DNA from: Methylomonas albis
Lineage (GTDB): Bacteria; Pseudomonadota; Gammaproteobacteria; Methylococcales; Methylomonadaceae
Direction: 5' to 3'
Assembly (NCBI RefSeq): GCF_014850955.1
Contig: NZ_JACXSS010000001.1
Span: 2,914,001-2,978,000, forward strand
Length of the DNA stretch: 64,000 bases
Below are positions 1 through 64,000 of this stretch, one piece after another; positions within the stretch are counted from its first letter, which is position 1, and each line of letters begins with the position of its first letter. Both the position numbers and the translations under genes were made by a program. The notes under the pieces were generated by a model, which saw nothing but the letters and a program-made list of their open reading frames with translations, did not search any database and was not told the origin of the DNA.

Positions 1-3000
1 AATATCGCTACCGTGTTTTCGAAATCGCTTGCCAGATACATATGCAGCGCGGCTAACGCTACAAGCTGTGCTTCGCCGTTCATCTTTTCCTTGGGCCAGC
101 GCGCCGCCAAAAACCTTAAACGATTCAAAAAAGCTCTAACCGTACGCGGCGCATGTATCGCACCGGCACGGTCGGCAACGATCAAGGGCATCCAGATTTC
201 CAAAGCCTCCTTGAATACATCGCTGTCTTGAAGCGGCTTAGCGCCGACAAACTCGAGACGCAGGCTCTTACCGACTTTTTTGACCCTGGATTGCCACTGC
301 TGCCAACGTTTCGGGTTACGCCTGATTCCCAGCCATCCAGCCAATATAGCGCCAAGCAAACCCAACACCGCCAGGCTGCCGCTCCATAACTGCTGTTCTG
401 TCGGCCAAGGCTCCGGCGCGGGACGGAAGTAAGTAGCAGTATTCTTTTCAGCCCGATTCGATTCAGGAACCGCTGGCTCCGGGGTCGTGACAGGCTTATC
501 CGGTTGTTTTGTTGCAGTATTGGACGCAGCACTGGCATTGCTTTGCAGAGGGGTCTGGCTAATCTGTGGCGTATCCGGCCAATGGTAAAAAGCCGCGAAC
601 CCCATCACGCCAGATGCCACCAGGATTTGCAAACCCAAGATCAAGCCCCAGCCCAATTTTTGAAATTTTTCTTCACGCTGAGCGTCACTGTCCACCTCAC
701 CCTGCTCAGCAAACAGCAGCTTATGCATGGATTCCGAGCTAGCCTGAGGCACCGGCACTTCGATATTGATGAGTTTTTGCAGATAAAAACGGGCCAGATT
801 TCGGGGTTTGGCTTTGCTTGGATTAGCCTCATTTTCCTCGCCATTGCCATCAAACTCGTGCAGGGCCTTGGCCAAGTCCTCAAAATGTAATTTAACGTTG
901 GCCAACACGTATTTAGGTGCCACACCCAAGATCACGTATAAATCGCCGGCGTTGACCAAAAAGCTCAAGGTTTCCAACACCCGCATTGCGTGCTCACGCT
1001 GGCATCTATCCAGGTCGTCTATGAACAATACCAAAGTCCTGGCCCCCATTAACTGAGTCAAACGTTGAAATTTGCTTTGCCAAATTTGCCGGGTACCTAC
1101 CGGCTCGGCGGGCACCGCTAAACCGACCGTCTTGGCAGCGGATTTGAGCAGATCGGTACTGGCCAAGCCGAACAGCGACGAGGCTTTGATGGTCAACAAA
1201 ATCAGCGGCATCATGCCAGCCAAGCCGGTGAGCAACCAGAATGGTAAGGAGGAATTACTGTCGCCGGCATGTTCCAATTGGGCGCTGATCAATTGTCCGC
1301 GTTCATCGGTGAGAATGCCAAATGCTAGCTTTACTGCATCCAAAAACTCAGCATCGTTATTAAAATGAACTGCTGGCAGACAGTCAGCCGCTCGGTGCAC
1401 AGGAGCTTGTAACTCAGGCTGCACCAAACAGACTAATTTTCGGCATTCCGCTTCACTTAACTCGACAGCCGCCGTACTGATAATGGAATTGGCTTTATCC
1501 GGGCTGCTAACAGCAGCCGGACACAGCTTGTTATACCCTCGCCCGGTCAGGAACGCGGGCTTCTCCAGGTTCAGTTGTTCGGCCAAGTCATGCCAAGTGG
1601 TCACTACGGCTTGCTGGCGCTCTTTATGGCCGGACAAAATTATCAAAGCCACCAACAAGCTCAACAACGGCAGCTTCAACCACCAGGGCAGATAAAGCAA
1701 AGAACGTAGCCGAAACCACAGGGCCGGCAATAACCACGGCCACCAGCGCGGCGTCGCTTGTTGGCGGACACATTCCAGAATCGAACCCAAGACTTGCTGC
1801 TCTTCCTGATGATGCCAGGCGTTGTACAGCACCGGCCGCATACCGGCGCGGCGCAATTGCGCTTGCAGATAAGTCATCACCGTGCTTTTGCCGCTACCCC
1901 AATCGCCGGTTATTGCCAAGGTCAAGGGTGGCGTGGTGTGTTCGTTGAGCAAGAAATGACTAATATCCCGCGCCAATTGCAGACTGCCCAAGTAATCGAC
2001 GCTGGCCGGACCGCCCGGGTTATCGCTGCTACCAACTGCGTGTATGCCAAATTTTTTGGCAGTCAGTTCCGGGCCTAGCTCACCTGCAAGCGCTTTAAGC
2101 AGCGGCCTGCCGGAAACCACCAGCCAAGCCCAAAGGTACCAAATCAAAACCCAAAACCACGGCGCCGGCATTTTGCGGTATTGGATGTCTTGCCAAGTTT
2201 TACCACCATCGGCGCTACTCAGGACGGAGCCATCGTATCCCACCGCCCAGCCACGCTGGCCGTCGCTGAGGAATTGCACGGCGCTAAGCCCTGCTGGCGT
2301 GCCGCTGCTCTGGGCTTGCCAAGTTTTGCCGCCATCGGCGCTACTCAGGATGGTGCCATCGCCTCCCACCGCCCAGCCATGCTGACCATCGTCGAGGAAT
2401 TGCACGGCGTTCAGCTTTGCTTTCGCACTGCTGCTCTGCGATTGCCACGATTTGCCGTCATCAGCACTACTCACAATGGTGCCTTCACTACCCACCGCCC
2501 AGCTTCGCTGACCGTGACTGAAGAATCGCACAGAATTCAGCCGCGACGGTGCGCTGCTCCAAACTTGCCAGGTTTTGCCACCATCATCACTACTTAAGAC
2601 AGTACCATCTCCACCTATAACCCAGCCCCGTTGGCCATCGGCGAGGAATTGCACAGAAGTAAGCATTGTCTGCGTACTACTGCTCTGCGCTTGCCAGGTT
2701 TTGCCGCCATCAGCGCTACTGAGTATCGTTCCACTGTCTCCCACAGCCCAACCGAGCATACCCTCACCAAGGAACTGCACAGCGTTCAGCCATCCCTTAG
2801 TGCCGCTGCTCTGCTTTTGCCAAGATTTACCGCCATCGGCACTACTCAGGATGGTACCATTGCTTCCCACAGCCCAACCGCGCTGACCGTCGCCGAGGAA
2901 TTGCAAAGCGTTCAACGCTTCCAACTCGCCACTGCTCTGGACTTGCCAAATATTGCCTCCATCTACGCTAGTCAGGATCGTGCTATTACCCGCAAGCGCC

Positions 3001-4262
3001 CAGCCCCTTTGGCCGTCTTCCAGGAATTGCACAGAGCGCAAATTTGCCTGCGAACCAGTACTCAGGGCTCGCCAAGTTTTGCCGTCCTCGCTACTCAAAA
3101 TCGTTCCACCTCGACCCACCGCCCAACCTCGGTAACCATTGAGCAATTGCAAAGAATCCAAATTTGCCTGAGTGCCGCTTCTTTGCGCTTGCCAGGATTT
3201 GCCACCATCGACGCTGCTCAATATCCAGCCATTGTCTCCCACTGCCCAGCCCTGTGAGCCATCTTTGAGAAACTGCACCTTATTCAACCCTACCCAAGTG
3301 CTGCTACTCAGGGATTGCCAATAGTTACCGCTATCTACGGTACTCAGGATGGTACCACCTCTACCTACCGCCCAGCCCCTCTTGCCGTCGTCCAGAAATT
3401 GCACCGAATTCAGCATTTCCAGTGTACCACTACTCTGAGCTTGCCAGGTTTTGCCGCCATCGGCGCTACTGAGGATGGTGCCATTGCTCCCTACCGCCCA
3501 GCCACGCTGGCTATCGCTGAGGAATTGCACGGCATTTAGCCATTCTTGCGTACCGCTGCTCTGGACTTGCCAGGTCTTGCCGCCATCGATGCTACTCAGG
3601 ATGGTGCCAGCGTCACCCACCGCCCAGCCCTGCTGGCCATTGTCAAGGAATTGCAAGGCATTAAGCCCTGCTGACGTACCGCTGCTCTGGGCTTGCCAGG
3701 TTTTGCCACCATCGGCGCTACTCAGGATGGTGCCATTATTTCCCACCGCCCAGCCATGATTGCGGTCGATGAAAGAGATGCTGTTTAGACGACGAGCTGG
3801 CGAATCGGGTTGGAGAGATGTGGCGGTTTTATCCGGGGTTGCAGCGTTTGCAGATTGCGCTGCTGATGGGTTGGATGACGCAGCCTGGGAATAACCATTT
3901 GTTGGCCAAGCGATTGTCGCGGTTTGCCAATGCTTGCCACTGTCGTGACTGTATACAATTGAGTCATCACTAGAAAAGGAACTTCGACCCACCGCCCACA
4001 AGCGCGAGTCATCCGCCGATACGGCAATATCATGCAAATCTGTGCCAATTACCGGCAGACGGCGAAAAGCATTTCGTTCGATGGGATACTGCCAAAAATC
4101 CCAACTTGCCCAGTTTGGCTCGACCCGAAACGCATCCGGATGCGGTTCCTGGATGAAAGCGAAAATAGTAAGGCTAAGCGTAGCAACCAAGGCCAAGATA
4201 AAATTGGACACCGGCGGTAGCCAACGCGGATAGTTAGACTGGGTTTGATCGGGTGCTTGCAT
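1..4262 (-). CDS. KAP-family P-loop NTPase fused to YCF48/BNR-like repeat propeller (partial, runs off left edge)
   Basis: The frame is open from an ATG at 4262 to the window edge (1420 residues, C-terminus missing). Order of parts: a membrane segment at about residues 20-38; 13 clear repeats plus a divergent first one, each about 42 residues with the core GWAVGxxGTILSSxDGGKTW (about 80-690), as in YCF48/BNR propellers; a second membrane segment near 696-715; Walker A GDWGSGKST near 783; two hydrophobic segments near 860 and 1010; Walker B LVLFIDDLDRC near 1075; two more hydrophobic stretches near 1220 and 1300. Membrane helices between Walker A and B are a known trait of KAP NTPases, the family of the phage-exclusion protein PifA and animal Kidins220. 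Inference: a membrane-bound ATPase with a periplasmic sensor propeller, possibly signalling or defence. No clear Shine-Dalgarno precedes the start. The gene has no co-oriented partner in the window. Confidence 0.85.
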   Translation of the reverse strand, partial: MQAPDQTQSNYPRWLPPVSNFILALVATLSLTIFAFIQEPHPDAFRVEPNWASWDFWQYPIERNAFRRLPVIGTDLHDIAVSADDSRLWAVGRSSFSSDDSIVYSHDSGKHWQTATIAWPTNGYSQAASSNPSAAQSANAATPDKTATSLQPDSPARRLNSISFIDRNHGWAVGNNGTILSSADGGKTWQAQSSGTSAGLNALQFLDNGQQGWAVGDAGTILSSIDGGKTWQVQSSGTQEWLNAVQFLSDSQRGWAVGSNGTILSSADGGKTWQAQSSGTLEMLNSVQFLDDGKRGWAVGRGGTILSTVDSGNYWQSLSSSTWVGLNKVQFLKDGSQGWAVGDNGWILSSVDGGKSWQAQRSGTQANLDSLQLLNGYRGWAVGRGGTILSSEDGKTWRALSTGSQANLRSVQFLEDGQRGWALAGNSTILTSVDGGNIWQVQSSGELEALNALQFLGDGQRGWAVGSNGTILSSADGGKSWQKQSSGTKGWLNAVQFLGEGMLGWAVGDSGTILSSADGGKTWQAQSSSTQTMLTSVQFLADGQRGWVIGGDGTVLSSDDGGKTWQVWSSAPSRLNSVRFFSHGQRSWAVGSEGTIVSSADDGKSWQSQSSSAKAKLNAVQFLDDGQHGWAVGGDGTILSSADGGKTWQAQSSGTPAGLSAVQFLSDGQRGWAVGYDGSVLSSADGGKTWQDIQYRKMPAPWFWVLIWYLWAWLVVSGRPLLKALAGELGPELTAKKFGIHAVGSSDNPGGPASVDYLGSLQLARDISHFLLNEHTTPPLTLAITGDWGSGKSTVMTYLQAQLRRAGMRPVLYNAWHHQEEQQVLGSILECVRQQATPRWWPWLLPALWFRLRSLLYLPWWLKLPLLSLLVALIILSGHKERQQAVVTTWHDLAEQLNLEKPAFLTGRGYNKLCPAAVSSPDKANSIISTAAVELSEAECRKLVCLVQPELQAPVHRAADCLPAVHFNNDAEFLDAVKLAFGILTDERGQLISAQLEHAGDSNSSLPFWLLTGLAGMMPLILLTIKASSLFGLASTDLLKSAAKTVGLAVPAEPVGTRQIWQSKFQRLTQLMGARTLVLFIDDLDRCQREHAMRVLETLSFLVNAGDLYVILGVAPKYVLANVKLHFEDLAKALHEFDGNGEENEANPSKAKPRNLARFYLQKLINIEVPVPQASSESMHKLLFAEQGEVDSDAQREEKFQKLGWGLILGLQILVASGVMGFAAFYHWPDTPQISQTPLQSNASAASNTATKQPDKPVTTPEPAVPESNRAEKNTATYFRPAPEPWPTEQQLWSGSLAVLGLLGAILAGWLGIRRNPKRWQQWQSRVKKVGKSLRLEFVGAKPLQDSDVFKEALEIWMPLIVADRAGAIHAPRTVRAFLNRLRFLAARWPKEKMNGEAQLVALAALHMYLASDFENTVAI
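2190..3790 (-). repeat. Tandem ~126-bp coding repeats (13 clear units) in the KAP-propeller gene
   Basis: Thirteen consecutive units of about 126 bp (42 codons) encode the repeats of the KAP fusion protein. Nearly every unit carries the coding equivalent of GTILSSADGGKTWQ and LNxVQFLxDGQRGWAVG. The units differ by scattered substitutions, and one is shorter by about two codons. A degenerate further unit lies at about 3900-4010. The similarity between units suggests expansion by unequal recombination. This is protein-coding repetition, not a CRISPR array: there are no short palindromic repeats and no unique spacers. Confidence 0.9.
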
Positions 4263-4449
4263 GGCAACAGAGTTTTAATGTTTTTGTTGCCGTTTTAGCA
4301 GTAAATCAGTGAACAGGGAAGCACTCAGGTAAATTGGCTTGTTCCGTACGTTCTGAATGGGTCTGGCCTCAGCCCAACTTGCCGAAAAGCGGCTTCTGTG
4401 GCAACATCCCGCGATTTTCTAAGCTTCAAAAATTCCAAGGAGACACCAG

Positions 4450-5616
4450 ATGGCAGGTCGCAATCACCTTTTTGTTCCAGGTCCAACCAATACCCCACAT
4501 GAAATTCTGAGCGCGATGCATGTGCCGATGGAAGATCACCGTTCGCCGATTTTCCCTAAACTGCTGGCGCCGATTCTGGAAGACCTGAAAAAAGTGTTCC
4601 GCACCGAAACCGGCCAATGCTTCGTGTTTCCGGCCACCGGCACTGCCGGCTGGGAAGTGGCGATGACCAACTGCCTGAACCAAGGCGATAAAGTGTTGAT
4701 TTACCGCTTTGGTCAGTTCGGCCACCTGTGGGCGGAAGCATCCAAAAAACTGGGCTTTGACGTGGAAATCCACCAAGTGGAATGGGGCAAAGGCATGCCG
4801 CTGGATCATCTGGAAGCACGCCTGAAAGAAGACAAAAACCACGAGATCAAAGCCATCCTGGCCACGCATAACGAAACGTCAACTGGCGTGACCAGCGACA
4901 TTCCGGGTGTGCGCAAAGCCCTTGACGCGGCGAGCCATCCTGCACTGCTATTCGTGGATGGTGTTAGCTCCATCGGCAGTATTGATTTCCGTCAAGACGA
5001 ATGGGGCGTGGACGCCTCAATCGCCGGTTCGCAAAAAGGTTTTATGTTGCCGGCCGGCTTGGCGATTCTGGGCTTCAGCCAAAAAGCCCTGGCCGCTATC
5101 GATAACAGCAACTTCCCGCGTTCATTCTTTTCACTTAAAGACATGGCGGCGTCCAATAAAGACGGCTACACCCCGTACACGCCATCCACCCCGATGCTGT
5201 ATGGCTTGCGTAAAGCCTTGGAATTATTACTGGAAGAAGGCATGGAAAACGTTTACGCCCGTCATCACCGACTGGGCGAAGGCGTGCGCCGCGCGGTTGC
5301 AGCCTGGGGCTTGCAAACCTGCGCGCAAGCAGGCTGGGATTCCGATACTGTCACCGCGATTGTGGTACCAGCCGACAAGGATGCCCGTCACGTGATTAGC
5401 ACCGCTTATAGCAAATACAATATCTCGCTGGGCGCCGGTTTGAGCGAAGTGGCCGGCAAAGTCTTCCGTATCGGCCACGTTGGCGATATGAACGATGTGT
5501 CTTTGCTGGGTGCGATTGCCGGTGTGGAAATGGCTATGCTGGATAACGGCGTTGACATTAAACCGGGTAGCGGCGTCGCAGCAGCTATCGAGTATTACCG
5601 CACTACCGCAAAATAA
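4450..5616 (+). CDS. sgaA: Serine-glyoxylate aminotransferase
   Basis: A 388-aa class V (fold type I) PLP aminotransferase. It transfers the amino group of serine to glyoxylate, giving hydroxypyruvate and glycine, a serine-cycle step in methylotrophs. The N-terminus PGPTNTPHEIL is typical, VDGVSSIGS carries the PLP-contacting Asp, and the Schiff-base lysine is K196 in GSQKGFM. The start follows a good Shine-Dalgarno (aaggag, 4437-4442). Length and motifs fit the methylotroph enzyme; alanine-glyoxylate aminotransferase activity is the close alternative. The 2-hydroxyacid dehydrogenase at 7560 would reduce its product, which supports the assignment. A hairpin at 5636-5662 probably ends the transcript. 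Confidence 0.92.
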   Translation: MAGRNHLFVPGPTNTPHEILSAMHVPMEDHRSPIFPKLLAPILEDLKKVFRTETGQCFVFPATGTAGWEVAMTNCLNQGDKVLIYRFGQFGHLWAEASKKLGFDVEIHQVEWGKGMPLDHLEARLKEDKNHEIKAILATHNETSTGVTSDIPGVRKALDAASHPALLFVDGVSSIGSIDFRQDEWGVDASIAGSQKGFMLPAGLAILGFSQKALAAIDNSNFPRSFFSLKDMAASNKDGYTPYTPSTPMLYGLRKALELLLEEGMENVYARHHRLGEGVRRAVAAWGLQTCAQAGWDSDTVTAIVVPADKDARHVISTAYSKYNISLGAGLSEVAGKVFRIGHVGDMNDVSLLGAIAGVEMAMLDNGVDIKPGSGVAAAIEYYRTTAK

Positions 5617-5635
5617 CACGCTTACCCTGTAATAA

Positions 5636-5662
5636 CGGGTGGCCCGTTTAACCGGTCACCCG
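5636..5662 (+). terminator. Hairpin downstream of sgaA
   Basis: CGGGTG (5636-5641) pairs with CACCCG (5657-5662) around an inner CCG/CGG pairing, 20 bp after the sgaA stop. There is no strong T run, so it is a weak or processed terminator. The rest of 5617-5973 holds no convincing gene and becomes AT-rich before the next gene. Confidence 0.45.
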
Positions 5663-5929
5663 TTCATTCGCTCTGCCAGGATTACCGACTAAACCTCCGA
5701 CTATCTCGCCCCGCTCACTTATCAAAACCAGCCGATATGCCTGGGGTGACTGTACTTTAGGACACAAGACAGACGGCCTTATTTTGTGCGCTAAGCACCA
5801 AAAGCACCCAACATTTGCACCATTACACATCAAAAACCATTGGTTTTTAACATCCTAAAAAACAAAAAATCTGCTTAAGTATTTAAAATACAAAGAATTT
5901 TAAAATACAGGCCTCACTTTTGCTGCACA

Positions 5930-5935
5930 TATAAT
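5930..5935 (+). promoter_or_regulatory. Putative -10 box upstream of the 178-aa gene
   Basis: A perfect TATAAT lies 39 bp before the ATG at 5974, in an AT-rich stretch. I see no convincing -35 at 17 +/- 1 bp, so this may be an activator-dependent promoter or chance. Confidence 0.35.
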
Positions 5936-5973
5936 CGAGTTACCCTCTAACTCCGAAGCTACTGGAGACAATC

Positions 5974-6510
5974 ATGAGACACAGCCTGCTACTGTTTACA
6001 GCACTGACCGCCCCTGCTCATGCAGAACTTCATGAACACGCGCCTACCGAAATCCACAGCCAAGCATGGCTAAACACCACCATGCAGATTAGCCAACTAC
6101 CACGTTCCGATTTTTTCGAACAGGCATCGTGCTGGCTACCCAACAGCTCAAACGGCAAAAATAGCCCCGTAGAGTTAGATAATTGCGTGGCCAAAGCGAT
6201 TTATACCCAAGGCTTAAGTCGACAAACTCCCAGCGAAGTTAGCAACAAGCAGACCCTGAACTGGTCTGTAATGAACTATCCCGCCATCAGCAGCGGGGCT
6301 TGGTCGTTTATCCCCGATATCGGCTATCAATTTCTTATCGGAAAAAATGCTGAAGCCCAATCGTTTGATCAAGCCACTACGGCTCCTAGTGACAAGACCT
6401 TATCGTCAATGCCCCTGGCAACATTAACCTGGTTTGCTTTGGGCTGCATGTTGGGGTCGTTGGCGATGATGCGTCGGCATCAAGAAAAGCTGGCTATCGC
6501 CACCCATTAA
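5974..6510 (+). CDS. Hypothetical secreted or membrane-anchored protein
   Basis: This 178-aa protein is not one I recognise. Residues 1-17 form a short signal peptide ending APAHA. The middle is polar with two cysteines (about C49 and C68) that could form a disulfide. A single hydrophobic segment near the C-terminus (PLATLTWFALGCMLGSLAMM) is followed by RRHQEK. The tail resembles a sortase-type anchor, but there is no PEP motif, so a PEP-CTERM call is not justified. The start is supported by tggag at about 5961-5965. It lies between the two serine-cycle genes on the same strand; a functional link is unproven. Confidence 0.65.
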   Translation: MRHSLLLFTALTAPAHAELHEHAPTEIHSQAWLNTTMQISQLPRSDFFEQASCWLPNSSNGKNSPVELDNCVAKAIYTQGLSRQTPSEVSNKQTLNWSVMNYPAISSGAWSFIPDIGYQFLIGKNAEAQSFDQATTAPSDKTLSSMPLATLTWFALGCMLGSLAMMRRHQEKLAIATH

Positions 6511-6648
6511 TTTTTTGCAGGGTATTTGCGCTTCGATTTTCAAATCTTTATAGTTCTTTGTGCCGGCAGCTTTGCTTAGCGCCGGCATTTTCAGGGGACT
6601 AACACTATCTCCCGATCATTAGATGACTAAGCGTTGGGAGATGCGAAG

Positions 6649-7500
6649 ATGGCCAAAACCTTATATCAACTGTTAAACATACCCGAGTCGGCTAACGACC
6701 AGCAAATCCATCGTGCATTCAAAGATATTGAACGGCATGGATTGAAACGCGAGGACGACTCCGCAATAGATACGCTGAACCGTGCGCGAGAAGCGTTTGT
6801 GATACTCTCCGATTCTAGTCGGCGCATTGCGTATGATCGCAAACTGGCAGCCAGCCGCTTACAGCCGACAGAAATAATACCCCCCACGGCAATCGACCGC
6901 AGCCAAGCCGGCCCATGGTTGCAACGATTGGCGATTGCCCTCCTGCTGCTATTTCCGATAGGCTCATGGCTTTATCACAATAACCAGCAATCCCAACGAC
7001 AAGCCGAACTAGAGCAGATCCAAAATGCCAAGTTGATTGCCGCCACCGAGGCGTTAAAAAGCCAACAAGAGCAGTTGTTACACGACAATCAACAAATAAG
7101 CGCTCAACGCCAAGATGAACAGGCAGCTCGACGCATGGAAATGGAGCTACGGCTCAGACAGCAGCAGATGGACGATACCAAAATGCTTAGCCAGCAGCAG
7201 CTACAAAACCAAACACGCAGCCTGGATTTAATGGAAAAACACCTAAATACGGACACTCGCGATCAAGAACAATACATCGCCGAGCGCCAAGCCGAACTGC
7301 AATATAAAAAACCGGCGATGGCGATGGCTTTGCAAGAACAACAAGACCAACACTTAGCCCTGCAGCGGCAAAGATCGTTAAGGCAACACGATGAAAACAT
7401 CGCCAGCATCAATAGCCTGCGCGCGGCGCGCTTGAAAGCCTATGACCGTGACCACGGTAGCGGCGGGATTAGCACCTCCAACCCTGCCGTCGACCCCTAA
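6649..7500 (+). CDS. J-like membrane protein lacking the HPD motif, with Gln-rich coiled coil
   Basis: About 283 aa. Residues 1-65 resemble a DnaJ J-domain (LYQLLNIPESANDQQIHRAF ... FVILSDSSRRIAYDRKL), but the HPD tripeptide needed to stimulate DnaK is replaced by a stretch reading RHGLKRED. A membrane helix (RLAIALLLLFPIGSWLY, about 88-104) is followed by about 150 residues of Gln/Glu/Arg-rich coiled coil. I chose the ATG at 6649 because GGGAG (6635-6639) sits 9 bp upstream; a TTG at 6634 is in frame but starts within that motif. A role as an inactive J-like scaffold is inference. The gene ends 59 bp before the 2-hydroxyacid dehydrogenase and may share its transcript. Confidence 0.75.
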   Translation: MAKTLYQLLNIPESANDQQIHRAFKDIERHGLKREDDSAIDTLNRAREAFVILSDSSRRIAYDRKLAASRLQPTEIIPPTAIDRSQAGPWLQRLAIALLLLFPIGSWLYHNNQQSQRQAELEQIQNAKLIAATEALKSQQEQLLHDNQQISAQRQDEQAARRMEMELRLRQQQMDDTKMLSQQQLQNQTRSLDLMEKHLNTDTRDQEQYIAERQAELQYKKPAMAMALQEQQDQHLALQRQRSLRQHDENIASINSLRAARLKAYDRDHGSGGISTSNPAVDP

Positions 7501-7559
7501 AACCCCTGGCAACTGAATTAAGCCTGAAAGCGCATAAAGTTTTTACGATAGGAAATCCA

Positions 7560-8531
7560 ATGAGCAAACCCAAAGTCCTGATTAGCCGCCGCTGGCCTGC
7601 AAGTGTTGAAACCAAACTGCAGGCTCTTTACGACGTCACGCTGAATAGCGACGACCACCCGTTCAGCACGGACGAATTTAAGGCAGCGCTACAAAATTAC
7701 GATGCTGTGTGTCCCAGCGTTTGCGATGCCCTGCCGGCCGAGGTGCTGAATGTCGCTAATAAGCGCTGCAAAATTCTGGGCAATTTTGGTGTGGGTTATA
7801 ACCATATCGATATTGCCGCCGCCAAACAGCAAGGCCTGATCGTGACCAATACCCCCGGCGTGTTGACGCAAAGTACCGCCGATATAGCGATGACCTTGTT
7901 ACTGATGTCGGCGCGGCGCGGAGCCGAGGGCGATAGACTGGTACGCGCCGGCGCATGGACCGGCTGGTGTCCAACGCATATGATGAGCAGCGACGTGACC
8001 GGCGCCACGTTGGGACTAATCGGCTTTGGACGCATCGCCCAGGCCATGGCACGGAAAGCTCATCATGGCTTTGGGATGAAAATCATGTATCTCAAACCTG
8101 GTGCGGCAGAGCCAAGCATCAACGACGAACTACAGGCTGCGCGCTGCAATACCTTAGAAGAACTACTACCGCAGTGCGATTACGTATCGTTGCATTGTCC
8201 GGGCGGCAACGAGACACGGCATTTAATCAACGAAAATACCTTGAATTTAATGAAACCCACCGCCCACTTGATTAATACCGCCCGCGGCGATGTGGTAGAC
8301 AGCAAAGCCTTGATTAAAGCCTTGCAAGAAAAGCGCATTGCCGGCGCCGGCCTGGATGTCTACGAAGGCGAACCAGACATAGACCCTGGCTTTTTGACGC
8401 TGGAAAACGCCTCACTACTTCCCCACCTGGGCAGCGCCACTGTTGCGACGCGTACCGCGATGGGGGAGAAGGTACTGGAAAACTTAGCGGCGTTTTTTGC
8501 CGGATTACCCATACCAGACAAAATCATCTGA
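7560..8531 (+). CDS. hprA: D-isomer 2-hydroxyacid dehydrogenase, probable hydroxypyruvate/glyoxylate reductase
   Basis: A 323-aa NAD(P)-dependent D-2-hydroxyacid dehydrogenase that in a serine cycle reduces hydroxypyruvate to D-glycerate. The Rossmann motif is LGLIGFGRIAQAMA (about 150-165). The catalytic triad is Arg242 in NTARGD, Glu in YEGEP (about 271) and His in LLPHLGSAT (about 290). TPGVLTQSTADIAMTLLL is the usual dimer-contact segment. Presence in the same strand block as sgaA favours hydroxypyruvate reductase; glyoxylate reductase or another 2-ketoacid specificity cannot be excluded. A tagGA-type ribosome site lies at 7549-7554. Confidence 0.82.
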   Translation: MSKPKVLISRRWPASVETKLQALYDVTLNSDDHPFSTDEFKAALQNYDAVCPSVCDALPAEVLNVANKRCKILGNFGVGYNHIDIAAAKQQGLIVTNTPGVLTQSTADIAMTLLLMSARRGAEGDRLVRAGAWTGWCPTHMMSSDVTGATLGLIGFGRIAQAMARKAHHGFGMKIMYLKPGAAEPSINDELQAARCNTLEELLPQCDYVSLHCPGGNETRHLINENTLNLMKPTAHLINTARGDVVDSKALIKALQEKRIAGAGLDVYEGEPDIDPGFLTLENASLLPHLGSATVATRTAMGEKVLENLAAFFAGLPIPDKII

Positions 8532-8557
8532 GAATGGGATAAGCACTCGCTGAAGTT

Positions 8558-8594
8558 TTCTATCGGCTCGCTCCGTGCAGCTCCCGATAGAAAC
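8558..8594. terminator. Bidirectional hairpin between convergent genes
   Basis: TTTCTATCGG (8558-8567) is perfectly complementary to CCGATAGAAA (8585-8594). It sits between the converging hprA and PEP-CTERM genes and could end both transcripts. The arms end in T/A-rich steps rather than a long T run. Confidence 0.5.
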
Positions 8595-8619
8595 CACACG
8601 GAAGCAGAACCCGTATAAC

Positions 8620-9561
8620 TTAAGCGCCTTTCAAACGCCGACGACCGGTAGCCACAAATCCGGCAATCACGGTACCGAACAACCATACCGCTCCAGGCAC
8701 TGGTACAGAGGCCGGAGCTTCTGTCGTAATGTTTAATTGATAGCCGGCATGGGGATCATAGTTTCCACTTCCCGAATTACCCCCTAAATAGATCGAATAA
8801 ACCTGCCCTGCCTGAGCCAGGAACGTATATCCATTCACATCGTCGACGGTTGCGGAATAGGCTTTCCCCGGATTACTGACCCCAATGCTACCGTCGTAAA
8901 CAACGCCAACGGAAGTAAACGGATCACTTTGGGTAAAATCGGTGCCGTAGTTCCAACCGGTATGCCGACTGTAACCGCTGGAAGAGCTATCCATACCGGT
9001 AAATACGGTCACACCAAAGTTGTGCCAGGATTTATCGGGCTCGGAATCGTTGAACAGCGAAGTAAGATTGATAGTCACCAACGCGGTCACATCGGACTTA
9101 AACAAGCCGATATCGGTATTATGCCCCCAGCCTTGAGCTCCATCGTACCACGCACCTTTTGCGGTATCGATATTCGCTAACGACGCACCGTATGCCCCCC
9201 ACGCGGTGCCATAACGGGCGGCGGCGTCCGCTTGAGATATTTCCAGACTGTCACCGGCTGCGGTGATTTCCGCCGCCCAGTTTGCCGAACCATAACCGAC
9301 ATAACCAAACGGGCGAGCGCCCCCCACCGTGCCCAGCCAAGGTAGCGGCGTACCGCTATTGCCGGATTCTCCAGTGCGGGTCCAACCGTCGGTACCCAAC
9401 GCCGCCGCGTCGGTGTATTGATCGGGGGCATAAGAGCCATCGATCGGCCTATCGGTGCTGTAGTAAGTAGCAGATGCCGAGGCAACAGAAATTCCGGCAA
9501 GCGACATAGAGCCTCCCGCCAAGATCATGGCGATCGTTTTTGCTGTTTTGGTATTGATCAT
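8620..9561 (-). CDS. PEP-CTERM sorting-domain protein (313 aa)
   Basis: A secreted protein with a signal peptide (residues 1-30, ending SVASASA) and a C-terminal PEP-CTERM signal: VPVPGAVWLFG, a hydrophobic helix and RRRLKGA. Such tails are processed by exosortase, and the proteins end up at the surface or in the extracellular matrix. The body (about 31-285) is rich in Gly, Ser, Asp, Tyr and Trp and contains a segment FTGMDSSSSGYSRHTGWNYG; I recognise no enzyme domain. AAGGACAAG just upstream supports the start. The large number of Trp and Asp residues could suit ligand or ion binding, but no function is assigned. Confidence 0.8.
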   Translation of the reverse strand: MINTKTAKTIAMILAGGSMSLAGISVASASATYYSTDRPIDGSYAPDQYTDAAALGTDGWTRTGESGNSGTPLPWLGTVGGARPFGYVGYGSANWAAEITAAGDSLEISQADAAARYGTAWGAYGASLANIDTAKGAWYDGAQGWGHNTDIGLFKSDVTALVTINLTSLFNDSEPDKSWHNFGVTVFTGMDSSSSGYSRHTGWNYGTDFTQSDPFTSVGVVYDGSIGVSNPGKAYSATVDDVNGYTFLAQAGQVYSIYLGGNSGSGNYDPHAGYQLNITTEAPASVPVPGAVWLFGTVIAGFVATGRRRLKGA

Positions 9562-9872
9562 AAACTTGTCCTTAAAGAGTTAGGGTTAATTATTTGAATA
9601 CGCTCAAACTAACGTGCAATATGTAAAGCAAAAAATGCGCCACTATCTAGTTACATCAATTGACTGCTCTCGCCCGCTTCATCCAACCAAACGTTGCTCA
9701 ATATTTCAATCATTTGCCCCAACGCCAGTAGAAGCCGGATAAACGCCTAGTCAAATAACCCAAAGGATAAAGGCCATATAACATAGTTTAGTTAGAGTTC
9801 CCACCGAACCGGCCAGATCTAAAATCTTCGATGAAAAACACCAAAAACCATAAACCTCGCCCCCCTTAAACG
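9562..9872. other. Intergenic region upstream of the 313-aa PEP-CTERM gene
   Basis: No gene is supported here. On the minus strand it supplies the leader of the 313-aa PEP-CTERM gene, with a good Shine-Dalgarno next to 9561. It is AT-rich near 9590-9660. I could not assign a promoter with confidence. Confidence 0.4.
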
Positions 9873-9900
9873 AAAAAAGTCGGCACAAGCCGACTTTTTT
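9873..9900 (-). terminator. Rho-independent terminator of the 230-aa PEP-CTERM gene
   Basis: AAAAAAGTCGGC (9873-9884), loop ACAA, GCCGACTTTTTT (9889-9900) form a perfect 12-bp stem. On the minus strand it follows the stop of the gene ending at 9920 by about 20 bp and ends in six T. It is symmetrical enough to work in both directions. Confidence 0.9.
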
Positions 9901-9919
9901 CGTTCACTTAAATATCCAT

Positions 9920-10612
9920 TCAATCAATTTTAACGCCGGCTCGTTTTTTATTTACCCCAAGCAAACCAAGCAAACCGACCAAAAACGACCAGGCAGCCGC
10001 AGGCAAAGGCACGGGCGTCGTACCAAGCAGATCTCCAACGATACCTACATTCACCGAGAAAGAACCCGTTTCGTTGGCCGCCAAATCGAAATTAAAGACC
10101 CCGGAGCTGCCCGCCAGGGAAATATTATCCTGTCCACTGAATAAGTCGGCCGTTAACTCATCGTATCCATAATCGCCAAAACTAATCTGCACAGCACTAT
10201 TGGCGAACTCACCCACGACAACCGCGTGCAATAGGTAGTCAAGCGACAACCCAAAAGATCGGCTTTGACCGCTATGATTCACGAAAGACAGGGCGAACGT
10301 TGCAATCTGCGCCGAGTGAATATTCTGACCTTCACTATCGTTAACGCTTCCGACCACCGAGAACTCGCCGGAAGCCTGATCCGGAAAATTAAAATTCGGC
10401 TGCAGTACCGCATCGCCATACACTTCAGTTCCATCATCAACGTTACCACTGCCAACATACCCAACAACGATCCCACTAAGATCTCCGGAATATGTGAAGG
10501 TCAATGCCGCCGAACCCGTAAAGGAACTCGTGGCATAGGCATTGGAAGCTCCGACCGCCAACAAAGCCAAGCTCAACGCACCGTATTTAATATGATTGCT
10601 CAGGATATTCAT
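9920..10612 (-). CDS. PEP-CTERM sorting-domain protein (230 aa), downstream of di-heme peroxidase
   Basis: A secreted 230-aa protein. The signal peptide covers about residues 1-27 (ends SNAYA). The body looks beta-rich, with many Ser, Gly, Asp and Val, no cysteine, and no Trp before the sorting signal. The C-terminus VPLPAAAWSFLVGLLGLLG followed by KKRAGVKID is a PEP-CTERM signal. An agagaga stretch precedes the ATG. The gene starts 85 bp after the di-heme peroxidase gene on the same strand and shares its terminator at 9873-9900, so the two are probably co-transcribed. The same peroxidase-then-PEP-CTERM order recurs at 20959-23941. No function is assigned. Confidence 0.82.
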   Translation of the reverse strand: MNILSNHIKYGALSLALLAVGASNAYATSSFTGSAALTFTYSGDLSGIVVGYVGSGNVDDGTEVYGDAVLQPNFNFPDQASGEFSVVGSVNDSEGQNIHSAQIATFALSFVNHSGQSRSFGLSLDYLLHAVVVGEFANSAVQISFGDYGYDELTADLFSGQDNISLAGSSGVFNFDLAANETGSFSVNVGIVGDLLGTTPVPLPAAAWSFLVGLLGLLGVNKKRAGVKID

Positions 10613-10697
10613 ATCTCTCTGTACCCAATAAATTTTTTCAATTTAAAGAACAGGCCGCGCCTCGTATCAAGTCGCAAGCCTGCTCGTTTATCCAATT

Positions 10698-13003
10698 TCA
10701 AGGCGCCAACAGAGCAGAAAACGGCTCCAGAGGATCAACCCGCCCACTTGCCCCAACTGCAGGCACCGCCAACATCGCATCTTGAGCAAAGCCGCTGCCT
10801 ATCGCATTTCCAGCAGTTACCCCAGACTCATTGCCAACATGTCCATTGGGCACCGATAGCTCGGGATGATCAAATGGCGCTCTTTCGTAACGCACCCGTT
10901 CGTCGGTAAAGGTTTTCAAAAACTCAACCAAAGCGGCTCGCGTTTTAATGTAGAGCTGACTAGTGCCGGCCAAATTGATTTGGGCAACCGATTGATGTTT
11001 ATCGACATTATCAAAGTTACCTTTCCGAGCATAAAACTCAATGACTTGCTCCAAAGTCGCCATGCTGCCGTTATGCATGTACGGACCGGTCAATTCGATA
11101 TTTCTCAAAGTAGGCACCTTAAACGCCGCTTTAGTCGCATAAGCCATTTTGGCGGTCGTCAAATTTGCCAATGCCGCTGAAACGCTCGGCAAATAGGCCG
11201 TAGAGACATCAAAGAGACAATCGGTAGTTCTGGACCCCCCCTCTTTACTGCCATCTTCAATCAGCCCGTCGGCACTCACAAAAAAGTCGGTTCCAGTCAA
11301 CGTATTGTCTGCCAAGGACCAAATGAAATCGCAAGACCATTGCGAGTTAACAACCGAGTCGACAACGCCCTGACTATTGTCTTGCAGATACTCCAAATAT
11401 TGCTTGGTGTAGGATAACGGGTGGCCAAAATCGTCCACACCATTGACGCCGGGATCAGCGTCAGGATCTCCAACGCCTGAATTTATAAAACCCATATCCA
11501 TTAATTTTTTGTAATAGACGCCAACATCGAAAGTTTTGTCGCGAGTAATGACATTACCGTGAATATTGATCCCTGCATCGGCCGCACCGCCCGGAAGATA
11601 ACTCCCCCCCAGCGCCAGAGGGCCATAAGAAATTTCAGCGTTCGCCGGACCATACTTCTTGGTTTGTCCGGTTGCCTGATCTACGGTGGGCGTCAGCAGC
11701 ATTGCATTGGTGGTTATAGCCGCCAAGGTAGTTGTCGGCCCGCTATGGCACATCTGGCAATGATTATTCACAAAAGTCGATTCACCCTGTTTCAAGGTCG
11801 CAATTTGTGCCGCGGTGTAGCCCAAATTGTCCCAAGTTGGCGTGTTGTTCACATCCCGGTTCGTTAAATCGATAGGCGCTTGATCCGATACCAAGGTCGA
11901 TTCGTATAGTTGGATAGACAAGCCGAAAAACATCGAGAAGTTAGCTTCCATTTGGTTATAGGCCACCCCACCTGCCGGCGCTCCGAACGTCCCGGATGCA
12001 GTTCCGATAACAGACCAGTATTTCGAGTTGAACGCCTTTTTAATCAAGGCTTGGTAAGTGGTATTCAGCCCCGGCTTGAGATTTCCGCCGGTACTCAAAC
12101 TATAGGGCGCTAACACACTGTCTTCGTTATGAACTTTCTGACCTTGCAAGGGTTGGCGTAACAAAAGCTTTCTGCCGACATCCGGCCAAGTGCGCTGCCG
12201 GCAAGACATCTCCGCATCGCTCAAGCCAGGCCCGGTAGCCTGAGAGGCCAAAGAGGAATTAATTAATTCCAGGCGCTGCTTCTGCACCGACTGCGAATTA
12301 AGCTTTACCCAAACACCCGCTTTTGGATCTCGCCCCCCCAAGGACTGCTACCGTTGAAAACGTTATTGGCTCGACCATCCCAAAAATTGCGATGATTAAA
12401 TACCGAATTGATCACCGTCGGCGCATTTCTGGGCTCCACACGACGAGTACCCGTCGCGCCGACATGATAAGTGGAATCCACACTACGATTACACTGATCG
12501 TTGGCACCGATAAATTTCGACGCGCCGGTATAAGTACCACTAAATGTCCCTGAAGAAGCCATTACATCGTCGGTACTAAAACTAACGCCACTGGCTTTAA
12601 TTAAAGGATTGACATATTGTCGCAACGGAAAATCGGCTAAACGCATGGTATAGTTTGGACCACCCGCCGCACCGGTCTTGGTGGCCTCGAAAGTTTGACC
12701 GGACGCATTGCTGCTTTTTTGGCCAGGATTCAATTGATTGACCGCACGACTATCTGCGCCGGCATGAAAATGACAAGAACCGCAAGCCATACCATCGCTG
12801 CCGACATTGGCATCCCAGAATAAGGCCTTACCCAAGGCGATAGCTGCCTCTTCGTTGACAACAATCGGATCGGCACCGTCCGTCAATCCGGGAACAGGCG
12901 GTATCGGTACGCGCTGTAACGGTAACGTCTGCGGACCATGAGCAAATACCGACTGCGCCAGCAGGATACCACTCACCAAAATCAATTTATCGAAAAATCG
13001 CAT
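10698..13003 (-). pseudogene. Di-heme cytochrome c peroxidase-like protein, frameshifted at a G7 tract
   Basis: Two adjacent frames together make one protein of about 767 aa with a signal peptide (residues 1-21, ends SVFA). The first frame (13003-12305) has heme motif CGSCH and FNHRNFWDGRANNVFNG, a typical segment of the bacterial di-heme peroxidase (CcpA/MauG/SACCP-like) family. The second frame (12341-10698) continues with [11 protein letters not shown], heme motif CQMCH and the conserved [22 protein letters not shown]. The break is at seven G on the minus strand (12333-12339); eight or five G would restore [11 protein letters not shown]. It could be a true mutation, phase variation or a base-calling error. 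Family members oxidise partner proteins or reduce peroxide in the periplasm or at the surface. The PEP-CTERM gene 85 bp downstream is the likely partner. Confidence 0.85.
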
Positions 13004-13340
13004 GCTGACCTCTCATCAACCTTATATTCAAAAAGCTTCCACACCAGAGGAAATTTACTTACCGCTCCAGGACCCGTATTTTCCGAGCAATCGACAGGTC
13101 AATCCAAAAGCCGCATTCCACCTTTAAAGCACAAAGCGCACCATAGAAATTATTCTATTGATTATCAATTACTTAAAAACGAAACCCACAAAGCGAAACG
13201 GCAAACCCTCATAGAAATGAGTTATATGCCCCATACTTCATATAGTTGCCGGAATCCCCCCCCACCAACAGACCAGGCACGCCTTTAAATCTCGAAAAAC
13301 CCGGAGCATCGCCTAAGAGACTCTTGAAAATCTACGCACA
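13004..13340. other. Intergenic region upstream of the di-heme peroxidase gene
   Basis: No gene is supported. It is AT-rich at 13130-13210 and supplies the minus-strand promoter region of the frameshifted peroxidase. A gaggtc stretch next to 13003 is the likely ribosome site. No promoter hexamers are assigned. Confidence 0.4.
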
Positions 13341-13375
13341 AAAAAAGGGGCAAGGCGAAATCCTTGCCCCTTTTC
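13341..13375 (-). terminator. Terminator of the 261-aa PEP-CTERM gene
   Basis: GGGGCAAGG (13347-13355) pairs with CCTTGCCCC (13362-13370) over a 6-nt loop. On the minus strand the stem is followed by seven T. It lies about 20 bp after the stop at 13393. Confidence 0.92.
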
Positions 13376-13392
13376 TATTGGAGCGAAGAAAA

Positions 13393-14178
13393 TTAAGCCA
13401 ATTTTCTTCTACCGGTAGCCAACAAGCCCAGCAAGCCGCTACCAAACATCCAAACAGCAGCAGGCACCGGCACCGCCGCAACGGCAGCATCGCCAATCAC
13501 GACGTTATCAAGCACCATATTGAAAGTTTTTCCATTGGTTGGTGTAGCCGGGAAACCCGCAAAATGAATCCAAACAGCGGATACATTATCGAAAGCGCTA
13601 TCCAGCCCACCAGATGCTTGCGACAAGTTGCCGTCAAAACCATTCGCCACCGTGGAATAGGCTACACGATTTGCATAGTTTGTACCGTCACCACTGGATA
13701 AACCGGTATTCACCGCCGTGTCGAAGCCTAAGATTTCCCAATAAGGGGTAGCCCAGTAATTGGCGCTGGTAGTTGGCACAGTATTACTAAGGCGATTGCC
13801 GTTTTGGATTACCGCACTAAAATCCAGCGAATCCAGGCTGAACGCACTACCATCCAAAGAGCGGATATAGATACCACTAGAGTCTGCATGATATTCAAGA
13901 CCATACAGATCCTGATCGTTAACCGCATCGTAACCGTTGGCAAACTGATGCAAATGCGCACTGGCGGAACCGTCATCCGGATGCCCGATCACCATGCCGG
14001 CTTCCTCGTAACAACCATTGGTGCCAGCACCTGAGCAGCTACCCGTAGAGGTATTGGACTTGCCGTAATAAGCAGCGAAGGCCATTTCCTGAAAGTCAAT
14101 GGTTCCAGCCGCCAATACCCCGGAAGAAGCCGTAACCAAGCCCGCCGCCAGCAAGCTGTTTAGCGCTAATTTTTTCAT
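13393..14178 (-). CDS. PEP-CTERM protein whose domain is duplicated inside the DUF3570 chimera
   Basis: A 261-aa secreted protein. I use the ATG at 14178 (MKKLALNSLLAAG) because ACTGGAG sits just upstream and the signal peptide then begins correctly. Mature domain: FQEMAFAAYYG, a two-Cys segment GSCSGAGTNGCYEEA, HLHQFANGYD, LYGLEYHADSSGIYIRSLDG, ANYWATPYWEILGFD and VWIHFAGFPATPTNGKTFNM. The C-terminus VPVPAAVWMFGSGLLGLLATGRRKLA is a clear PEP-CTERM signal. About 205 residues match the insert in the protein at 15487 at roughly 75-80% identity by eye. The fold is unknown; the last part resembles the PEP-CTERM lectin-like style (inference). It is transcribed divergently from the tlpA operon. Confidence 0.88.
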   Translation of the reverse strand: MKKLALNSLLAAGLVTASSGVLAAGTIDFQEMAFAAYYGKSNTSTGSCSGAGTNGCYEEAGMVIGHPDDGSASAHLHQFANGYDAVNDQDLYGLEYHADSSGIYIRSLDGSAFSLDSLDFSAVIQNGNRLSNTVPTTSANYWATPYWEILGFDTAVNTGLSSGDGTNYANRVAYSTVANGFDGNLSQASGGLDSAFDNVSAVWIHFAGFPATPTNGKTFNMVLDNVVIGDAAVAAVPVPAAVWMFGSGLLGLLATGRRKLA

Positions 14179-14785
14179 GAATACTCCAGTAAGTTTACAT
14201 TTAGTTTTTAATCCCAATACTGCTCTCGCACCAACCAAGCCCCCCTATCCTGTGCTGCTCGAAAGCGACTGAGCTGTCTTGCCATACGGGCGAGACAATT
14301 CGACATAAGTCGACAACATAACAGGCAATATTCATACCATAATAAATAATTCCATCCCAGCACCCACTTATACTCAGCCTAATCCCCAGACAATACGGAC
14401 CAACGAGCAACCTCAGTTTACCTCGACCTAAATCAAGCCCAAGCCGGCAAGCTCAATCAATCGCGCCAACACATCATCACTAAATTTAAACTATGTTAAA
14501 TGACTTATTATTCCAAAGAATTTTGGCCATATCGCACATTCAAACAATTATTTACATTAAATTACATACACTTACAATTATTTCCAACCCACAACTAATC
14601 ACCCTGCCAACCATCTGCCACCCAAAAACTGAGACCCAATTCTTCTCTTGATGAGATTCGCCTTATCGTATTCGCCTTATCTTCGGACCAACCGCACACC
14701 AGTCAACCAAAACATCAGTTAATATTTCAGGCATAATTCGTGCTGTAAACTATAAGATTTTTATATAACCGCGCATTCAGACGTA
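14179..14785. other. Divergent promoter region between PEP-CTERM gene and tlpA operon
   Basis: A 607-bp AT-rich gap between divergent transcription units. No gene or long hairpin is evident. The stretch 14745-14775 (ctataagatttttatata) contains -10-like sequence for the tlpA operon, but no convincing -35 was found. The related domains on the two sides suggest shared regulation, which is inference. Confidence 0.4.
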
Positions 14786-15283
14786 ATGAAAAAAAAACTG
14801 GTTTTCCTCGCATGTTTTATGCTGCATTCCCCTTTAACCCAAGCAACAGCGCTCACTGAGACCCCACCAGCCTGCCCCACCGCCTTAATCGACCAGTCAA
14901 CGCCGCTCAACTGGGAAAGCGTAAAAGGGCGCGTCGTGCTTATCGACTTCTGGGCGACCTGGTGTCCACCCTGCATTAAATCCATGCCGTTTTTTAATAG
15001 CTTGCGCCGTCAATACCAATCGAAGGATTTGGAAATCATTGCCGTCAATATCGACGAGGATAGCGAACTTGCCCGGCAGTTCCTGCAAATCCACCCCGTC
15101 GAGTACAAGTTGGCTTTCGACCCGAACGGCGACTGCCCGAAAGCCTTCGATTTAAAGGCCATGCCCTCTTCTTATCTCGTCGATAAAACCGGCAAGATAC
15201 GTAAAATCTTTTTAGGTTTCCGCGAAGAAGACCAAAAGGAAATATCGAATCAAGTTGAGCTTCTGCTCAGGGAGCCTAATTGA
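14786..15283 (+). CDS. TlpA/ResA-like periplasmic thioredoxin
   Basis: A 165-aa exported thioredoxin-fold protein. The signal peptide is residues 1-20 (ends LTQA). The active site WCPPC is at about 59-63 in VVLIDFWATWCPPCIKSMPF, and the cis-Pro loop is AMPSSYLVDKTG (about 128-139). TlpA/ResA proteins usually reduce specific disulfides outside the inner membrane, for example apocytochrome c or metal-site cysteines. Two further cysteines (about C30 and C117) are extra. The stop codon is 1 bp before the ATG of the DUF4266 lipoprotein gene. Known DUF3570 loci often carry a thioredoxin, so the substrate may be the CGC tail of the lipoprotein or the cysteines in the DUF3570 protein (inference). Confidence 0.85.
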   Translation: MKKKLVFLACFMLHSPLTQATALTETPPACPTALIDQSTPLNWESVKGRVVLIDFWATWCPPCIKSMPFFNSLRRQYQSKDLEIIAVNIDEDSELARQFLQIHPVEYKLAFDPNGDCPKAFDLKAMPSSYLVDKTGKIRKIFLGFREEDQKEISNQVELLLREPN

Positions 15284-15284
15284 C

Positions 15285-15500
15285 ATGCGCCGCGTATATT
15301 CGGCAAGTTGTTTGCTGCTTGCGCTTGTTTTTCAGGGGTGCGCCGAAGTGTCGCCCTGGGAACGCGGCAATCTGGCTCGGGAAGATATGAGTATTTCCCC
15401 TAACCCTAATTTAACCCATTTCAGAGAGCATATTTTTACCAGCAAAGAAGCCACCCAAGGCGGACATAACGGCGGCGGAGGCGGCTGTGGCTGTAACTAG
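15285..15500 (+). CDS. DUF4266-type small lipoprotein with C-terminal GGGGCGCN
   Basis: A 71-aa lipoprotein. The signal peptide ends in a lipobox (LVFQGC, Cys about 19). The core VSPWERGNLAREDM and the Phe/His-rich FREHIFTSKEATQGG are typical of DUF4266, and the protein ends HNGGGGGCGCN. The glycine-rich C-x-C tail is the family hallmark and suggests metal binding, disulfide exchange or post-translational modification; the real function is unknown. It starts 1 bp after tlpA and its stop lies inside the start of the DUF3570 gene, so translation is probably coupled. Confidence 0.85.
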   Translation: MRRVYSASCLLLALVFQGCAEVSPWERGNLAREDMSISPNPNLTHFREHIFTSKEATQGGHNGGGGGCGCN

Positions 15501-18500
15501 CTCGGAAACGCGCACAACGCTGGCGGCATTGACTTCCGCCGCCCTGAGCTTGCCGGGAATGCACTCACAAGCCGCTGTGCCCAGCCAGCAACCGAATCTT
15601 AATTTACTTTACGGGCATTATCAGGAAAGCAACGACCGCATGCAGGTCGATGTTTACCACGTGGATTTTAGCGTACCGTTCGCCGACAGGATCGAAATGG
15701 CGTTCAGCTTGGACCGCGACACCTACAGTGGCGCATCGCCGGCCTACAGCGTACCGGACGTTATGACCAATCAACCGAAATTCACCCTGAAAACAGACGG
15801 CTCTTCCGCCAGCAACGCTGTGCCTGTCGACATTGTCACAGCAGCATCAAGCGGAATTACCGCCAGCGGCCTCACCACCATCGGCGGCCTCAACAATTTT
15901 CAAGAATTTGTCGAAGGCCGCAGCGCAAACGACCAACCGATTACCGATGCGCTAGTCGCCTGGACTACAGACCATCCAAAACCGGCTTCCGCTACCTTGG
16001 CCATTGGCGGCACTCTGGATTTTCAGGAAATGGCCTACGCTGCGTACTATGGCAGTTCCAACACCGGAACCGGTTCGTGCTCCGGCCAAGGCACCAATGG
16101 CTGTTACGAAGAGGCCAATATCGTAGTCGGACACGTAAATGACGGTACGCTCAGCGCCCATTTACATCAATTTGCCAACGACTACGACTCGTCCAAAGGT
16201 ATCGATCTTTACGGCCTGGAATATCACGCGGACTCCAGCGGCATCTACCTGAGAGCCCTTGACGGCAGCGCATTCAGCCTGGACTCATTGAATTTTAACG
16301 CCACCATCCAAAACGGCAATCGTCTTAACAATGCGGTGGCAACGACCTCGCCGAACTACTGGGCAACCCCGTATTGGGAGATGCTCGGCTTCAACACGGC
16401 AGTCAACACCAATTTAGCCAGCGGCGACGGCACCAACTATGCCACTCGCATAGCCTATCAAACCATCGCCAACGGCTTTAACGGCAACCTCTCATTAGCC
16501 GATGGCACATTGAACAGCAGCTTTAGCAACGTCAACGCCGTCTGGATTCATTTTGCCGGGTTTCCTTCTACGCCGACCAACGGCAAGACCTTCAATATGG
16601 TTTTGGATAACGTCGTCACGTCATCCTCTACCTCGCAAAATGCCAACAGCGATGCGATGAACGCGTGGCTATTGGCTAAATCGGAATTCGAAGCGGACAT
16701 CGTTAAAAATCTAACGATAGCCGTGTATCAGTCGTTGCTAAACAAGATAACGCCAACCATGCAACCAGTGCAGCGTTATCAACAACAACCCTTGGAAACC
16801 CGCACCATGCCTACATTTAGCGGGAAGTATTATTTCGACAACGCCACACTCGGCTTTTCGGGCGGCCTTTCCGAAGAACCGGACTTTGTCTCCACATTCG
16901 GGTCCGTCAATTACAGCCGGGAATTCAACAACAAATTAACCACTCTGACTGCGGGTTACAATCTTACCTCCAATCAGATAACCCGCAATACCGATACCCA
17001 TTCAGGCCTGTCGGAAGCGGGCCACGTACACGCGTCCGACCCCACATCCCCAAATTACCCGGCGCTAACAGAATCCAGCGTCTATAACAGTTTTAGCGTC
17101 GGTCTATCCCAGGTTCTGGCTAAAAACACCTTATTTCAGTCCACCGCAAACTTTACCCACCAGGAAGGATACCTCAGCAACCCTTACAAATATGTCTACA
17201 TTCGCGGCGAGGTCACTGCTGCTGAATACTACGCGCTATCGCAGCAGACCAATAAACTGGATTGGAGCAATATCACCAAGTTGGAAATGGTCGGCACCGA
17301 ACTATTTCGTGAAGTTCGTCCGGACCAACGCAATATGCTGTCGTTTTCAAATCGCATAAATCAGCACATTCCGGCACTCAACGCCTCCAGCAGCCTCGAT
17401 TACCGTTTTTATACCGACGACTGGAGCATCAACTCTCACACGGTGGAGTTAAAGTGGTACCAATCGCTACCATTCGGCATAACGGTCACTCCCGGCCTAC
17501 GCTACTATTCGCAATCTCAAGCCGATTTTTTTGCTCCTTATTTTCTGGCCCCCCGGGCAGACGGCCATTATTCCAGCGACTTCCGCTTGGCGGACTTTGG
17601 CTCGTTAAGTGGAAGTATCGCTTTCAGCAAACAACTTAGCAAAGGCATCAAGTTAGAGGCCGGCGTGGAGTATTACACCCGGCAGAGCGACCTGAAATTG
17701 GGCGGTGGTAACGACACCAGCTATGCCGATTACAGCTATTACATGGTCCACGCGGGAATGAATATTAATTTATACGCACCCGCAAGCCAAAAAAACGAAC
17801 ACGAAAGCCATCAATCTCATCTGCATCACGGCGCGCCGCTTCCCGCTGGCGTAATGTTTGGGCATATGATGACTAATCCCGGCGAGTTTATGGTGGGCTA
17901 CCGTTATCAATACGCAAATCAATCGGGCAATATTCTGCGTGGATCGAACGTTGTTGCCGATACTTCGCTACTAACCGCCGGCTGCGGCAATAACCCATGT
18001 GCGTCCAGGCCCCGCGAGATGAGCATGAATATGCACATGCTCGACATCATGTACGCCCCGACCGACTGGCTTAACCTGATGGTAATGCCGCAAATCATGG
18101 ACATGAAAATGTCTTCATCGCCCATAGTTGGCGCAACCACAACCGACGAACATAGCGGCGGCCATAGTAGCGGCGGCCTTTCGGACACCACCATGGCCGC
18201 GTTGCTCAAGCTTTACGATCATCCAGACCATCGCATTCATCTGGGCTTGGGCTTTAGCGCACCGACTGGCGACGTCGAGGCCACAGTCGACGGGAGAGAT
18301 GCTGTCACCAGCCAACTACATGACTACGGCATGCAACTGGGTAGTGGGACCTGGGACTTCAAACCCAGCCTGACATATTCCGGGCAACAAGACAACTGGT
18401 CGTGGGGGGCGCAATTAAGCGGCATTAAACGCATGCAAAACCGTAATCGATCAAACTATGTTTTGGGAAACGCCTTTCAATCGACGGCATGGGGCAGTTA

Positions 18501-18792
18501 CCGAGTATCCAACTGGCTTTCCGGATCGATTCGTAGCGTCTATACCGCTCAAGGCGCTATCAATGGCGAATTTGTCCGTACTCATTCATTAACGTCGCCC
18601 ATCGATTACACCAGCAACTACGGTGGACAATTTTTAGACTTCGGTTTCGGCCTTAATCTGTCCATTCCCGAAGGATCGCTTTCTAGACATCTGTTTAGCG
18701 TCGAATGGTTGCAACCCGCGATAACGGACTTCAACGGCAACCAGTTGCAACGTGAAGGTAGCTTAAACGCCACTTGGAATTACGCGTTTTGA
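15487..18792 (+). CDS. DUF3570 outer-membrane protein chimera: DUF3570 + PEP-CTERM-protein domain + Met/His-rich second barrel
   Basis: 1101 aa from a GTG that overlaps the lipoprotein gene by 14 bp. Residues 1-30 look like an export signal (ALSLPGMHSQAA). Residues 31-170 match the DUF3570 start (NLLYGHYQESNDRMQVDVY, DRDTYSGASPAYSVPDV). Residues about 174-380 are a copy of the domain of the PEP-CTERM protein at 13393, including both cysteines (GSCSGQGTNGCYEEA) but without its sorting tail. DUF3570 then resumes at about 400-765 as a beta-barrel (FSGKYYFDNATLGFSGG). From about residue 775 (HESHQSHLHHGAPLPAGVM) comes a Met/His-rich barrel-like region with MNMHMLDIMYAPTDWLNLMV, resembling a separate family of putative metal-related outer-membrane proteins. 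The protein ends in an aromatic residue (NYAF), as outer-membrane proteins do. DUF3570 proteins are usually about 400 aa, so this is unusually large. Confidence 0.82.
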   Translation: MAVTSSETRTTLAALTSAALSLPGMHSQAAVPSQQPNLNLLYGHYQESNDRMQVDVYHVDFSVPFADRIEMAFSLDRDTYSGASPAYSVPDVMTNQPKFTLKTDGSSASNAVPVDIVTAASSGITASGLTTIGGLNNFQEFVEGRSANDQPITDALVAWTTDHPKPASATLAIGGTLDFQEMAYAAYYGSSNTGTGSCSGQGTNGCYEEANIVVGHVNDGTLSAHLHQFANDYDSSKGIDLYGLEYHADSSGIYLRALDGSAFSLDSLNFNATIQNGNRLNNAVATTSPNYWATPYWEMLGFNTAVNTNLASGDGTNYATRIAYQTIANGFNGNLSLADGTLNSSFSNVNAVWIHFAGFPSTPTNGKTFNMVLDNVVTSSSTSQNANSDAMNAWLLAKSEFEADIVKNLTIAVYQSLLNKITPTMQPVQRYQQQPLETRTMPTFSGKYYFDNATLGFSGGLSEEPDFVSTFGSVNYSREFNNKLTTLTAGYNLTSNQITRNTDTHSGLSEAGHVHASDPTSPNYPALTESSVYNSFSVGLSQVLAKNTLFQSTANFTHQEGYLSNPYKYVYIRGEVTAAEYYALSQQTNKLDWSNITKLEMVGTELFREVRPDQRNMLSFSNRINQHIPALNASSSLDYRFYTDDWSINSHTVELKWYQSLPFGITVTPGLRYYSQSQADFFAPYFLAPRADGHYSSDFRLADFGSLSGSIAFSKQLSKGIKLEAGVEYYTRQSDLKLGGGNDTSYADYSYYMVHAGMNINLYAPASQKNEHESHQSHLHHGAPLPAGVMFGHMMTNPGEFMVGYRYQYANQSGNILRGSNVVADTSLLTAGCGNNPCASRPREMSMNMHMLDIMYAPTDWLNLMVMPQIMDMKMSSSPIVGATTTDEHSGGHSSGGLSDTTMAALLKLYDHPDHRIHLGLGFSAPTGDVEATVDGRDAVTSQLHDYGMQLGSGTWDFKPSLTYSGQQDNWSWGAQLSGIKRMQNRNRSNYVLGNAFQSTAWGSYRVSNWLSGSIRSVYTAQGAINGEFVRTHSLTSPIDYTSNYGGQFLDFGFGLNLSIPEGSLSRHLFSVEWLQPAITDFNGNQLQREGSLNATWNYAF
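16006..16620 (+). repeat. Duplicated domain shared with the PEP-CTERM gene at 13393-14178
   Basis: This coding segment gives about 205 residues that align without large gaps to the PEP-CTERM protein encoded on the other strand. Shared blocks include LYGLEYHADSSGIY, GSAFSLDSL, IQNGNRL and NGKTFNMVLDNVV. The copy lacks signal peptide and sorting tail, so the mature domain alone was inserted. The matches are close enough to imply a fairly recent duplication. Confidence 0.88.
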
Positions 18793-18823
18793 GGATACCG
18801 TCTCCTGATCTCAACTCATTTCT

Positions 18824-20368
18824 GTGCCTACCTATACCATGAACCAATTCATACAACTCGGCCGAACTGCCATTGAAAATAAGAATTTCGTCGAAGCGGC
18901 GGAATGGTTCGGCAAGGCGGTCGCGGAAAACCCCAAAGACGCGCAATTCCTGGCTTGTCTCGGGCAATCCCTTTGTTGGCAAGGCAAACTCAATGAAGGA
19001 CTCGCGCATCTGCGCCAATCGGGGCAGTTCTTACTTAAAAAAGCCCGCAAAAGCCGAGACATCAATCTGGCTTTGGATCTGGCCGATCAACTACAGTTTT
19101 GGAATGACTTTCCCGGCGCGCTGGAAATATGCAAACAAGCTGTGCAGATTAATCCGGGGCAATTGCGCGGCTATCAATTATTGGCCTTGACCTACTCTCG
19201 TCTAAATCTGAAAAAACCCGCCCTCGCAGCCGGTAGACAGGCATTAAAATTGGCGCCGAATAGCGCAGTACTGGCGATTTTACTCGCCACTCTGGAAGCT
19301 GCCGATGGCCTGAATCAAGAAGCCAAACAACGTTTGGAAAAGGTGTTGCAAAATCCCTTATTGACCGCCGAAGAAAGGTTCCGAGCCAATAAAGAGTTGG
19401 CTCGTATTCTGGACAAACTTGGTCAATACGATCAGGTATTCGCACATTTGCATGCAGCTGCCGAGGTAGCGCCGCGCCTGCCGGAAGTAAAACGCCAAAA
19501 CGCCAGCTTGGTTCCCAAAATGCTGGAAAGCCATAAGACCGAATTCGATCGTGACTTGCTTGGACGATGGGCTAATACCGAGTTTCCAGCCGATCAACCC
19601 GCGCCGGTTTTTTTGCTGGGTTTTATGCGCACCGGCACCACCCTGACTCAGGAGGTGCTTGCCTCCCACCCGGAAATGTTTGTCGCGGACGAAACCGATC
19701 TGATTGCCTCGGTTACTAAGGAATTGAACCGGCTTTCGAATGGACAAGGTAGTCTCGCCGAGCAACTGCGAAAACTCGATTTAGCCGGTGTATTGCAATT
19801 ACGGGCGTTTTACTGGAACCGGGCCCGCGCCTTGTACGGCGATAAGATCGGCACTCGCTTATTGCTGGATAAAACAACAATGAACACCATCGATCTAGGC
19901 TTGATTAACTACATTTTCCCGGATGCCAAGCTGGTATTTTTACTCCGTGATCCGCGCGATGTCTGCTTGAGTTGCTTCATGCAAACCATGCTGCCGACGC
20001 CTTCGACCGTGCACTTGTTTAGCTGGGATGGCACGGCGCGATTTTATGCGCAAGTCATGGACTGGTGGATGACGATCAGATCGAAATTAACAATGAATTT
20101 TATCGAGTTTCGATACGAAGACGCCGTATTCGATTTCGAACCGGCGTTCCGTAACGTGTTTGATTTTCTTGATTTGGACTGGGACCCGGCTGTCGCCGAA
20201 TTCCATAAAAAAGCGGCCGGTAAGTACATCGCCAGCCCCAGCTTTAGCCAAGTCGCGCAACCTTTATACTCATCATCGGTTGGCCGCTGGCACCACTATC
20301 AAGCGGAGTACACCGCCATCCTACCGGAGCTGCAAACCTTTATAGACGAGTTTGGCTACGAACATTAA
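18824..20368 (+). CDS. TPR-repeat sulfotransferase family protein
   Basis: About 514 aa. Residues 1-215 are TPR-like helical repeats (AIENKNFVEAAEWFGKAV, LNLKKPALAAGRQALKLAPN). Residues about 255-510 are a sulfotransferase domain: the PAPS 5'-phosphosulfate loop LLGFMRTGTTLTQEVLASHP and the later LVFLLRDPRDVCLSCFMQ, the 3'-phosphate motif with Arg-Asp-Pro-Arg. It would move a sulfuryl group from PAPS to an unknown acceptor, perhaps a protein tyrosine or a glycan. There is no signal peptide, so it is cytoplasmic. It follows the DUF3570 gene by 31 bp and is probably in the same operon. The start is uncertain: GTG at 18824 or ATG at 18839, neither with a strong ribosome site. Confidence 0.82.
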   Translation: MPTYTMNQFIQLGRTAIENKNFVEAAEWFGKAVAENPKDAQFLACLGQSLCWQGKLNEGLAHLRQSGQFLLKKARKSRDINLALDLADQLQFWNDFPGALEICKQAVQINPGQLRGYQLLALTYSRLNLKKPALAAGRQALKLAPNSAVLAILLATLEAADGLNQEAKQRLEKVLQNPLLTAEERFRANKELARILDKLGQYDQVFAHLHAAAEVAPRLPEVKRQNASLVPKMLESHKTEFDRDLLGRWANTEFPADQPAPVFLLGFMRTGTTLTQEVLASHPEMFVADETDLIASVTKELNRLSNGQGSLAEQLRKLDLAGVLQLRAFYWNRARALYGDKIGTRLLLDKTTMNTIDLGLINYIFPDAKLVFLLRDPRDVCLSCFMQTMLPTPSTVHLFSWDGTARFYAQVMDWWMTIRSKLTMNFIEFRYEDAVFDFEPAFRNVFDFLDLDWDPAVAEFHKKAAGKYIASPSFSQVAQPLYSSSVGRWHHYQAEYTAILPELQTFIDEFGYEH

Positions 20369-20806
20369 CCCATTCGGGGAGCGGGCGAGTGGATTCAGTG
20401 CAGCAAAAGCTTGCCACGCATTCAGCATGCAAAACTACAATAAGGTGCGTTTATGGCGAAAAACCTAATTTCTAATGGGCGAGCACGGCAAAGATCGCTC
20501 GCCAACCCAAATCCGTACGCAAATATTAGAAAATCCCCATAGAGTTTAGCCGACTCAAAAAAGCTCACCACAAATAAACACTGGTCGTCGAAAGTTTACG
20601 TCGTTGTAGCCGTGAGCAAACTAACTAAATACGTCATATGCCACATACATGCGGCATATGACCTAGTTTATTTTCCAAATCCGTCTTGACAGATCATAAA
20701 TATAGTCTAGCCCTATCTTATGCTCAAAAAATCATTTCCAGGGCACTTGTAAGTCATTGATTACAATTACACAAATAAGCCGCACGCAAAATACCTGAAT
20801 TTGGGC
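20369..20806. other. Intergenic region with palindrome
   Basis: No convincing gene. The main structure is the inverted repeat at 20633-20661. The region is AT-rich at 20660-20800. A TTGACA occurs at about 20684-20689 but has no -10 at proper spacing. Confidence 0.4.
20633..20661. promoter_or_regulatory. Inverted repeat, possible operator or hairpin
   Basis: GTCATATGCC (20633-20642) is perfectly complementary to GGCATATGAC (20652-20661) over a 9-nt spacer, and outer AACTA/TAGTT bases extend the symmetry. There is no T run, so it is not a standard terminator. It could be an operator for the di-heme peroxidase gene at 20959, about 300 bp away. Confidence 0.4.
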
Positions 20807-20941
20807 ATGGATATTGCCAATGCAATTGCAGATGTCGTGTCGAAAAACAGCGTATTGGGTCGCCTCGGCGCCAAAAAGCCCGGAAGTGCGTTTTTCCTGC
20901 AAAGCCTATCCCGTCGCTACATCCAACCGAACCTGATTTGA
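20807..20941 (+). CDS. Possible 44-aa small ORF before the di-heme peroxidase
   Basis: ATG at 20807 opens a 44-codon frame beginning MDIANAIADVVSK and ending RRYIQPNLI. Its stop (20939-20941) touches the ribosome-binding site of the peroxidase gene, an arrangement suited to translational coupling. No strong Shine-Dalgarno precedes it and I recognise no family. It may be a small protein, a leader peptide, a remnant or chance. Confidence 0.3.
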   Translation: MDIANAIADVVSKNSVLGRLGAKKPGSAFFLQSLSRRYIQPNLI

Positions 20942-20958
20942 CGAGGATTTTTTATTTT

Positions 20959-23205
20959 ATGAGATTCATAACAAGCACCCCCAAAACGTGCGCGCTAACG
21001 GCGACTATAGCGCTCGTGTCTTTACTGACCCTAAACCTGGGCAGCCAGATTGCCGACTCGTTCAGCAAACCGTCCCAGAACCAGAACAGCGACATCGTAG
21101 GTCATGGTGATGTCGACACCTTAAAAGCCGCAATGGATGTCTGGAAGCAAAATTACGAGGCGCGCGGCGGGAGCCAGGAGACTCTGAAAATCAGTATGGG
21201 TTATTCCAAAGTTTTGTCGCATAGCTTTAGCAGTGGCCGTGCACTGATGGAACTGAACCTGAAAAGCGGAGCGCTAACACTAAAAACCAGTGGGATGGAT
21301 GCTGGCAAATATAGCCTGTGGCTGGTTGATAACGGCGCTAGTTCCGTAAAACCCGAAGCCGGCGATAAGATGATGCCGCTGGGCGATTTCTTAGTCGCCG
21401 ACGGCAAAGGTCAGCTAGAAACCCAATTGCAACGCCAACAATTAACCGGCTTTACCCTGGACTCGGTGGTCGTTTCCAAAGCCGGTCAAACCCCGGCGGA
21501 AAACGTCACACTTACCGGTTCGCCAGATCTGATGCATAAACTCTATTATGCCGACAAACCCTGGCTAACCACCGCCATGGGCGACTTTAACGGTCGCGAG
21601 TATGAAACAAACACCGGATTTGAGTTTCTATTGCCGAAAGCAGCCAACGCCGACACATTGTCGGACTTGACGCCAGTACTGGGCGCCCAGGTCGCGTTAG
21701 GCCGGCAAATTTTCCATAACGAAACCTTCGGCGGCAACGGCAGAACCTGCGGTACCTGCCATCGCGCCGACAATAACTTCACCCTGGACCCCAACTACAT
21801 CTTGAAACTACCTGCGAACGATCCGCTGTTCGTGGCTGAAACCAATCCGGCCTTGGCTGACCTGGAAGACTCGACCCTGTTACGTAAACACGCATTGATC
21901 AAAACCAATGTCGACGCTCATCCCGATCCCGCTAACCCTAACACACTGGTCAATCCTGATATATTCCGCAGCGTGCCACACACTTTATCTTTGGCTACTA
22001 CCGCCAAAAGCGAAACTCTGGCTGCGGGCGGAGATTTCGTTGCGGATGAGGCATTTGCCAACGCCACCGGCTGGAGCGGCGATGGCGCACCGGGTGGCGG
22101 ATCGCTAAAAGAATTTACCCTGGGAGCGGTAGCTCAGCATATGACGACTAATTTACTCAGGGTGCCCAATACCGATTTTCGCGTACCGAGCAACGCTGAA
22201 CTCGATGCTGTCGAGGCTTATATTTTATCTCTGGGCCGAAGCAAGGATTACCCGGTCTATAAATTAAGCTTTTTCGACCCCCTTACGCAGGCCGGCAAGG
22301 TGTTGATAGATACCAAGCAAAACCCCTGCTCCGGCGGAGGCCAACAAACTACCACCAAGATAAACGGCGTATGGGTTGCGACATGCCCGAGCGGTCAATC
22401 CGTAGTCCAAGGCACCACAGCCAACTGTAACGGCTGCCATCAAAATGCCGGCGGCCGCAGTTCAACCACCAACGCCAACCCAACCCGCAACACAGGCATC
22501 GAGCAGATGAAGATCCATCCCGCTCGCCTGCTCAAACCGGATATGCCTTATGACGGCGGCTTCGGCCAAACCGCAGGAAGTTGTGGTCCGGACGGCGAAC
22601 CTTGTTATGGCGACGGTCGCTTCAATACGCCACCGTTGATCGAAGCAGCCGACACCGCACCATTCTTCCATAACAATGCAGTCAGCACTCTGGAAGAAGC
22701 CATTGCAGCCTATAACAGTGACGCGTTTAATTTTTCAAATGGTTCTTTGACCTCGAAGAATGCTGATCGCAAAGTCAAGCTTGACTCTACCCAAGTTGTA
22801 GCCGTCGCTTCGTTTTTGCGCGCCATCAACGCGTTGGAAAACATTCGACTGTCGGACCGTTTGGATAATCAGGCCAAACAAGTGGCAAATAATGCCACTG
22901 CCAAAGAACTAGCCAAACTGGCTATCGAGGAAAACCAAGACGCTATTCAGGTATTGAAAGACGGTGTGCTCGGCAACAATTGGGAAGCGGTCAAAAAATT
23001 GGAATCGGCCGCTTACTATCAGAACCTGGCGCAGTTGGCACCGGGTCAGACTCTGCGTAACGCCTTATTGCAAAGCGCTTTGAATAATAAATTACTGGCT
23101 AGAAACCTGATTGCGACTTGCAACCCCAACGCACCAGTACCCTCTACAGTGGTCGTGCCACCAAGCGGTAATCAGTACGATTGCTCTGAAATCGGTTTTC
23201 AATAA
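20959..23205 (+). CDS. Di-heme cytochrome c peroxidase family protein (SACCP-like size)
   Basis: About 748 aa from ATG 20959 (GAGG at 20943-20946); a TTG at 20938 in frame is less likely. The N-terminus has an export signal (ALTATIALVSLLTLNLGS). Residues about 45-200 form an extra beta-rich domain. The peroxidase part follows, with heme motif CGTCH (NGRTCGTCHRADNNF) and heme motif CNGCH (TANCNGCHQNAGGR), then the usual FNTPPLIEAADTAPFFHNNAV. A helical tail (about 640-730) ends the protein. Members accept electrons through one heme and activate peroxide or oxidise a partner at the other. It is the intact counterpart of the frameshifted gene at 10698-13003, and again a PEP-CTERM gene lies directly downstream. 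Protein size and setting recall the surface-associated peroxidase of Methylococcus capsulatus (inference). Confidence 0.85.
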   Translation: MRFITSTPKTCALTATIALVSLLTLNLGSQIADSFSKPSQNQNSDIVGHGDVDTLKAAMDVWKQNYEARGGSQETLKISMGYSKVLSHSFSSGRALMELNLKSGALTLKTSGMDAGKYSLWLVDNGASSVKPEAGDKMMPLGDFLVADGKGQLETQLQRQQLTGFTLDSVVVSKAGQTPAENVTLTGSPDLMHKLYYADKPWLTTAMGDFNGREYETNTGFEFLLPKAANADTLSDLTPVLGAQVALGRQIFHNETFGGNGRTCGTCHRADNNFTLDPNYILKLPANDPLFVAETNPALADLEDSTLLRKHALIKTNVDAHPDPANPNTLVNPDIFRSVPHTLSLATTAKSETLAAGGDFVADEAFANATGWSGDGAPGGGSLKEFTLGAVAQHMTTNLLRVPNTDFRVPSNAELDAVEAYILSLGRSKDYPVYKLSFFDPLTQAGKVLIDTKQNPCSGGGQQTTTKINGVWVATCPSGQSVVQGTTANCNGCHQNAGGRSSTTNANPTRNTGIEQMKIHPARLLKPDMPYDGGFGQTAGSCGPDGEPCYGDGRFNTPPLIEAADTAPFFHNNAVSTLEEAIAAYNSDAFNFSNGSLTSKNADRKVKLDSTQVVAVASFLRAINALENIRLSDRLDNQAKQVANNATAKELAKLAIEENQDAIQVLKDGVLGNNWEAVKKLESAAYYQNLAQLAPGQTLRNALLQSALNNKLLARNLIATCNPNAPVPSTVVVPPSGNQYDCSEIGFQ

Positions 23206-23216
23206 CAGTTGAATGG

Positions 23217-23246
23217 GCTGCGGCCTTAGGGAACCGCAGCTTTTTT
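23217..23246 (+). terminator. Terminator or attenuator after the di-heme peroxidase
   Basis: GCTGCGG (23217-23223) pairs with CCGCAGC (23234-23240), followed by six T (23241-23246), 12 bp after the peroxidase stop. It lies before the PEP-CTERM gene, so that gene may be expressed by read-through or from its own promoter. Confidence 0.88.
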
Positions 23247-23323
23247 CCGCGAGGTTGAAAATCCCGTTAAAAACAGAAAAGTTTGCAAAAAATATTTGTA
23301 TGAATTCAATCACAGGTAAAAAT

Positions 23324-23941
23324 ATGTTTATCCCCCGCTTTCACAATATCGGCACTGGGCTTGCGTTAATCTGCGCGCTTGGCTCGCCTACCCCAACCCT
23401 GGCCGCCATCAGCAGTTTTCAACTGGATTGGAGCGGGGCCGTGTTTGGTAATCAGGCCGAGGCACATGCGTTGCTAAGCGTAGACGACATACTTTTTCCC
23501 GATACTAGTGGCCTTGTTTGGCTAACGCCTGGGATAGAGGTCACCGGTTTCAACATCACTGTCTCCGGCGCCGCGACAGGTAACGGCAATTTCGACTTAA
23601 CCGATTATGCGGCATTCATTTGGGATACCACCGGCGCGACTCTGGATTTCACCCAAGAATTGGTTGGGCAAACCATTAGCAGTGGATACAACTGGGGCGA
23701 GGGTTATGATACAGGCGGGGATTTTAGTTTGATCGCCGCCGAGTTGAGCAATGCCCCAACCGGCGACGGCTGGTACTTTAAATTGGCCACCGCAAACGGT
23801 ACTGGTGACAATCTGAAACTGACGTCTTTTCGTCCGTACCAAACGTCGCCGGTGCAACCAGTACCCTTACCCTCGGCGTTTTGGCTTTTTGCAACCGTGT
23901 TCGGCCTGTTGTACCGCAATGCCTGGGGAGAGCGTCGTTAG
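23324..23941 (+). CDS. PEP-CTERM sorting-domain protein (205 aa), downstream of di-heme peroxidase
   Basis: A secreted protein of 205 aa from ATG 23324, chosen because AGG (23314-23316) lies 7 bp upstream and the signal peptide (ends PTLAA) then has normal length; ATG 23300 is an alternative. The body contains five Trp (LDWSG, LVWLTP, FIWDT, YNWGEG, GWYFKL) and no cysteine. The C-terminus VPLPSAFWLFATVFGLLY then RNAWGERR is a PEP-CTERM signal. If the neighbouring di-heme protein acts like MauG, MbnH or CorB, tryptophan residues here would be natural targets, but that is inference. Confidence 0.8.
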   Translation: MFIPRFHNIGTGLALICALGSPTPTLAAISSFQLDWSGAVFGNQAEAHALLSVDDILFPDTSGLVWLTPGIEVTGFNITVSGAATGNGNFDLTDYAAFIWDTTGATLDFTQELVGQTISSGYNWGEGYDTGGDFSLIAAELSNAPTGDGWYFKLATANGTGDNLKLTSFRPYQTSPVQPVPLPSAFWLFATVFGLLYRNAWGERR

Positions 23942-24334
23942 TTTTAAGCTACTAGCCCTTAGGCTAGGCTTATTATGTAACCGATAATTCGACACCAAAA
24001 ACAGCCGTACTGTAAACATCACTGTACTATTTGAAAGCTCCGGCAACTAACCACTTTCCTTCCATGACTACAAAAGGGAACTTGAAATTTACTGCCAGCC
24101 TTGTCGGGAAGTATCTGTTTAGCGCTTCCGGACTCTTTGAAATTGACAGCCTAACTCGCTAAACAAGCAATTTGGTTTGCACTCGAGGGAGAAATCATAA
24201 CTTTGATGTTTGCCGGACACCAACCCTGGCGGCGAATACCGCCAGATAACGTAAAGCTTGCAGCCTCATGCAAAGAGTGCATCTGCAGAACGGAGTGAAA
24301 AAACTAAATCCTGTGTTTTTCAACAGGCATAAAA
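23942..24334. other. Intergenic region between convergent PEP-CTERM genes
   Basis: About 390 bp without a supported gene. It has one short perfect hairpin, CTGGCGG (24226-24232) / CCGCCAG (24239-24245), with a 6-nt loop. Nothing else is recognised. Confidence 0.4.
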
Positions 24335-24367
24335 AAACCGGATGGAGTACTAGACTCCATCCGGTTT
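24335..24367 (-). terminator. Terminator of the 170-aa PEP-CTERM gene
   Basis: AAACCGGATGGAG (24335-24347) pairs with CTCCATCCGGTTT (24355-24367). On the minus strand the stem is followed by T residues and lies 18 bp after the stop at 24385. The arm CCGGATGGAG recurs in the terminator at 25213-25243. Confidence 0.9.
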
Positions 24368-24384
24368 AAAAAGCCCAAAAATTT

Positions 24385-24897
24385 TTAAGCTTTAACGACC
24401 GCTTTACGACGACCGGTGTACAGAAAGCCCATCAAAGCACTTGTCATAAACCATACAGAAGCAGGGAGAGGTACGCTAGTAACAGGGTTTTGATCAGCAG
24501 CTGCTTTCAGATCGAATCCAAACAGAAAGCTTAAGTTGTTGGTGATCACACCTGGTTTTACAAAGGTCAACAAGAACGTGTCAGAGGCACCCAGTGCGTA
24601 ATTACCGACTTCGCTAACCCAACCGCTTGCTGTCAACAGACCCAATTTGAAAGGGCTAGCAGATGCGAAGCTGCCTACACCGCTAAAAGTGTACACAGGT
24701 GCATCAGCAGCCAGATCAGCAGTAGCAGCAAAGATACCGAAGGTGTCACTTGAAGTAAATGGGAATGAACTAGAACCGAAGGAGATAAAATTGCTATCGG
24801 CGTTAGTAGATTCCCAAATGATGCCAGCCGAACTTACAGTCGAAACTGCAAACAGGCAAACAGCAAGCCAAAGTTTTAAAGATAAAAGCGTTTTCAT
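24385..24897 (-). CDS. PEP-CTERM sorting-domain protein (170 aa)
   Basis: A secreted protein of 170 aa from ATG 24897 with GGGGAA upstream; a longer frame to 24978 lacks a ribosome site and would put extra residues before the signal peptide. The signal peptide covers about 1-24 (ends TVSSA). The small beta-rich body has FISFGSSSFPF and TFLLTFVKPG. The C-terminus VPLPASVWFMTSALMGFLYTGRRKAVVKA is a clear PEP-CTERM signal. No function is recognised. Confidence 0.85.
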   Translation of the reverse strand: MKTLLSLKLWLAVCLFAVSTVSSAGIIWESTNADSNFISFGSSSFPFTSSDTFGIFAATADLAADAPVYTFSGVGSFASASPFKLGLLTASGWVSEVGNYALGASDTFLLTFVKPGVITNNLSFLFGFDLKAAADQNPVTSVPLPASVWFMTSALMGFLYTGRRKAVVKA

Positions 24898-25212
24898 GGA
24901 TATTCCCCATTTAAAATTAACGTTAACAATTGGCCATCCTTTTGGCCACCTTACTCTGCAATCAAAATTGTTCCTCAATTCCGACTACGAAGGGGGTTGA
25001 TATATACAAATACCTGCCCACCACCATATAAGCAAATACAATGCCATAATTAAACATTATTTTTTTCAATTGGTTACGTAATAGAGAACTATCGCCTGTA
25101 AAATTTACCGACATGTTTTGAGGTTTTTTTTACCTTTTAGCTTAAAAACTCACCAAATCGGTGCAATTAGAATCTAAAACCAAGATATGCTAATTCTTGC
25201 GGACACAAAAAA
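24898..25212. other. AT-rich intergenic region upstream of the 170-aa PEP-CTERM gene
   Basis: About 315 bp, AT-rich around 25010-25190, with no supported gene. It contains the minus-strand promoter region of the 170-aa PEP-CTERM gene. No specific hexamers are assigned. Confidence 0.4.
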
Positions 25213-25243
25213 GCCGGATGGAGCCAAATCCGCTCCATCCGGC
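25213..25243 (-). terminator. Terminator of the birA-coaX-SPOR operon
   Basis: GCCGGATGGAGC (25213-25224) pairs perfectly with GCTCCATCCGGC (25232-25243). On the minus strand it is followed by six T. It lies about 65 bp after the SPOR gene stop. Confidence 0.9.
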
Positions 25244-25307
25244 CTAAATCATAGCTATTCAGTGTCTACAAGAGTTATGCGGGCACAGCCGCCCGAAGTT
25301 ATGCCAC

Positions 25308-26057
25308 TTATTTCAACACATTTCCGCAATCGCCAGCAGAGAGACGAGTCGCAGCTTTCTTGGTTGCACCCGGAGTCGCGGTAAACCGAATAAACAATTC
25401 CTCCCGCGTTTTATTGCGCTGCCTTATCTCGGCTTTTACACCTTGCTCAGCCAATTGATTTTTATATAGCATTGCGCGCGGCCTTTCATTGAATACTCCG
25501 AGCGATATTGCCCCCTTGACTTCACCGTCAGTAATCGGCCACACATCGGCAAATCCTTTGGCTTTTAACATCAGTTTATTGATGCGGCTTTGCTCGGCAT
25601 CTTTGGCAGCGGGATAGTAAATCTGAAAATCCGTTGCGAGTATTATCGACTTGTATACGGGCTTGAATACGCTCAAGTGCTCGGCATTAGCCCACCGCTG
25701 CGCAGCATTTTGGTCGTTAAACGGCCCAGCCTCATAGCAATTATTGGTAACCGCTCGCTGGCGTCCGGCACCTATTGAGCTAGCGGTTTGGCTGCGGGCT
25801 TTGAAATTTGAAACGGCCGGGGGCCGATTCAAACGCTGCAAAATATCCGTCACTTGCTTAGCTTGTAATTCAGCAGCCGAGTTATCCAGATAAGCGGAAA
25901 TTTGTGCTCCGCGCCTAGCGGTTTGTCGTTCGCTAAGCAATATTAATTTCGGTACATTGCTTGGCGGTTCGACAGACTTCGTCAACGCACCAAAATGTAA
26001 CTCCCAGAAAAAAACCAACACATTCAGCAGACATAAAAGAAAAAACAGGGCTTTCAT
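25308..26057 (-). CDS. SPOR-domain membrane protein
   Basis: 249 aa with an N-terminal membrane segment (ALFFLLCLLNVLVFFWELHFG), a linker, and a C-terminal SPOR-like region: CYEAGPFNDQNAAQRWANAE and ISLGVFNERPRAMLYKNQLAEQG, two betaalpha units that bind denuded peptidoglycan in this family. It overlaps coaX by 4 bp (ATGA), and the birA-coaX-SPOR order is common in gammaproteobacteria. The second two-strand unit ends in a basic tail with a late Cys. The exact cell-envelope role is unknown. Confidence 0.8.
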   Translation of the reverse strand: MKALFFLLCLLNVLVFFWELHFGALTKSVEPPSNVPKLILLSERQTARRGAQISAYLDNSAAELQAKQVTDILQRLNRPPAVSNFKARSQTASSIGAGRQRAVTNNCYEAGPFNDQNAAQRWANAEHLSVFKPVYKSIILATDFQIYYPAAKDAEQSRINKLMLKAKGFADVWPITDGEVKGAISLGVFNERPRAMLYKNQLAEQGVKAEIRQRNKTREELFIRFTATPGATKKAATRLSAGDCGNVLK

Positions 26058-26794
26058 GAGGCATTTTCATTTCGGCAATAGTTAAGCATACCTTTAAAGA
26101 CCAAATCGCTATCGACAATGCTTGGAATTGCTAGGTATCGAGCTACTGTCTCCGCATCGCCACCGCTCAATACTAGCCGATACACTTTAGGCTGGCGCGC
26201 CAACGTGGCTTCCACCAAGCCTGCTGCCGCCAACAAAGTACCGTTATTGATAGCAGCTTCCGTGACTACCGCCAATTGTGTGTCAGCCTGGTCTTCGTTA
26301 AATGGTAGCGCGGCGGTATTTTGTGCCAAGGATTTTTTCATTAGTAGCAAACCTGGACTGATCAAGCCTCCCAGATGCTTGCCATCCGTCTCGATAAAAT
26401 CGATTGTAATCGCGGTGCCGCAATCGACTATGCAGGTGTCGCCGGGATAATAACGATGCGCGGCCAGCAATGCCAACCAGCGATCCACGCCCAACCTCTC
26501 CGGCTGAGCATAAGCATTTTTGACATTAAATGCCGCTTGTGAGGCTCGCGGTATGATTACCTCTATTCCAGGCCAAAGAGCCCGCGCCATTTCAAGCAAT
26601 AGCAATGTCACCGCGTTTTCCGATACCGACGCGATGGCTAATTGCCTGGGTGCAGCTATATGCAGCCAAAACTCGCGTAAGCATTCTAGAAAATCCGCTT
26701 GCCGATAATCCATGAAAAGTGTCGGCTGCAGCAGACCGGCATTTGCTTGAGTCCATTTCAGGCGAGAGTTGCCAACATCCACGAGTAAAATCAT
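26054..26794 (-). CDS. coaX: Type III pantothenate kinase
   Basis: 246 aa. It phosphorylates pantothenate, the first step of coenzyme A synthesis. Motifs: DVGNSRLKW at the N-terminus (phosphate 1), PERLGVDRWLALLAA, IVDCGTAITIDFI (catalytic Asp and phosphate 2) and GGLISPGLLLMKKSL. The length is usual for CoaX. It overlaps both birA (26791) and the SPOR gene (26057) by 4 bp, which indicates an operon with coupled translation. Confidence 0.93.
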   Translation of the reverse strand: MILLVDVGNSRLKWTQANAGLLQPTLFMDYRQADFLECLREFWLHIAAPRQLAIASVSENAVTLLLLEMARALWPGIEVIIPRASQAAFNVKNAYAQPERLGVDRWLALLAAHRYYPGDTCIVDCGTAITIDFIETDGKHLGGLISPGLLLMKKSLAQNTAALPFNEDQADTQLAVVTEAAINNGTLLAAAGLVEATLARQPKVYRLVLSGGDAETVARYLAIPSIVDSDLVFKGMLNYCRNENAS

Positions 26795-27780
26795 ATATGT
26801 CTGAAACTGACTTCGCCTGACGCAAACGCGCGGATTTGGCCGTTCGCTTGTTTTAGCAATAACAAGCCTTGATCGTCTATGCCGGCTACCACGCCACTAA
26901 ACGCTTGTTCATGCATAAAAATGTCGACTTGCTTACCTTGCATACAATCGTATCTACGCCATTCTTCGAGATAATGGCCCAGTGAATACATCTCGTATTC
27001 CGCCAGCACCGGCAATAACTGATTCAATAACGCACCCACCAGCCAATTGCGTTTGCCGTGAATCGATCCCGCCAAAATACCATGCAAATCCACCCAGTCC
27101 TGCTCAATGCCCTCCCCTTCATGCGCCGGTAAATAGACGTTTAAACCCAAACCCATTACCGCGTGGCAAGGTCCACTGCTTTCTCCGGACACCTCTATTA
27201 AAATCCCGGCCAATTTACGTTGTCGCCAGTAAATGTCATTCGGCCACTTCAAACCGACTTCGGAAATCCCGAAACCTCGCAACGCACGTACCACGGCAAC
27301 ACCCATCGCCAGGCTCAATCCTGTAATCGCAGCCGGTCCGCCCTGGAAGCGCCACAAAATCGATAAATAAATATTGTGGCCAAATGGTGAAACCCAAGTC
27401 CGACCCCGCCGGCCTTTTCCCGCTGTTTGCCGTTCAGCCAAACAGACAGAACCATTGTTAGCGCCCTGCCGCGCCATTTCCAATAAATGCGTATTAGTGG
27501 AGTGAATCTGATCGTGAATTTCCAGCTCACCGAGTAACGGCCTGACGCGAAACTCCAGGTACCGATCGATCTGCTGTTTATCCAGTAACTGCAACGGCCG
27601 CTGCAAACGGTAACCCTTGCCGGATACCGCCAGTAATTCAACACCGAATTCGGACAACGCACTTAAGTGTTTCCATACCGCCGAACGACTAATGCCAAGC
27701 AAGCTCGCCAATTCGGTCCCGGAATGGAATCGACCGTCCGCCAGGACGTGTAACAGCTGTTTGAGCTTATGAGAAATCAA
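26791..27780 (-). CDS. birA: Bifunctional biotin-[acetyl-CoA-carboxylase] ligase / biotin operon repressor
   Basis: 329 aa. An N-terminal winged helix (LLHVLADGRFHSGTELASLL then GISRSAVWKHLSALSEFGVE, residues 8-48) is followed by the biotin-protein ligase domain with GKGRRGRTWVSP (biotinyl-AMP loop), LKWPNDIYWRQRKLAGIL (catalytic Lys in KLAGIL) and a C-terminal SH3-like cap. It biotinylates acetyl-CoA carboxylase and, because of the helix domain, can repress biotin genes. It is the first gene of the birA-coaX-SPOR operon. Confidence 0.93.
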   Translation of the reverse strand: MISHKLKQLLHVLADGRFHSGTELASLLGISRSAVWKHLSALSEFGVELLAVSGKGYRLQRPLQLLDKQQIDRYLEFRVRPLLGELEIHDQIHSTNTHLLEMARQGANNGSVCLAERQTAGKGRRGRTWVSPFGHNIYLSILWRFQGGPAAITGLSLAMGVAVVRALRGFGISEVGLKWPNDIYWRQRKLAGILIEVSGESSGPCHAVMGLGLNVYLPAHEGEGIEQDWVDLHGILAGSIHGKRNWLVGALLNQLLPVLAEYEMYSLGHYLEEWRRYDCMQGKQVDIFMHEQAFSGVVAGIDDQGLLLLKQANGQIRAFASGEVSFRHI

Positions 27781-27821
27781 ACGTCAACCTTACGAAAACC
27801 CTTTGAAACCGTATAGCGCGG

Positions 27822-28406
27822 TTAAAACTCGTTTTTATCACGCAATTGCTGCAGCTGCTTTTTGACGACGTGCTTAATCAACAGCTCTCTATCGTCTTCA
27901 GTGAGATTGACATACTCCACGCAAATAGCAAACGGCTGATCCGGGTTATCTTCCGAAATATCCTTACATTGCACGACCTTCGCATAAGCAACGATCACCG
28001 CCATGCACGAAGTCAGCAACATCCGCAGCTCCAACAACATACCAACCTCTATCGGCGTATCGTTACTAAATGCCAAACCCGTCGCGCTGAGACTGACTTC
28101 CTGGGTATCGTGCTCGGAAAACTCTTCACTCTGCGCGCTAATCGCCTGCGCGATCAGGTTAATCTTGGTATCAATGATTTTCAGATATTCGAACATTTCC
28201 GGATCGCGTCTTTCCAAGCGTGGCGACAACATTCGCGCTTCCTGGGCTAGTACATCCAAGGCTGAAGTCAATGAACAATTTCCTAACACGTCGTTGGAGA
28301 CATGACTCAACGCGTCGGCATGTTTTTTGTCTATGACCTTATGCAGCAGGCTTATCGTGTCGTTGACGCGGAAATAACGCCTTTTTTCTTCTATTTCATC
28401 CACCAT
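27822..28406 (-). CDS. PilZ-domain-like protein
   Basis: About 194 aa from ATG 28406, chosen because GAGGA lies 9 bp upstream; a longer frame to 28478 exists. RRYFRVNDTISLLHKV near the N-terminus resembles the RxxxR-type start of PilZ-like c-di-GMP receptors. A central helical part follows, then a beta-rich part VSLSATGLAFSNDTPIEVGMLLELRMLL that matches the (D/N)xSxxG region of PilZ. The split arrangement suggests a PilZ variant. Whether it binds c-di-GMP is unknown. It sits after tusC on the same strand. Confidence 0.7.
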   Translation of the reverse strand: MVDEIEEKRRYFRVNDTISLLHKVIDKKHADALSHVSNDVLGNCSLTSALDVLAQEARMLSPRLERRDPEMFEYLKIIDTKINLIAQAISAQSEEFSEHDTQEVSLSATGLAFSNDTPIEVGMLLELRMLLTSCMAVIVAYAKVVQCKDISEDNPDQPFAICVEYVNLTEDDRELLIKHVVKKQLQQLRDKNEF

Positions 28407-28496
28407 GGTGTGTTCGTCCTCGGTATATTTAAGTAGGGTAATATTTCGAATAAGGAATTTTAGCTTAAGCGCCATCAACTGCTTAATCCCATCCGG

Positions 28497-28853
28497 TTAA
28501 TCCGGAACAATAACGTCGTAAGTACGCATCAAACTGCTAATTTCAACGCGCGCCAGACTGACCACTGGCAAGATCAAATCCACGTCCGTTAACCCGGCGG
28601 CATGCAAAGACTCTTGTTCTACATACAACTCGTTGACGTCGTAGATTTGCAAGGCCTTGAAAATTGCCGAGGTGTCCTTCAAAGCTAATCCGACCGGCTG
28701 CTGCTGACTTTTCAATTGCCACACGGCATCATCGACAAATAGTAATGCTACGTGCTGGTCGAAGGCAGCCGCAGTCAAAATCGCGTCCAGGGTTTCCTGC
28801 AGATGAGTGCCACTGTAAGGCAAGCGGCGCATAATAAATAGATAACGTTTCAT
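28497..28853 (-). CDS. tusC: Sulfurtransferase complex subunit TusC/DsrF-like
   Basis: 118 aa of the DsrE/F fold: MRRLPYSGTHLQETLDAIL, ALLFVDDAVWQL, and a C-terminal hydrophobic strand. TusC belongs to the TusBCD complex that relays sulfur for tRNA 2-thiouridine. It lies 7 bp after tusD. No tusB follows; the next gene is the PilZ-like one. Confidence 0.85.
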   Translation of the reverse strand: MKRYLFIMRRLPYSGTHLQETLDAILTAAAFDQHVALLFVDDAVWQLKSQQQPVGLALKDTSAIFKALQIYDVNELYVEQESLHAAGLTDVDLILPVVSLARVEISSLMRTYDVIVPD

Positions 28854-28860
28854 TGAATAC

Positions 28861-29250
28861 TCAACCGAAAACCACGCAGCGATCAGCCAGCAGTGTAGCT
28901 TCCAGCCATTGCCCCAAACCGCCTATCCGAAACCCCAGTGCCGTATCGTCATCCTGCTTGCCTTGTCGCGCCGCCTCATCTAGACACAATAAGCCCCGGC
29001 GCTGTGCCGCAGAAATACATACCACTAAATCCAGGCCAGAGTGCTCGGCCAATTGCGACCAATACCGAGTAATCGACAACTCATCGTCCGGAGGATTTGC
29101 ATAACGAAAAGCATGATAGATACCTTCCTTATAAAAAAATACGCGTAGAACTTGGTGCTCGGCGGCCAACGCAGCTTGAATAAACCGATAGGCATTCAGG
29201 CCCGCATTGCTGGCGTAAGGACTGGCATTAACTTGTACGGCATATTTCAT
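28861..29250 (-). CDS. tusD: Sulfurtransferase TusD/DsrE-like
   Basis: 129 aa with the DsrE fold: VQVNASPYASNAGLNAYRF, VLRVFFYKEGIYHAF, and the active-site Cys in DLVVCISAAQRRGLL (about residue 79). It would accept persulfide sulfur from TusA and pass it on for tRNA modification, or take part in sulfur oxidation in dsr-type organisms. It is adjacent to tusC. Confidence 0.9.
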   Translation of the reverse strand: MKYAVQVNASPYASNAGLNAYRFIQAALAAEHQVLRVFFYKEGIYHAFRYANPPDDELSITRYWSQLAEHSGLDLVVCISAAQRRGLLCLDEAARQGKQDDDTALGFRIGGLGQWLEATLLADRCVVFG

Positions 29251-29377
29251 CGCGCTGTAAAATAATCGTTAAATTAAATATTGAACGCATTTTAATACGG
29301 GCATACGCACACTGCCCGTTTTTGCCGCATATTGTTTTGCCATTGAACCAACTTTGCCGCTTCCGGTCCCAGCCTCC

Positions 29378-30829
29378 ATGACACTTAAGCCTCTAATTTT
29401 CAGCCTTGGCCTAATCCTATTCTGTTCGTCGCCACGGGCCTTGGACATTGAAAAAATCCAACTGCCGGACATGGGCGATTCCGCCGGCGCCATTATTTCG
29501 CCAACGCAGGAAAAGGAATTCGGCGAAGCGTTTTTTCGTAATTTGCACCAGCAAACCGAGATTAATCAGGATGTGGAGATCCAGCAGTACATCCAAACCA
29601 TAGGCCGGCAATTAGCTTCCCACAGCGATACCCCATCCAATCCCTTCCATTTTTTTGTAGTGATGGATCCCAATATCAACGCCTTTGCCGGTCCGGGTGG
29701 ATACATTGGCGTCAATTCCGGCTTGATTTTGCTGACCGAAGCGGAAAGCGAACTGGCATCGGTGATGGCTCACGAGATTGCTCACGTCACCCAACGCCAT
29801 CTATATAGATCGATCGAAAAAGCCAGCAAGATGTCGATTCCGACAGTCGCGGCCACGTTGGCGGCGATTTTGATCGGCACCCAGTCGCCCAACATGGGCC
29901 AAGCGGCTCTGATGGCAATTCAAGCCGGCAATATTCAGTTTCAAATCGACTTTACCCGCGATCACGAAAAAGAAGCTGATCGGGTGGGTATGCAAACGCT
30001 GGCAGGCGCCAATTACGACCCGCGCAGCATGCCTACCTTTTTCGAACGCTTGCAACAATCCACCCGCTACTATGGCAAAGGCGTACCGGAATTTTTAAGG
30101 ACTCACCCGGTATCCGAAAATCGTGTCGCCGACACACGCGGCAGAGCCGAAATATATCCGTACCGCCAGTATCCGGATTCGTTGGCTTATTTATTGACCA
30201 AAGCCAAGCTCACTGTAATGTCCGCTCAGGACAAACGCACCCCGTTACAGCACTTCACAACGCTCGAAATGCAAGGCACGTCGGAGCAAAGAGCTGTCGC
30301 CCGTTACGGCATAGGTTTGGTGTATCTGGAAAACCAACAATACGCCGCCGCCAGCGAAGTGTTTCAAAAACTCACCGAGCAATATCCGACCCAGCCACAA
30401 TATATATCAGCACTGGCGCGTGCGGCCATGGATGCTCACGACTACGAAAAAGCCGGCAAATTATTTGAAAAAGCGATCAATAGCTTTCCTAGCAACGACG
30501 CTCTGAAAATCGAATATACCCGCAGCCTACTCAAGAACGCCCAGCCGCAACGCGCCAAGCAAGTACTGCAAAGCTTGTCGGACGGTGAGAAAGATCAACC
30601 GTTTTATTACGAATTGCTCGCGCAGATTTTCGCCGACCTCAAACAGCCTGGCGAATCGCATCGCTACATGGCCGAATATTATTACGCCAGCGGCGAAACC
30701 GAGGCGGCGATCATGCAAATCAGATTGGCAAAACAAGAGAGCGACCTAAGTTTTCAACTGCAGGCCATCCTCAACGAACGGCTTAATTTCTTTCTAAGCG
30801 AGGAAGAATCACGCAGAGCGGAGCGCTAA
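29378..30829 (+). CDS. bepA: Periplasmic M48 metalloprotease, BepA (YfgC)-like
   Basis: About 483 aa from ATG 29378; a TTG at 29354 is also in frame. The signal peptide is about 1-20 (ends SSPRA). The zinc protease part has HEIAHVTQRH (HExxH) and a downstream Glu in DHEKEADRVGM. The C-terminal half is TPR-like (YLENQQYAAASEVFQKLTEQ). BepA proteases check assembly of outer-membrane proteins such as LptD and BamA. The length matches the E. coli protein. It is divergent from tusD. Confidence 0.92.
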   Translation: MTLKPLIFSLGLILFCSSPRALDIEKIQLPDMGDSAGAIISPTQEKEFGEAFFRNLHQQTEINQDVEIQQYIQTIGRQLASHSDTPSNPFHFFVVMDPNINAFAGPGGYIGVNSGLILLTEAESELASVMAHEIAHVTQRHLYRSIEKASKMSIPTVAATLAAILIGTQSPNMGQAALMAIQAGNIQFQIDFTRDHEKEADRVGMQTLAGANYDPRSMPTFFERLQQSTRYYGKGVPEFLRTHPVSENRVADTRGRAEIYPYRQYPDSLAYLLTKAKLTVMSAQDKRTPLQHFTTLEMQGTSEQRAVARYGIGLVYLENQQYAAASEVFQKLTEQYPTQPQYISALARAAMDAHDYEKAGKLFEKAINSFPSNDALKIEYTRSLLKNAQPQRAKQVLQSLSDGEKDQPFYYELLAQIFADLKQPGESHRYMAEYYYASGETEAAIMQIRLAKQESDLSFQLQAILNERLNFFLSEEESRRAER

Positions 30830-30954
30830 TTTTAAACATTAGAAAGAACTGATACTTTCTAAGTTTTTGTTTAAGAAAATTAATTTCGTGACGAAACCAT
30901 TTCCCAAAGAAAAATGATTTTTTTTGTTGGACACACGGTTTTTTTTAAAATAAA

Positions 30955-31153
30955 CTTCGGCCACCTTTTACGGAGTGAATACAACCTTAACCGGTTGTAT
31001 TATTGAGGGGGAGGGAAGCGGCCTGTAAAAAAGGCTGATAATAATAACAATAAAATAGTAATTGCTTGACTAAACTGCCTCACGGCAGGCGTCCAACATA
31101 ATAACAATAATAATTACAACAAACAGGACGGGCCCGCGTATAGCGGGCTTTTT
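30955..31153 (+). ncRNA. Candidate structured non-coding RNA or long leader with A-rich CA-like motifs
   Basis: The 470-bp gap between bepA and rpoZ has no gene but is highly structured. It contains AATACAACC/GGTTGTATT (about 30978-31002), a G-rich run, a GCCT/AGGC hairpin (31021-31035), two A-rich single-stranded motifs of type AATAATAACAATAA (31038-31053 and 31098-31112), a CTGCC/GGCAG hairpin (31075-31088), and an end hairpin GCCCGC/GCGGGC with five T (31132-31153). A-rich AAYAANAA motifs are known Hfq/Crc targets in Pseudomonas RNAs such as CrcZ. Whether this is such an RNA is inference; it could also be the 3' end of a bepA transcript. Confidence 0.5.
31132..31153 (+). terminator. Intrinsic terminator between bepA and rpoZ
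   Basis: GCCCGC (31132-31137), 5-nt loop, GCGGGC (31143-31148), then T5. It would end the candidate RNA above or bepA read-through, and isolates rpoZ. Confidence 0.88.
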
Positions 31154-31199
31154 ATTGCCCGTCGTTTTACCTTCGCCCCCCATCCGCTTGCAGCCTCGA

Positions 31200-31229
31200 T
31201 TGGCCTAAGGGCGTCATTTATCTTATAAT
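31200..31229 (+). promoter_or_regulatory. Putative sigma-70 promoter of rpoZ-spoT
   Basis: TTGGCC (31200-31205) and TATAAT (31224-31229) are spaced by 18 bp, with the start codon of rpoZ 73 bp downstream. It lies just past the terminator at 31132-31153, so it is well placed for the rpoZ operon. Confidence 0.6.
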
Positions 31230-31302
31230 TCAGCCTTCTTCGCTCGATACTGTTACAGTCTATCGGGCAAAGCTCCCCCGCAAACTCAGATAAGGCTAAA
31301 TC

Positions 31303-31542
31303 ATGGCACGCGTTACCGTTGAAGATTGTTTGGAAAATGTAGAAAACCGTTTCAAACTGGTGTTACTCGCCAGCAAAAGAGCACGGCAACTGGAAAGAGG
31401 CGCCGATGAATTCATTCCGCGCGGCAAAGACAAAGACACCGTGTTAGCACTTCGTGAAATTGCCGCTGGCTTTGTTAACGAAGAAAACATTGATCGTCTG
31501 CATCGCTCCGGGTTCGTTTCGGAAACCCATCTGGAAATCTAA
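31303..31542 (+). CDS. rpoZ: RNA polymerase omega subunit
   Basis: 79 aa. [20 protein letters not shown] and [12 protein letters not shown] are diagnostic of omega, which helps RNA polymerase assembly and forms part of a ppGpp site. An aagg ribosome site is at 31291-31294. It is followed after 5 bp by spoT, the usual order. Confidence 0.96.
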
Positions 31543-31547
31543 CCCCG

Positions 31548-33731
31548 ATGCCCGAGATAGCTGTCAAAACCGTACCAGCGCTACCCGCTATCGAGCATCC
31601 TGAAGAAAAACTTCTTCACCAGCTCTGCAAGATCCTGCGCAGCTATCTCGACCAAGAGCAAATCAACGATGTGATCCGCGCCTATCATTTTGGCGCGGCC
31701 GCACATTCCGGACAATTCCGCAGAAGCGGCGAAGCTTACATTTGTCACCCGGTATCGGTTGCGACCACGTTGGCCACTATGCACATGGACCACCATGGCA
31801 TCATGGCCGCCATTCTGCACGATGTCATCGAAGACACCCCCATCAGCAAGGAACAACTGGGCGAACAATTTGGCCTGGAAGTTGCCGAGCTGGTCGACGG
31901 CGTGACTAAACTCTCCAAGATCGACAGCCGTTCCCGCGCCGAAGCGCAAGCTGAAAACGTCAGAAAAATGTTCCTGGCCATGGCGCAAGACCTGCGGGTA
32001 ATCGTCGTCAAACTCGCTGACCGTTTGCATAATATGCAAACCATGGGCAATATGCCGGTCGATAAAAAACGCCGCATCGCCAAAGAAACTTTGGAGATTT
32101 ACGCACCAATCGCCAATCGCCTGGGCATGAACGATGTCAGGCATCAGCTGGAATCGCTGGGCTTTAAAGCGCTCTACCCCAACCGTTTTACCGCTATCAA
32201 CAATGCCGTAAAAAAATCGCGCGGCAACCGCAAAGAAATCATCGACACCATCCAGAATGCCATCCAAAATCGTCTGAAGGAAAGCGACTTGGACGGTGCG
32301 GTGGCTGGTCGAGAAAAAAACATCGCCAGCATTTATCAAAAAATGCTCAGTAAACACATTTCCTTTACTGACGTATTCGACGTCTACGCTTTCCGAATTT
32401 ATTGCCACCAAGTCGACGACTGTTATCGCGCTTTAGGCTGCGTACATAATTTATACAAGCCGGTTCCCGGCCGCTTCAAGGACTACATAGCACTGCCCAA
32501 AGCCAACGGCTACCAGTCGCTACATACGATATTGATAGGTCCTTACGGCGTACCTATCGAAATTCAGATTCGCACTCACGAAATGCATCGTTTATCGGAG
32601 TCTGGGATTGCCGCGCATTGGCTATACAAATCCGATAAAGATAAAAGCGAGACCATTCAGGCGCGCGCCAACGAATGGCTGCGCGATTTGCTGGAAATCC
32701 AAAAATCCGCCGGCGATTCGCTGGAGTTCATCGATAACCTGAAAGTCGATCTTTTCCCGCAAGAAGTATTCGTCTTCACACCCAAGGGCAAGATTATCAA
32801 GCTACCGCGCGGCGCCACTATCGTCGACTTCGCTTATCTGGTGCATAGTGATGTCGGCAATGCCTGCATTTCCGCACGCATCGACAAGAAACTGGTACCG
32901 CTGCAAACCAAGCTGGAAAACGGTATGACAGTGGAAGTCATTACCGCCACCTGGGCCAGGCCGAACCCCTTATGGTTGAATTACGTCACTACCGCCAAAG
33001 CCCGTAGTTGCATCCGCGCCTATTTAAAAAACTTTAATCAGCAGGAAGCGGTTAATCTCGGCCGCCGCCTGCTGGAAAAAGAACTGCAAAGCCTGAATAT
33101 TCAACTCGAAAATGTCGATAACACCCGCATCATCCAGGTGTTGCAGGTATTAAAAAAACACTCTATGAACGAGTTGCTGGAAGACATTGGCCTGGGCAAC
33201 CGCATGCCCTTCCTGGTGGCCAAGCGCATCAGTCAAACCGACGTAAACGCCGCCGTCAAACTCGACGACAACGAATCCACGCATAAAACCCCGCTGGTTA
33301 TCAAAGGCACCGAAGGCATCGTAGTCAGCTTGGCTAAATGCTGTCGGCCAATTCCAGGTGATTCGATTATCGGCTTCTTCAATCCCGGCAAAGGCATAGT
33401 CGTCCATCACCATGAATGCCGTAACAGCAACGAAGTCAGAAAAAAACAGACTACCTGGCTGGATGTGGAATGGAGCCCGGAAGCCAGCGGCGAATTCCCC
33501 GCCGAAATCCGCATCGAATTGCTAAACCAACGCGGTTCGCTGGCCACCATCGCCTCAACCATCTCCAGCATGGACTCCAATATCGAAAACATCACCGTGG
33601 TCAGTCAAGACGACCGCGTCTCGGTAGACTTGCTGACCTTGGCAGTGAAGGATCGCGTGCATCTGGCCACTATTATCCGCAAGTTGAAAAAGCTTTCTCT
33701 GGTTTTAAAAATTACCCGCATCAAGGCATAG
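31548..33731 (+). CDS. spoT: Bifunctional (p)ppGpp synthetase/hydrolase
   Basis: 727 aa. HD hydrolase domain ([22 protein letters not shown]), synthetase domain ([19 protein letters not shown]), TGS domain ([24 protein letters not shown]) and a C-terminal ACT domain ([19 protein letters not shown]). Both catalytic parts keep their key motifs (HD with ED; YQSLHT), so it should make and degrade (p)ppGpp. It links to rpoZ upstream and overlaps with ridA by close spacing. Confidence 0.95.
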
Positions 33732-33732
33732 C

Positions 33733-34128
33733 ATGAACAAGGAAATCATCTCGACACCTCGGGCGCCGCAAGCCATCGGCACTTATTCGCAAGCCATCAA
33801 AGTCGGCGACACTGTTTATTTATCCGGACAGATCCCGCTTGACCCGGAAAGCATGCAAGTCGTGGACGGCGACATTGCCGTACAGATCCGCCGGGTTTTC
33901 GATAATCTGAAAGCAGTAACCGAAGCCGCCGGCGGCGACTTCAGCGACATCGTCAAACTCAATGTTTTTCTGACCGATTTATCTAATTTTCCCACGGTCA
34001 ACGAAATCATGGCGGAGTATTTCAGCCAACCCTACCCCGCTCGTGCGGCAATAGGCGTTGCGGCATTACCCAAAGGTGTTGGTGTGGAAATGGACGGCGT
34101 GATGGTATTGCGCAACGAATACTACTGA
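33733..34128 (+). CDS. ridA: RidA family enamine/imine deaminase
   Basis: 131 aa. RidA hydrolyses reactive enamines and imines such as 2-aminoacrylate made by PLP enzymes. Family motifs: [27 protein letters not shown], and the catalytic Arg in [16 protein letters not shown]. It starts directly after spoT (1 bp gap), an order seen in many gammaproteobacteria. Confidence 0.93.
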
Positions 34129-34170
34129 TCAGAGCTACGGGGCGTTTTATTTCGCCTCATTTATTTATTC

Positions 34171-36258
34171 ATGAGTCATCCGGAACCGCACAAACAAACT
34201 GTCACCACGTTGACAGGCATCGGTTCCCAATCCGCCGCCCGCCTGGAAAAACTGGGTATTCATACCCTCCAAGACCTGTTGTTCCACCTGCCCTTGCGTT
34301 ATCAGGATCGCAGCCGTATCGTCCCCATCTCGCAATTATTACCGGGCATGACCACTTTGGTCTGCGGCACTGTGGAATTTACCGACAGTATCCAGCGCGG
34401 CCGACCCAGCGTGATTTGTCGCATAGCCGACGACAGCGGCAGCCTGTCGATACGGTTTTTTCACTTCTCCGTCCAACAATGCCAACAACTGAAACCCGGC
34501 ACCCTGCTCGGCTGTTTCGGCGAAATACGTTACGGCTACAACGGCCTGGAAATGGTGCATCCGGAATACAAAATCGTCGCTGCGGCCGAACAACTACTTG
34601 AAGCAACGCTGACGCCGGTCTACCCGCTGACCGAAGGTATTTCCCAATCCGCATTGCGCAAAGCCATCAAACAAGCATTAACACTCTGCTTGCAAAGCGA
34701 CAGTGCCATTACGGACTGGCTGCCCGCCAACTTGCTGGCAGAACATGGCTATCCCTCGCTGAACGATGCCTTGCACACCCTGCACAATCCACCGCCGCAG
34801 TTGTCGGCAGAGATTATTAGCGGCGGCTCCCTGCCCGCATTAAAACGTCTGGTGTTCGAGGAGTTTTTAGCCCACCACCTAGCGCTACTGCAAGGCAAAT
34901 TGGCTTATAAGAGCTGGCAGTCGCCAATATTTAAAGTAAACGACACGGTAAAACAGGCATTTCTTGATGGCTTGCCATTTCAGCTGACCGGTGCGCAACA
35001 ACGGGTTAGCGTCGAAATCGAAAGCGACTGCCGCCAGTCACAACCCATGCTGCGCTTAGTGCAAGGCGATGTGGGTTCCGGCAAAACCGTGGTAGCGGCT
35101 CTGACCAGTTTGATGGCCCTAAACTCGGGTTATCAAGTCGCGATCATGGCACCCACAGAACTATTAGCCGAACAACACTTTCGCAACTTCAGCCTGTGGT
35201 TCGCCGAGACCGGCTATCAGGTGCTGTTTCTAACCGGGCAATTGAAAGGCAAATCCCGGCAAGCCACCTTGGAAGCCCTGACAGACGGCTCGGCCAACAT
35301 CGTGATCGGCACCCATGCATTGTTCCAAGATAGTGTGCATTTTCATAAGCTGGGCTTGATCGTCATCGACGAACAGCACCGCTTCGGCGTTCATCAACGT
35401 TTGGCTCTGCGCGAAAAAGGCCAGCATGGCGGCTTAAGACCGCATCAATTAATCATGACTGCCACCCCCATTCCGCGCACCTTGGCGATGCTGCAATATT
35501 CCGACCTGGATATTTCCATCATCTACGAGCTGCCGCCTGGCCGCAAACCCATCGCCACCAGCGTGATTTCCTCGGAACGCCGGGAAGAAGTCATCGGCCG
35601 CATCGAACATTGGGTGGCGCAGCAACGCCAAGCCTATTGGGTCTGCACTTTGATCGAAGAATCCGAAGTTCTGCAATGCGAAGCAGCCGAGAAAACCGCC
35701 GCCTATCTATGTCTAGCCCTGCCGAACGTAAGAATTGGACTGATCCACGGCCGAATGAAAACGGCTGAAAAAGACGCGGTGATGCAAGCCTTTAAAAATC
35801 GCGATTGCGATTTATTGGTCGCCACCACGGTGATCGAAGTGGGTGTGGACGTACCTAACGCCGGCTTGATGATCATCGAAAATCCGGAGCGTTTAGGCTT
35901 GTCGCAATTGCACCAGTTACGCGGCCGGGTTGGCCGCGGTAATCAGGACAGCTATTGCCTACTGTTGTATCAATCACCGCTCTCGCAAGCCGGCAAACAA
36001 CGACTGGCTATCCTGAAAGAAAGCAACGACGGCTTCGTGATCGCCGAAAAAGACTTGGAACTGCGCGGCCCTGGCGAGGTGATGGGCACCCGCCAAACCG
36101 GGCAGATACAGTTCAAAATCGCCGATTTGAGCCGCGACAGCGACTTGCTGGAACTGATCCCGGTCGCCGCGCAATTGATCCATCGCCAACACCCCAACGC
36201 CATTCAACCGCTGATCCAACGCTGGATCGGCCATAGCCGCCATTACGCCGAGGTTTAA
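34171..36258 (+). CDS. recG: ATP-dependent DNA helicase RecG
   Basis: 695 aa. RecG remodels stalled forks and Holliday junctions. An N-terminal wedge/OB domain (about 55-150) precedes Walker A GDVGSGKTVVAAL, the DEQH motif VIDEQHRFGVHQR, TATPIPRTLAM (motif III) and C-terminal motifs including HQLRGRVGRG. The length is standard. Confidence 0.95.
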   Translation: MSHPEPHKQTVTTLTGIGSQSAARLEKLGIHTLQDLLFHLPLRYQDRSRIVPISQLLPGMTTLVCGTVEFTDSIQRGRPSVICRIADDSGSLSIRFFHFSVQQCQQLKPGTLLGCFGEIRYGYNGLEMVHPEYKIVAAAEQLLEATLTPVYPLTEGISQSALRKAIKQALTLCLQSDSAITDWLPANLLAEHGYPSLNDALHTLHNPPPQLSAEIISGGSLPALKRLVFEEFLAHHLALLQGKLAYKSWQSPIFKVNDTVKQAFLDGLPFQLTGAQQRVSVEIESDCRQSQPMLRLVQGDVGSGKTVVAALTSLMALNSGYQVAIMAPTELLAEQHFRNFSLWFAETGYQVLFLTGQLKGKSRQATLEALTDGSANIVIGTHALFQDSVHFHKLGLIVIDEQHRFGVHQRLALREKGQHGGLRPHQLIMTATPIPRTLAMLQYSDLDISIIYELPPGRKPIATSVISSERREEVIGRIEHWVAQQRQAYWVCTLIEESEVLQCEAAEKTAAYLCLALPNVRIGLIHGRMKTAEKDAVMQAFKNRDCDLLVATTVIEVGVDVPNAGLMIIENPERLGLSQLHQLRGRVGRGNQDSYCLLLYQSPLSQAGKQRLAILKESNDGFVIAEKDLELRGPGEVMGTRQTGQIQFKIADLSRDSDLLELIPVAAQLIHRQHPNAIQPLIQRWIGHSRHYAEV

Positions 36259-36261
36259 CGC

Positions 36262-36834
36262 TTGCCCGACAAAAGTTTCTTATTCAGCCGCCCGCCCATC
36301 TGGAAAAGCCACGAACAAAGCAGCCAACGGCAACTGCCGAACGACCTGCAATCCTGGCTCAATGAAACCGGCTCGCTGACCAAACGTCTGCGCGGCATAC
36401 ACGGCAACCGCTTCGGCGTAAAAGTGCTATTTCACCGCTGGAAACCGGCATTCATAGACGAATGCCAGCTACTAGGCTTGCCGCCCTGCCGCTACCAATT
36501 GATCCGGGAAGTACTGTTGCACGCCGATGGCGAGCCCTTGGTGCTGGCCCGCACCATCCTGCCCGAGCCAACCATCGAAATCGCCCATCGTAATTTATCC
36601 CATCTCGGCACCAGACCCTTGGGCGAGGTGATTTTTGCCTATCCGGATTTGGAACGCCGCCAGCGTCAATTCAGCCGGGCTGATACAAACATTTGGTCAC
36701 CAGCCCTACAAACAGCTGTTAATGTTGATGATGCTATTTGGGGGCGTCGAACGGTTTACGCGATCCATCGGCAACCGTTGCTGGTGGCGGAGTTTTTTTT
36801 ACCTGCGGTATTTGCGGCACACGTCAATACCTAA
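36262..36834 (+). CDS. ubiC: Chorismate lyase
   Basis: 190 aa from a TTG start 3 bp after recG. Converts chorismate to 4-hydroxybenzoate plus pyruvate, the first step of ubiquinone synthesis. Motifs: LTKRLRGIHGNRFGVKVL, REVLLHADGEPLVLARTILP (Arg and substrate-binding segment) and a late Glu in LLVAEFFLPAV. It is somewhat longer at the N-terminus than the E. coli enzyme. Coupled to recG. Confidence 0.88.
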   Translation: MPDKSFLFSRPPIWKSHEQSSQRQLPNDLQSWLNETGSLTKRLRGIHGNRFGVKVLFHRWKPAFIDECQLLGLPPCRYQLIREVLLHADGEPLVLARTILPEPTIEIAHRNLSHLGTRPLGEVIFAYPDLERRQRQFSRADTNIWSPALQTAVNVDDAIWGRRTVYAIHRQPLLVAEFFLPAVFAAHVNT

Positions 36835-36873
36835 ACCGTTTATTTGCGTATTCCGATCAAAGCCGCTACCTAT

Positions 36874-38304
36874 TTATTTCCAACCACCACCCAACGCTTT
36901 ATAAAGGGTAATCGTCGCCAGTCGCTGTTGCTTGGTAACATTGATCAGTTGCAGGTTCGATTGCAACGCACTTTGTTGCGCAATCAAAACTTCCAAATAA
37001 CTGGCTCTGGCGGATTTATATAACTCATTGGCCGCCTCGACCGATTGTTTCAATACCTCGCTTTGTTGCTTTTTGAGTGCGCTCATTTGTTGCAGGCTTT
37101 TGATATTTGACAGCTGATTAGCGACCTCAACATAGGCATTCAGAATGCTTTTCTGATAGTTATACATTGCACTCAGTTGATTGGCCTGGGCGGTGTTAAA
37201 TGCGGCTTCCAATGATTTCATGTTGATGATAGGCGCCACCAGGGTTCCAGCAAGCGAATATGCTAGCGAGGCGGGCGAGGTAAACAAAAATTCCGGGTTG
37301 AACGCCTGAAACCCTAAGCTGGCGGTAATGTTGAAGTTGGGATAGAAAGCCGCCTTGGCTGCCTGCAAATCGAATTTGCTGGCTTCGACTTGATGTTCCG
37401 CAGCACGCACATCGGGACGGTTGATCAATAACTGCGACGGGATACCGGCAAGGACTTCTTTGGGTAGCGCATCGAAGAACTCGGTTTTCGTCCGCTCGAT
37501 GGGTTGTGGATAGCGGCCCAGCAAAAAATTGATGTTATTTTCTCGCTCGCTAATTTGTTGTAGCAGCGTTTTTTCCAATACCTGGCTATCGAGCAGTTGC
37601 GCATTGAATTGTTGAACCGCCAGCAGATTTGCCCTGCCGGCTTCTTTTTGTATCTGAATGATTTCCAGCGCTTCCTGTTGTTTTTGGATGGTCTGCCGGA
37701 CAATATCCAGCTCATTATCCAATGCCAATAGTTCGTTGTAGTAAATAGCGACATCGGTTACCAGGTTGGAAATCACAAAATGTGTGGCTTCAATACTGGA
37801 CAGGTAGTTTGAAACAGCCGCTTTACGCTGGCTTTCCAGTTTACCCCAAACGTCGACTTCCCAAGACGACTGCAAGCCGATAAACATATCGGGCAAATTT
37901 TCCGGAACGATTTGACCGGGCCTGATTTCAGTTGTCGCATTACCAGCGCCATCCATCGTGTAAAGCCCAAACTTACGCACACCGCCGCCCACATTCAAAC
38001 TGACTTGCGGCAGCATGGCGGCATTTGCCAATTTCACGCTGGAACGCGAGGTTTCAATGCGTTGCAAGGCCATTTGCAGATCGAGGTTATTGCCGACCGC
38101 TGTATCCAGCAATTTGAGCAACAGCGGATCGGCAAAATAATCTCGCCAGTTAATGCTGGCTACGGCGGTGCTAACTTGTTTATCGTTAAAGCTGTCCGGA
38201 AGCGGCTTTTCCGGGATCGACAAATCGGTATTTAGATTTGCGCACCCGCTAAAGCCCATGATCACGAAGAAAAGAACGAATGGGTGAAAAACTTTAGGTT
38301 CCAT
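36874..38304 (-). CDS. RND efflux outer-membrane lipoprotein (NodT/OprM family)
   Basis: 476 aa. Lipobox in VIMGFSGC; the TolC-like fold shows two repeats of long coiled coils (NNLDLQMALQRIETSRSSVK; AQANQLSAMYNYQKSILNAY). The family forms the outer-membrane channel of tripartite pumps. It follows the RND gene by 6 bp on the same strand, so it is part of the same operon with the broken adaptor gene. Confidence 0.92.
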   Translation of the reverse strand: MEPKVFHPFVLFFVIMGFSGCANLNTDLSIPEKPLPDSFNDKQVSTAVASINWRDYFADPLLLKLLDTAVGNNLDLQMALQRIETSRSSVKLANAAMLPQVSLNVGGGVRKFGLYTMDGAGNATTEIRPGQIVPENLPDMFIGLQSSWEVDVWGKLESQRKAAVSNYLSSIEATHFVISNLVTDVAIYYNELLALDNELDIVRQTIQKQQEALEIIQIQKEAGRANLLAVQQFNAQLLDSQVLEKTLLQQISERENNINFLLGRYPQPIERTKTEFFDALPKEVLAGIPSQLLINRPDVRAAEHQVEASKFDLQAAKAAFYPNFNITASLGFQAFNPEFLFTSPASLAYSLAGTLVAPIINMKSLEAAFNTAQANQLSAMYNYQKSILNAYVEVANQLSNIKSLQQMSALKKQQSEVLKQSVEAANELYKSARASYLEVLIAQQSALQSNLQLINVTKQQRLATITLYKALGGGWK

Positions 38305-38310
38305 GAGCGA

Positions 38311-41300
38311 TCACAGGGATTCAGTGAATGGGACTTCATCTTTTCTGCCGCCGAGATGATTATTGTCGGCCTTGCCGGCAAATACCACATATAAGCCGGG
38401 AATCACGATGACGCCGAAAAAGGTTCCAAATAGCATGCCTCCGGCGGCGGCCGAGCCGATGGTATTGTTACCAATTTCTCCAGCGCCCGAGGCAAACATC
38501 AACGGAATCAGACCCGCGATAAAGGCTAATGAGGTCATTAAAATCGGTCGTAACCTTAAGGTGGCGCCTTCAATAGCCGCAGCATACGGCGACTTGCCGA
38601 GTCGATGTTGCAAGCTAGCAAATTCGATGATCAGAATGGCGTTTTTGCCGAGAATACCAATCAGCATAATCATGGCGATTTGTGCGTAGATATTGTTTTC
38701 CAGGCCCATGATCCATAACATGAACAGCGCGCCGAATATACCAATGGGCAACGACAAGATCACCGGCATCGGCAACAGAAAGCTTTCGTATTGGGCTGCT
38801 AGCAGAAGATAAACAAACAACAGACAAATCATAAAAATATAAATGGCCTGATGACCGGCATTGGCCTGATCCCGAGACGAGCCGGCCCAATCGTAGCCAA
38901 ATCCTTTGGGCAGTTTTTTCGCCGCCACGTCCTTGATGGCGTCGATGGCTTGGCCACTGCTATATCCCGCTGCCGGTTGGCCGTTGACCATGGCCGAGGT
39001 GTACATGTTGTAGCGCGTCACCTGTTCGGGGCCATAGACTTTTTCGATGTGCAGAAAAGCGGAAAACGGCACCATCTTGCCGGCATCGTTTTTGATATAC
39101 AACTTCATCAGATCATCGGGCTGTGCACGGTATTCCGGCAGCGCCTGCACCATGACTTTATACATCTGACCAAAACGGATGAAGTTGGTCGCATATTCGC
39201 TGCCGATCAAGGTTTGCAAGGTGCTCATGGCATTTTCGGCGGTGATGCCTTTTTGTGCCGCCTTGTCGCCGTCGATATGCAGCACAAACTGTGGGAAACG
39301 CGCGTTGAAGGTAGTAAAGGCATTGACGATTTCCGGTCGTTTGTTCAATTCCTCGACAAACAGGTCGGCGACTTTCTGCAATTGTTCGAGACTGCCGCCG
39401 GTTTTATCCAACAAGCGCATTTCAAAGCCGCTGGAATTGCCGTAGCCCGGCACCGGCGGTGGCGTGAAAAACTCGATACCGGCATCCTTGATATGCTGGG
39501 TCTTTTCTTCCAATACCCCAATGACTTCCTTATCTGAGACGCTTCGCTCGCCCCAGTTTTTCAAGCTGATCAGATTCATGCCGTACACCGCGCCACTGCC
39601 GTCCGACAGCACACTGAATCCCGCCAAGCTTGATACTGAGTTGACGACTTCAAGTGAGGCGGCGATTTTCTGCACGTCATCGACCACTTTTTCGGTGCGT
39701 TCCAGCGTCGCGCCGGAAGGCGTGGTGATGTTGGCGTAAATGGTGCCTTGATCCTCTTCGGGGATAAAACCCGTCGGCACATTGGCGCCTATCAAGCCGG
39801 CGCCCAGGGAAAACCCCAGCAAGATGGCAAACGTGATCAGTCGGCGATTGGCAATGGCGCCGATCAGTGTCTTGTAGCGGGCGGCCAGTCCGTCATACCA
39901 GTGATTAAATCCGCCAAACAGTTTTTGTAACCGGGTGGCTTTTTGCTGGGAGTGGTGATGGCTTTTAAGCAGCAAGGCGCAAAGTGCCGGCGTCAATGAC
40001 AGCGCGGTAATGCCGGACAACACAATCGAGAAAGCCATGGTTAGCGAGAATTGCCGGTAAAAAATGCCGCTGGGTCCGTCCATAAATGACACCGGCAAAA
40101 ACACCGCCGACATGACCAGTGTGATGGCAATAATTGCACCGCTGATTTCGCGCATCGCTTGTTCGGTGGCTTTCATCGGTCCGATATGCGAATGTTCCAT
40201 CTTGGCATGCACAGCTTCAATGACCACGATGGCGTTATCAACGACTATGCCGATAGCCAGTACCAGGGCAAACAGGGTAATCAGGTTCAGGGAAAACCCC
40301 ATCAGTTGCATAAAGAAAAAGGTGCCGACCAACGAAACCGGTACCGCCAGAATGGGGATTAGGGTGGAGCGAAAGTCCTGTAGGAAGATAAACACCACCA
40401 AGGCCACCAAGACAAAGGCCTCGATCAAGGTTTTAATCACTTCATGGATAGAGGCGTCCAAAAACTCGGAAACGTCGTAAGTCAAACTGTAATCCATGCC
40501 GGGTGGAAACGAGTTGGCTTTGATTTCTGTCATGGTTTTTTTGATATTGGCGATGACTTCCTTGGCATTACTGCCGGGCCGTTGTTTCAGCATAATGGCG
40601 GCGGAAGGTTGGCCGTTTTCCTTGGACAAAACATCGTAGTCCTGCGAGTCGAACGCCACTTCGGCAACATCCCGTAAGCGCAATAGTTCACCATCTTCCT
40701 TGCCGCTCAGCACGATGTTTTCATAGGCTTCCTGGGTGTTGTGCTTGCCGGAGTATTTCAAGATGTACTGCAACGCTTGCGCGTCTCGCCCCGAACTTTC
40801 GCCGATTTTACCCGGCGCGGCCTCGACGTTTTGCGCCCTTAGTTTTTCAATGACTTCGGTAGGCGAAATGTTATACATCAGCAACTTATCGGGCTTCAAC
40901 CAAACCCGCATCGCATATTCCCGTGAGCCCATAATGTCGGCAAAACCGACCCCTTCGATGCGTTTCAACTCTCTCAACACATTGATGTCGGTAAAGTTGT
41001 AGAGAAATTTTTCATCCAAGGTCGGGTCTTTACTGAGGATGTTGACGTACAGCAGCATGCTGTTTTGCACTTTCTCGACGATGACTCCCGACTTGATCGC
41101 TTCTTCGGGCAGTTCGTCCAACACCGATGCCACGCGGTTTTGCACGTTGACCGAGGCGACTTCCGGGTCGGTGCCGGCTTTAAAAATAATCTGGATCACG
41201 CTGACGCCATCGTTACCGGAAACCGACGACATATAGGCCATGCCCGGTACGCCGTTGATGGCCCGCTCAAGCGGAGTGACGACTGCCTTGACGCAGGCTT

Positions 41301-41466
41301 CGGCATTGGCGCCGATGAATTTTGTCGTGACATTGACTTCGGGCGGGGCGATATCGGGAAACTGAGTAACCGGCAGTTGAAATAACGACAACAGCCCTAG
41401 CAAGGTAATCAAAATGGATATAACGATCGACAATACCGGCCGATGGATGAATTTGGCAGTCATCAT
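38311..41466 (-). CDS. RND multidrug efflux transporter (AcrB/MexB, HAE1 family)
   Basis: 1051 aa with 12 expected membrane helices and two large periplasmic loops. N-terminus FIHRPVLSIVISILITLLGL, VTQFPDIAPPEV, the charged proton-relay helix LALVLAIGIVVDNAIVVIEA (Asp pair region), and the second-half TM motif LLIGILGKNAILIIEFA are typical. It pumps drugs or other hydrophobic compounds using the proton gradient. The adaptor gene upstream is disrupted, so the pump may not work unless another adaptor serves it. Confidence 0.93.
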   Translation of the reverse strand: MMTAKFIHRPVLSIVISILITLLGLLSLFQLPVTQFPDIAPPEVNVTTKFIGANAEACVKAVVTPLERAINGVPGMAYMSSVSGNDGVSVIQIIFKAGTDPEVASVNVQNRVASVLDELPEEAIKSGVIVEKVQNSMLLYVNILSKDPTLDEKFLYNFTDINVLRELKRIEGVGFADIMGSREYAMRVWLKPDKLLMYNISPTEVIEKLRAQNVEAAPGKIGESSGRDAQALQYILKYSGKHNTQEAYENIVLSGKEDGELLRLRDVAEVAFDSQDYDVLSKENGQPSAAIMLKQRPGSNAKEVIANIKKTMTEIKANSFPPGMDYSLTYDVSEFLDASIHEVIKTLIEAFVLVALVVFIFLQDFRSTLIPILAVPVSLVGTFFFMQLMGFSLNLITLFALVLAIGIVVDNAIVVIEAVHAKMEHSHIGPMKATEQAMREISGAIIAITLVMSAVFLPVSFMDGPSGIFYRQFSLTMAFSIVLSGITALSLTPALCALLLKSHHHSQQKATRLQKLFGGFNHWYDGLAARYKTLIGAIANRRLITFAILLGFSLGAGLIGANVPTGFIPEEDQGTIYANITTPSGATLERTEKVVDDVQKIAASLEVVNSVSSLAGFSVLSDGSGAVYGMNLISLKNWGERSVSDKEVIGVLEEKTQHIKDAGIEFFTPPPVPGYGNSSGFEMRLLDKTGGSLEQLQKVADLFVEELNKRPEIVNAFTTFNARFPQFVLHIDGDKAAQKGITAENAMSTLQTLIGSEYATNFIRFGQMYKVMVQALPEYRAQPDDLMKLYIKNDAGKMVPFSAFLHIEKVYGPEQVTRYNMYTSAMVNGQPAAGYSSGQAIDAIKDVAAKKLPKGFGYDWAGSSRDQANAGHQAIYIFMICLLFVYLLLAAQYESFLLPMPVILSLPIGIFGALFMLWIMGLENNIYAQIAMIMLIGILGKNAILIIEFASLQHRLGKSPYAAAIEGATLRLRPILMTSLAFIAGLIPLMFASGAGEIGNNTIGSAAAGGMLFGTFFGVIVIPGLYVVFAGKADNNHLGGRKDEVPFTESL

Positions 41467-41482
41467 GACGCTTCCCGCTCCC

Positions 41483-42866
41483 TTAATTTGATGATGGTAG
41501 GGCTTGCGCTAAATCGATGGGCTTTGCGTGTATCTTGTCGCCATCCTTCATGCTTTCCACGCCTTCATAGACGATGCTGTCATGCTCGGATAAACCGGAT
41601 TCGATCACATAAAAATCAGGAAAGCGCATTTTCGGTACGATATTGCGCTGCTCAAGTACGCCATCCGTGTTAACGACATACACATACAGTTTGTCCTGTA
41701 CTTCAAAGGTCGATTTCTGCGGCACAAACAAAGCCTGTTTGAGTGGCTTGTTGACGATGATTTTGCCATTGGAGCCATGCTTCAACAGCCTTTCCGGATT
41801 AGCGAACCGGGCTCTGAAGGCGATGTTGCCGGTGCTGTGATCAAACTCGCTTTCGATCATTTCGATTTTTCCGGCATGGGGATATAAGACGTGATTGGCC
41901 AGTTTCAGGCTCACGCTATCTGTCTGTTTATCGTTTGCCGAAACATAATTGAGGTAATCGATTTCTGATAGATTGAAATAAGCAAATACTTCCTGATTGT
42001 CTGAAATCGAGGTGAGCATATCGCCGTCGGCAATCAAACTGCCGACTTTATTGGGAATCCGATTGACGAAGCCGCTGAACGGCGCTTTGATTTGCGCAAA
42101 GGAAAGGTTCAACGCGACTTGTTCTTTATTGGCCGCCGCTTCGTCCACATTGGCTTTCAGTGCCTCGACCTTGGCTTTAACGATTGCGAGTTCACCTTCC
42201 GCCACGATGTTTTTTTCCAGTAGTCGACTGACATTTATCACTTCAACTTCCGCCGCTTTCAAATTGGCTTGAGCGCTTTTATGGGCCGCATTAGCCTTTT
42301 GCAGCTCTCGCTGAAAATCTTGGAAACGGAGCGCAAGCGAAGTGAAGATTTTTAGTCCCCGATAGCCGTAGCGCCGGGCGGGTTTTCGCAGCGAAGCGGA
42401 GAAAACCTGCAAGGCATCGCGACACGGCGTCAAGTCATGCGAGAGCCGATGTTTCGACCCCCTGTTGGGTCGAAACGAGGTGACGCGGACGAATCGGGGC
42501 CGCCGAAGGCATAAACTGCCAGCAAATTTTTCGCGCTGAAATCGGATGGGACCCATTTCAGCTTTACCGAAAAATGCTGGCGCTCCTGTTTTCGAATTCC
42601 ATGAAACTCAGGGTGAATAACAGTTGCCCTTCTTTGACCGCTTGTCCCTCGTCGACATGAATTTTTTCGATATGCCCTTTGATTCTGCTCCTGACTTCGA
42701 CATAGCGTACCGACTGAATTTCGGCAACATACTCGCTGCTGTAGCTGGTGTCCTTGACGATGGGATGAATCACCTCGTGGGTATCGACTTGAGTCGGCGG
42801 CTTTTCGGTGTTGCAGGCTGCCATGCCCAAACAAAGCATTAGCAACAAAATTTTGCTGATTTTCAT
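41483..42866 (-). pseudogene. RND efflux periplasmic adaptor (MFP), interrupted by a ~277-bp structured element
   Basis: The first part (42866 to about 42594) encodes a lipoprotein signal (LCLGMAAC) and the biotinyl/lipoyl-like start EIQSVRYVEVRSRIKGHIEK followed by DEGQAVKEGQLLFTLS, then runs into foreign sequence with an early stop. From about 42316 the adaptor resumes (FQRELQKANAAHKSAQANLK, alpha-hairpin; FAQIKAPFSGFVNRIPNKVG; later barrel and membrane-proximal domain). The intervening DNA matches the repeat at about 63160-63430. An in-frame open stretch through the insert from 42556 could allow an internally started product without export signal. Most likely this adaptor is inactive. Confidence 0.85.
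42317..42593 (-). mobile_element. Structured dispersed element, copy 1 (inserted in the adaptor gene)
   Basis: About 277 bp that splits the adaptor gene. Reading on the minus strand it contains an outer/inner hairpin (42581-42518: TGCTGGC-type outer arms at 42575-42581/42518-42524 and ATTTCAGC/GCTGAAAT arms at 42535-42562), then the block GCCTTCGGCGGCC, GTCCGCGTCACCTCG, a perfect 10-bp stem GTTTCGACCC (42451-42476), GGCTCTCGCATGA, CGATGCCTTGCAG, stem GGTTTTC/GAAAACC (42381-42407), CCGCCCGGCGCTACGGC, CGGGGACTA and ends near CGTTTCCAAG. It encodes no protein. Copy 2 shares the unpaired blocks and has changed but still paired stems. Candidate: mobile RNA element of HEARO/omega-RNA or MITE type. 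Confidence 0.75.
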
Positions 42867-42914
42867 TTTTCCGTGATTGGCTGGATTGACGCTCGATTTA
42901 ATGCCTGCCAGGCC

Positions 42915-43043
42915 TTAAACGGTCGTTGACGAATGATCGATGGGTTCTTCCGGTTTATAGTGCGCACAACCGGACGCTAACGAGAGGCTGAGGGCGAGAT
43001 AAATTAGGTAAATTCGGCGTTTTGGAAGGCGACAGGAAAACAT
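42915..43043 (-). CDS. Possible 42-aa small lipoprotein
   Basis: From ATG 43043, 42 codons: a basic start (CRLPKRRIYLIYLALS), a lipobox-like LASGC, then HYKPEEPIDHSSTTV. No strong ribosome site is visible. It lies just upstream of the adaptor gene on the same strand and could be its small companion or chance. I recognise no family. Confidence 0.4.
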   Translation of the reverse strand: MFSCRLPKRRIYLIYLALSLSLASGCAHYKPEEPIDHSSTTV

Positions 43044-43117
43044 GGGCTCGAATCTCAAGGTACACAGACAGCAAGATTTTAGTGAGTCAACCTTACAATA
43101 ACCTTTCACTTAGCTTA

Positions 43118-43295
43118 GGGAAACGCTGATTAAATCCTTCGACAATCTCAGAATGAACGGTAAGTGTTTGATTCCGTTCGTGATCGACTGCGAGAATGCA
43201 GGAGTTAGAGCAACGCAGGAGCAGCTGCCGAGAGCCTGTCAGAGCCACTTGTGCTAGTGAGGGCAAGAGCGGGGTCGATTTGTTCAGCGCTTCGT
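43118..43295. mobile_element. MITE-like element with ~17-bp imperfect terminal inverted repeats
   Basis: GAAACGCTGATTAAATC (43120-43136) and the reverse complement of 43277-43293 (GAAGCGCTGAACAAATC) match at 14 of 17 positions, 176 bp apart. No ORF lies between. It may be the remains of an insertion sequence or a non-autonomous element. I see no clear target-site duplication. Confidence 0.45.
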
Positions 43296-43326
43296 TAAAT
43301 GAAGGCCGTAAAAGTGAATAGAGGAT

Positions 43327-43785
43327 TTAACGTCCGACAAAGTCGATTTCGATCCGAGTTCCCCGTTGGTTCGATAATCTGCTGTCAATCTTGATTTGCG
43401 CCGCATGGAGATCGGCAATTTCTTTGACGATAGGCAATCCTAGTCCACAGCCGTCTCCCGGACTACCGGGCACGCGATAAAAACGTTCGAAGATCTTGTC
43501 TTGCTCGCTATTAGGTATCCCCACCCCATCGTCTTCCACGATCAGCTTGATATGTGGCGCGGAACTCATGGTGACATTGATGTGTCCGCCCGATTGGCCA
43601 TAACTGATGGCGTTGTCCAGTAGATTGCCCAGCAACTCCCTCAGCAGAACATCATCACCATTGATTTGCACCACGGTATCCGGTGCATCAAAACCCAATT
43701 CAATTTTGCGATCCAATGCTCTTGGCACCCAATCCATGCAACATTCGCGCACCAGTCGGGTCAGGTCTATTAATCGAAACTCCGG
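43327..43785 (-). pseudogene. Sensor histidine kinase, C-terminal fragment
   Basis: About 150 residues of a histidine kinase: the ATP-binding domain with N box ELLGNLLDNAISYGQ, G1 DDGVGIP, F box FERFYRV and G2 GCGLGLPIVKEI, ending in a normal stop. Upstream of the readable RLIDLTRLVRECC the sensor, membrane and His-phosphoacceptor parts are missing; at about 43782 the sequence changes into a SulP gene on the other strand. It is a truncated remnant and cannot autophosphorylate by itself. Confidence 0.8.
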
Positions 43786-44636
43786 CGCACTATGTGAATC
43801 TGAAAATTATTCTGCCGTATTCATTGCCGTTGTCCGTGGTCGGTCTGCTGGAATCGTTGATGACCGCCACCATCGTCGATGAGTTGACCGACACCAGCAG
43901 CGATAAGAATCGCGAATGCAAAGGCCAGGGACTGGCTAACATCGGCGCTGGTTTGCTGGGCGGCATGGCCGGTTGCGCGATGATCGGTCAGTCGGTGATC
44001 AACGTTAAATCCGGCGGTCGCGGCCGTTTGTCCACCTTGGTGGCGGGTACGTTTTTATTGATCATGGTGGTGTTTCTGGATCAGTGGATTTCCAAAATCC
44101 CCATGGCTGCCCTGGTGGCCGTGATGATCATGGTTTCGATCGGCACCTTTAGTTGGCGCTCCCTTCTCAATCTGAAAACGCATCCCTTATCGACCAACAT
44201 CGTTATGCTGGCGACCGTTGTGGTCGTGGTGTGGACGCACAATCTGGCGCTGGGCGTGTTGGTCGGTGTGTTGCTGACTTCCCTGTTTTTCGCCAATAAG
44301 ATCAGTCATTTCCTGTACGTCGAATCCGGATTGGATGAAAGTGGCGGCACACGAATTTATAAGGTCGTCGGCCAGGTGTTCTTCAATTCGGCGGATAAGT
44401 TTGTCGCCAGCTTCGATTTCAAGGAGGCGCTGGAGAACGTGGTGATCGACCTGACCCGCGCACATTTCTGGGACCTCACTTCGGTCGGCGCGCTGGATAA
44501 AGTCGTGATCAAATTTCGCCGCGAAGGCGCCGAGCTTGAAGTCATCGGCATGAACGCCGCAACCGCCACGATTGTGGACCGCTTCGGCGTTCACGATAGG
44601 CCCGAAGAAATTGAGAAAGTCATGGGAGGCCATTGA
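43782..44636 (+). pseudogene. SulP family anion transporter, C-terminal fragment with STAS domain
   Basis: About 284 residues of a SulP (SLC26-like) transporter of sulfate, bicarbonate or similar anions. It begins in the middle of the transport domain (PAHYVNLKIILPYSLPL, SVVGLLESLMTATIVDEL, GLANIGAGLLGGMAGCAMIG), carries the remaining membrane helices, and ends with a STAS domain (VFFNSADKFVASFDF, IDLTRAHFWDLTSVGALDKV). The N-terminal half is missing, replaced by antisense histidine-kinase sequence. The stop overlaps the ATG of the Usp gene (TGATG), so a former operon with usp is still visible. Confidence 0.82.
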
Positions 44637-45502
44637 TGAATACTATCCAAAACCTGGTACTGGCCAGCATCGACGGCTCACCCTTAACCGACGCCGTCTG
44701 CGACTATGCGGCCTGGATCGCGCAAAAAGTCGATGCGCCGTTGAAACTGCTGCACACCATCGACCATCATCCGGAGCACGCCCATTCGACCGACATCACC
44801 GGCAACATCGGCGTCGACAGCCGCGATCGTTTGCTGGACCAACTGACGCAACTGGAACAGCAACGCAGCAAACTGCGGCTGCAACAAGGTAAGCAGCTGC
44901 TGCAAGCGGCTCGGGAACGAGCGATGCAAGCCGGCGTTCTCGACCCGATCACCAACCAACGCCACGGCAGTCTGGTCGAATCGCTGATCGAGCTGGAGAA
45001 TGAACTGAGGGTACTGGTGATCGGCGTGCGCGGCAAGGTGCACGAAAACCAAGCGGATAAAATCGGCGCCAAGCTGGAGTCCATCATCCGCTCGCTGCAC
45101 AAACCGATTTTGGTGGTCAATGCCGAGTTCAAAGCCCCCGAGCGCATCATGCTTGCCTACGACGGCAGCCAGGCCGCGGAGAAAGCCTTGGAAATGGTCG
45201 CCGCTAGCCCGCTATACAAAGGTCTGACCTGCCATCTGGTTTGCGTCAGCCAGGATGAAGGCAAAGGCCAATTGCTGGATGTTGCCGCCAACAAGCTGCG
45301 ACTGGCCGGCGGTATCGAGGTCATCGCTAAAAGGCTGATCGGCAAACCTGAACAGGTGCTGTGCGATTATCAAGACCAGCACGGCATTGATCTGACCGAG
45401 ATGGGTACGTTCAGGCATACCCGTATTCACGACTGGCTACTGGGCAGCGTTACCGTAAAGATGTTAACGCATAGTCGCAAGCCACTGTTGTTGCTACGAT
45501 AG
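44636..45502 (+). CDS. Universal stress protein, two tandem UspA domains
   Basis: 288 aa. Domain 1 begins NLVLASIDGSPLTDAVCDYA and ends PILVVNAE; domain 2 begins RIMLAYDGSQAAEKALEMV and ends RKPLLLLR. The second half keeps a glycine-rich nucleotide-type segment close to MGTFRHTRIHDWLLGSV, which resembles the G-2x-G-9x-G(S/T) motif only in part. The start ATG overlaps the SulP stop. SulP-Usp pairs are common; role probably in stress or anion homeostasis. Confidence 0.88.
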   Translation: MNTIQNLVLASIDGSPLTDAVCDYAAWIAQKVDAPLKLLHTIDHHPEHAHSTDITGNIGVDSRDRLLDQLTQLEQQRSKLRLQQGKQLLQAARERAMQAGVLDPITNQRHGSLVESLIELENELRVLVIGVRGKVHENQADKIGAKLESIIRSLHKPILVVNAEFKAPERIMLAYDGSQAAEKALEMVAASPLYKGLTCHLVCVSQDEGKGQLLDVAANKLRLAGGIEVIAKRLIGKPEQVLCDYQDQHGIDLTEMGTFRHTRIHDWLLGSVTVKMLTHSRKPLLLLR

Positions 45503-45561
45503 AAAAATTTCATTGAAATACTGCATTAACTTAATCGTTTTTATCGCACTATAGAGGCGTT

Positions 45562-46944
45562 ATGAGCTTGCTAGACCCGTTACTACAAACCAGGAGTATT
45601 CAGCTGGATTTTTTTAGAGGTGTAGCGCTGATGGTGATTTTTATCAACCACATGCCGGATAACCCCTGGTTTTGGTATACCCCTTCACGGTTTGGCCTCA
45701 GCGACGCCGCCGAAGTGTTCGTGTTCTTATCGGGCTTTGCTTCGGCGCTGGCCTATGGTCGTTGCTTCGAACGTTCAGGACTGTGGCTGGGCTTCGTCCG
45801 CATCCTGCATCGCTGCGTGCAAATTTACAGCGCACATTTGGCTTCATTCGTGCTGCTGGCCCTAGTTTGCGTGATCGGTAATCGCTGGGTGCCGGAAATG
45901 GACGATATTCAACGACTGAATATCGCCTATTTTTTCGACGCAACCCAGCAAGCGCTCTACGACTTGTTCACCTTGACTTATGTGCCCAAGTATTTTGACA
46001 TTCTGCCGATGTATCTGGTGATGATGGTCTGGCTACCGATATTTTGGGCCTTATCGCGTGTGCATGTCGCGCTGGCCTTAGGTAGTTCGGCAGGATTGTA
46101 TTGGGCAAGCTTTTACTACGGCTGGGAGTTGACCTCGGACCCGGTTAGTGGTCGCCCCTGGTATTTCAACCCATTCAATTGGCAATGGATGTTTTTCACC
46201 GGTTATGCCGTTGGTGCCGGCTGGTTGCGGATCAACGCAAGACGCTGGTTGACGGCAATCTGCATTGGCTTGGTATTGGTGTCAATCCCATTGGGACATG
46301 AGCCCACTTATAGCCACGTCCTGTTCTGGGCCGAACTTCGCGCAAAACTGGAACCCTGGCTCGACAAAAGCCATTTGGGTTTATTGCGCTGGCTGCATCT
46401 ACTGGCGCTGGCTTATCTGATGCATCAGCTGTGCAACTGGCGCCCACAATGGCTAATGGGTGCATGGCCTCGCGCTATTGTCACGATGGGGCAACAATCG
46501 TTACCCATTTTTCTCTGCTCCATGGTGCTTTCATATGCGGCCGGCATCTGGCTGGATCGCTTAGGGCGCGATGCGTGGCTGGAAGTGGCTTTGGTTAATT
46601 TGAGCGGCTTGGGCCTGATGTTGTTAGCCGGTCAAGTCATGGTCTGGTTGGATGCTAAACCTTGGAAGCATTCACCCGTAAGTCGTTCAGCAGCATACGA
46701 CTACAGCCATGATTCGGATCACTTTGTCGGTCATTATCGTTGGGGTAGTCAAGCCATCCCCCTTCCATTGCTGATCGGGCTGGCGACGCTTCCGGCGTTG
46801 TGTATAAGTCAACGACCCGTCACAGGCGACATCTCGTCTGACCTCGTCATGCAGGTGCCCAATGCCGAACCACTTCAATCGGTCGAAGCGATATCACCCG
46901 ATACCGAGACCGATAAAGTAATCGACAGCCAGCAACAGATTTAA
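45562..46944 (+). CDS. OpgC-type membrane acyltransferase
   Basis: 460 aa with about ten membrane helices. RSIQLDFFRGVALMVIFINH, NPWFWYTPSRFGLSDAAEVF and VFLSGFASALAYGRCF are hallmarks of OpgC, which adds succinyl groups to periplasmic glucans. FTGYAVGAGWLRI and the internal HMPD also fit. A soluble tail of about 60 residues ends the protein. Osmoregulated glucan modification fits the neighbouring salt-stress genes, but the opgG/opgH genes are not in the window, so the substrate is unproven. Confidence 0.85.
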   Translation: MSLLDPLLQTRSIQLDFFRGVALMVIFINHMPDNPWFWYTPSRFGLSDAAEVFVFLSGFASALAYGRCFERSGLWLGFVRILHRCVQIYSAHLASFVLLALVCVIGNRWVPEMDDIQRLNIAYFFDATQQALYDLFTLTYVPKYFDILPMYLVMMVWLPIFWALSRVHVALALGSSAGLYWASFYYGWELTSDPVSGRPWYFNPFNWQWMFFTGYAVGAGWLRINARRWLTAICIGLVLVSIPLGHEPTYSHVLFWAELRAKLEPWLDKSHLGLLRWLHLLALAYLMHQLCNWRPQWLMGAWPRAIVTMGQQSLPIFLCSMVLSYAAGIWLDRLGRDAWLEVALVNLSGLGLMLLAGQVMVWLDAKPWKHSPVSRSAAYDYSHDSDHFVGHYRWGSQAIPLPLLIGLATLPALCISQRPVTGDISSDLVMQVPNAEPLQSVEAISPDTETDKVIDSQQQI

Positions 46945-46960
46945 CAAGTATTGTCGACTT

Positions 46961-48163
46961 ATGGAAGCCCAAACCGTCCATCAGTTTTTCTTGCAGCTGA
47001 TGGTCATTCTGTTGACGGCTCGGCTGTTCGGTGAATTGTTCGCGCGGCTTAAAAGCCCACCAGTCGTAGGCGAACTGTTGGCCGGTGTTATTCTTGGCCC
47101 CAGTTTGCTGGGTTGGATGGAACCAAGTCAGGTCATCAAATTATTGGCGGAAATCGGCATCATTTTGCTGTTGTTTGAAGTCGGGCTGGATACCGACATA
47201 CGCCAACTAGCAAAATCCGGTTGGCAAGCCTTGTTTGTCGCGGTCAGCGGTTTTTTGTGGCCGTTTGTGTTTGGTTTCAGTCTCAGCCATTGGCTGTTTG
47301 ATCTTAACTTGCTGGAATCGCTATTCATCGGCGGTACGCTGACTGCCACCAGTATCGGTATTACGGTCCGCGTGCTTACCGATTTAAAACGTCAGCACAG
47401 CCGGGAAGCACAGGTGGTATTGGGCGCGGCGGTGATTGACGACATACTCGGCGTCGTGCTGCTGGCCGTACTGTACGATTTTTCGCAGGTCGGACAAATC
47501 AACACAGCCAATGCCCTGCAAGTCATCGGCTTTATCGCCATGTTCTTTGTTTTGGCGCCGTTGTTTGCTAAAGCTATTTCCTTGCTGATCCGGCAATTTG
47601 CCAAAATCAGCCAGACCGACGGACTCATCCCCACGCTGATTGTCTCTCTTGTGCTGTTTTTCGCCTGGTTAGCCCACGAAATGGGCGCCCCGGAATTGTT
47701 GGGCGGGTTTGCCGCGGGACTAGCGCTGTCACGGCGCTTTTTTCTGCCTTTTGCTATGGCTTTGCATGAAGACCCGGATTTTACCGGACGTATCGAAGCT
47801 CAGATGCGGCCTATCATCCAATTATTCGTGCCGATATTTTTCGTGATGGTCGGGCTTTCGCTGAATCTGCGTGAAATCGATTGGGCCTCGCCGTTCATTT
47901 GGTGGTTTTCCGCCAGCCTGTTGGCTGTGGCTATACTCGGTAAAATGCTGGGTGCCTTAGTGCTGCGCGGACCTTGGACTGAGCGCCTGGCTATCGGTAT
48001 TGCCATGGTTCCACGCGGCGAAGTCGGCCTGATTTTTGCCGAACTCGGCCGCACATCAGGTATTATGGTCAACGAAGTTTACGCGGCGCTGATTATTGTC
48101 ATAGCCATGACCACCCTGTTTGCGCCCATGTTATTAAAAGGTTTTTACCGCTACGTGAAATAA
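46961..48163 (+). CDS. Cation/proton antiporter, CPA2 (KefB/NapA-like)
   Basis: 400 aa with about 12-13 membrane helices. FLQLMVILLTARLFGELFARL, SPPVVGELLAGVILGPSLLG and LLLFEVGLDTD are typical of the family. The ion-binding pair is present: AAVIDDILGVVLLAVL (Asp-Asp), as in electrogenic Na+/H+ exchangers. IAMVPRGEVGLIFAELG is the late Arg-Gly-Glu segment. No regulatory RCK domain is attached. It starts 16 bp after the OpgC-type gene, probably co-transcribed. Confidence 0.9.
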   Translation: MEAQTVHQFFLQLMVILLTARLFGELFARLKSPPVVGELLAGVILGPSLLGWMEPSQVIKLLAEIGIILLLFEVGLDTDIRQLAKSGWQALFVAVSGFLWPFVFGFSLSHWLFDLNLLESLFIGGTLTATSIGITVRVLTDLKRQHSREAQVVLGAAVIDDILGVVLLAVLYDFSQVGQINTANALQVIGFIAMFFVLAPLFAKAISLLIRQFAKISQTDGLIPTLIVSLVLFFAWLAHEMGAPELLGGFAAGLALSRRFFLPFAMALHEDPDFTGRIEAQMRPIIQLFVPIFFVMVGLSLNLREIDWASPFIWWFSASLLAVAILGKMLGALVLRGPWTERLAIGIAMVPRGEVGLIFAELGRTSGIMVNEVYAALIIVIAMTTLFAPMLLKGFYRYVK

Positions 48164-48236
48164 GTCGATTGCTCTATTTCTTAGCGGTATTAACCTAGGT
48201 CGACGCGGCAAACCAACGTCGTCCACGGAGCGAACC

Positions 48237-50375
48237 ATGCTAGAACACGGAGATACCGGACGCCTGCACATCGTCTTGATCAGCATACACGGGCTGATAC
48301 GTGGGCGTGATTTAGAATTGGGCCGCGACGCCGATACCGGCGGGCAGACCAAATATGTGGTGGAGCTGGCCAAAGCTTTGGCAAAGCAGCCCCTGGTCGA
48401 ACGTGTGGATTTGGTTACCCGACGCATCGTCGACAGCGACGTCAGCGACGATTACGCCGAAGCCGTCGAAGCATTGGCGGAAAACGCGCAGATCGTGCGT
48501 ATCGATGCCGGTCCGGAAGGCTACATCCGCAAGGAAGAGCTTTGGGATCATCTGGACAGCTTCGCGGACAATCTTTTGAGTTGGCTGCATCTTCAGCCAC
48601 GCTGGCCGGATGTGTTGCACAGCCATTATGCCGACGCCGGCTATGTGGGGGTGCGGCTGGCGCATTTGACAGGTTTGCCCTTGATTCATACTGGCCATTC
48701 CTTGGGGCGGGACAAGTGCCGTAGGTTGTTGGCGCTGGGCCTGGCAATGGAGGAAATCGAGCAGCGTTATCACATTTCCCGGCGCATCGATGCGGAAGAA
48801 GATACGCTGAGCAATGCCGAGTTGATCATCACCAGTACCCGCAACGAAATCGAAGACCAATACGAACTTTACGATTACTACACCCCGGAGAAGATGGCGG
48901 TCATTCCGCCCGGCACAGATCTGGAGCAATTTTACCCGCCCAGCGCCAAGACGGCTGCTTCCACGTTTGCCATATCACTTAATAAATTCTTGTATGACCC
49001 GAATAAGCCGATGATTTTGGCCTTGTCGCGACCCGACGAACGCAAAAACATTGTCACCTTATTGGAAGCCTACGGCGAATCGCCGCGTTTGCAGGCTATC
49101 GCCAACCTGGTGATCGTCGCCGGCAACCGCGACGACATCCGGGAAATGAACGACGGAGCGCAAGGCGTGTTGACCGAATTGTTGCTGGTGATGGATTGTT
49201 ATGATCTGTACGGCCGGGTTGCGTTACCCAAGCACCACAGTGCGGACGAGGTCGCGGAGATTTATCGTCTGGCGGCGGCAGCCAAGGGGATTTTTATCAA
49301 TCCCGCCCTCACCGAACCGTTTGGACTGACGCTGCTGGAAGCGGCCGCCAGCGGCCTGCCGCTGGTGGCCACCGAAAACGGTGGCCCGGTCGACATCATC
49401 GGCAACTGCCGTAACGGGTTGTTAGTGGACCCGCTGGACAAAACCGCGATTGTGGAGGCCTTACTGAGCATACTAGAAAATCCGGAGCACTGGCGGACAC
49501 TGTCCGCCAACGGACTGCGGAATGTCGCCCGCTATTATTCCTGGGAGGCGCATACCCAAGCCTATCTACAAAAACTGCAGCCGCTGTTGCAACATTTCGA
49601 ACGTCTGCCGAAAACGCCGCCGGTCGGAAAAGTGGGCCGGCTGCGGCGGCAAGCGATTTTTACGGCGATGGACAACACGCTCTTAGGGGATGACGAGGGA
49701 TTGGCAAAATTCGTCAACTTGATCAGAGAGAAGCGGCGAAAGTGTCTGTTCGGTATCGCTACCGGACGCCGGCTGGATGCAGTTTTGGCGATTTTGAAGC
49801 AAAAGCGGATTCCAAAGCCGGATATTTTGATCACCAGCCTGGGCACCGAAGTCTATTTCACGTCGCAACTGATTGCCGATATTGCCTGGAGCTATCATAT
49901 CGATCATCTGTGGACCCCACAGGTGCTGCGCCGTGTTCTCAGTGGCCTGCCCGGTTTGACACCGCAACCCAAGCAAGAACAAAGTCGCTTCAAGATTTCT
50001 TATTATTACGACAGCGAACGTGCACCGCCGATGGACGAGATTCTGACCTTGTTGCGTCAAAAGGAATTGTCGGTGAATCCCACTCTGTCATTTGGGCATT
50101 TTCTGGACATCGTACCGGCGCGAGCCTCGAAAGGACAGGCATTGCGATATGTTGCCCGGCAATGGAATATTCCCTTGGAACGCATCCTGGCGACGGGCGG
50201 CTCCGGCGGCGATTGCGACATGGTGGCAGGCAATACGCTGGGCGTGGTGGTCGCCAACCGCCATCGCGAGGAACTGGCGAATTTAGCCGAGGTGGAGCAA
50301 GTCTATTTCGCCGAGCGGTCAAATGCCTGGGGCATACTTGAGGCCATCGACCACTATGATTTCTTCAATCTCTGA
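48237..50375 (+). CDS. sps: Sucrose-phosphate synthase
   Basis: 712 aa. The GT-B part (about 1-470) has the donor/acceptor motifs LISIHGLIRGRDLELGRD, DTGGQTKYVVELAKALA, HSHYADAGYVG, TGHSLGRDK, and the C-lobe motif NPALTEPFGLTLLEAAASGLP. It makes sucrose-6-phosphate from UDP-glucose and fructose-6-phosphate. The C-terminal part (about 475-712) is a HAD phosphatase-like domain in which the first motif reads FTAMDNTLL, so the usual nucleophilic Asp of DxDxT is missing; the domain is probably non-catalytic, as in plant SPS. The real phosphatase is encoded next. Methylomonas-type organisms use sucrose as a compatible solute. Confidence 0.92.
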   Translation: MLEHGDTGRLHIVLISIHGLIRGRDLELGRDADTGGQTKYVVELAKALAKQPLVERVDLVTRRIVDSDVSDDYAEAVEALAENAQIVRIDAGPEGYIRKEELWDHLDSFADNLLSWLHLQPRWPDVLHSHYADAGYVGVRLAHLTGLPLIHTGHSLGRDKCRRLLALGLAMEEIEQRYHISRRIDAEEDTLSNAELIITSTRNEIEDQYELYDYYTPEKMAVIPPGTDLEQFYPPSAKTAASTFAISLNKFLYDPNKPMILALSRPDERKNIVTLLEAYGESPRLQAIANLVIVAGNRDDIREMNDGAQGVLTELLLVMDCYDLYGRVALPKHHSADEVAEIYRLAAAAKGIFINPALTEPFGLTLLEAAASGLPLVATENGGPVDIIGNCRNGLLVDPLDKTAIVEALLSILENPEHWRTLSANGLRNVARYYSWEAHTQAYLQKLQPLLQHFERLPKTPPVGKVGRLRRQAIFTAMDNTLLGDDEGLAKFVNLIREKRRKCLFGIATGRRLDAVLAILKQKRIPKPDILITSLGTEVYFTSQLIADIAWSYHIDHLWTPQVLRRVLSGLPGLTPQPKQEQSRFKISYYYDSERAPPMDEILTLLRQKELSVNPTLSFGHFLDIVPARASKGQALRYVARQWNIPLERILATGGSGGDCDMVAGNTLGVVVANRHREELANLAEVEQVYFAERSNAWGILEAIDHYDFFNL

Positions 50376-50390
50376 CAAAGCGTCGGAGTC

Positions 50391-51245
50391 ATGCTGACGC
50401 GTATCCTAATTTGTACCGACCTGGACCGCACTCTGCTACCCAACGGCCGCCAGCCTGAGTCACCGGGTGCGCGCGATATTTTCCGGCGTTTGGTTGCGCG
50501 CCCCGAGGTGACGTTGGCTTATGTCAGCGGCAGGCACCGCGAACTGGTCGCGGAAGCCATACACGAGTACGATTTGCCGGCACCAGATTGGGTGATCGGC
50601 GACGTCGGCACCACGATCTATCGAGCGGGTGCAGCAGAATGGCAGCATTGGGCGACTTGGGAAGACGATATCGCCACCGACTGGCGCGGCCTGATGGCCG
50701 AGGATTTGCGGCCTTTATTCGACGATTTACCGAACTTGCGTTTGCAGGAAGAAGCAAAGCAAAACCGTTTCAAACTTAGTTATTATCTGTCGGTGCAGTG
50801 TGATACTGAGGTATTGCGCCAGGAAATGGCTAGCCGACTACAGGCGCAATGCCTGCCAGCAAGTCTGATTTACAGCGTGGATGAGACTACCGACACCGGT
50901 TTGCTGGATGTGTTACCGGCCAGAGCCACCAAGTTGCATGCCGCCGAGTTTTTGATGCAGCATCAGGGCTTCGATATCGGCAATACAGTATTTGCCGGCG
51001 ACAGTGGTAACGATCTGCCGGTGATTGTCAGCCGGATACCGTCGGTGCTGGTCGCCAATGCCGACCGTGCTGTTGTCGAACAGGCACAAGTCTTGATTAG
51101 GCAAAATAGTAACCAGGCGGCTTTTTATCTGGCGCGAGGCGGCTTTTTGGGTATGAACGGCAATTACAGTGCGGGTATACTCGAAGGCATCGCTCATTAT
51201 CTTCCGGAAACCCGGTACTGGATGATGGAGGCCCATGAAGATTGA
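50391..51245 (+). CDS. spp: Sucrose-phosphate phosphatase
   Basis: 284 aa HAD Cof-type phosphatase. Motif I LICTDLDRTLLP has both Asp, SGRH (motif II region) and GDSGNDLPVI (motif IV) are intact. It hydrolyses sucrose-6-phosphate to sucrose. The gene begins 15 bp after sps. Mannosyl-3-phosphoglycerate phosphatases are related, but the context supports SPP. Confidence 0.92.
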   Translation: MLTRILICTDLDRTLLPNGRQPESPGARDIFRRLVARPEVTLAYVSGRHRELVAEAIHEYDLPAPDWVIGDVGTTIYRAGAAEWQHWATWEDDIATDWRGLMAEDLRPLFDDLPNLRLQEEAKQNRFKLSYYLSVQCDTEVLRQEMASRLQAQCLPASLIYSVDETTDTGLLDVLPARATKLHAAEFLMQHQGFDIGNTVFAGDSGNDLPVIVSRIPSVLVANADRAVVEQAQVLIRQNSNQAAFYLARGGFLGMNGNYSAGILEGIAHYLPETRYWMMEAHED

Positions 51246-51330
51246 TCGCAGTATGGCCGTTTTCTGCACCGTACAGTTCAAGCGTCTTGCAGACAACGGC
51301 ATGATGCAACAATTGCTGCGGGGCTACTAA
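51235..51330 (+). CDS. Possible 31-aa small ORF between spp and amylosucrase
   Basis: ATG at 51235 overlaps the end of spp by 11 bp and opens 31 codons (MKIDRSMAVFCTVQFKRLAD, then NGMMQQLLRGY). I see no ribosome site of its own beyond the spp end and no known family. The otherwise common fructokinase gene of this cluster is not here; the ORF is not a recognisable remnant of it. Confidence 0.2.
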   Translation: MKIDRSMAVFCTVQFKRLADNGMMQQLLRGY

Positions 51331-51411
51331 GCTCGCAATGGGCGCCAATGCCCATCCCAGTTTCGCATTCGTTACGCCATGTTGCCACATTAACTCGAAC
51401 AGGTTACGGTC

Positions 51412-53367
51412 ATGTACGAACAAGTTTCCCACTCGCTCTTGAACGCCATTCTGGATGATCTGAAGCCGGAGATTCGGCGCCAGGATCTTCGGCACTTCTA
51501 CACCCGGCTGGGTGCTAATTTTTATGCGATTTATTCGCTGTTTTTCAACTTATATGGTCACCGCGAGGATTTCAAGCCGCAAATGCTGCGACTGGTGGAA
51601 ACCATGGCCAAGGGCTATATCGATCGATCCGCCGAGTTGGAACGGGTCGACATCGAACGCGAACAGGATCACAACTGGTTTCTGTCGCAGAAATGGGTGG
51701 GCATGGCCCTGTATACCAATGGTTTCGCGGACAATCTGGCTGATCTGGCCACCAAGATCTCGTACTTTCAGGAACTTGGCATCAATTTGGTGCATATCAT
51801 GCCGATTCTGATGTGTCCGACCGGCAAGAGTGACGGCGGCTATGCAGTCAGCGATTTTCGGCAAATCGACGACAGGTTGGGCGATTTGAATGATCTGCGA
51901 TGGGTGGCTGAGGAATTCAGGAAACGCGATATCCTGCTGGTGCTGGACATCGTCATGAATCATACCTCCGACGAACACGACTGGGCCGCCAAGGCGGTCG
52001 AGGGCGATAAGCGTTACCAAGATTACTATTTTGTTTTCGACAATCGGGAAATTCCCGATATGTTCGAGCAGACCATGCCGCAAATCTTCCCGGAATCAGC
52101 CCCTGGCAACTTTACCTGGAATGAGAAGATGCAGAAATGGGTGATGACTGTGTTCCAGCAGTATCAGTGGGATTTGAATTACAGCAATCCGGATGTGTTT
52201 ATTGAAATGCTGGATATCATCCTGTTCTGGGCGAATCAGGGGGTGGACATCCTGCGACTGGATGCCGTCGCCTTCCTGTGGAAGAAAATCGGTTCTTCCT
52301 GCCAGAACGAACGCAATGCCCATCTGATTCTGCAACTGATGAAGGATTGCTGTCAGGTCACCGCGCCGGGCGTGCTATTCATCGCCGAAGCCATCGTCAC
52401 GCCGCTCGAAGTCATCAAATATTTCGGCGAGGACGCGATCATCGCCAAGGAATGCGAAATCGCCTACAACGCTACCTTGATGGCCTTACTATGGGATGCC
52501 ATAGCCACGCAAAATACCAAATTGCTTTATCAAGGCGTCAAAAACCTGCCGGCGAAACTGGAACGAGCCACTTGGCTGAATTATGTGCGCTGCCACGATG
52601 ATATAGGCTTTGGCTTTGACGACAACGACATCCTGGCCGCAGGATACGATCCCTATGCGCACCGGCAGTTTCTAGTCAATTATTTCAGCGGCCAGTTCGA
52701 GGCGTCGCCAGCCAGAGGGATGGTGTTCATGCGTAACGAAACCACCGGAGATGCCCGTATCAGTGGCTCGCTGGCGTCCCTGGCGGGACTGGAGGCGGGT
52801 CAGGAAATGAATGACCAGGGCTTGATCGATACCGCGATCAAAAAGATTCTGTTATTGCATAGCCTGATATTGTCTTTTGGCGGTATTCCCTTACTTTACA
52901 ACGGCGATGCGCTCAGCGTCGTTAACGATTATGGCTACCGCGACGACCCCGGCAAAAGCGACGACAACCGTTGGATACATCGCCCCAAGATCAACTGGGA
53001 CCGAGCGGAATTGCGAAAAAAACTGGGCACCACTGAATATAGCTTGTTTAATGCCATGAAAAAAATGATAGCAATCCGCAAGGAAACCTCGGCGTTCGCC
53101 GATTTCAACAACCGGGAACTGGTCGAGGTCGATAACCCGCATTTGCTGTGCTTCATTCGTTTCAATCACGACCGGCCATCGGAACGCGTTTTGGTCGTCG
53201 CCAATTTCGACGCCAACCCGCAATACCTTGATTTATATCTGCTCAGGAGTCGGGGCATCGATCCTTTTGGGCAATTCGTCGATTTGTACAGCGGCGGCAA
53301 GCCGGCGCAATATGATAGGCGGATCGTGTTGCAGGGTTATCAGTTCTATTGGTTGACAGAAATATAA
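51412..53367 (+). CDS. ams: Amylosucrase (GH13)
   Basis: 651 aa. It transfers glucose from sucrose onto glycogen-like glucans or hydrolyses sucrose. GH13 motifs: LVLDIVMNHTSDEH, ILRLDAVAFLWK (catalytic Asp), LFIAEAIV (acid/base Glu) and YVRCHDDIGFGF (HDD transition-state Asp). The N-terminal helical domain and C-terminal beta domain match the family. With sps and spp it allows sucrose to be made and recycled. Confidence 0.93.
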   Translation: MYEQVSHSLLNAILDDLKPEIRRQDLRHFYTRLGANFYAIYSLFFNLYGHREDFKPQMLRLVETMAKGYIDRSAELERVDIEREQDHNWFLSQKWVGMALYTNGFADNLADLATKISYFQELGINLVHIMPILMCPTGKSDGGYAVSDFRQIDDRLGDLNDLRWVAEEFRKRDILLVLDIVMNHTSDEHDWAAKAVEGDKRYQDYYFVFDNREIPDMFEQTMPQIFPESAPGNFTWNEKMQKWVMTVFQQYQWDLNYSNPDVFIEMLDIILFWANQGVDILRLDAVAFLWKKIGSSCQNERNAHLILQLMKDCCQVTAPGVLFIAEAIVTPLEVIKYFGEDAIIAKECEIAYNATLMALLWDAIATQNTKLLYQGVKNLPAKLERATWLNYVRCHDDIGFGFDDNDILAAGYDPYAHRQFLVNYFSGQFEASPARGMVFMRNETTGDARISGSLASLAGLEAGQEMNDQGLIDTAIKKILLLHSLILSFGGIPLLYNGDALSVVNDYGYRDDPGKSDDNRWIHRPKINWDRAELRKKLGTTEYSLFNAMKKMIAIRKETSAFADFNNRELVEVDNPHLLCFIRFNHDRPSERVLVVANFDANPQYLDLYLLRSRGIDPFGQFVDLYSGGKPAQYDRRIVLQGYQFYWLTEI

Positions 53368-53550
53368 TCATTAGATCACCCGGCATTGACTGACCATGAC
53401 CGCGTATATTGACTGAATAGCCTGTAAAATCTGGAGTTACATCGCGAATGATGCGGATTATGTTGCCCACGCTTTGACCGTTAGCTCGAGAATAAACGGA
53501 CGCTTGTTCGATGTTAAAACCCAAGGGACGGAGCCCACCAAGCTATAGTG

Positions 53551-54879
53551 ATGATTATGAAACTGAACCTTGTTTTTCTCCCACTCTTACCGAAAATTTC
53601 TGTCTTACTCTGCACGCTGCTGCTATGGTCGCCTGTAGGTCGTTCCGCTGCAGATTTTCTGAAAGTGGATGGCGCGACTATCAAAGACAATCATGGTATG
53701 GGCAAGGAGGTTCATCTTTACGGCACCAATCTGGGCGGCTGGCGGGGGCATGAACCGTGGATGTCGCCATTAGCCGGTGCGTCAAATGAATGGGACGCAC
53801 GAAATATTCTTAACAAGCGTTTTGGTAAGGATGCCGTCTGGGAGCTCTACCACGCTTACTGGGATTCATGGATCACGGAAACCGATTTCAAGAACATCGC
53901 CGCCGCCGGTCTCAACTGTATCCGCTTACCCATATACGCGCTTAACCATATGGATGACGGGGGCAACTGGCGACTGGACGATACAGGTGCCATTGATTTA
54001 TCCAGGATTGAATGGACCGTCAACAAAGCTCGGGAATACGGGCTTTACACCATCCTGGATCTGCATGGCGCGCCGGGTTCACAAAACGGAGCACATCATT
54101 CTGGTCGGCAAAACGGCACGCTACTTTATTCCACCCCGCTCTATCAGAATCAACTGGTGGAATTTTGGGAAACCCTTGCCATGCGTTTTAAAGACAACGC
54201 CGGTGTAGCCGGTTATGACCTGCTAAATGAACCCTCGGAGACCTTTCCCGGCGGGATGGGGTCCGAGGTGGTCAATCTATACGATCGCCTGTATCACGCT
54301 ATCCGGGCGATTGATCCCGACCATATCATCATTATGGAAGCCATCTGGTGGTGGAATACCCTGCCGAATCCTCAAGAAAAAAACTGGGAGAACGTCGTCT
54401 ATTCTCTGCACTATTACCAATGGCAAAACAATGAAGACTTCATGGTGATGAAGAATGCCGTGGACGGGTGGATTCAGGACGCGAAAAAATGGGGTACTGA
54501 ATATAACGTACCGCATTTTATAGGGGAGTTCACATTGTTCGGCAATGCCGAATCCTGGAATTACGGCCTTCAGCAATTTACGGAGTCGGGCAGCCACTGG
54601 ACCACCTGGTCTTATAAGGTGTTAGGCCGCAATAATTGGGGCATGTACAACACCGCAGAGCAGAATAGCAATGTTGCCAATATTGCTACGGATGATTTCA
54701 ACACGATCAAGCACAAGTGGAGTCAATGGAATACGCCGGACTATTTTTCGCCCAATCCCACAGTCATCGACGCCATGCAAAAAGCAACCTTAGGCCGAAA
54801 TCTGAAGCGGCCCAGGCGCACGGTTAATGCCATCTCCGAAAACCAAGCGGAACAAGACGTTGTTGGCGTGGTTAATTAA
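53551..54879 (+). CDS. Secreted GH5 glycoside hydrolase (cellulase-like)
   Basis: About 442 aa with a signal peptide (KISVLLCTLLLWSPVGRSAA). The TIM-barrel GH5 signature is clear: GLNCIRLPIYALNHM, YTILDLHGAPGSQNG, YDLLNEPSE (acid/base Glu), VVYSLHYYQWQN and FIGEFTLFG (nucleophile Glu). It resembles exo-1,3/endo-glucanases; substrate unknown. The start is unsure (GTG 53548, ATG 53551 or ATG 53557). It is not obviously linked to sucrose use but could act on OPG or capsule glucan. Confidence 0.85.
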   Translation: MIMKLNLVFLPLLPKISVLLCTLLLWSPVGRSAADFLKVDGATIKDNHGMGKEVHLYGTNLGGWRGHEPWMSPLAGASNEWDARNILNKRFGKDAVWELYHAYWDSWITETDFKNIAAAGLNCIRLPIYALNHMDDGGNWRLDDTGAIDLSRIEWTVNKAREYGLYTILDLHGAPGSQNGAHHSGRQNGTLLYSTPLYQNQLVEFWETLAMRFKDNAGVAGYDLLNEPSETFPGGMGSEVVNLYDRLYHAIRAIDPDHIIIMEAIWWWNTLPNPQEKNWENVVYSLHYYQWQNNEDFMVMKNAVDGWIQDAKKWGTEYNVPHFIGEFTLFGNAESWNYGLQQFTESGSHWTTWSYKVLGRNNWGMYNTAEQNSNVANIATDDFNTIKHKWSQWNTPDYFSPNPTVIDAMQKATLGRNLKRPRRTVNAISENQAEQDVVGVVN

Positions 54880-54913
54880 CGTTTACTGTAACGGATTGCA
54901 TTCGCAGACAACG

Positions 54914-56077
54914 TTACGATTGCGCTCTTATCCTTTCGGCAAGGATGGGAAACAGCAGAACGGAAATCATCGCAGCACTGACCAGAACTGCGGCGCGATC
55001 CGGCGACATCAGGCCGGACGAAGCCCCCAGCTCGGTAATGACGACAATCATGGGTAGGCCGGTGGCGGAATAAAGGGCAAAAGGTAGTCGATCAGAGGGT
55101 GAAAGCACCTTGTGGTAAAGCAGTACCGGTACGCCGCGAATCAAAATCAGCAGCCCCAATAAACAGATAATCTGAATGGGCACCAATGGATTTGCCCAAA
55201 GCGCACTGACATCAAATTTCATACCGGAAACGATGAAAAAAATAGGAATTAAGAAGCCATAGCCGATGGCATCCAACTTCTGACGCAGAATCACACCATT
55301 GTCACCTTGGCTGGCAAGACTGACCACCATGCCGGCCGCGAATGCGCCGATCACCACATTCAATCCGAATTCGCCGGCCAAAACCACTAATAAAGCTTGG
55401 AGCGCAATGCAGATTCTCACCGGCAATTGGCCACTACTTTGCATGGTTTGGGACAGGAGATTGATGATAGAAGAAGATCGCGCGTTGATAGCCGTATCCG
55501 CAATCACAAAAGTAATCCCTACGAAGGCAACGATGAACACAGTATGCAAAAAAGTACTATGGGTTGGGATGATCATTAAGGAAACCACCATCAGCGGGCC
55601 GAATTCTCCCATCGCCGCGGCAGAGAGAAGCAGCTTGCCAAAGTCCGTATTCAACATGCCGTCGTCACGCAGGATTGGGGCCAATATTCCAAGAGCAGTG
55701 GTCGACAATGCCACGGCAGCCAATAAGGGTGGAGCCTGAATCAGGCCGATGGCACGCACAAAAAACATGCACGCCATGGCGACTGTAAACGACAGAAACC
55801 AGCCGCCAATGGCCAGTGTTAAGGGTTTGCCGTGAATTTCGCCGAGATTGATTTCCATGCCAACCATAAACAGCAAAAACGTCAGGCCTAGCTCGCCCAA
55901 CATGCCCACTAAACCGTCTGGGGCTACCCAATTGAAAATATGCGGGCCAATCAGCATTCCCAAAAGCATTTCCACTACCACCACCGGCATACGGAAGCGA
56001 GTCGGTAATCTGGCCAGCAAGGGCGCGAAAGCCGCCACCAAGGCGATGACAAATAACGCTATTCGGTAAGATTCCAT
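54914..56077 (-). CDS. Cation/proton antiporter-family membrane protein without the usual Asp pair
   Basis: About 387 aa from ATG 56077 (TCAGGAG upstream; longer frame to 56128 lacks a site). Helices and motifs of CPA2 (FRMPVVVVEMLLGMLIGPHI, FLLFMVGMEINLGEI, GAFAAGMVVSLASQ). Where CPA2 exchangers carry Asp-Asp or Asn-Asp, this one has AAAMGEFGPLMVVSLM (Gly-Glu). That suggests a different ion stoichiometry or specificity, or a non-exchanging role. It lies after the ClC gene on the same strand, with 60 bp between. Confidence 0.85.
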   Translation of the reverse strand: MESYRIALFVIALVAAFAPLLARLPTRFRMPVVVVEMLLGMLIGPHIFNWVAPDGLVGMLGELGLTFLLFMVGMEINLGEIHGKPLTLAIGGWFLSFTVAMACMFFVRAIGLIQAPPLLAAVALSTTALGILAPILRDDGMLNTDFGKLLLSAAAMGEFGPLMVVSLMIIPTHSTFLHTVFIVAFVGITFVIADTAINARSSSIINLLSQTMQSSGQLPVRICIALQALLVVLAGEFGLNVVIGAFAAGMVVSLASQGDNGVILRQKLDAIGYGFLIPIFFIVSGMKFDVSALWANPLVPIQIICLLGLLILIRGVPVLLYHKVLSPSDRLPFALYSATGLPMIVVITELGASSGLMSPDRAAVLVSAAMISVLLFPILAERIRAQS

Positions 56078-56136
56078 AACTGTCTCCTGATGGTTTGAGT
56101 TGGCAATGTGAATATGGAGCGTTTTCAATGCACCAT

Positions 56137-57468
56137 TTACTGAACCCGTTCTTTTTGCAAATCCTTATCTAACAACGCTGCATAAACGGGCGGACATCCC
56201 AACCAATTCGCGATTAGTAATGCAGTAAAACAGGCGATGAATAGCGGCAAAATCAAGGCGTAATCGCCGGTCATCTCGATGATTAACACGATACCCGTTA
56301 GTGGTGCTTGCACCACCCCGCTAAAATACGCCGCCATTCCGACAACGGCAAATAATCTGGGATCTACGTTTAATTCGGGAAAAAACAATTGTGTGGCCAC
56401 GCCGACGCCCCAACCCAACAGTGCGCCCAATACCAGGATCGGCATAAAAATTCCCCCGGCCGCCCCCGAGCAGGAACTGCCAATCGTCAGCACGAATCGA
56501 CTGATAAAGAACAAGCCGATGGTCTGCAATGTAAGTTCTTGACCGACGAGAATATTGTTCACGAAATCATGCCCACCGCCCAATAACTGTGGGGCATACC
56601 AAGCTGTGGTAGTCAACCCGCTAGCCAATAGTAGCCACCAGAGCAATTTTGGCCAAGCCTGCAGAGTGATCAAGCGCTGTCCCCACAGTAAGGTATGGGT
56701 AAACAAACTACCCAATAGAGCTGATAACAAGCCCAAAGGCACAAATGCAATGAGCTGGTTAAGCGGCGCAGCAGCGACATGGGTGAAATGGAAGACCGGT
56801 TGTTGCCCAAGCGCTACGCGGCACACCATGTCCGCGGTGAGGCAGGCAATGGCGGCGGTAATGAATTCGAGCGACGAACAGCGCCTTTCAAGTTCTTCCA
56901 GTACAAATGTTACGCCGGAAAGTGGGGCATTAAATGCTGCCGTGAGGCCCGCACCACCGCCGGCAGCGATTAAAATTGTATGATAGTGCTTACCATCTTT
57001 AGGCCAACTATCGGCTAGCCCTTGCCCTATCGAACTGCCCATGTGCACACAGGGGCCAGCGCGGCCAACCACCAGGCCGCCAATGCTGCCAATCACCATG
57101 CTGAAAAACTTGGTAATGAGTACCCTCAACCAGCGGAAGTGTCGGTGCCCGAGCAGTACACCCTTAATATGAGGGATGCCGCTACCACTTGATTCGGGGG
57201 CAAATTGCCTGACTAATCCAGCTGAGACAATGACCGATACTAGCGCGAATCCCAGAATCATGCCCACGCCAAGGTGGCTATTCTGATGGGATAAGTCTAA
57301 AAATTTGTGTCGAAATGCTTCGGCGCTATTCATCGCAAAATGAAATGCTAGCGAGGTTCCGCCGGTCAATAAGCCGAGCACGATTGCTTGGGGGATTAAA
57401 CGGTTCCGCTGCCGGTTAAGCTCCACTGCTGACACGGGTTGGCTTTCTGATAAGTCACATTTCAACAA
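56137..57468 (-). CDS. clcA: ClC family chloride channel/transporter with Ala at the gating-Glu position
   Basis: 443 aa. Selectivity motifs: GSGIPHIKGVLLG (Ser), GRAGPCVHMGSSIG, APLSGVTFVLEELER (inner Glu pair) and YALILPLFIAC (Tyr). The motif normally read as GxEGP has Ala (codon GCT) in place of the extracellular gating Glu, while the inner proton Glu and the Tyr remain. In E. coli ClC, mutating this Glu stops proton coupling. No CBS domain. The start is TTG at 57468 (or 57465) with GGAG upstream. A sequence like the MarR operator lies about 200 bp upstream. Confidence 0.9.
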   Translation of the reverse strand: MLKCDLSESQPVSAVELNRQRNRLIPQAIVLGLLTGGTSLAFHFAMNSAEAFRHKFLDLSHQNSHLGVGMILGFALVSVIVSAGLVRQFAPESSGSGIPHIKGVLLGHRHFRWLRVLITKFFSMVIGSIGGLVVGRAGPCVHMGSSIGQGLADSWPKDGKHYHTILIAAGGGAGLTAAFNAPLSGVTFVLEELERRCSSLEFITAAIACLTADMVCRVALGQQPVFHFTHVAAAPLNQLIAFVPLGLLSALLGSLFTHTLLWGQRLITLQAWPKLLWWLLLASGLTTTAWYAPQLLGGGHDFVNNILVGQELTLQTIGLFFISRFVLTIGSSCSGAAGGIFMPILVLGALLGWGVGVATQLFFPELNVDPRLFAVVGMAAYFSGVVQAPLTGIVLIIEMTGDYALILPLFIACFTALLIANWLGCPPVYAALLDKDLQKERVQ

Positions 57469-57818
57469 CTTTCTCCGGCGCTAGGTAGGGAGTTTACGTT
57501 TATAGGGTGCACGACACATAAAGCAATTCCCTCTAGCCGTTAATTCGGCCTCGGACTTAGCAGATGAACTGAAGTGGCGGCTACTGTTTTAGATAGTCCT
57601 GGCTTGTTTAGTTACATTGAGGAGCATCAGAAATCTATCAGGCCATTAGCATTCTAGTGATGACTCAATGTTGAAGCAAACAATGTTTGTATGCACATAT
57701 TGCTATAAAACATCACCTATCCTAATCATTTGTATTGCTGAGACTATTGTCTTCGACAGCGTATAGCCAATGGTTTAGCCAGGGGGCGGACCAACATCGC
57801 AAGCGGATATTTAGTCGC
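57469..57818. promoter_or_regulatory. Promoter region of ClC with partial palindromic operator-like site
   Basis: About 350 bp with no supported gene. TTGAAGCAAACAATGTTTGTATG at about 57670-57692 resembles the perfect palindrome at 60166-60194 in most positions (shared core GCAAACAATGTTTG). It is a probable second binding site for the MarR protein encoded at 60361. Confidence 0.45.
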
Positions 57819-58109
57819 CTATTTGAGAGTATTAGGGTGTCGAGCCACTCGATCCTGATTGTGATAATACATGTCCGAGCAAGACATTCTATTAGGATCC
57901 GTTTCAAAATCGTGTCCGCGGATACTTCGGGTTAAATTTTCAGAGCTGATTGTATACAGACGGGACTTAGTACAAAGCAGCCCTTTCTGCTTGGTAATTT
58001 CAGCAAGCCGCTTTGATCGAGCTACCTGCTCGGGATCGAGTTGCTCGCAACCTGAGATGTTTAACAAGCTGATAAGAAAAAGCACATCAACATAACGGAT
58101 GGTGTTCAT
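57819..58109 (-). CDS. Hypothetical small lipoprotein (96 aa)
   Basis: Signal with a lipobox (LLNISGC, Cys about 21), then EQLDPEQVARSKRLAEITKQ and a C-terminal part rich in Asp, His, Tyr and Arg with two more Cys. I recognise no family. It lies between the GT/HAD gene and the ClC gene, all on the minus strand. No clear ribosome site. Confidence 0.5.
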   Translation of the reverse strand: MNTIRYVDVLFLISLLNISGCEQLDPEQVARSKRLAEITKQKGLLCTKSRLYTISSENLTRSIRGHDFETDPNRMSCSDMYYHNQDRVARHPNTLK

Positions 58110-58198
58110 ATAAACGCCAAAGGCTTTGGGGATGTTTGGACTGCCCGAGTAGTCTCGATACTAGGTATGCCATTTACAATGACTGAACTCGGTTGCCA

Positions 58199-59686
58199 TT
58201 AAGATTCGATACTTTCCGACGCTTCATAAATCAACAACTCTACTAATTCCTTAAATTCATCGATTAGCGTGATGCCAGGCTCCTCAAGTAGTTTGGGCGA
58301 CTTCGGGTCAATGACGAAGGCATTGTCCGCTCGCCGCAACATTTCCAGGTCATTTAGGTTATCGCCGACCGCCCAGATCAGTTCGACAGGGGGCAGTGTT
58401 TTATCAGTCAAGAAGCAACGCAAAACATTGCTTTTACAAATGGAAGTCACTGCATCACTTTCGTCAGGCAAGAAAGTCGGATTGATTTGAAGTTGCCCAT
58501 TGCAGACGTCACCATCGAAGGTCAAGGTATGAGCCAAGGCGAAATCGGCAAATATGCGACGCCTCATGATATCGGCGGCAACGAAGTAGCTGTCACTGAC
58601 TACCCCGACCATGAAACCGGCTCGCCTTGCCTGCTTGACGAATTCGATGACGCCTGGGCGAATTTCCAGTGTCCGTGCCACATATTCGAATTGCTGCTTG
58701 TGAACAAACCGGAACAACTCGGCTATCTGCTCGCTACGGCTTATGGCATCATCGTGGGGCGTATCCAGCAATTGCATCAGTGCCGTTTCATTTCCGGTAT
58801 TGCGTGCCAACTCCAGCGCAAATCGCGAGGGCGTTATGGTGCCGTCCATGTCCAGCAAAACCAGGGCACGCCGCCCCTTGCGCTGGGTCAGAACATAGTC
58901 AATGCTAGCCGCGACTTGGCGTTGGCTTTCGTACATAGCTATCACCTGCTCCACGTGCAGCCGCCCGGCAAGTTTGGCGCGGTTGAAAATGACACGACTG
59001 ACCTCATTGGCCATCAGCGATAAGTCTTGCAGCGGCTGGCTATCATGTTCTAACGAGCCGATATCGACTTCTGCCAGGTGGGCACCGGCTAAATGAGCAT
59101 CAAGCAATAACCCTGCATCCACGCCATAACCATCTTCGAAACTTAGCGTTTGCAGCAGGCATTTGCGCGCAGCGATGATGCCCCCCAGCGGTTGGGATAG
59201 ATACGCTAGTTCGGGAAAAAAGACCTTTAGCATCGGTTTGGCGGTGAGTTCCGTCACCCGGCCACCACCACGTCCGAAGCGGGCTTTGACAAAGTCCGCC
59301 CGCTTATTCAGCAGCGGCAAACAAAGGCTGGTGACAATGCGGGGGCGCAAATTGCTCAGATCACCATCCAGGTAAACGATCAGATCATGGCTGGCTGCCG
59401 CCACACCGTCGCGCATGGAGGCACCTTTGCCAAGCATACTGCTAGTCAGCACCTGGGCGCCGGCCTGTTGCGCCAAAATCGCTGTGTTGTCTATGGAGCT
59501 ATCGTCGACAACAATCACTTCGGCCGTTGCCGGATCGGCCAACGCGTATGCCACCACTTCCTGAATACGTTTGGCTTCGTTCAAAGCCGGTATGACCACG
59601 GTCGTGCAAGCGTTCACCTCGCGGGGATGATTGATTGGACTGGATTTCTTTCTCTTGACCACTCGGTGACGATATTTCAATTTCAT
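58199..59686 (-). CDS. GpgS-like glycosyltransferase fused to HAD phosphatase (putative bifunctional glucosylglycerate enzyme)
   Basis: 495 aa. The N-terminal GT-A domain (about 28-250) matches glucosyl-3-phosphoglycerate synthases (GT81): VIPALNEAKRIQEVVAYAL, VIVVDDSSIDNT, IVYLDGDLSN (DxD region), GRVTELTAKPMLKVFFPEL, SQPLGGIIAA, GYGVDAGLLLDAH. The C-terminal part (about 275-480) is a SerB/GPP-like HAD phosphatase: LVLLDMDGTITPSRF (DxDxT), VGVVSDSY and AVGDNLNDLEML. The fusion would make glucosyl-3-phosphoglycerate and dephosphorylate it to glucosylglycerate, a compatible solute; mannosylglycerate is an alternative. AGGA just upstream supports the start. Confidence 0.8.
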   Translation of the reverse strand: MKLKYRHRVVKRKKSSPINHPREVNACTTVVIPALNEAKRIQEVVAYALADPATAEVIVVDDSSIDNTAILAQQAGAQVLTSSMLGKGASMRDGVAAASHDLIVYLDGDLSNLRPRIVTSLCLPLLNKRADFVKARFGRGGGRVTELTAKPMLKVFFPELAYLSQPLGGIIAARKCLLQTLSFEDGYGVDAGLLLDAHLAGAHLAEVDIGSLEHDSQPLQDLSLMANEVSRVIFNRAKLAGRLHVEQVIAMYESQRQVAASIDYVLTQRKGRRALVLLDMDGTITPSRFALELARNTGNETALMQLLDTPHDDAISRSEQIAELFRFVHKQQFEYVARTLEIRPGVIEFVKQARRAGFMVGVVSDSYFVAADIMRRRIFADFALAHTLTFDGDVCNGQLQINPTFLPDESDAVTSICKSNVLRCFLTDKTLPPVELIWAVGDNLNDLEMLRRADNAFVIDPKSPKLLEEPGITLIDEFKELVELLIYEASESIES

Positions 59687-60165
59687 ACGTTATTCCTGGT
59701 CATTTGCGGCCCCGCAGTTGACACCACGGTTTTTGACAATCCCTACTCAGCTTGTCCCTGCAGCCAAGGTGATATTCCAGACACTGGCACAAATTTGTCG
59801 GGCTCTATGCTGTCGTCGATGAAGATTGATCGATAGGGACTGCATCGTGTTGACCGCAACAGGATGCCAGCGACAATAGCGAGGCGAGGCACACCCAGTG
59901 GATAAGCCGTCTCATGTGATTTTTTGAAAACATTGTAGTTTCGGATTCTATATTGCTTTGTCAGTATTGCTACGGGAACAGAAGGAACTTGGGCAAGCGC
60001 GTAATAGATGTGTTGTCTATTTGGTTGGCGCCAACTCAGTAAGTAAGTGGGCAAGCTAAGTGACAGAAATTTCAACGTATGTTCAATTTTTGAAACCACA
60101 TCAAGCCTCTTCACAACAGTTGATCCGTTCTTAGACTTGCCGAGGGCATTATAATAACTGCATAA
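59687..60165. other. Intergenic region between GpgS-like gene and MarR operator
   Basis: About 480 bp without a supported gene. A 162-codon frame on the minus strand (60231-59743) has no family features and starts inside the operator; I do not accept it. The region separates divergent units. Confidence 0.4.
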
Positions 60166-60194
60166 TGTTGATGCAAACAATGTTTGCATCAACA
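60166..60194. promoter_or_regulatory. Perfect palindrome, putative MarR operator
   Basis: TGTTGATGCAAACA (60166-60179), central A, TGTTTGCATCAACA (60181-60194): two 14-bp arms with perfect symmetry. It lies upstream of the MarR gene and of nhaD. A related degenerate site is upstream of the ClC gene. MarR proteins usually bind such palindromes and often control their own gene. Confidence 0.65.
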
Positions 60195-60360
60195 TATAAA
60201 AACGAGCGCAGGTGTCATTGTGTTTTCCCATGAATTGTATTGTAGCCAGTAACCAAATAACAGCGCTCAGACAGTTGGAATCATCCTGACCACATTAGCT
60301 CTTTGGTGGATAATGATGTTTTTTTTAATGGCAATTTTGCCGCGTTTAAATCGTAACGAA

Positions 60361-60897
60361 ATGGACAAAACCGCACTGCAAACCAGCAAAACCGACAGTT
60401 CCAAACAATGGCCTTATGAGGTCTTGAAACAATTTCGCTTGATTTTTAAGGCCGTTCAACAACATTCCCAATGGGTTGAAACGCATTGCGGGGTCACCAG
60501 CGCTCAACTCTGGGCACTTTGGGAATTGTCAAAAACGCCTGGATTGAAGGTCACCGAGTTGGCCAAAGCGATGTCGATTCATCATTCCACCGCCAGCAAT
60601 ATGCTCGATAAATTGGCCAAAAAAGGATTGATCATGCGGGAACGCGTTAGTGAGGACCAGCGGGTCGTCACGGTGACCTTGACTCAGGATGGTATTGAAT
60701 TACTAAACCAAGTGCCGACGCCGCCTCAGGGCATATTGCAACACGCGTTATTTGACTTACCGGAGAATGTTCTCAAGTCTCTTGCCAAGAATCTGGACGT
60801 ACTTGTCAAAGAAATGAAAATCAAGGATGACGAGGCGGCGATGTTGCCCATTAATCCTCTACCTAAAAAATCGCCCTCCCACAAAAGGAAAGTATGA
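60361..60897 (+). CDS. MarR family transcriptional regulator
   Basis: About 178 aa from ATG 60361; an upstream ATG at 60313 is possible but would add an unusual hydrophobic start. The winged helix is clear: LWALWELSKTPGLKVTELAK, then HSTASNMLDKLAKKGLIMRE (recognition helix and wing start), RVSEDQRVVTVTLTQDG. A basic tail (PKKSPSHKRKV) ends it. The perfect palindrome at 60166-60194 is its likely operator. It precedes nhaD by 48-85 bp, so it may control antiporter and ClC genes. Confidence 0.88.
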   Translation: MDKTALQTSKTDSSKQWPYEVLKQFRLIFKAVQQHSQWVETHCGVTSAQLWALWELSKTPGLKVTELAKAMSIHHSTASNMLDKLAKKGLIMRERVSEDQRVVTVTLTQDGIELLNQVPTPPQGILQHALFDLPENVLKSLAKNLDVLVKEMKIKDDEAAMLPINPLPKKSPSHKRKV

Positions 60898-60981
60898 ACA
60901 TTTAGGCCAACCCGACAGATACAACAACAGTGATACTGTTGGAATATGAACTTGGGACGTGATACTGAGATGGAAAATTGT

Positions 60982-62424
60982 ATGAAAGACTTAAACAAGG
61001 TTTTGCTCGGCTCATTAACAGGTGCCGGACTATTTTTATTGCCAACCAGTGTGTTGTCAGAGACTGTATCTCAATCCCTGGACTTGAGTGGACATTGGGT
61101 CGGTTATCTGTGTATCGGCTTATTTGCTGTGGCGTATGTGTTCGTGGTGCTCGAAGAAGTTCTCGAACTGCGTAAATCTAAGCCGATGATGGCGGCGGCA
61201 GCGCTGATTTGGGTGGCCATTGCCCTGATCTACAAGGATCGAGGACTATCGTCCTTAGCGGAGGCAGCGATTCGGCACGATGTCCTGGACTATGGCGAAT
61301 TATTGCTATTCCTGATCGTCTCCATTGCTTACATAAATGCCATGGAAGAGCGGCGAGTTTTCGATAGCCTCCGGGCTTGGCTGGTTAACAAGGGCTTGAG
61401 TTATCGCCAACTGTTTTGGGTGACCGGCATCCTGGCGTTTTTCATCTCCTCGGTATCCAACAATATGACGACCGCCATGCTGATGTGCGCAGTCGTCATG
61501 GCGGTCGGGAAGGATAATCCCAAGTTCGTCGGTATATCCTGCGTCAATACCGTGGTGGCAGCCAATGCGGGTGGTGCGTTTTGCCCGTTTGGCGACATCA
61601 CCACATTGATGGTCTGGCAAAAAGGCATTATCGAATTCTGGGCGTTTTTCAAGTTATTCGTGCCGTCGGTGGTTAACTTCCTGATTCCCGCTGCCATCAT
61701 GCACTTTGCCATTCCCCAAACCCAGCCTGCACCAATTCATGCCCAAGTTGTCACGCGGCGAGGCGCTAAACGTATCGTCTTGTTATTCCTGCTCACCGTA
61801 TTGACGGCAGTCGGCTTTCAAAACAGCCTGCAGATGCCGGCTGCTGTCGGTATGATGGCCGGCTTAACCTATCTGCAATTGTTTGGCTATTTCCTGCACA
61901 TCACTCACCGCGACGAACCGGAATTAGGTCTCGACCCCATGTCTGGCGAAGAAATAGCAAATGCCGCCGATGGGGATAGTTTGCGCTTTGATGTTTTCCA
62001 TCATTTGGCACGGATGGAGTGGGATACCCTACTGTTTTTTTATGGTGTTGTGCTATGCGTTGGCGGTATGAATTTCCTCGGCTACTTACATCATTTATCC
62101 GAGTTTCTTTATGGTGAACTCGGTGCCACGCCAGCCAACATCCTGGTGGGCGTCATTTCGGCCTTGATCGACAACATCCCGGTGATGTTCGCAATCCTGG
62201 CCATGCATCCGGAAATGTCGGAAGGTCAATGGTTATTGGTGACACTGACAGCCCGGGTCGGCGGCAGCTTGTTATCGGTCGGCTCTGCGGCAGGCGTGGC
62301 GTTAATGGGACAAGCCAAAGGCGTATACACCTTCATGATCCACTTAAAATGGGCTCCGATCATCGCACTGGGCTATTTAGGCAGCATCGGAGTGCATTTT
62401 TTAATGAATATGCCTCTTTTTTAA
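60982..62424 (+). CDS. nhaD: NhaD-type Na+/H+ antiporter
   Basis: About 480 aa from ATG 60982 (GGA 8 bp before); ATG 60946 or 60970 give longer forms. A signal-like helix (LLGSLTGAGLFLLPTSVLS) is followed by about 12 membrane helices. Family motifs: FISSVSNNMTTAMLMCAV, ANAGGAFCPFGDITTLMVW and ALIDNIPVMFAILA (Asn-Asp/Asp regions of the two pseudo-symmetrical halves). It expels Na+ (or Li+) at alkaline pH and high salt. It follows the MarR gene. Confidence 0.9.
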   Translation: MKDLNKVLLGSLTGAGLFLLPTSVLSETVSQSLDLSGHWVGYLCIGLFAVAYVFVVLEEVLELRKSKPMMAAAALIWVAIALIYKDRGLSSLAEAAIRHDVLDYGELLLFLIVSIAYINAMEERRVFDSLRAWLVNKGLSYRQLFWVTGILAFFISSVSNNMTTAMLMCAVVMAVGKDNPKFVGISCVNTVVAANAGGAFCPFGDITTLMVWQKGIIEFWAFFKLFVPSVVNFLIPAAIMHFAIPQTQPAPIHAQVVTRRGAKRIVLLFLLTVLTAVGFQNSLQMPAAVGMMAGLTYLQLFGYFLHITHRDEPELGLDPMSGEEIANAADGDSLRFDVFHHLARMEWDTLLFFYGVVLCVGGMNFLGYLHHLSEFLYGELGATPANILVGVISALIDNIPVMFAILAMHPEMSEGQWLLVTLTARVGGSLLSVGSAAGVALMGQAKGVYTFMIHLKWAPIIALGYLGSIGVHFLMNMPLF

Positions 62425-62497
62425 CTGGGTCGAGAACAGCTTGTCTAATCGACAAATAAACCATCCATTCACCAGACCAAGATCAGGAACTACAAAC

Positions 62498-63040
62498 ATG
62501 TATGACGATGAAATACTGACAGATGAAACCTCAAGCAAACGCCATTTTTGGATAGAGGGTAGCGTTTTTGTTCTGCTTATCCTGTTATCGCTTGGGGGCA
62601 TTTTCATCACTGATTTTTCCCCAGACGATGGCTATGGCTATTGGCTTTTGATGGTATTCGTGTTTGGAGTGTTGTCGGTGTTCGTTTCCTGGTTGCAAAC
62701 CAAGCGCAAAGACGTCGATTTTGGCGATATTCTCAAGTCGCAAGCGATGCATTGGTTTCATACGATTATCGCGGTCGGTGCCGCTTCTTTATTGAATAAA
62801 TCAGGGCAACTGCAAGGGCTCAGCGCAGACCTGGTGATTTTACTGATTTTGGGATTGTCCACCATGCTGGATGGCTATCACATTGGTTGGCAATTTAGCC
62901 TGCTCGGTTTTTTTCTCATCGGCTGCACCATCATTATTGGCTACGTTAATCCTTTTATGTGGGCATGCGTAGCGCTTGCAGTCATGGTCATTGTCAGCGC
63001 ATTGATCATAGGCTTATCACGCCGGCATGCAGATGATTAA
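62498..63040 (+). CDS. Hypothetical membrane protein after nhaD
   Basis: 180 aa from ATG 62498 (AGGA upstream). Five hydrophobic segments: HFWIEGSVFVLLILLSLGGI, WLLMVFVFGVLSVFVSWL, FHTIIAVGAASLLN, LVILLILGLSTMLDGYHIGW and MWACVALAVMVIVSALIIGL. A conserved-looking loop DVDFGDILKSQAMHWFHT lies between the second and third. I recognise no family. It is 73 bp after nhaD on the same strand and may help the antiporter. Confidence 0.75.
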   Translation: MYDDEILTDETSSKRHFWIEGSVFVLLILLSLGGIFITDFSPDDGYGYWLLMVFVFGVLSVFVSWLQTKRKDVDFGDILKSQAMHWFHTIIAVGAASLLNKSGQLQGLSADLVILLILGLSTMLDGYHIGWQFSLLGFFLIGCTIIIGYVNPFMWACVALAVMVIVSALIIGLSRRHADD

Positions 63041-63159
63041 TTTCGGTAAAGTTTTTCTAAACGCTACGGTGAAAGTCATCGTCACACGGCTTTCATTTGC
63101 TGGGGTAACCCGGTGTTTTCATGATCGTTAAGGGTGATCATTAATACGCTAAAAGCTTG

Positions 63160-63430
63160 GTATATCGGCGTGTGTCGGCTTCCGGCGGTAAAGATTATTC
63201 ACCATCCCTGAGTGAATAATCACGCCTACACCGTCACGGTGATTGCCTTCGGCGGCCTTGGCCGTCCGCGTCACCTCGGCTTTGACCCAACAAGGGGATC
63301 AAAGCCTTGGCTCTCGCATGATTCGACGCCGTACCGCGATGCCTTGCAGTTTTTCTAATCGAAAAACCGCCCGGCGCTACGGCTTCCGGGGACTACACAA
63401 CCTTTACTCGCTTACGTTTCGTTTCCAAGG
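63160..63430 (+). mobile_element. Structured dispersed element, copy 2
   Basis: About 270 bp, related to copy 1 at 42317-42593 (reverse orientation). Shared unpaired blocks: CGGTAAAG (63186-63193), GCCTTCGGCGGCC, GTCCGCGTCACCTCG, GGCTCTCGCATGA, CGATGCCTTGCAG, CCGCCCGGCGCTACGGCTT, CGGGGACTA and CGTTTCCAAG. Three hairpins differ in sequence but still pair: GATTATTCAC/GTGAATAATC (63193-63221), GGCTTTGA/TCAAAGCC (63278-63306) and GTTTTTC/GAAAAAC (63349-63367). No protein is encoded. It lies in the 560-bp gap after the nhaD-linked gene. Confidence 0.75.
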
Positions 63431-63599
63431 TTTCGCAGCGGATGCGCTTCACGCTGTTCAGTACATCCTAGGGCCCTGCCAATGATGTCAAATTACCTAG
63501 TTCGTTTCAAAATCCAAATTTAGGTGCCCGCACTTCGTATCTTGTAAGGTATTCCAATTGAAAATTCATTAACAGGTTCGCCATGGCTACCCTGTTCGA

Positions 63600-63977
63600 C
63601 TAATGCTCGCTTGACTTCAGGAGTTGTTCCACCTCGTCGAGAAATGCAGCCAGCTCACCCTGTTGACCAGCGCCCCCTGAAGACCATTCCTCCATATGCC
63701 TGACTATCACTACCTCTTTGGCGTCCCGCGACAATCGCTCCAATTCGCCGTCATTCATGCCGCGTTGGCGCAGGTAGAATTCGGCCCATCTGCTAAAAGC
63801 CAATATCCAAAGCGAGATCGTGAGAGAGGTGTCCCAACGTGTCCAGCTCGAAGTGCTAGCAAGAGGCTGTTGCACAATCTGCCGTTGCTTCTTCAAGATC
63901 GCCTGCATCGACTTTAAGCTGACCTTCTGCTGCTCGTGGCAGCTATACGCGAAAAGGAAGGCGGCTATGTTGGTCAT
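63600..63977 (-). CDS. Hypothetical small protein (125 aa)
   Basis: A complete 125-codon frame starting at 63977 with GAAGGACAG upstream. It has one likely membrane or amphipathic segment (WDTSLTISLWILAFSRWAEF), a preceding helical stretch (SLKSMQAILKKQRQIVQQPL) and an acidic C-terminus (ELAAFLDEVEQLLKSSEH). I recognise no family. The upstream neighbour lies outside the window. Confidence 0.55.
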   Translation of the reverse strand: MTNIAAFLFAYSCHEQQKVSLKSMQAILKKQRQIVQQPLASTSSWTRWDTSLTISLWILAFSRWAEFYLRQRGMNDGELERLSRDAKEVVIVRHMEEWSSGGAGQQGELAAFLDEVEQLLKSSEH

Positions 63978-64000
63978 CTGTCCTTCGCGCGCTCGGTTAA

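What the first reader, a model, noticed from the sequence alone, without database searches (positions are those of the whole stretch)
42317..42593. Mobile structured element with compensatory changes between two copies (HEARO/omega-RNA-like hypothesis)
Comparing this copy (minus strand) with 63160-63430: the blocks GCCTTCGGCGGCC, GTCCGCGTCACCTCG, GGCTCTCGCATGA, CGATGCCTTGCAG, GGCGCTACGGC and CGGGGACTA are shared. The stem GTTTCGA/TCGAAAC becomes GCTTTGA/TCAAAGC (two compensatory pairs). GGTTTTC/GAAAACC becomes GTTTTTC/GAAAAAC (one compensatory pair). The hairpin after CGGTAAAG has wholly different arms that still pair. Pairing kept while sequence changes is the mark of a functional RNA or ssDNA fold. 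A non-coding element that inserts into a gene and keeps RNA structure suggests a HEARO/omega-RNA type or IS200/605-derived element without its ORF.
Basis: partly seen in the sequence, partly recalled or inferred. Interest (0 to 1): 0.82.

Follow-up and report, generated by a model that had tools for sequence, protein, structure and literature searches.

The report
Gene-less folded jumping element family
The two look-alike sequences are copies of a tiny gene-less mobile element whose single strand folds into a conserved shape; relatives have spread through many methane-eating, sulphur-oxidising and symbiotic bacteria, in one symbiont as nearly a hundred letter-for-letter copies, and the enzyme that moves them is not known.

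Summary
In detail: both copies, the shared blocks and the compensatory changes are real. They belong to a large family of ORF-less mobile elements of about 270-310 nt that matches no Rfam family. Own genome (Methylomonas, inferred): 26 matches, 18 near full length at 98-100%. A covariance model matched 119 of 201 genomes of the order and 34 of 369 of the class. In 1.12 Mb of Ca. Sedimenticola endophacoides there are 92 letter-for-letter copies.

Insertion leaves no target duplication. The only strong target rule is a G four bases right of the element: 60/61, 134/138 and 72/74 flanks in overlapping sets. The fold is conserved (45 of 91 pairs with double changes; shuffles 23.8, 0/500 as high).

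It is not HEARO and not intron-like. Y1 transposase, reverse transcriptase and Y2 transposase are each undetected in some copy-rich genomes. Best reading: a non-autonomous single-strand (HUH-like) transposon with an unidentified helper.

The parts
42309..42588 (-). Element copy A (280 nt), type CAGGAGCGCC...TTTTCAGCG
   Evidence: Ends shared by copies with unrelated flanks; 100% match elsewhere in the genome
63165..63440 (+). Element copy B (276 nt), type TCGGCGTGTG...TTTCGCAGCG
   Evidence: Relatives in congeners at 91-93%; ends by comparison
42517..42582 (-). Long hairpin at the left end of copy A (sequence differs between element types)
   Evidence: Helices 15-18 of A4; alignment A1
42493..42499 (-). 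Left arm of the long-range helix that closes the core (CCCCGAT)
   Evidence: Helix 3 of A4
42357..42363 (-). Right arm of the long-range helix (ATCGGGG)
   Evidence: Helix 3 of A4
42311..42355 (-). Terminal hairpin at the right end of copy A
   Evidence: Helix 1 of A4
42305..42305 (-). G at +4 of the right flank of copy A (conserved target base)
63444..63444 (+). G at +4 of the right flank of copy B
41483..42866 (-). Membrane-fusion-protein-like gene interrupted by copy A (name recalled); an open frame of 1149 nt within the 900-base flanks runs through the joined flanks

Best explanation
The two sequences are copies of a non-autonomous, ORF-less transposon. Shown: many copies with unrelated flanks and shared ends; no target duplication; one flank carries one strongly conserved base (G at +4), the other almost nothing; a whole-element single-strand fold with strongly covarying pairs, hairpins at both ends; very recent activity. 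Inferred: it moves as a folded single strand that is cut and rejoined 3' of C-N-N-N on the complement strand by an enzyme supplied in trans, in the manner of HUH single-strand transposases (IS200/IS605, IS91). Not known: the enzyme, and whether the fold acts as ssDNA or as an RNA.
For: Copies and shared ends. No duplication: of 63 flank pairs 5 share 2 nt, 2 share 3, 0 share 4 or more; in the G582 sample 6, 3, 1 and 0 of 86 share 2, 3, 4 and 5 nt. One paralogous empty site aligns across the joint with no base gained or lost. G at +4: 60 of 61, 134 of 138, 59 of 59 distinct right flanks, 72 of 74 in the G582 sample; these sets overlap. Left flank at most 0.13 bits. The element's own fourth base is G in 22 of 25 aligned copies, so both junctions look like ^NNNG. 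Covariation. Both orientations in genes, so not an intron.
Against: No helper found. Y1 undetected in G208, G544 and G582; Y2 in 11 of 17 genomes, own genome included. IS200/605 elements have a fully specified target of 4-5 nt (recalled), not one base. The empty-site evidence is thin: one clean paralogous site; a second comparison (82% over 76 nt) has a one-base gap at the joint and the third was uninformative. Open frames of at least 900 nt cross the joint in 10 of 48 copies, but still in 7 and 6 when 1 or 2 bases are removed, so that test barely discriminates. No strand bias with replication could be shown.
Confidence: 0.5

Rival explanations
1. A guide-RNA element: the fold is an RNA scaffold (omega-RNA or reRNA-like) of an unrecognised RNA-guided nuclease, one flank being the guide and NNNG the adjacent motif; the nuclease keeps the element in place, as proposed for IscB and TnpB.
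For: Flank logic is the same: one flank without information, the other with a short conserved motif. Whole-element fold with covarying long-range helices. The complement-strand fold uses about 10% wobble pairs, like RNA (12 tRNAs in the same DNA: 25 of 276 standard pairs).
Against: No HEARO match; no RRXRR in the own genome; no ORF-bearing version seen. A tblastn of one TnpB against the 1.12 Mb sample of G582 gave no hit. TnpB was not searched genome-wide. The wobble share was measured on pairs chosen with wobble allowed.
Confidence: 0.25
2. A retroelement moved by a reverse transcriptase (group II intron-like or retron-like).
For: Structured, no target duplication; four reverse-transcriptase matches in the own genome.
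Against: PF00078 was not found in 6 of 14 carriers: G208, G049, G544, G250 (a single contig), G542 and G582. No group II intron match on the copies. Copies in genes lie in both orientations.
Confidence: 0.05
3. An ordinary MITE of a DDE transposon whose palindromes are kept perfect by template-switch correction rather than by selection.
For: Small, ORF-less, high copy number; template switching can produce double changes in local hairpins (recalled).
Against: No target duplication; ends do not look like inverted repeats in the alignment (by eye); long-range helices also covary: A4 helix 3, 2 of 7 pairs, and helix 4, 3 of 5 pairs with changes on both sides.
Confidence: 0.07

Closest known systems
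IS200/IS605 derivatives without ORF (PATE-type)
   Same: No duplication, terminal hairpins, conserved bases on one flank only
   Different: One conserved base instead of a tetra- or pentanucleotide; a whole-element covarying fold; Y1 undetected in three copy-rich genomes
HEARO / IscB omega-RNA elements
   Same: About 300 nt, structured, may lack an ORF, flank logic
   Different: No match to RF02033; no iscB in most carriers searched
IS91/ISCR (Y2 transposase)
   Same: No duplication, conserved bases on one flank only (recalled)
   Different: PF04986 not found in 11 of 17 genomes searched, among them the own genome, G141, G040 and G250; four matches in G582
REP/REPIN with RAYT
   Same: ORF-less palindromes, RAYT genes occur in the own genome and G086 (naming recalled)
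   Different: RAYT genes of the own genome sit among other palindromes, several headed GTAG (by eye); the element is larger and has another fold

Membership tests
HEARO / IscB omega-RNA | Match to covariance model RF02033 | tested here: not met
   None at E<=10 on either copy; two iscB loci match it
HEARO / IscB omega-RNA | IscB-type protein in the genome | tested here: not met
   PF14239: none in the own genome, full length in 2 of 42 genomes, shorter matches in 13 more
IS200/IS605 | No target duplication | tested here: met
IS200/IS605 | Fixed 4-5 nt target at one end | tested here: not met
   Only G at +4 is fixed; weaker preferences at +1, +3, +5
IS200/IS605 | Hairpins near both ends | tested here: met
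   A4 helices 1 and 15
IS200/IS605 | Y1 transposase available in carriers | tested here: inconclusive
   20 of 20 (carriers and non-carriers), 23 of 25, 9 of 12; none in G208, G544, G582. RAYTs score near the limit (8.2e-4) and could be missed
IS91/ISCR | Y2 transposase available in carriers | tested here: not met
   6 of 17 genomes; not in the own genome
Group II intron or other retroelement | Reverse transcriptase in carriers | tested here: not met
   8 of 14 genomes
Intron | Sense orientation in genes | tested here: not met
   Of 48 copies 10 sense, 6 antisense, 32 without a long frame; a one-base control gives nearly the same totals, so only the two-way orientation is used
MITE of a DDE transposon | Target duplication | tested here: not met
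MITE of a DDE transposon | Terminal inverted repeats | tested here: inconclusive
   Ends read by eye; no repeat finder was run
IS110/IS1111 (bridge RNA) | Sequence-specific target on both sides (recalled) | tested here: not met
   Left flank carries at most 0.13 bits over 63 flank pairs; the IS110 transposase was not searched
TnpB reRNA element | TnpB in carriers | not tested
   Only a tblastn of one TnpB against held DNA

The most novel reading that the evidence does not exclude
A new kind of mobile element: a gene-less unit of about 280 nt whose folded strand (RNA or ssDNA) is itself the recognition part of a transposition system with an unknown enzyme, neither Y1, Y2, reverse transcriptase nor IscB, needing only NNNG beside the insertion point and able to fill a genome with about a hundred identical copies per 1.1 Mb.
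Probability: 0.3. Interest if true: 0.9.

Novelty: new variant of a known kind. Interest (0 to 1): 0.72.

Why it matters
The family is widespread in one class of bacteria (119 of 201 genomes of the order; 34 of 369 of the class), interrupts genes, and breaks a symbiont assembly into pieces, yet no Rfam model recognises it. It combines the covarying fold of a guide-RNA element with the insertion habit of single-strand transposons, and no helper family tested is present in every copy-rich genome. That makes the search for the helper a well-posed question, with copy-rich hosts as starting points. A mobile unit this small with a one-base target rule could also become a tool.

Tried and rejected
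HEARO. An autonomous version with an ORF between the ends: ORF lists or sequences of L095, L098, L107, L108, L109 and L134 and two internal partial copies of the G582 sample showed truncations, a nested insertion, an internal deletion or insertion into another IS. A third, diverged internal partial (L445) and the fetched stretches L110-L114 were not examined for ORFs. RAYT as helper: RAYT genes have other palindromes. Short RRXRR matches: only L121 was looked at; no element in L115-L122 by BLAST. TnpB beside the element in L081: the element obeys the NNNG rule there; taken as chance, not proved.

Readings I dropped. The first gene count (76 rows) held off-by-one ends and repeated copies; it is replaced by the 48 exact-ended copies. 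The count of 48 of 48 G at the element's fourth base is not used because my search patterns required that G. '108 copies, 100% identical' is a rounded percentage; 92 are letter-for-letter. Replication-strand bias was judged only by eye from strands, with unknown origins.

Rows dropped before counts: of 152 ends 5 had no recognisable end and 9 were repeats or cut short, short rows and rows 90% or more identical (102 to 51), 107 full hits to 36. In one search some flanks recur: 55 distinct left and 59 distinct right among 63.

Other searches: plasmids, hits in Methylomonas, Methylobacter and Methyloprofundus; phages, none for copy A; viral contigs, 3, of which only L355 was read. Papers: the listings and abstract starts showed no description of this element; passages were seen in PMC4853749 (MITEs of Thiomargarita, one with 10-bp direct repeats) and PMC10300362. 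That it is not in print is claimed for these searches only.

Full report
What was checked. Both copies are in the window as described. Comparison with other copies gives the ends: 42309-42588 on the minus strand (copy A, 280 nt) and 63165-63440 on the plus strand (copy B, 276 nt). A 37-base pattern composed from both copies occurs only at these two places, 0 expected.

Mobility and spread. The own genome G000 has 26 matches to copy A (40 of 44 candidates were scored), 18 near full length at 98-100% with unrelated flanks. The host is of the genus Methylomonas by inference: its congeners G012 and G002 hold contigs of the same lengths as named Methylomonas records. Copy B has relatives at 91-93% in congeners. 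In the family 30 of 61 genomes had a DNA match. A covariance model of the right-hand 132 nt (R1) matched in 119 of 201 genomes of the order, 37 of 48 genera, and in 34 of 369 genomes of the class, 28 of 272 genera; 31 of the 34 lie outside the order. The counts of matches per genome in those searches are capped. In the first 20 kb of 100 contigs of Ca. Sedimenticola endophacoides (G582, 1.122 Mb) 108 full-length copies score 100% (rounded) and 51 are partial; 48 of the 51 run into an end of a contig or stretch. Of these, 92 copies equal the 300-mer letter for letter. That is a very recent burst.

No genes. No version with an ORF between the ends was found in what I examined. Short conserved ORFs were not tested for systematically.

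Insertion sites. No target duplication: of 63 flank pairs of the Sedimenticola-type element 5 share 2 nt, 2 share 3 nt and 0 share 4 or more; in the G582 sample 6, 3, 1 and 0 of 86 share 2, 3, 4 and 5 nt. One paralogous empty site of G582 aligns across the joint at 78% over 198 nt with nothing gained or lost at the joint; two other comparisons were less clear, one with a one-base gap at the joint. Joining the flanks of copy A gives ...LSFMEFE/KELQKAN..., the frame expected of a membrane fusion protein (family recalled). A general test of this kind is weak: frames of at least 900 nt cross the joint in 10 of 48 copies, in 7 and 6 when 1 or 2 bases are removed, and in 10 when 3 are removed.

Target rule. 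The right flank has G at +4 in 60 of 61 sites, 134 of 138, 63 of 63 flank pairs or 59 of 59 distinct right flanks, and 72 of 74 distinct right flanks of the G582 sample. The sets overlap. Weaker preferences: A or G at +1 (52 of 63), G or T at +3 (49 of 63), few G at +5 (2 of 63). The left flank has at most 0.13 bits; in the mixed set position -1 has 0.38 bits with few G. The element's own fourth base is G in 22 of 25 aligned copies, so both junctions look like ^NNNG. A diverged copy in an IS200-type gene of another family fits too, by my reading of the boundary (L134). Of 48 exact-ended copies 10 cross a long frame in sense and 6 in antisense; a one-base control gives 9 and 8.

Fold. A structure of 24 pairs on 20 sequences has 43 cells changed on both sides against 9.8 in shuffles, 0/500. 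On the complement strand (22 sequences, A4) RNAalifold gives 57 pairs at -47.5 kcal/mol, 28 with compensatory changes. A 91-pair structure has 90.1% of cells paired, 45 pairs and 148 cells changed on both sides against 23.8 and 45.5 in shuffles, 0/500, and at most 45.8% paired when slid. The structure was derived from these sequences, which favours it in the slide control. In outline: a long left hairpin, a core closed by a long-range helix, and a right terminal hairpin.

Which strand. On 36 non-redundant copies the complement folds better: consensus -32.7 versus -19.5 kcal/mol with RNA parameters, and more stable as ssDNA in 36 of 36. Pairs chosen with wobble allowed favour their own strand in both directions. 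So the complement strand is favoured, not proved.

RNA or DNA. Twelve tRNAs in the held DNA gave Watson-Crick 251, G.T 25, A.C 0, other 10 in acceptor, D and T stems (the tRNA finder itself prefers G.U). The complement-strand fold has G.T 301 and A.C 63 with Watson-Crick 2652. That is RNA-like, but ssDNA is not excluded.

What it is not. No Rfam family reached its threshold anywhere in the window. HEARO: no match at E<=10 on either copy, while L115 and L116 match it. PF14239 is not in the own genome and is full length in 2 of 42 genomes.

Helper. Y1 (PF01797) was found in 20 of 20 genomes, which mixed carriers and non-carriers, and in 23 of 25 carriers, not in G208 or G544; nor in G582, where the 1.12 Mb sample shows two Y1-like fragments. 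G544 carries a second, diverged type of the element whose target rule I did not work out. The own genome has 8 Y1 matches, the best 9.7e-8, and one RAYT at 8.2e-4, so a missed RAYT is possible elsewhere. Reverse transcriptase (PF00078): none in 6 of 14, among them G250 (one contig) and G582. Y2 (PF04986): none in 11 of 17, the own genome included, but four matches in G582. So no family tested was found in every copy-rich genome. TnpB, IS110, serine and tyrosine recombinases were not searched genome-wide; several genomes are drafts.

Conclusion. The family is a non-autonomous mobile element with a conserved single-strand fold. Insertion without duplication and with a one-sided base rule is the habit of HUH single-strand transposition, which I take as the likeliest mechanism (0.5, given the thin empty-site evidence and the missing helper). 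The guide-RNA rival has the same flank logic (0.25). Which enzyme moves it is open.

Noticed in passing
L204-L206, L208, L210, L211, L213, L216: A second class-level type with GCGGGGGGCGTCGCAC-like sequence in place of GGGGACTA and a different right end; its ends and insertion rule were not worked out.
   Followed up: no
L031 and L109 (5148-5422): In two genomes a B-type copy sits in an IS1595-like transposase gene with similar flanks; L109 also holds a group II intron match beside a second copy.
   Followed up: partly
L019/L154 and L134: Copies of the element lie inside IS200-type tnpA genes in two genomes.
   Followed up: partly
genome G072: 106 Y1 matches, most of the listed ones with one in-frame TGA and otherwise near-identical scores: a large family of IS200-like copies with the same internal stop.
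   Followed up: no
several Methylomonas relatives, e.g. L121 1279-1674: Short frames match only the first 48 or so positions of the RRXRR domain; probably a different gene, perhaps of an integrated conjugative element.
   Followed up: no
window 36874-42866 minus: RND-type efflux operon (names recalled) whose membrane fusion protein gene is the one broken by copy A.
   Followed up: no
element loop CGCTNNCGCT near the right end: A dinucleotide in the right terminal hairpin varies even between otherwise near-identical copies.
   Followed up: no
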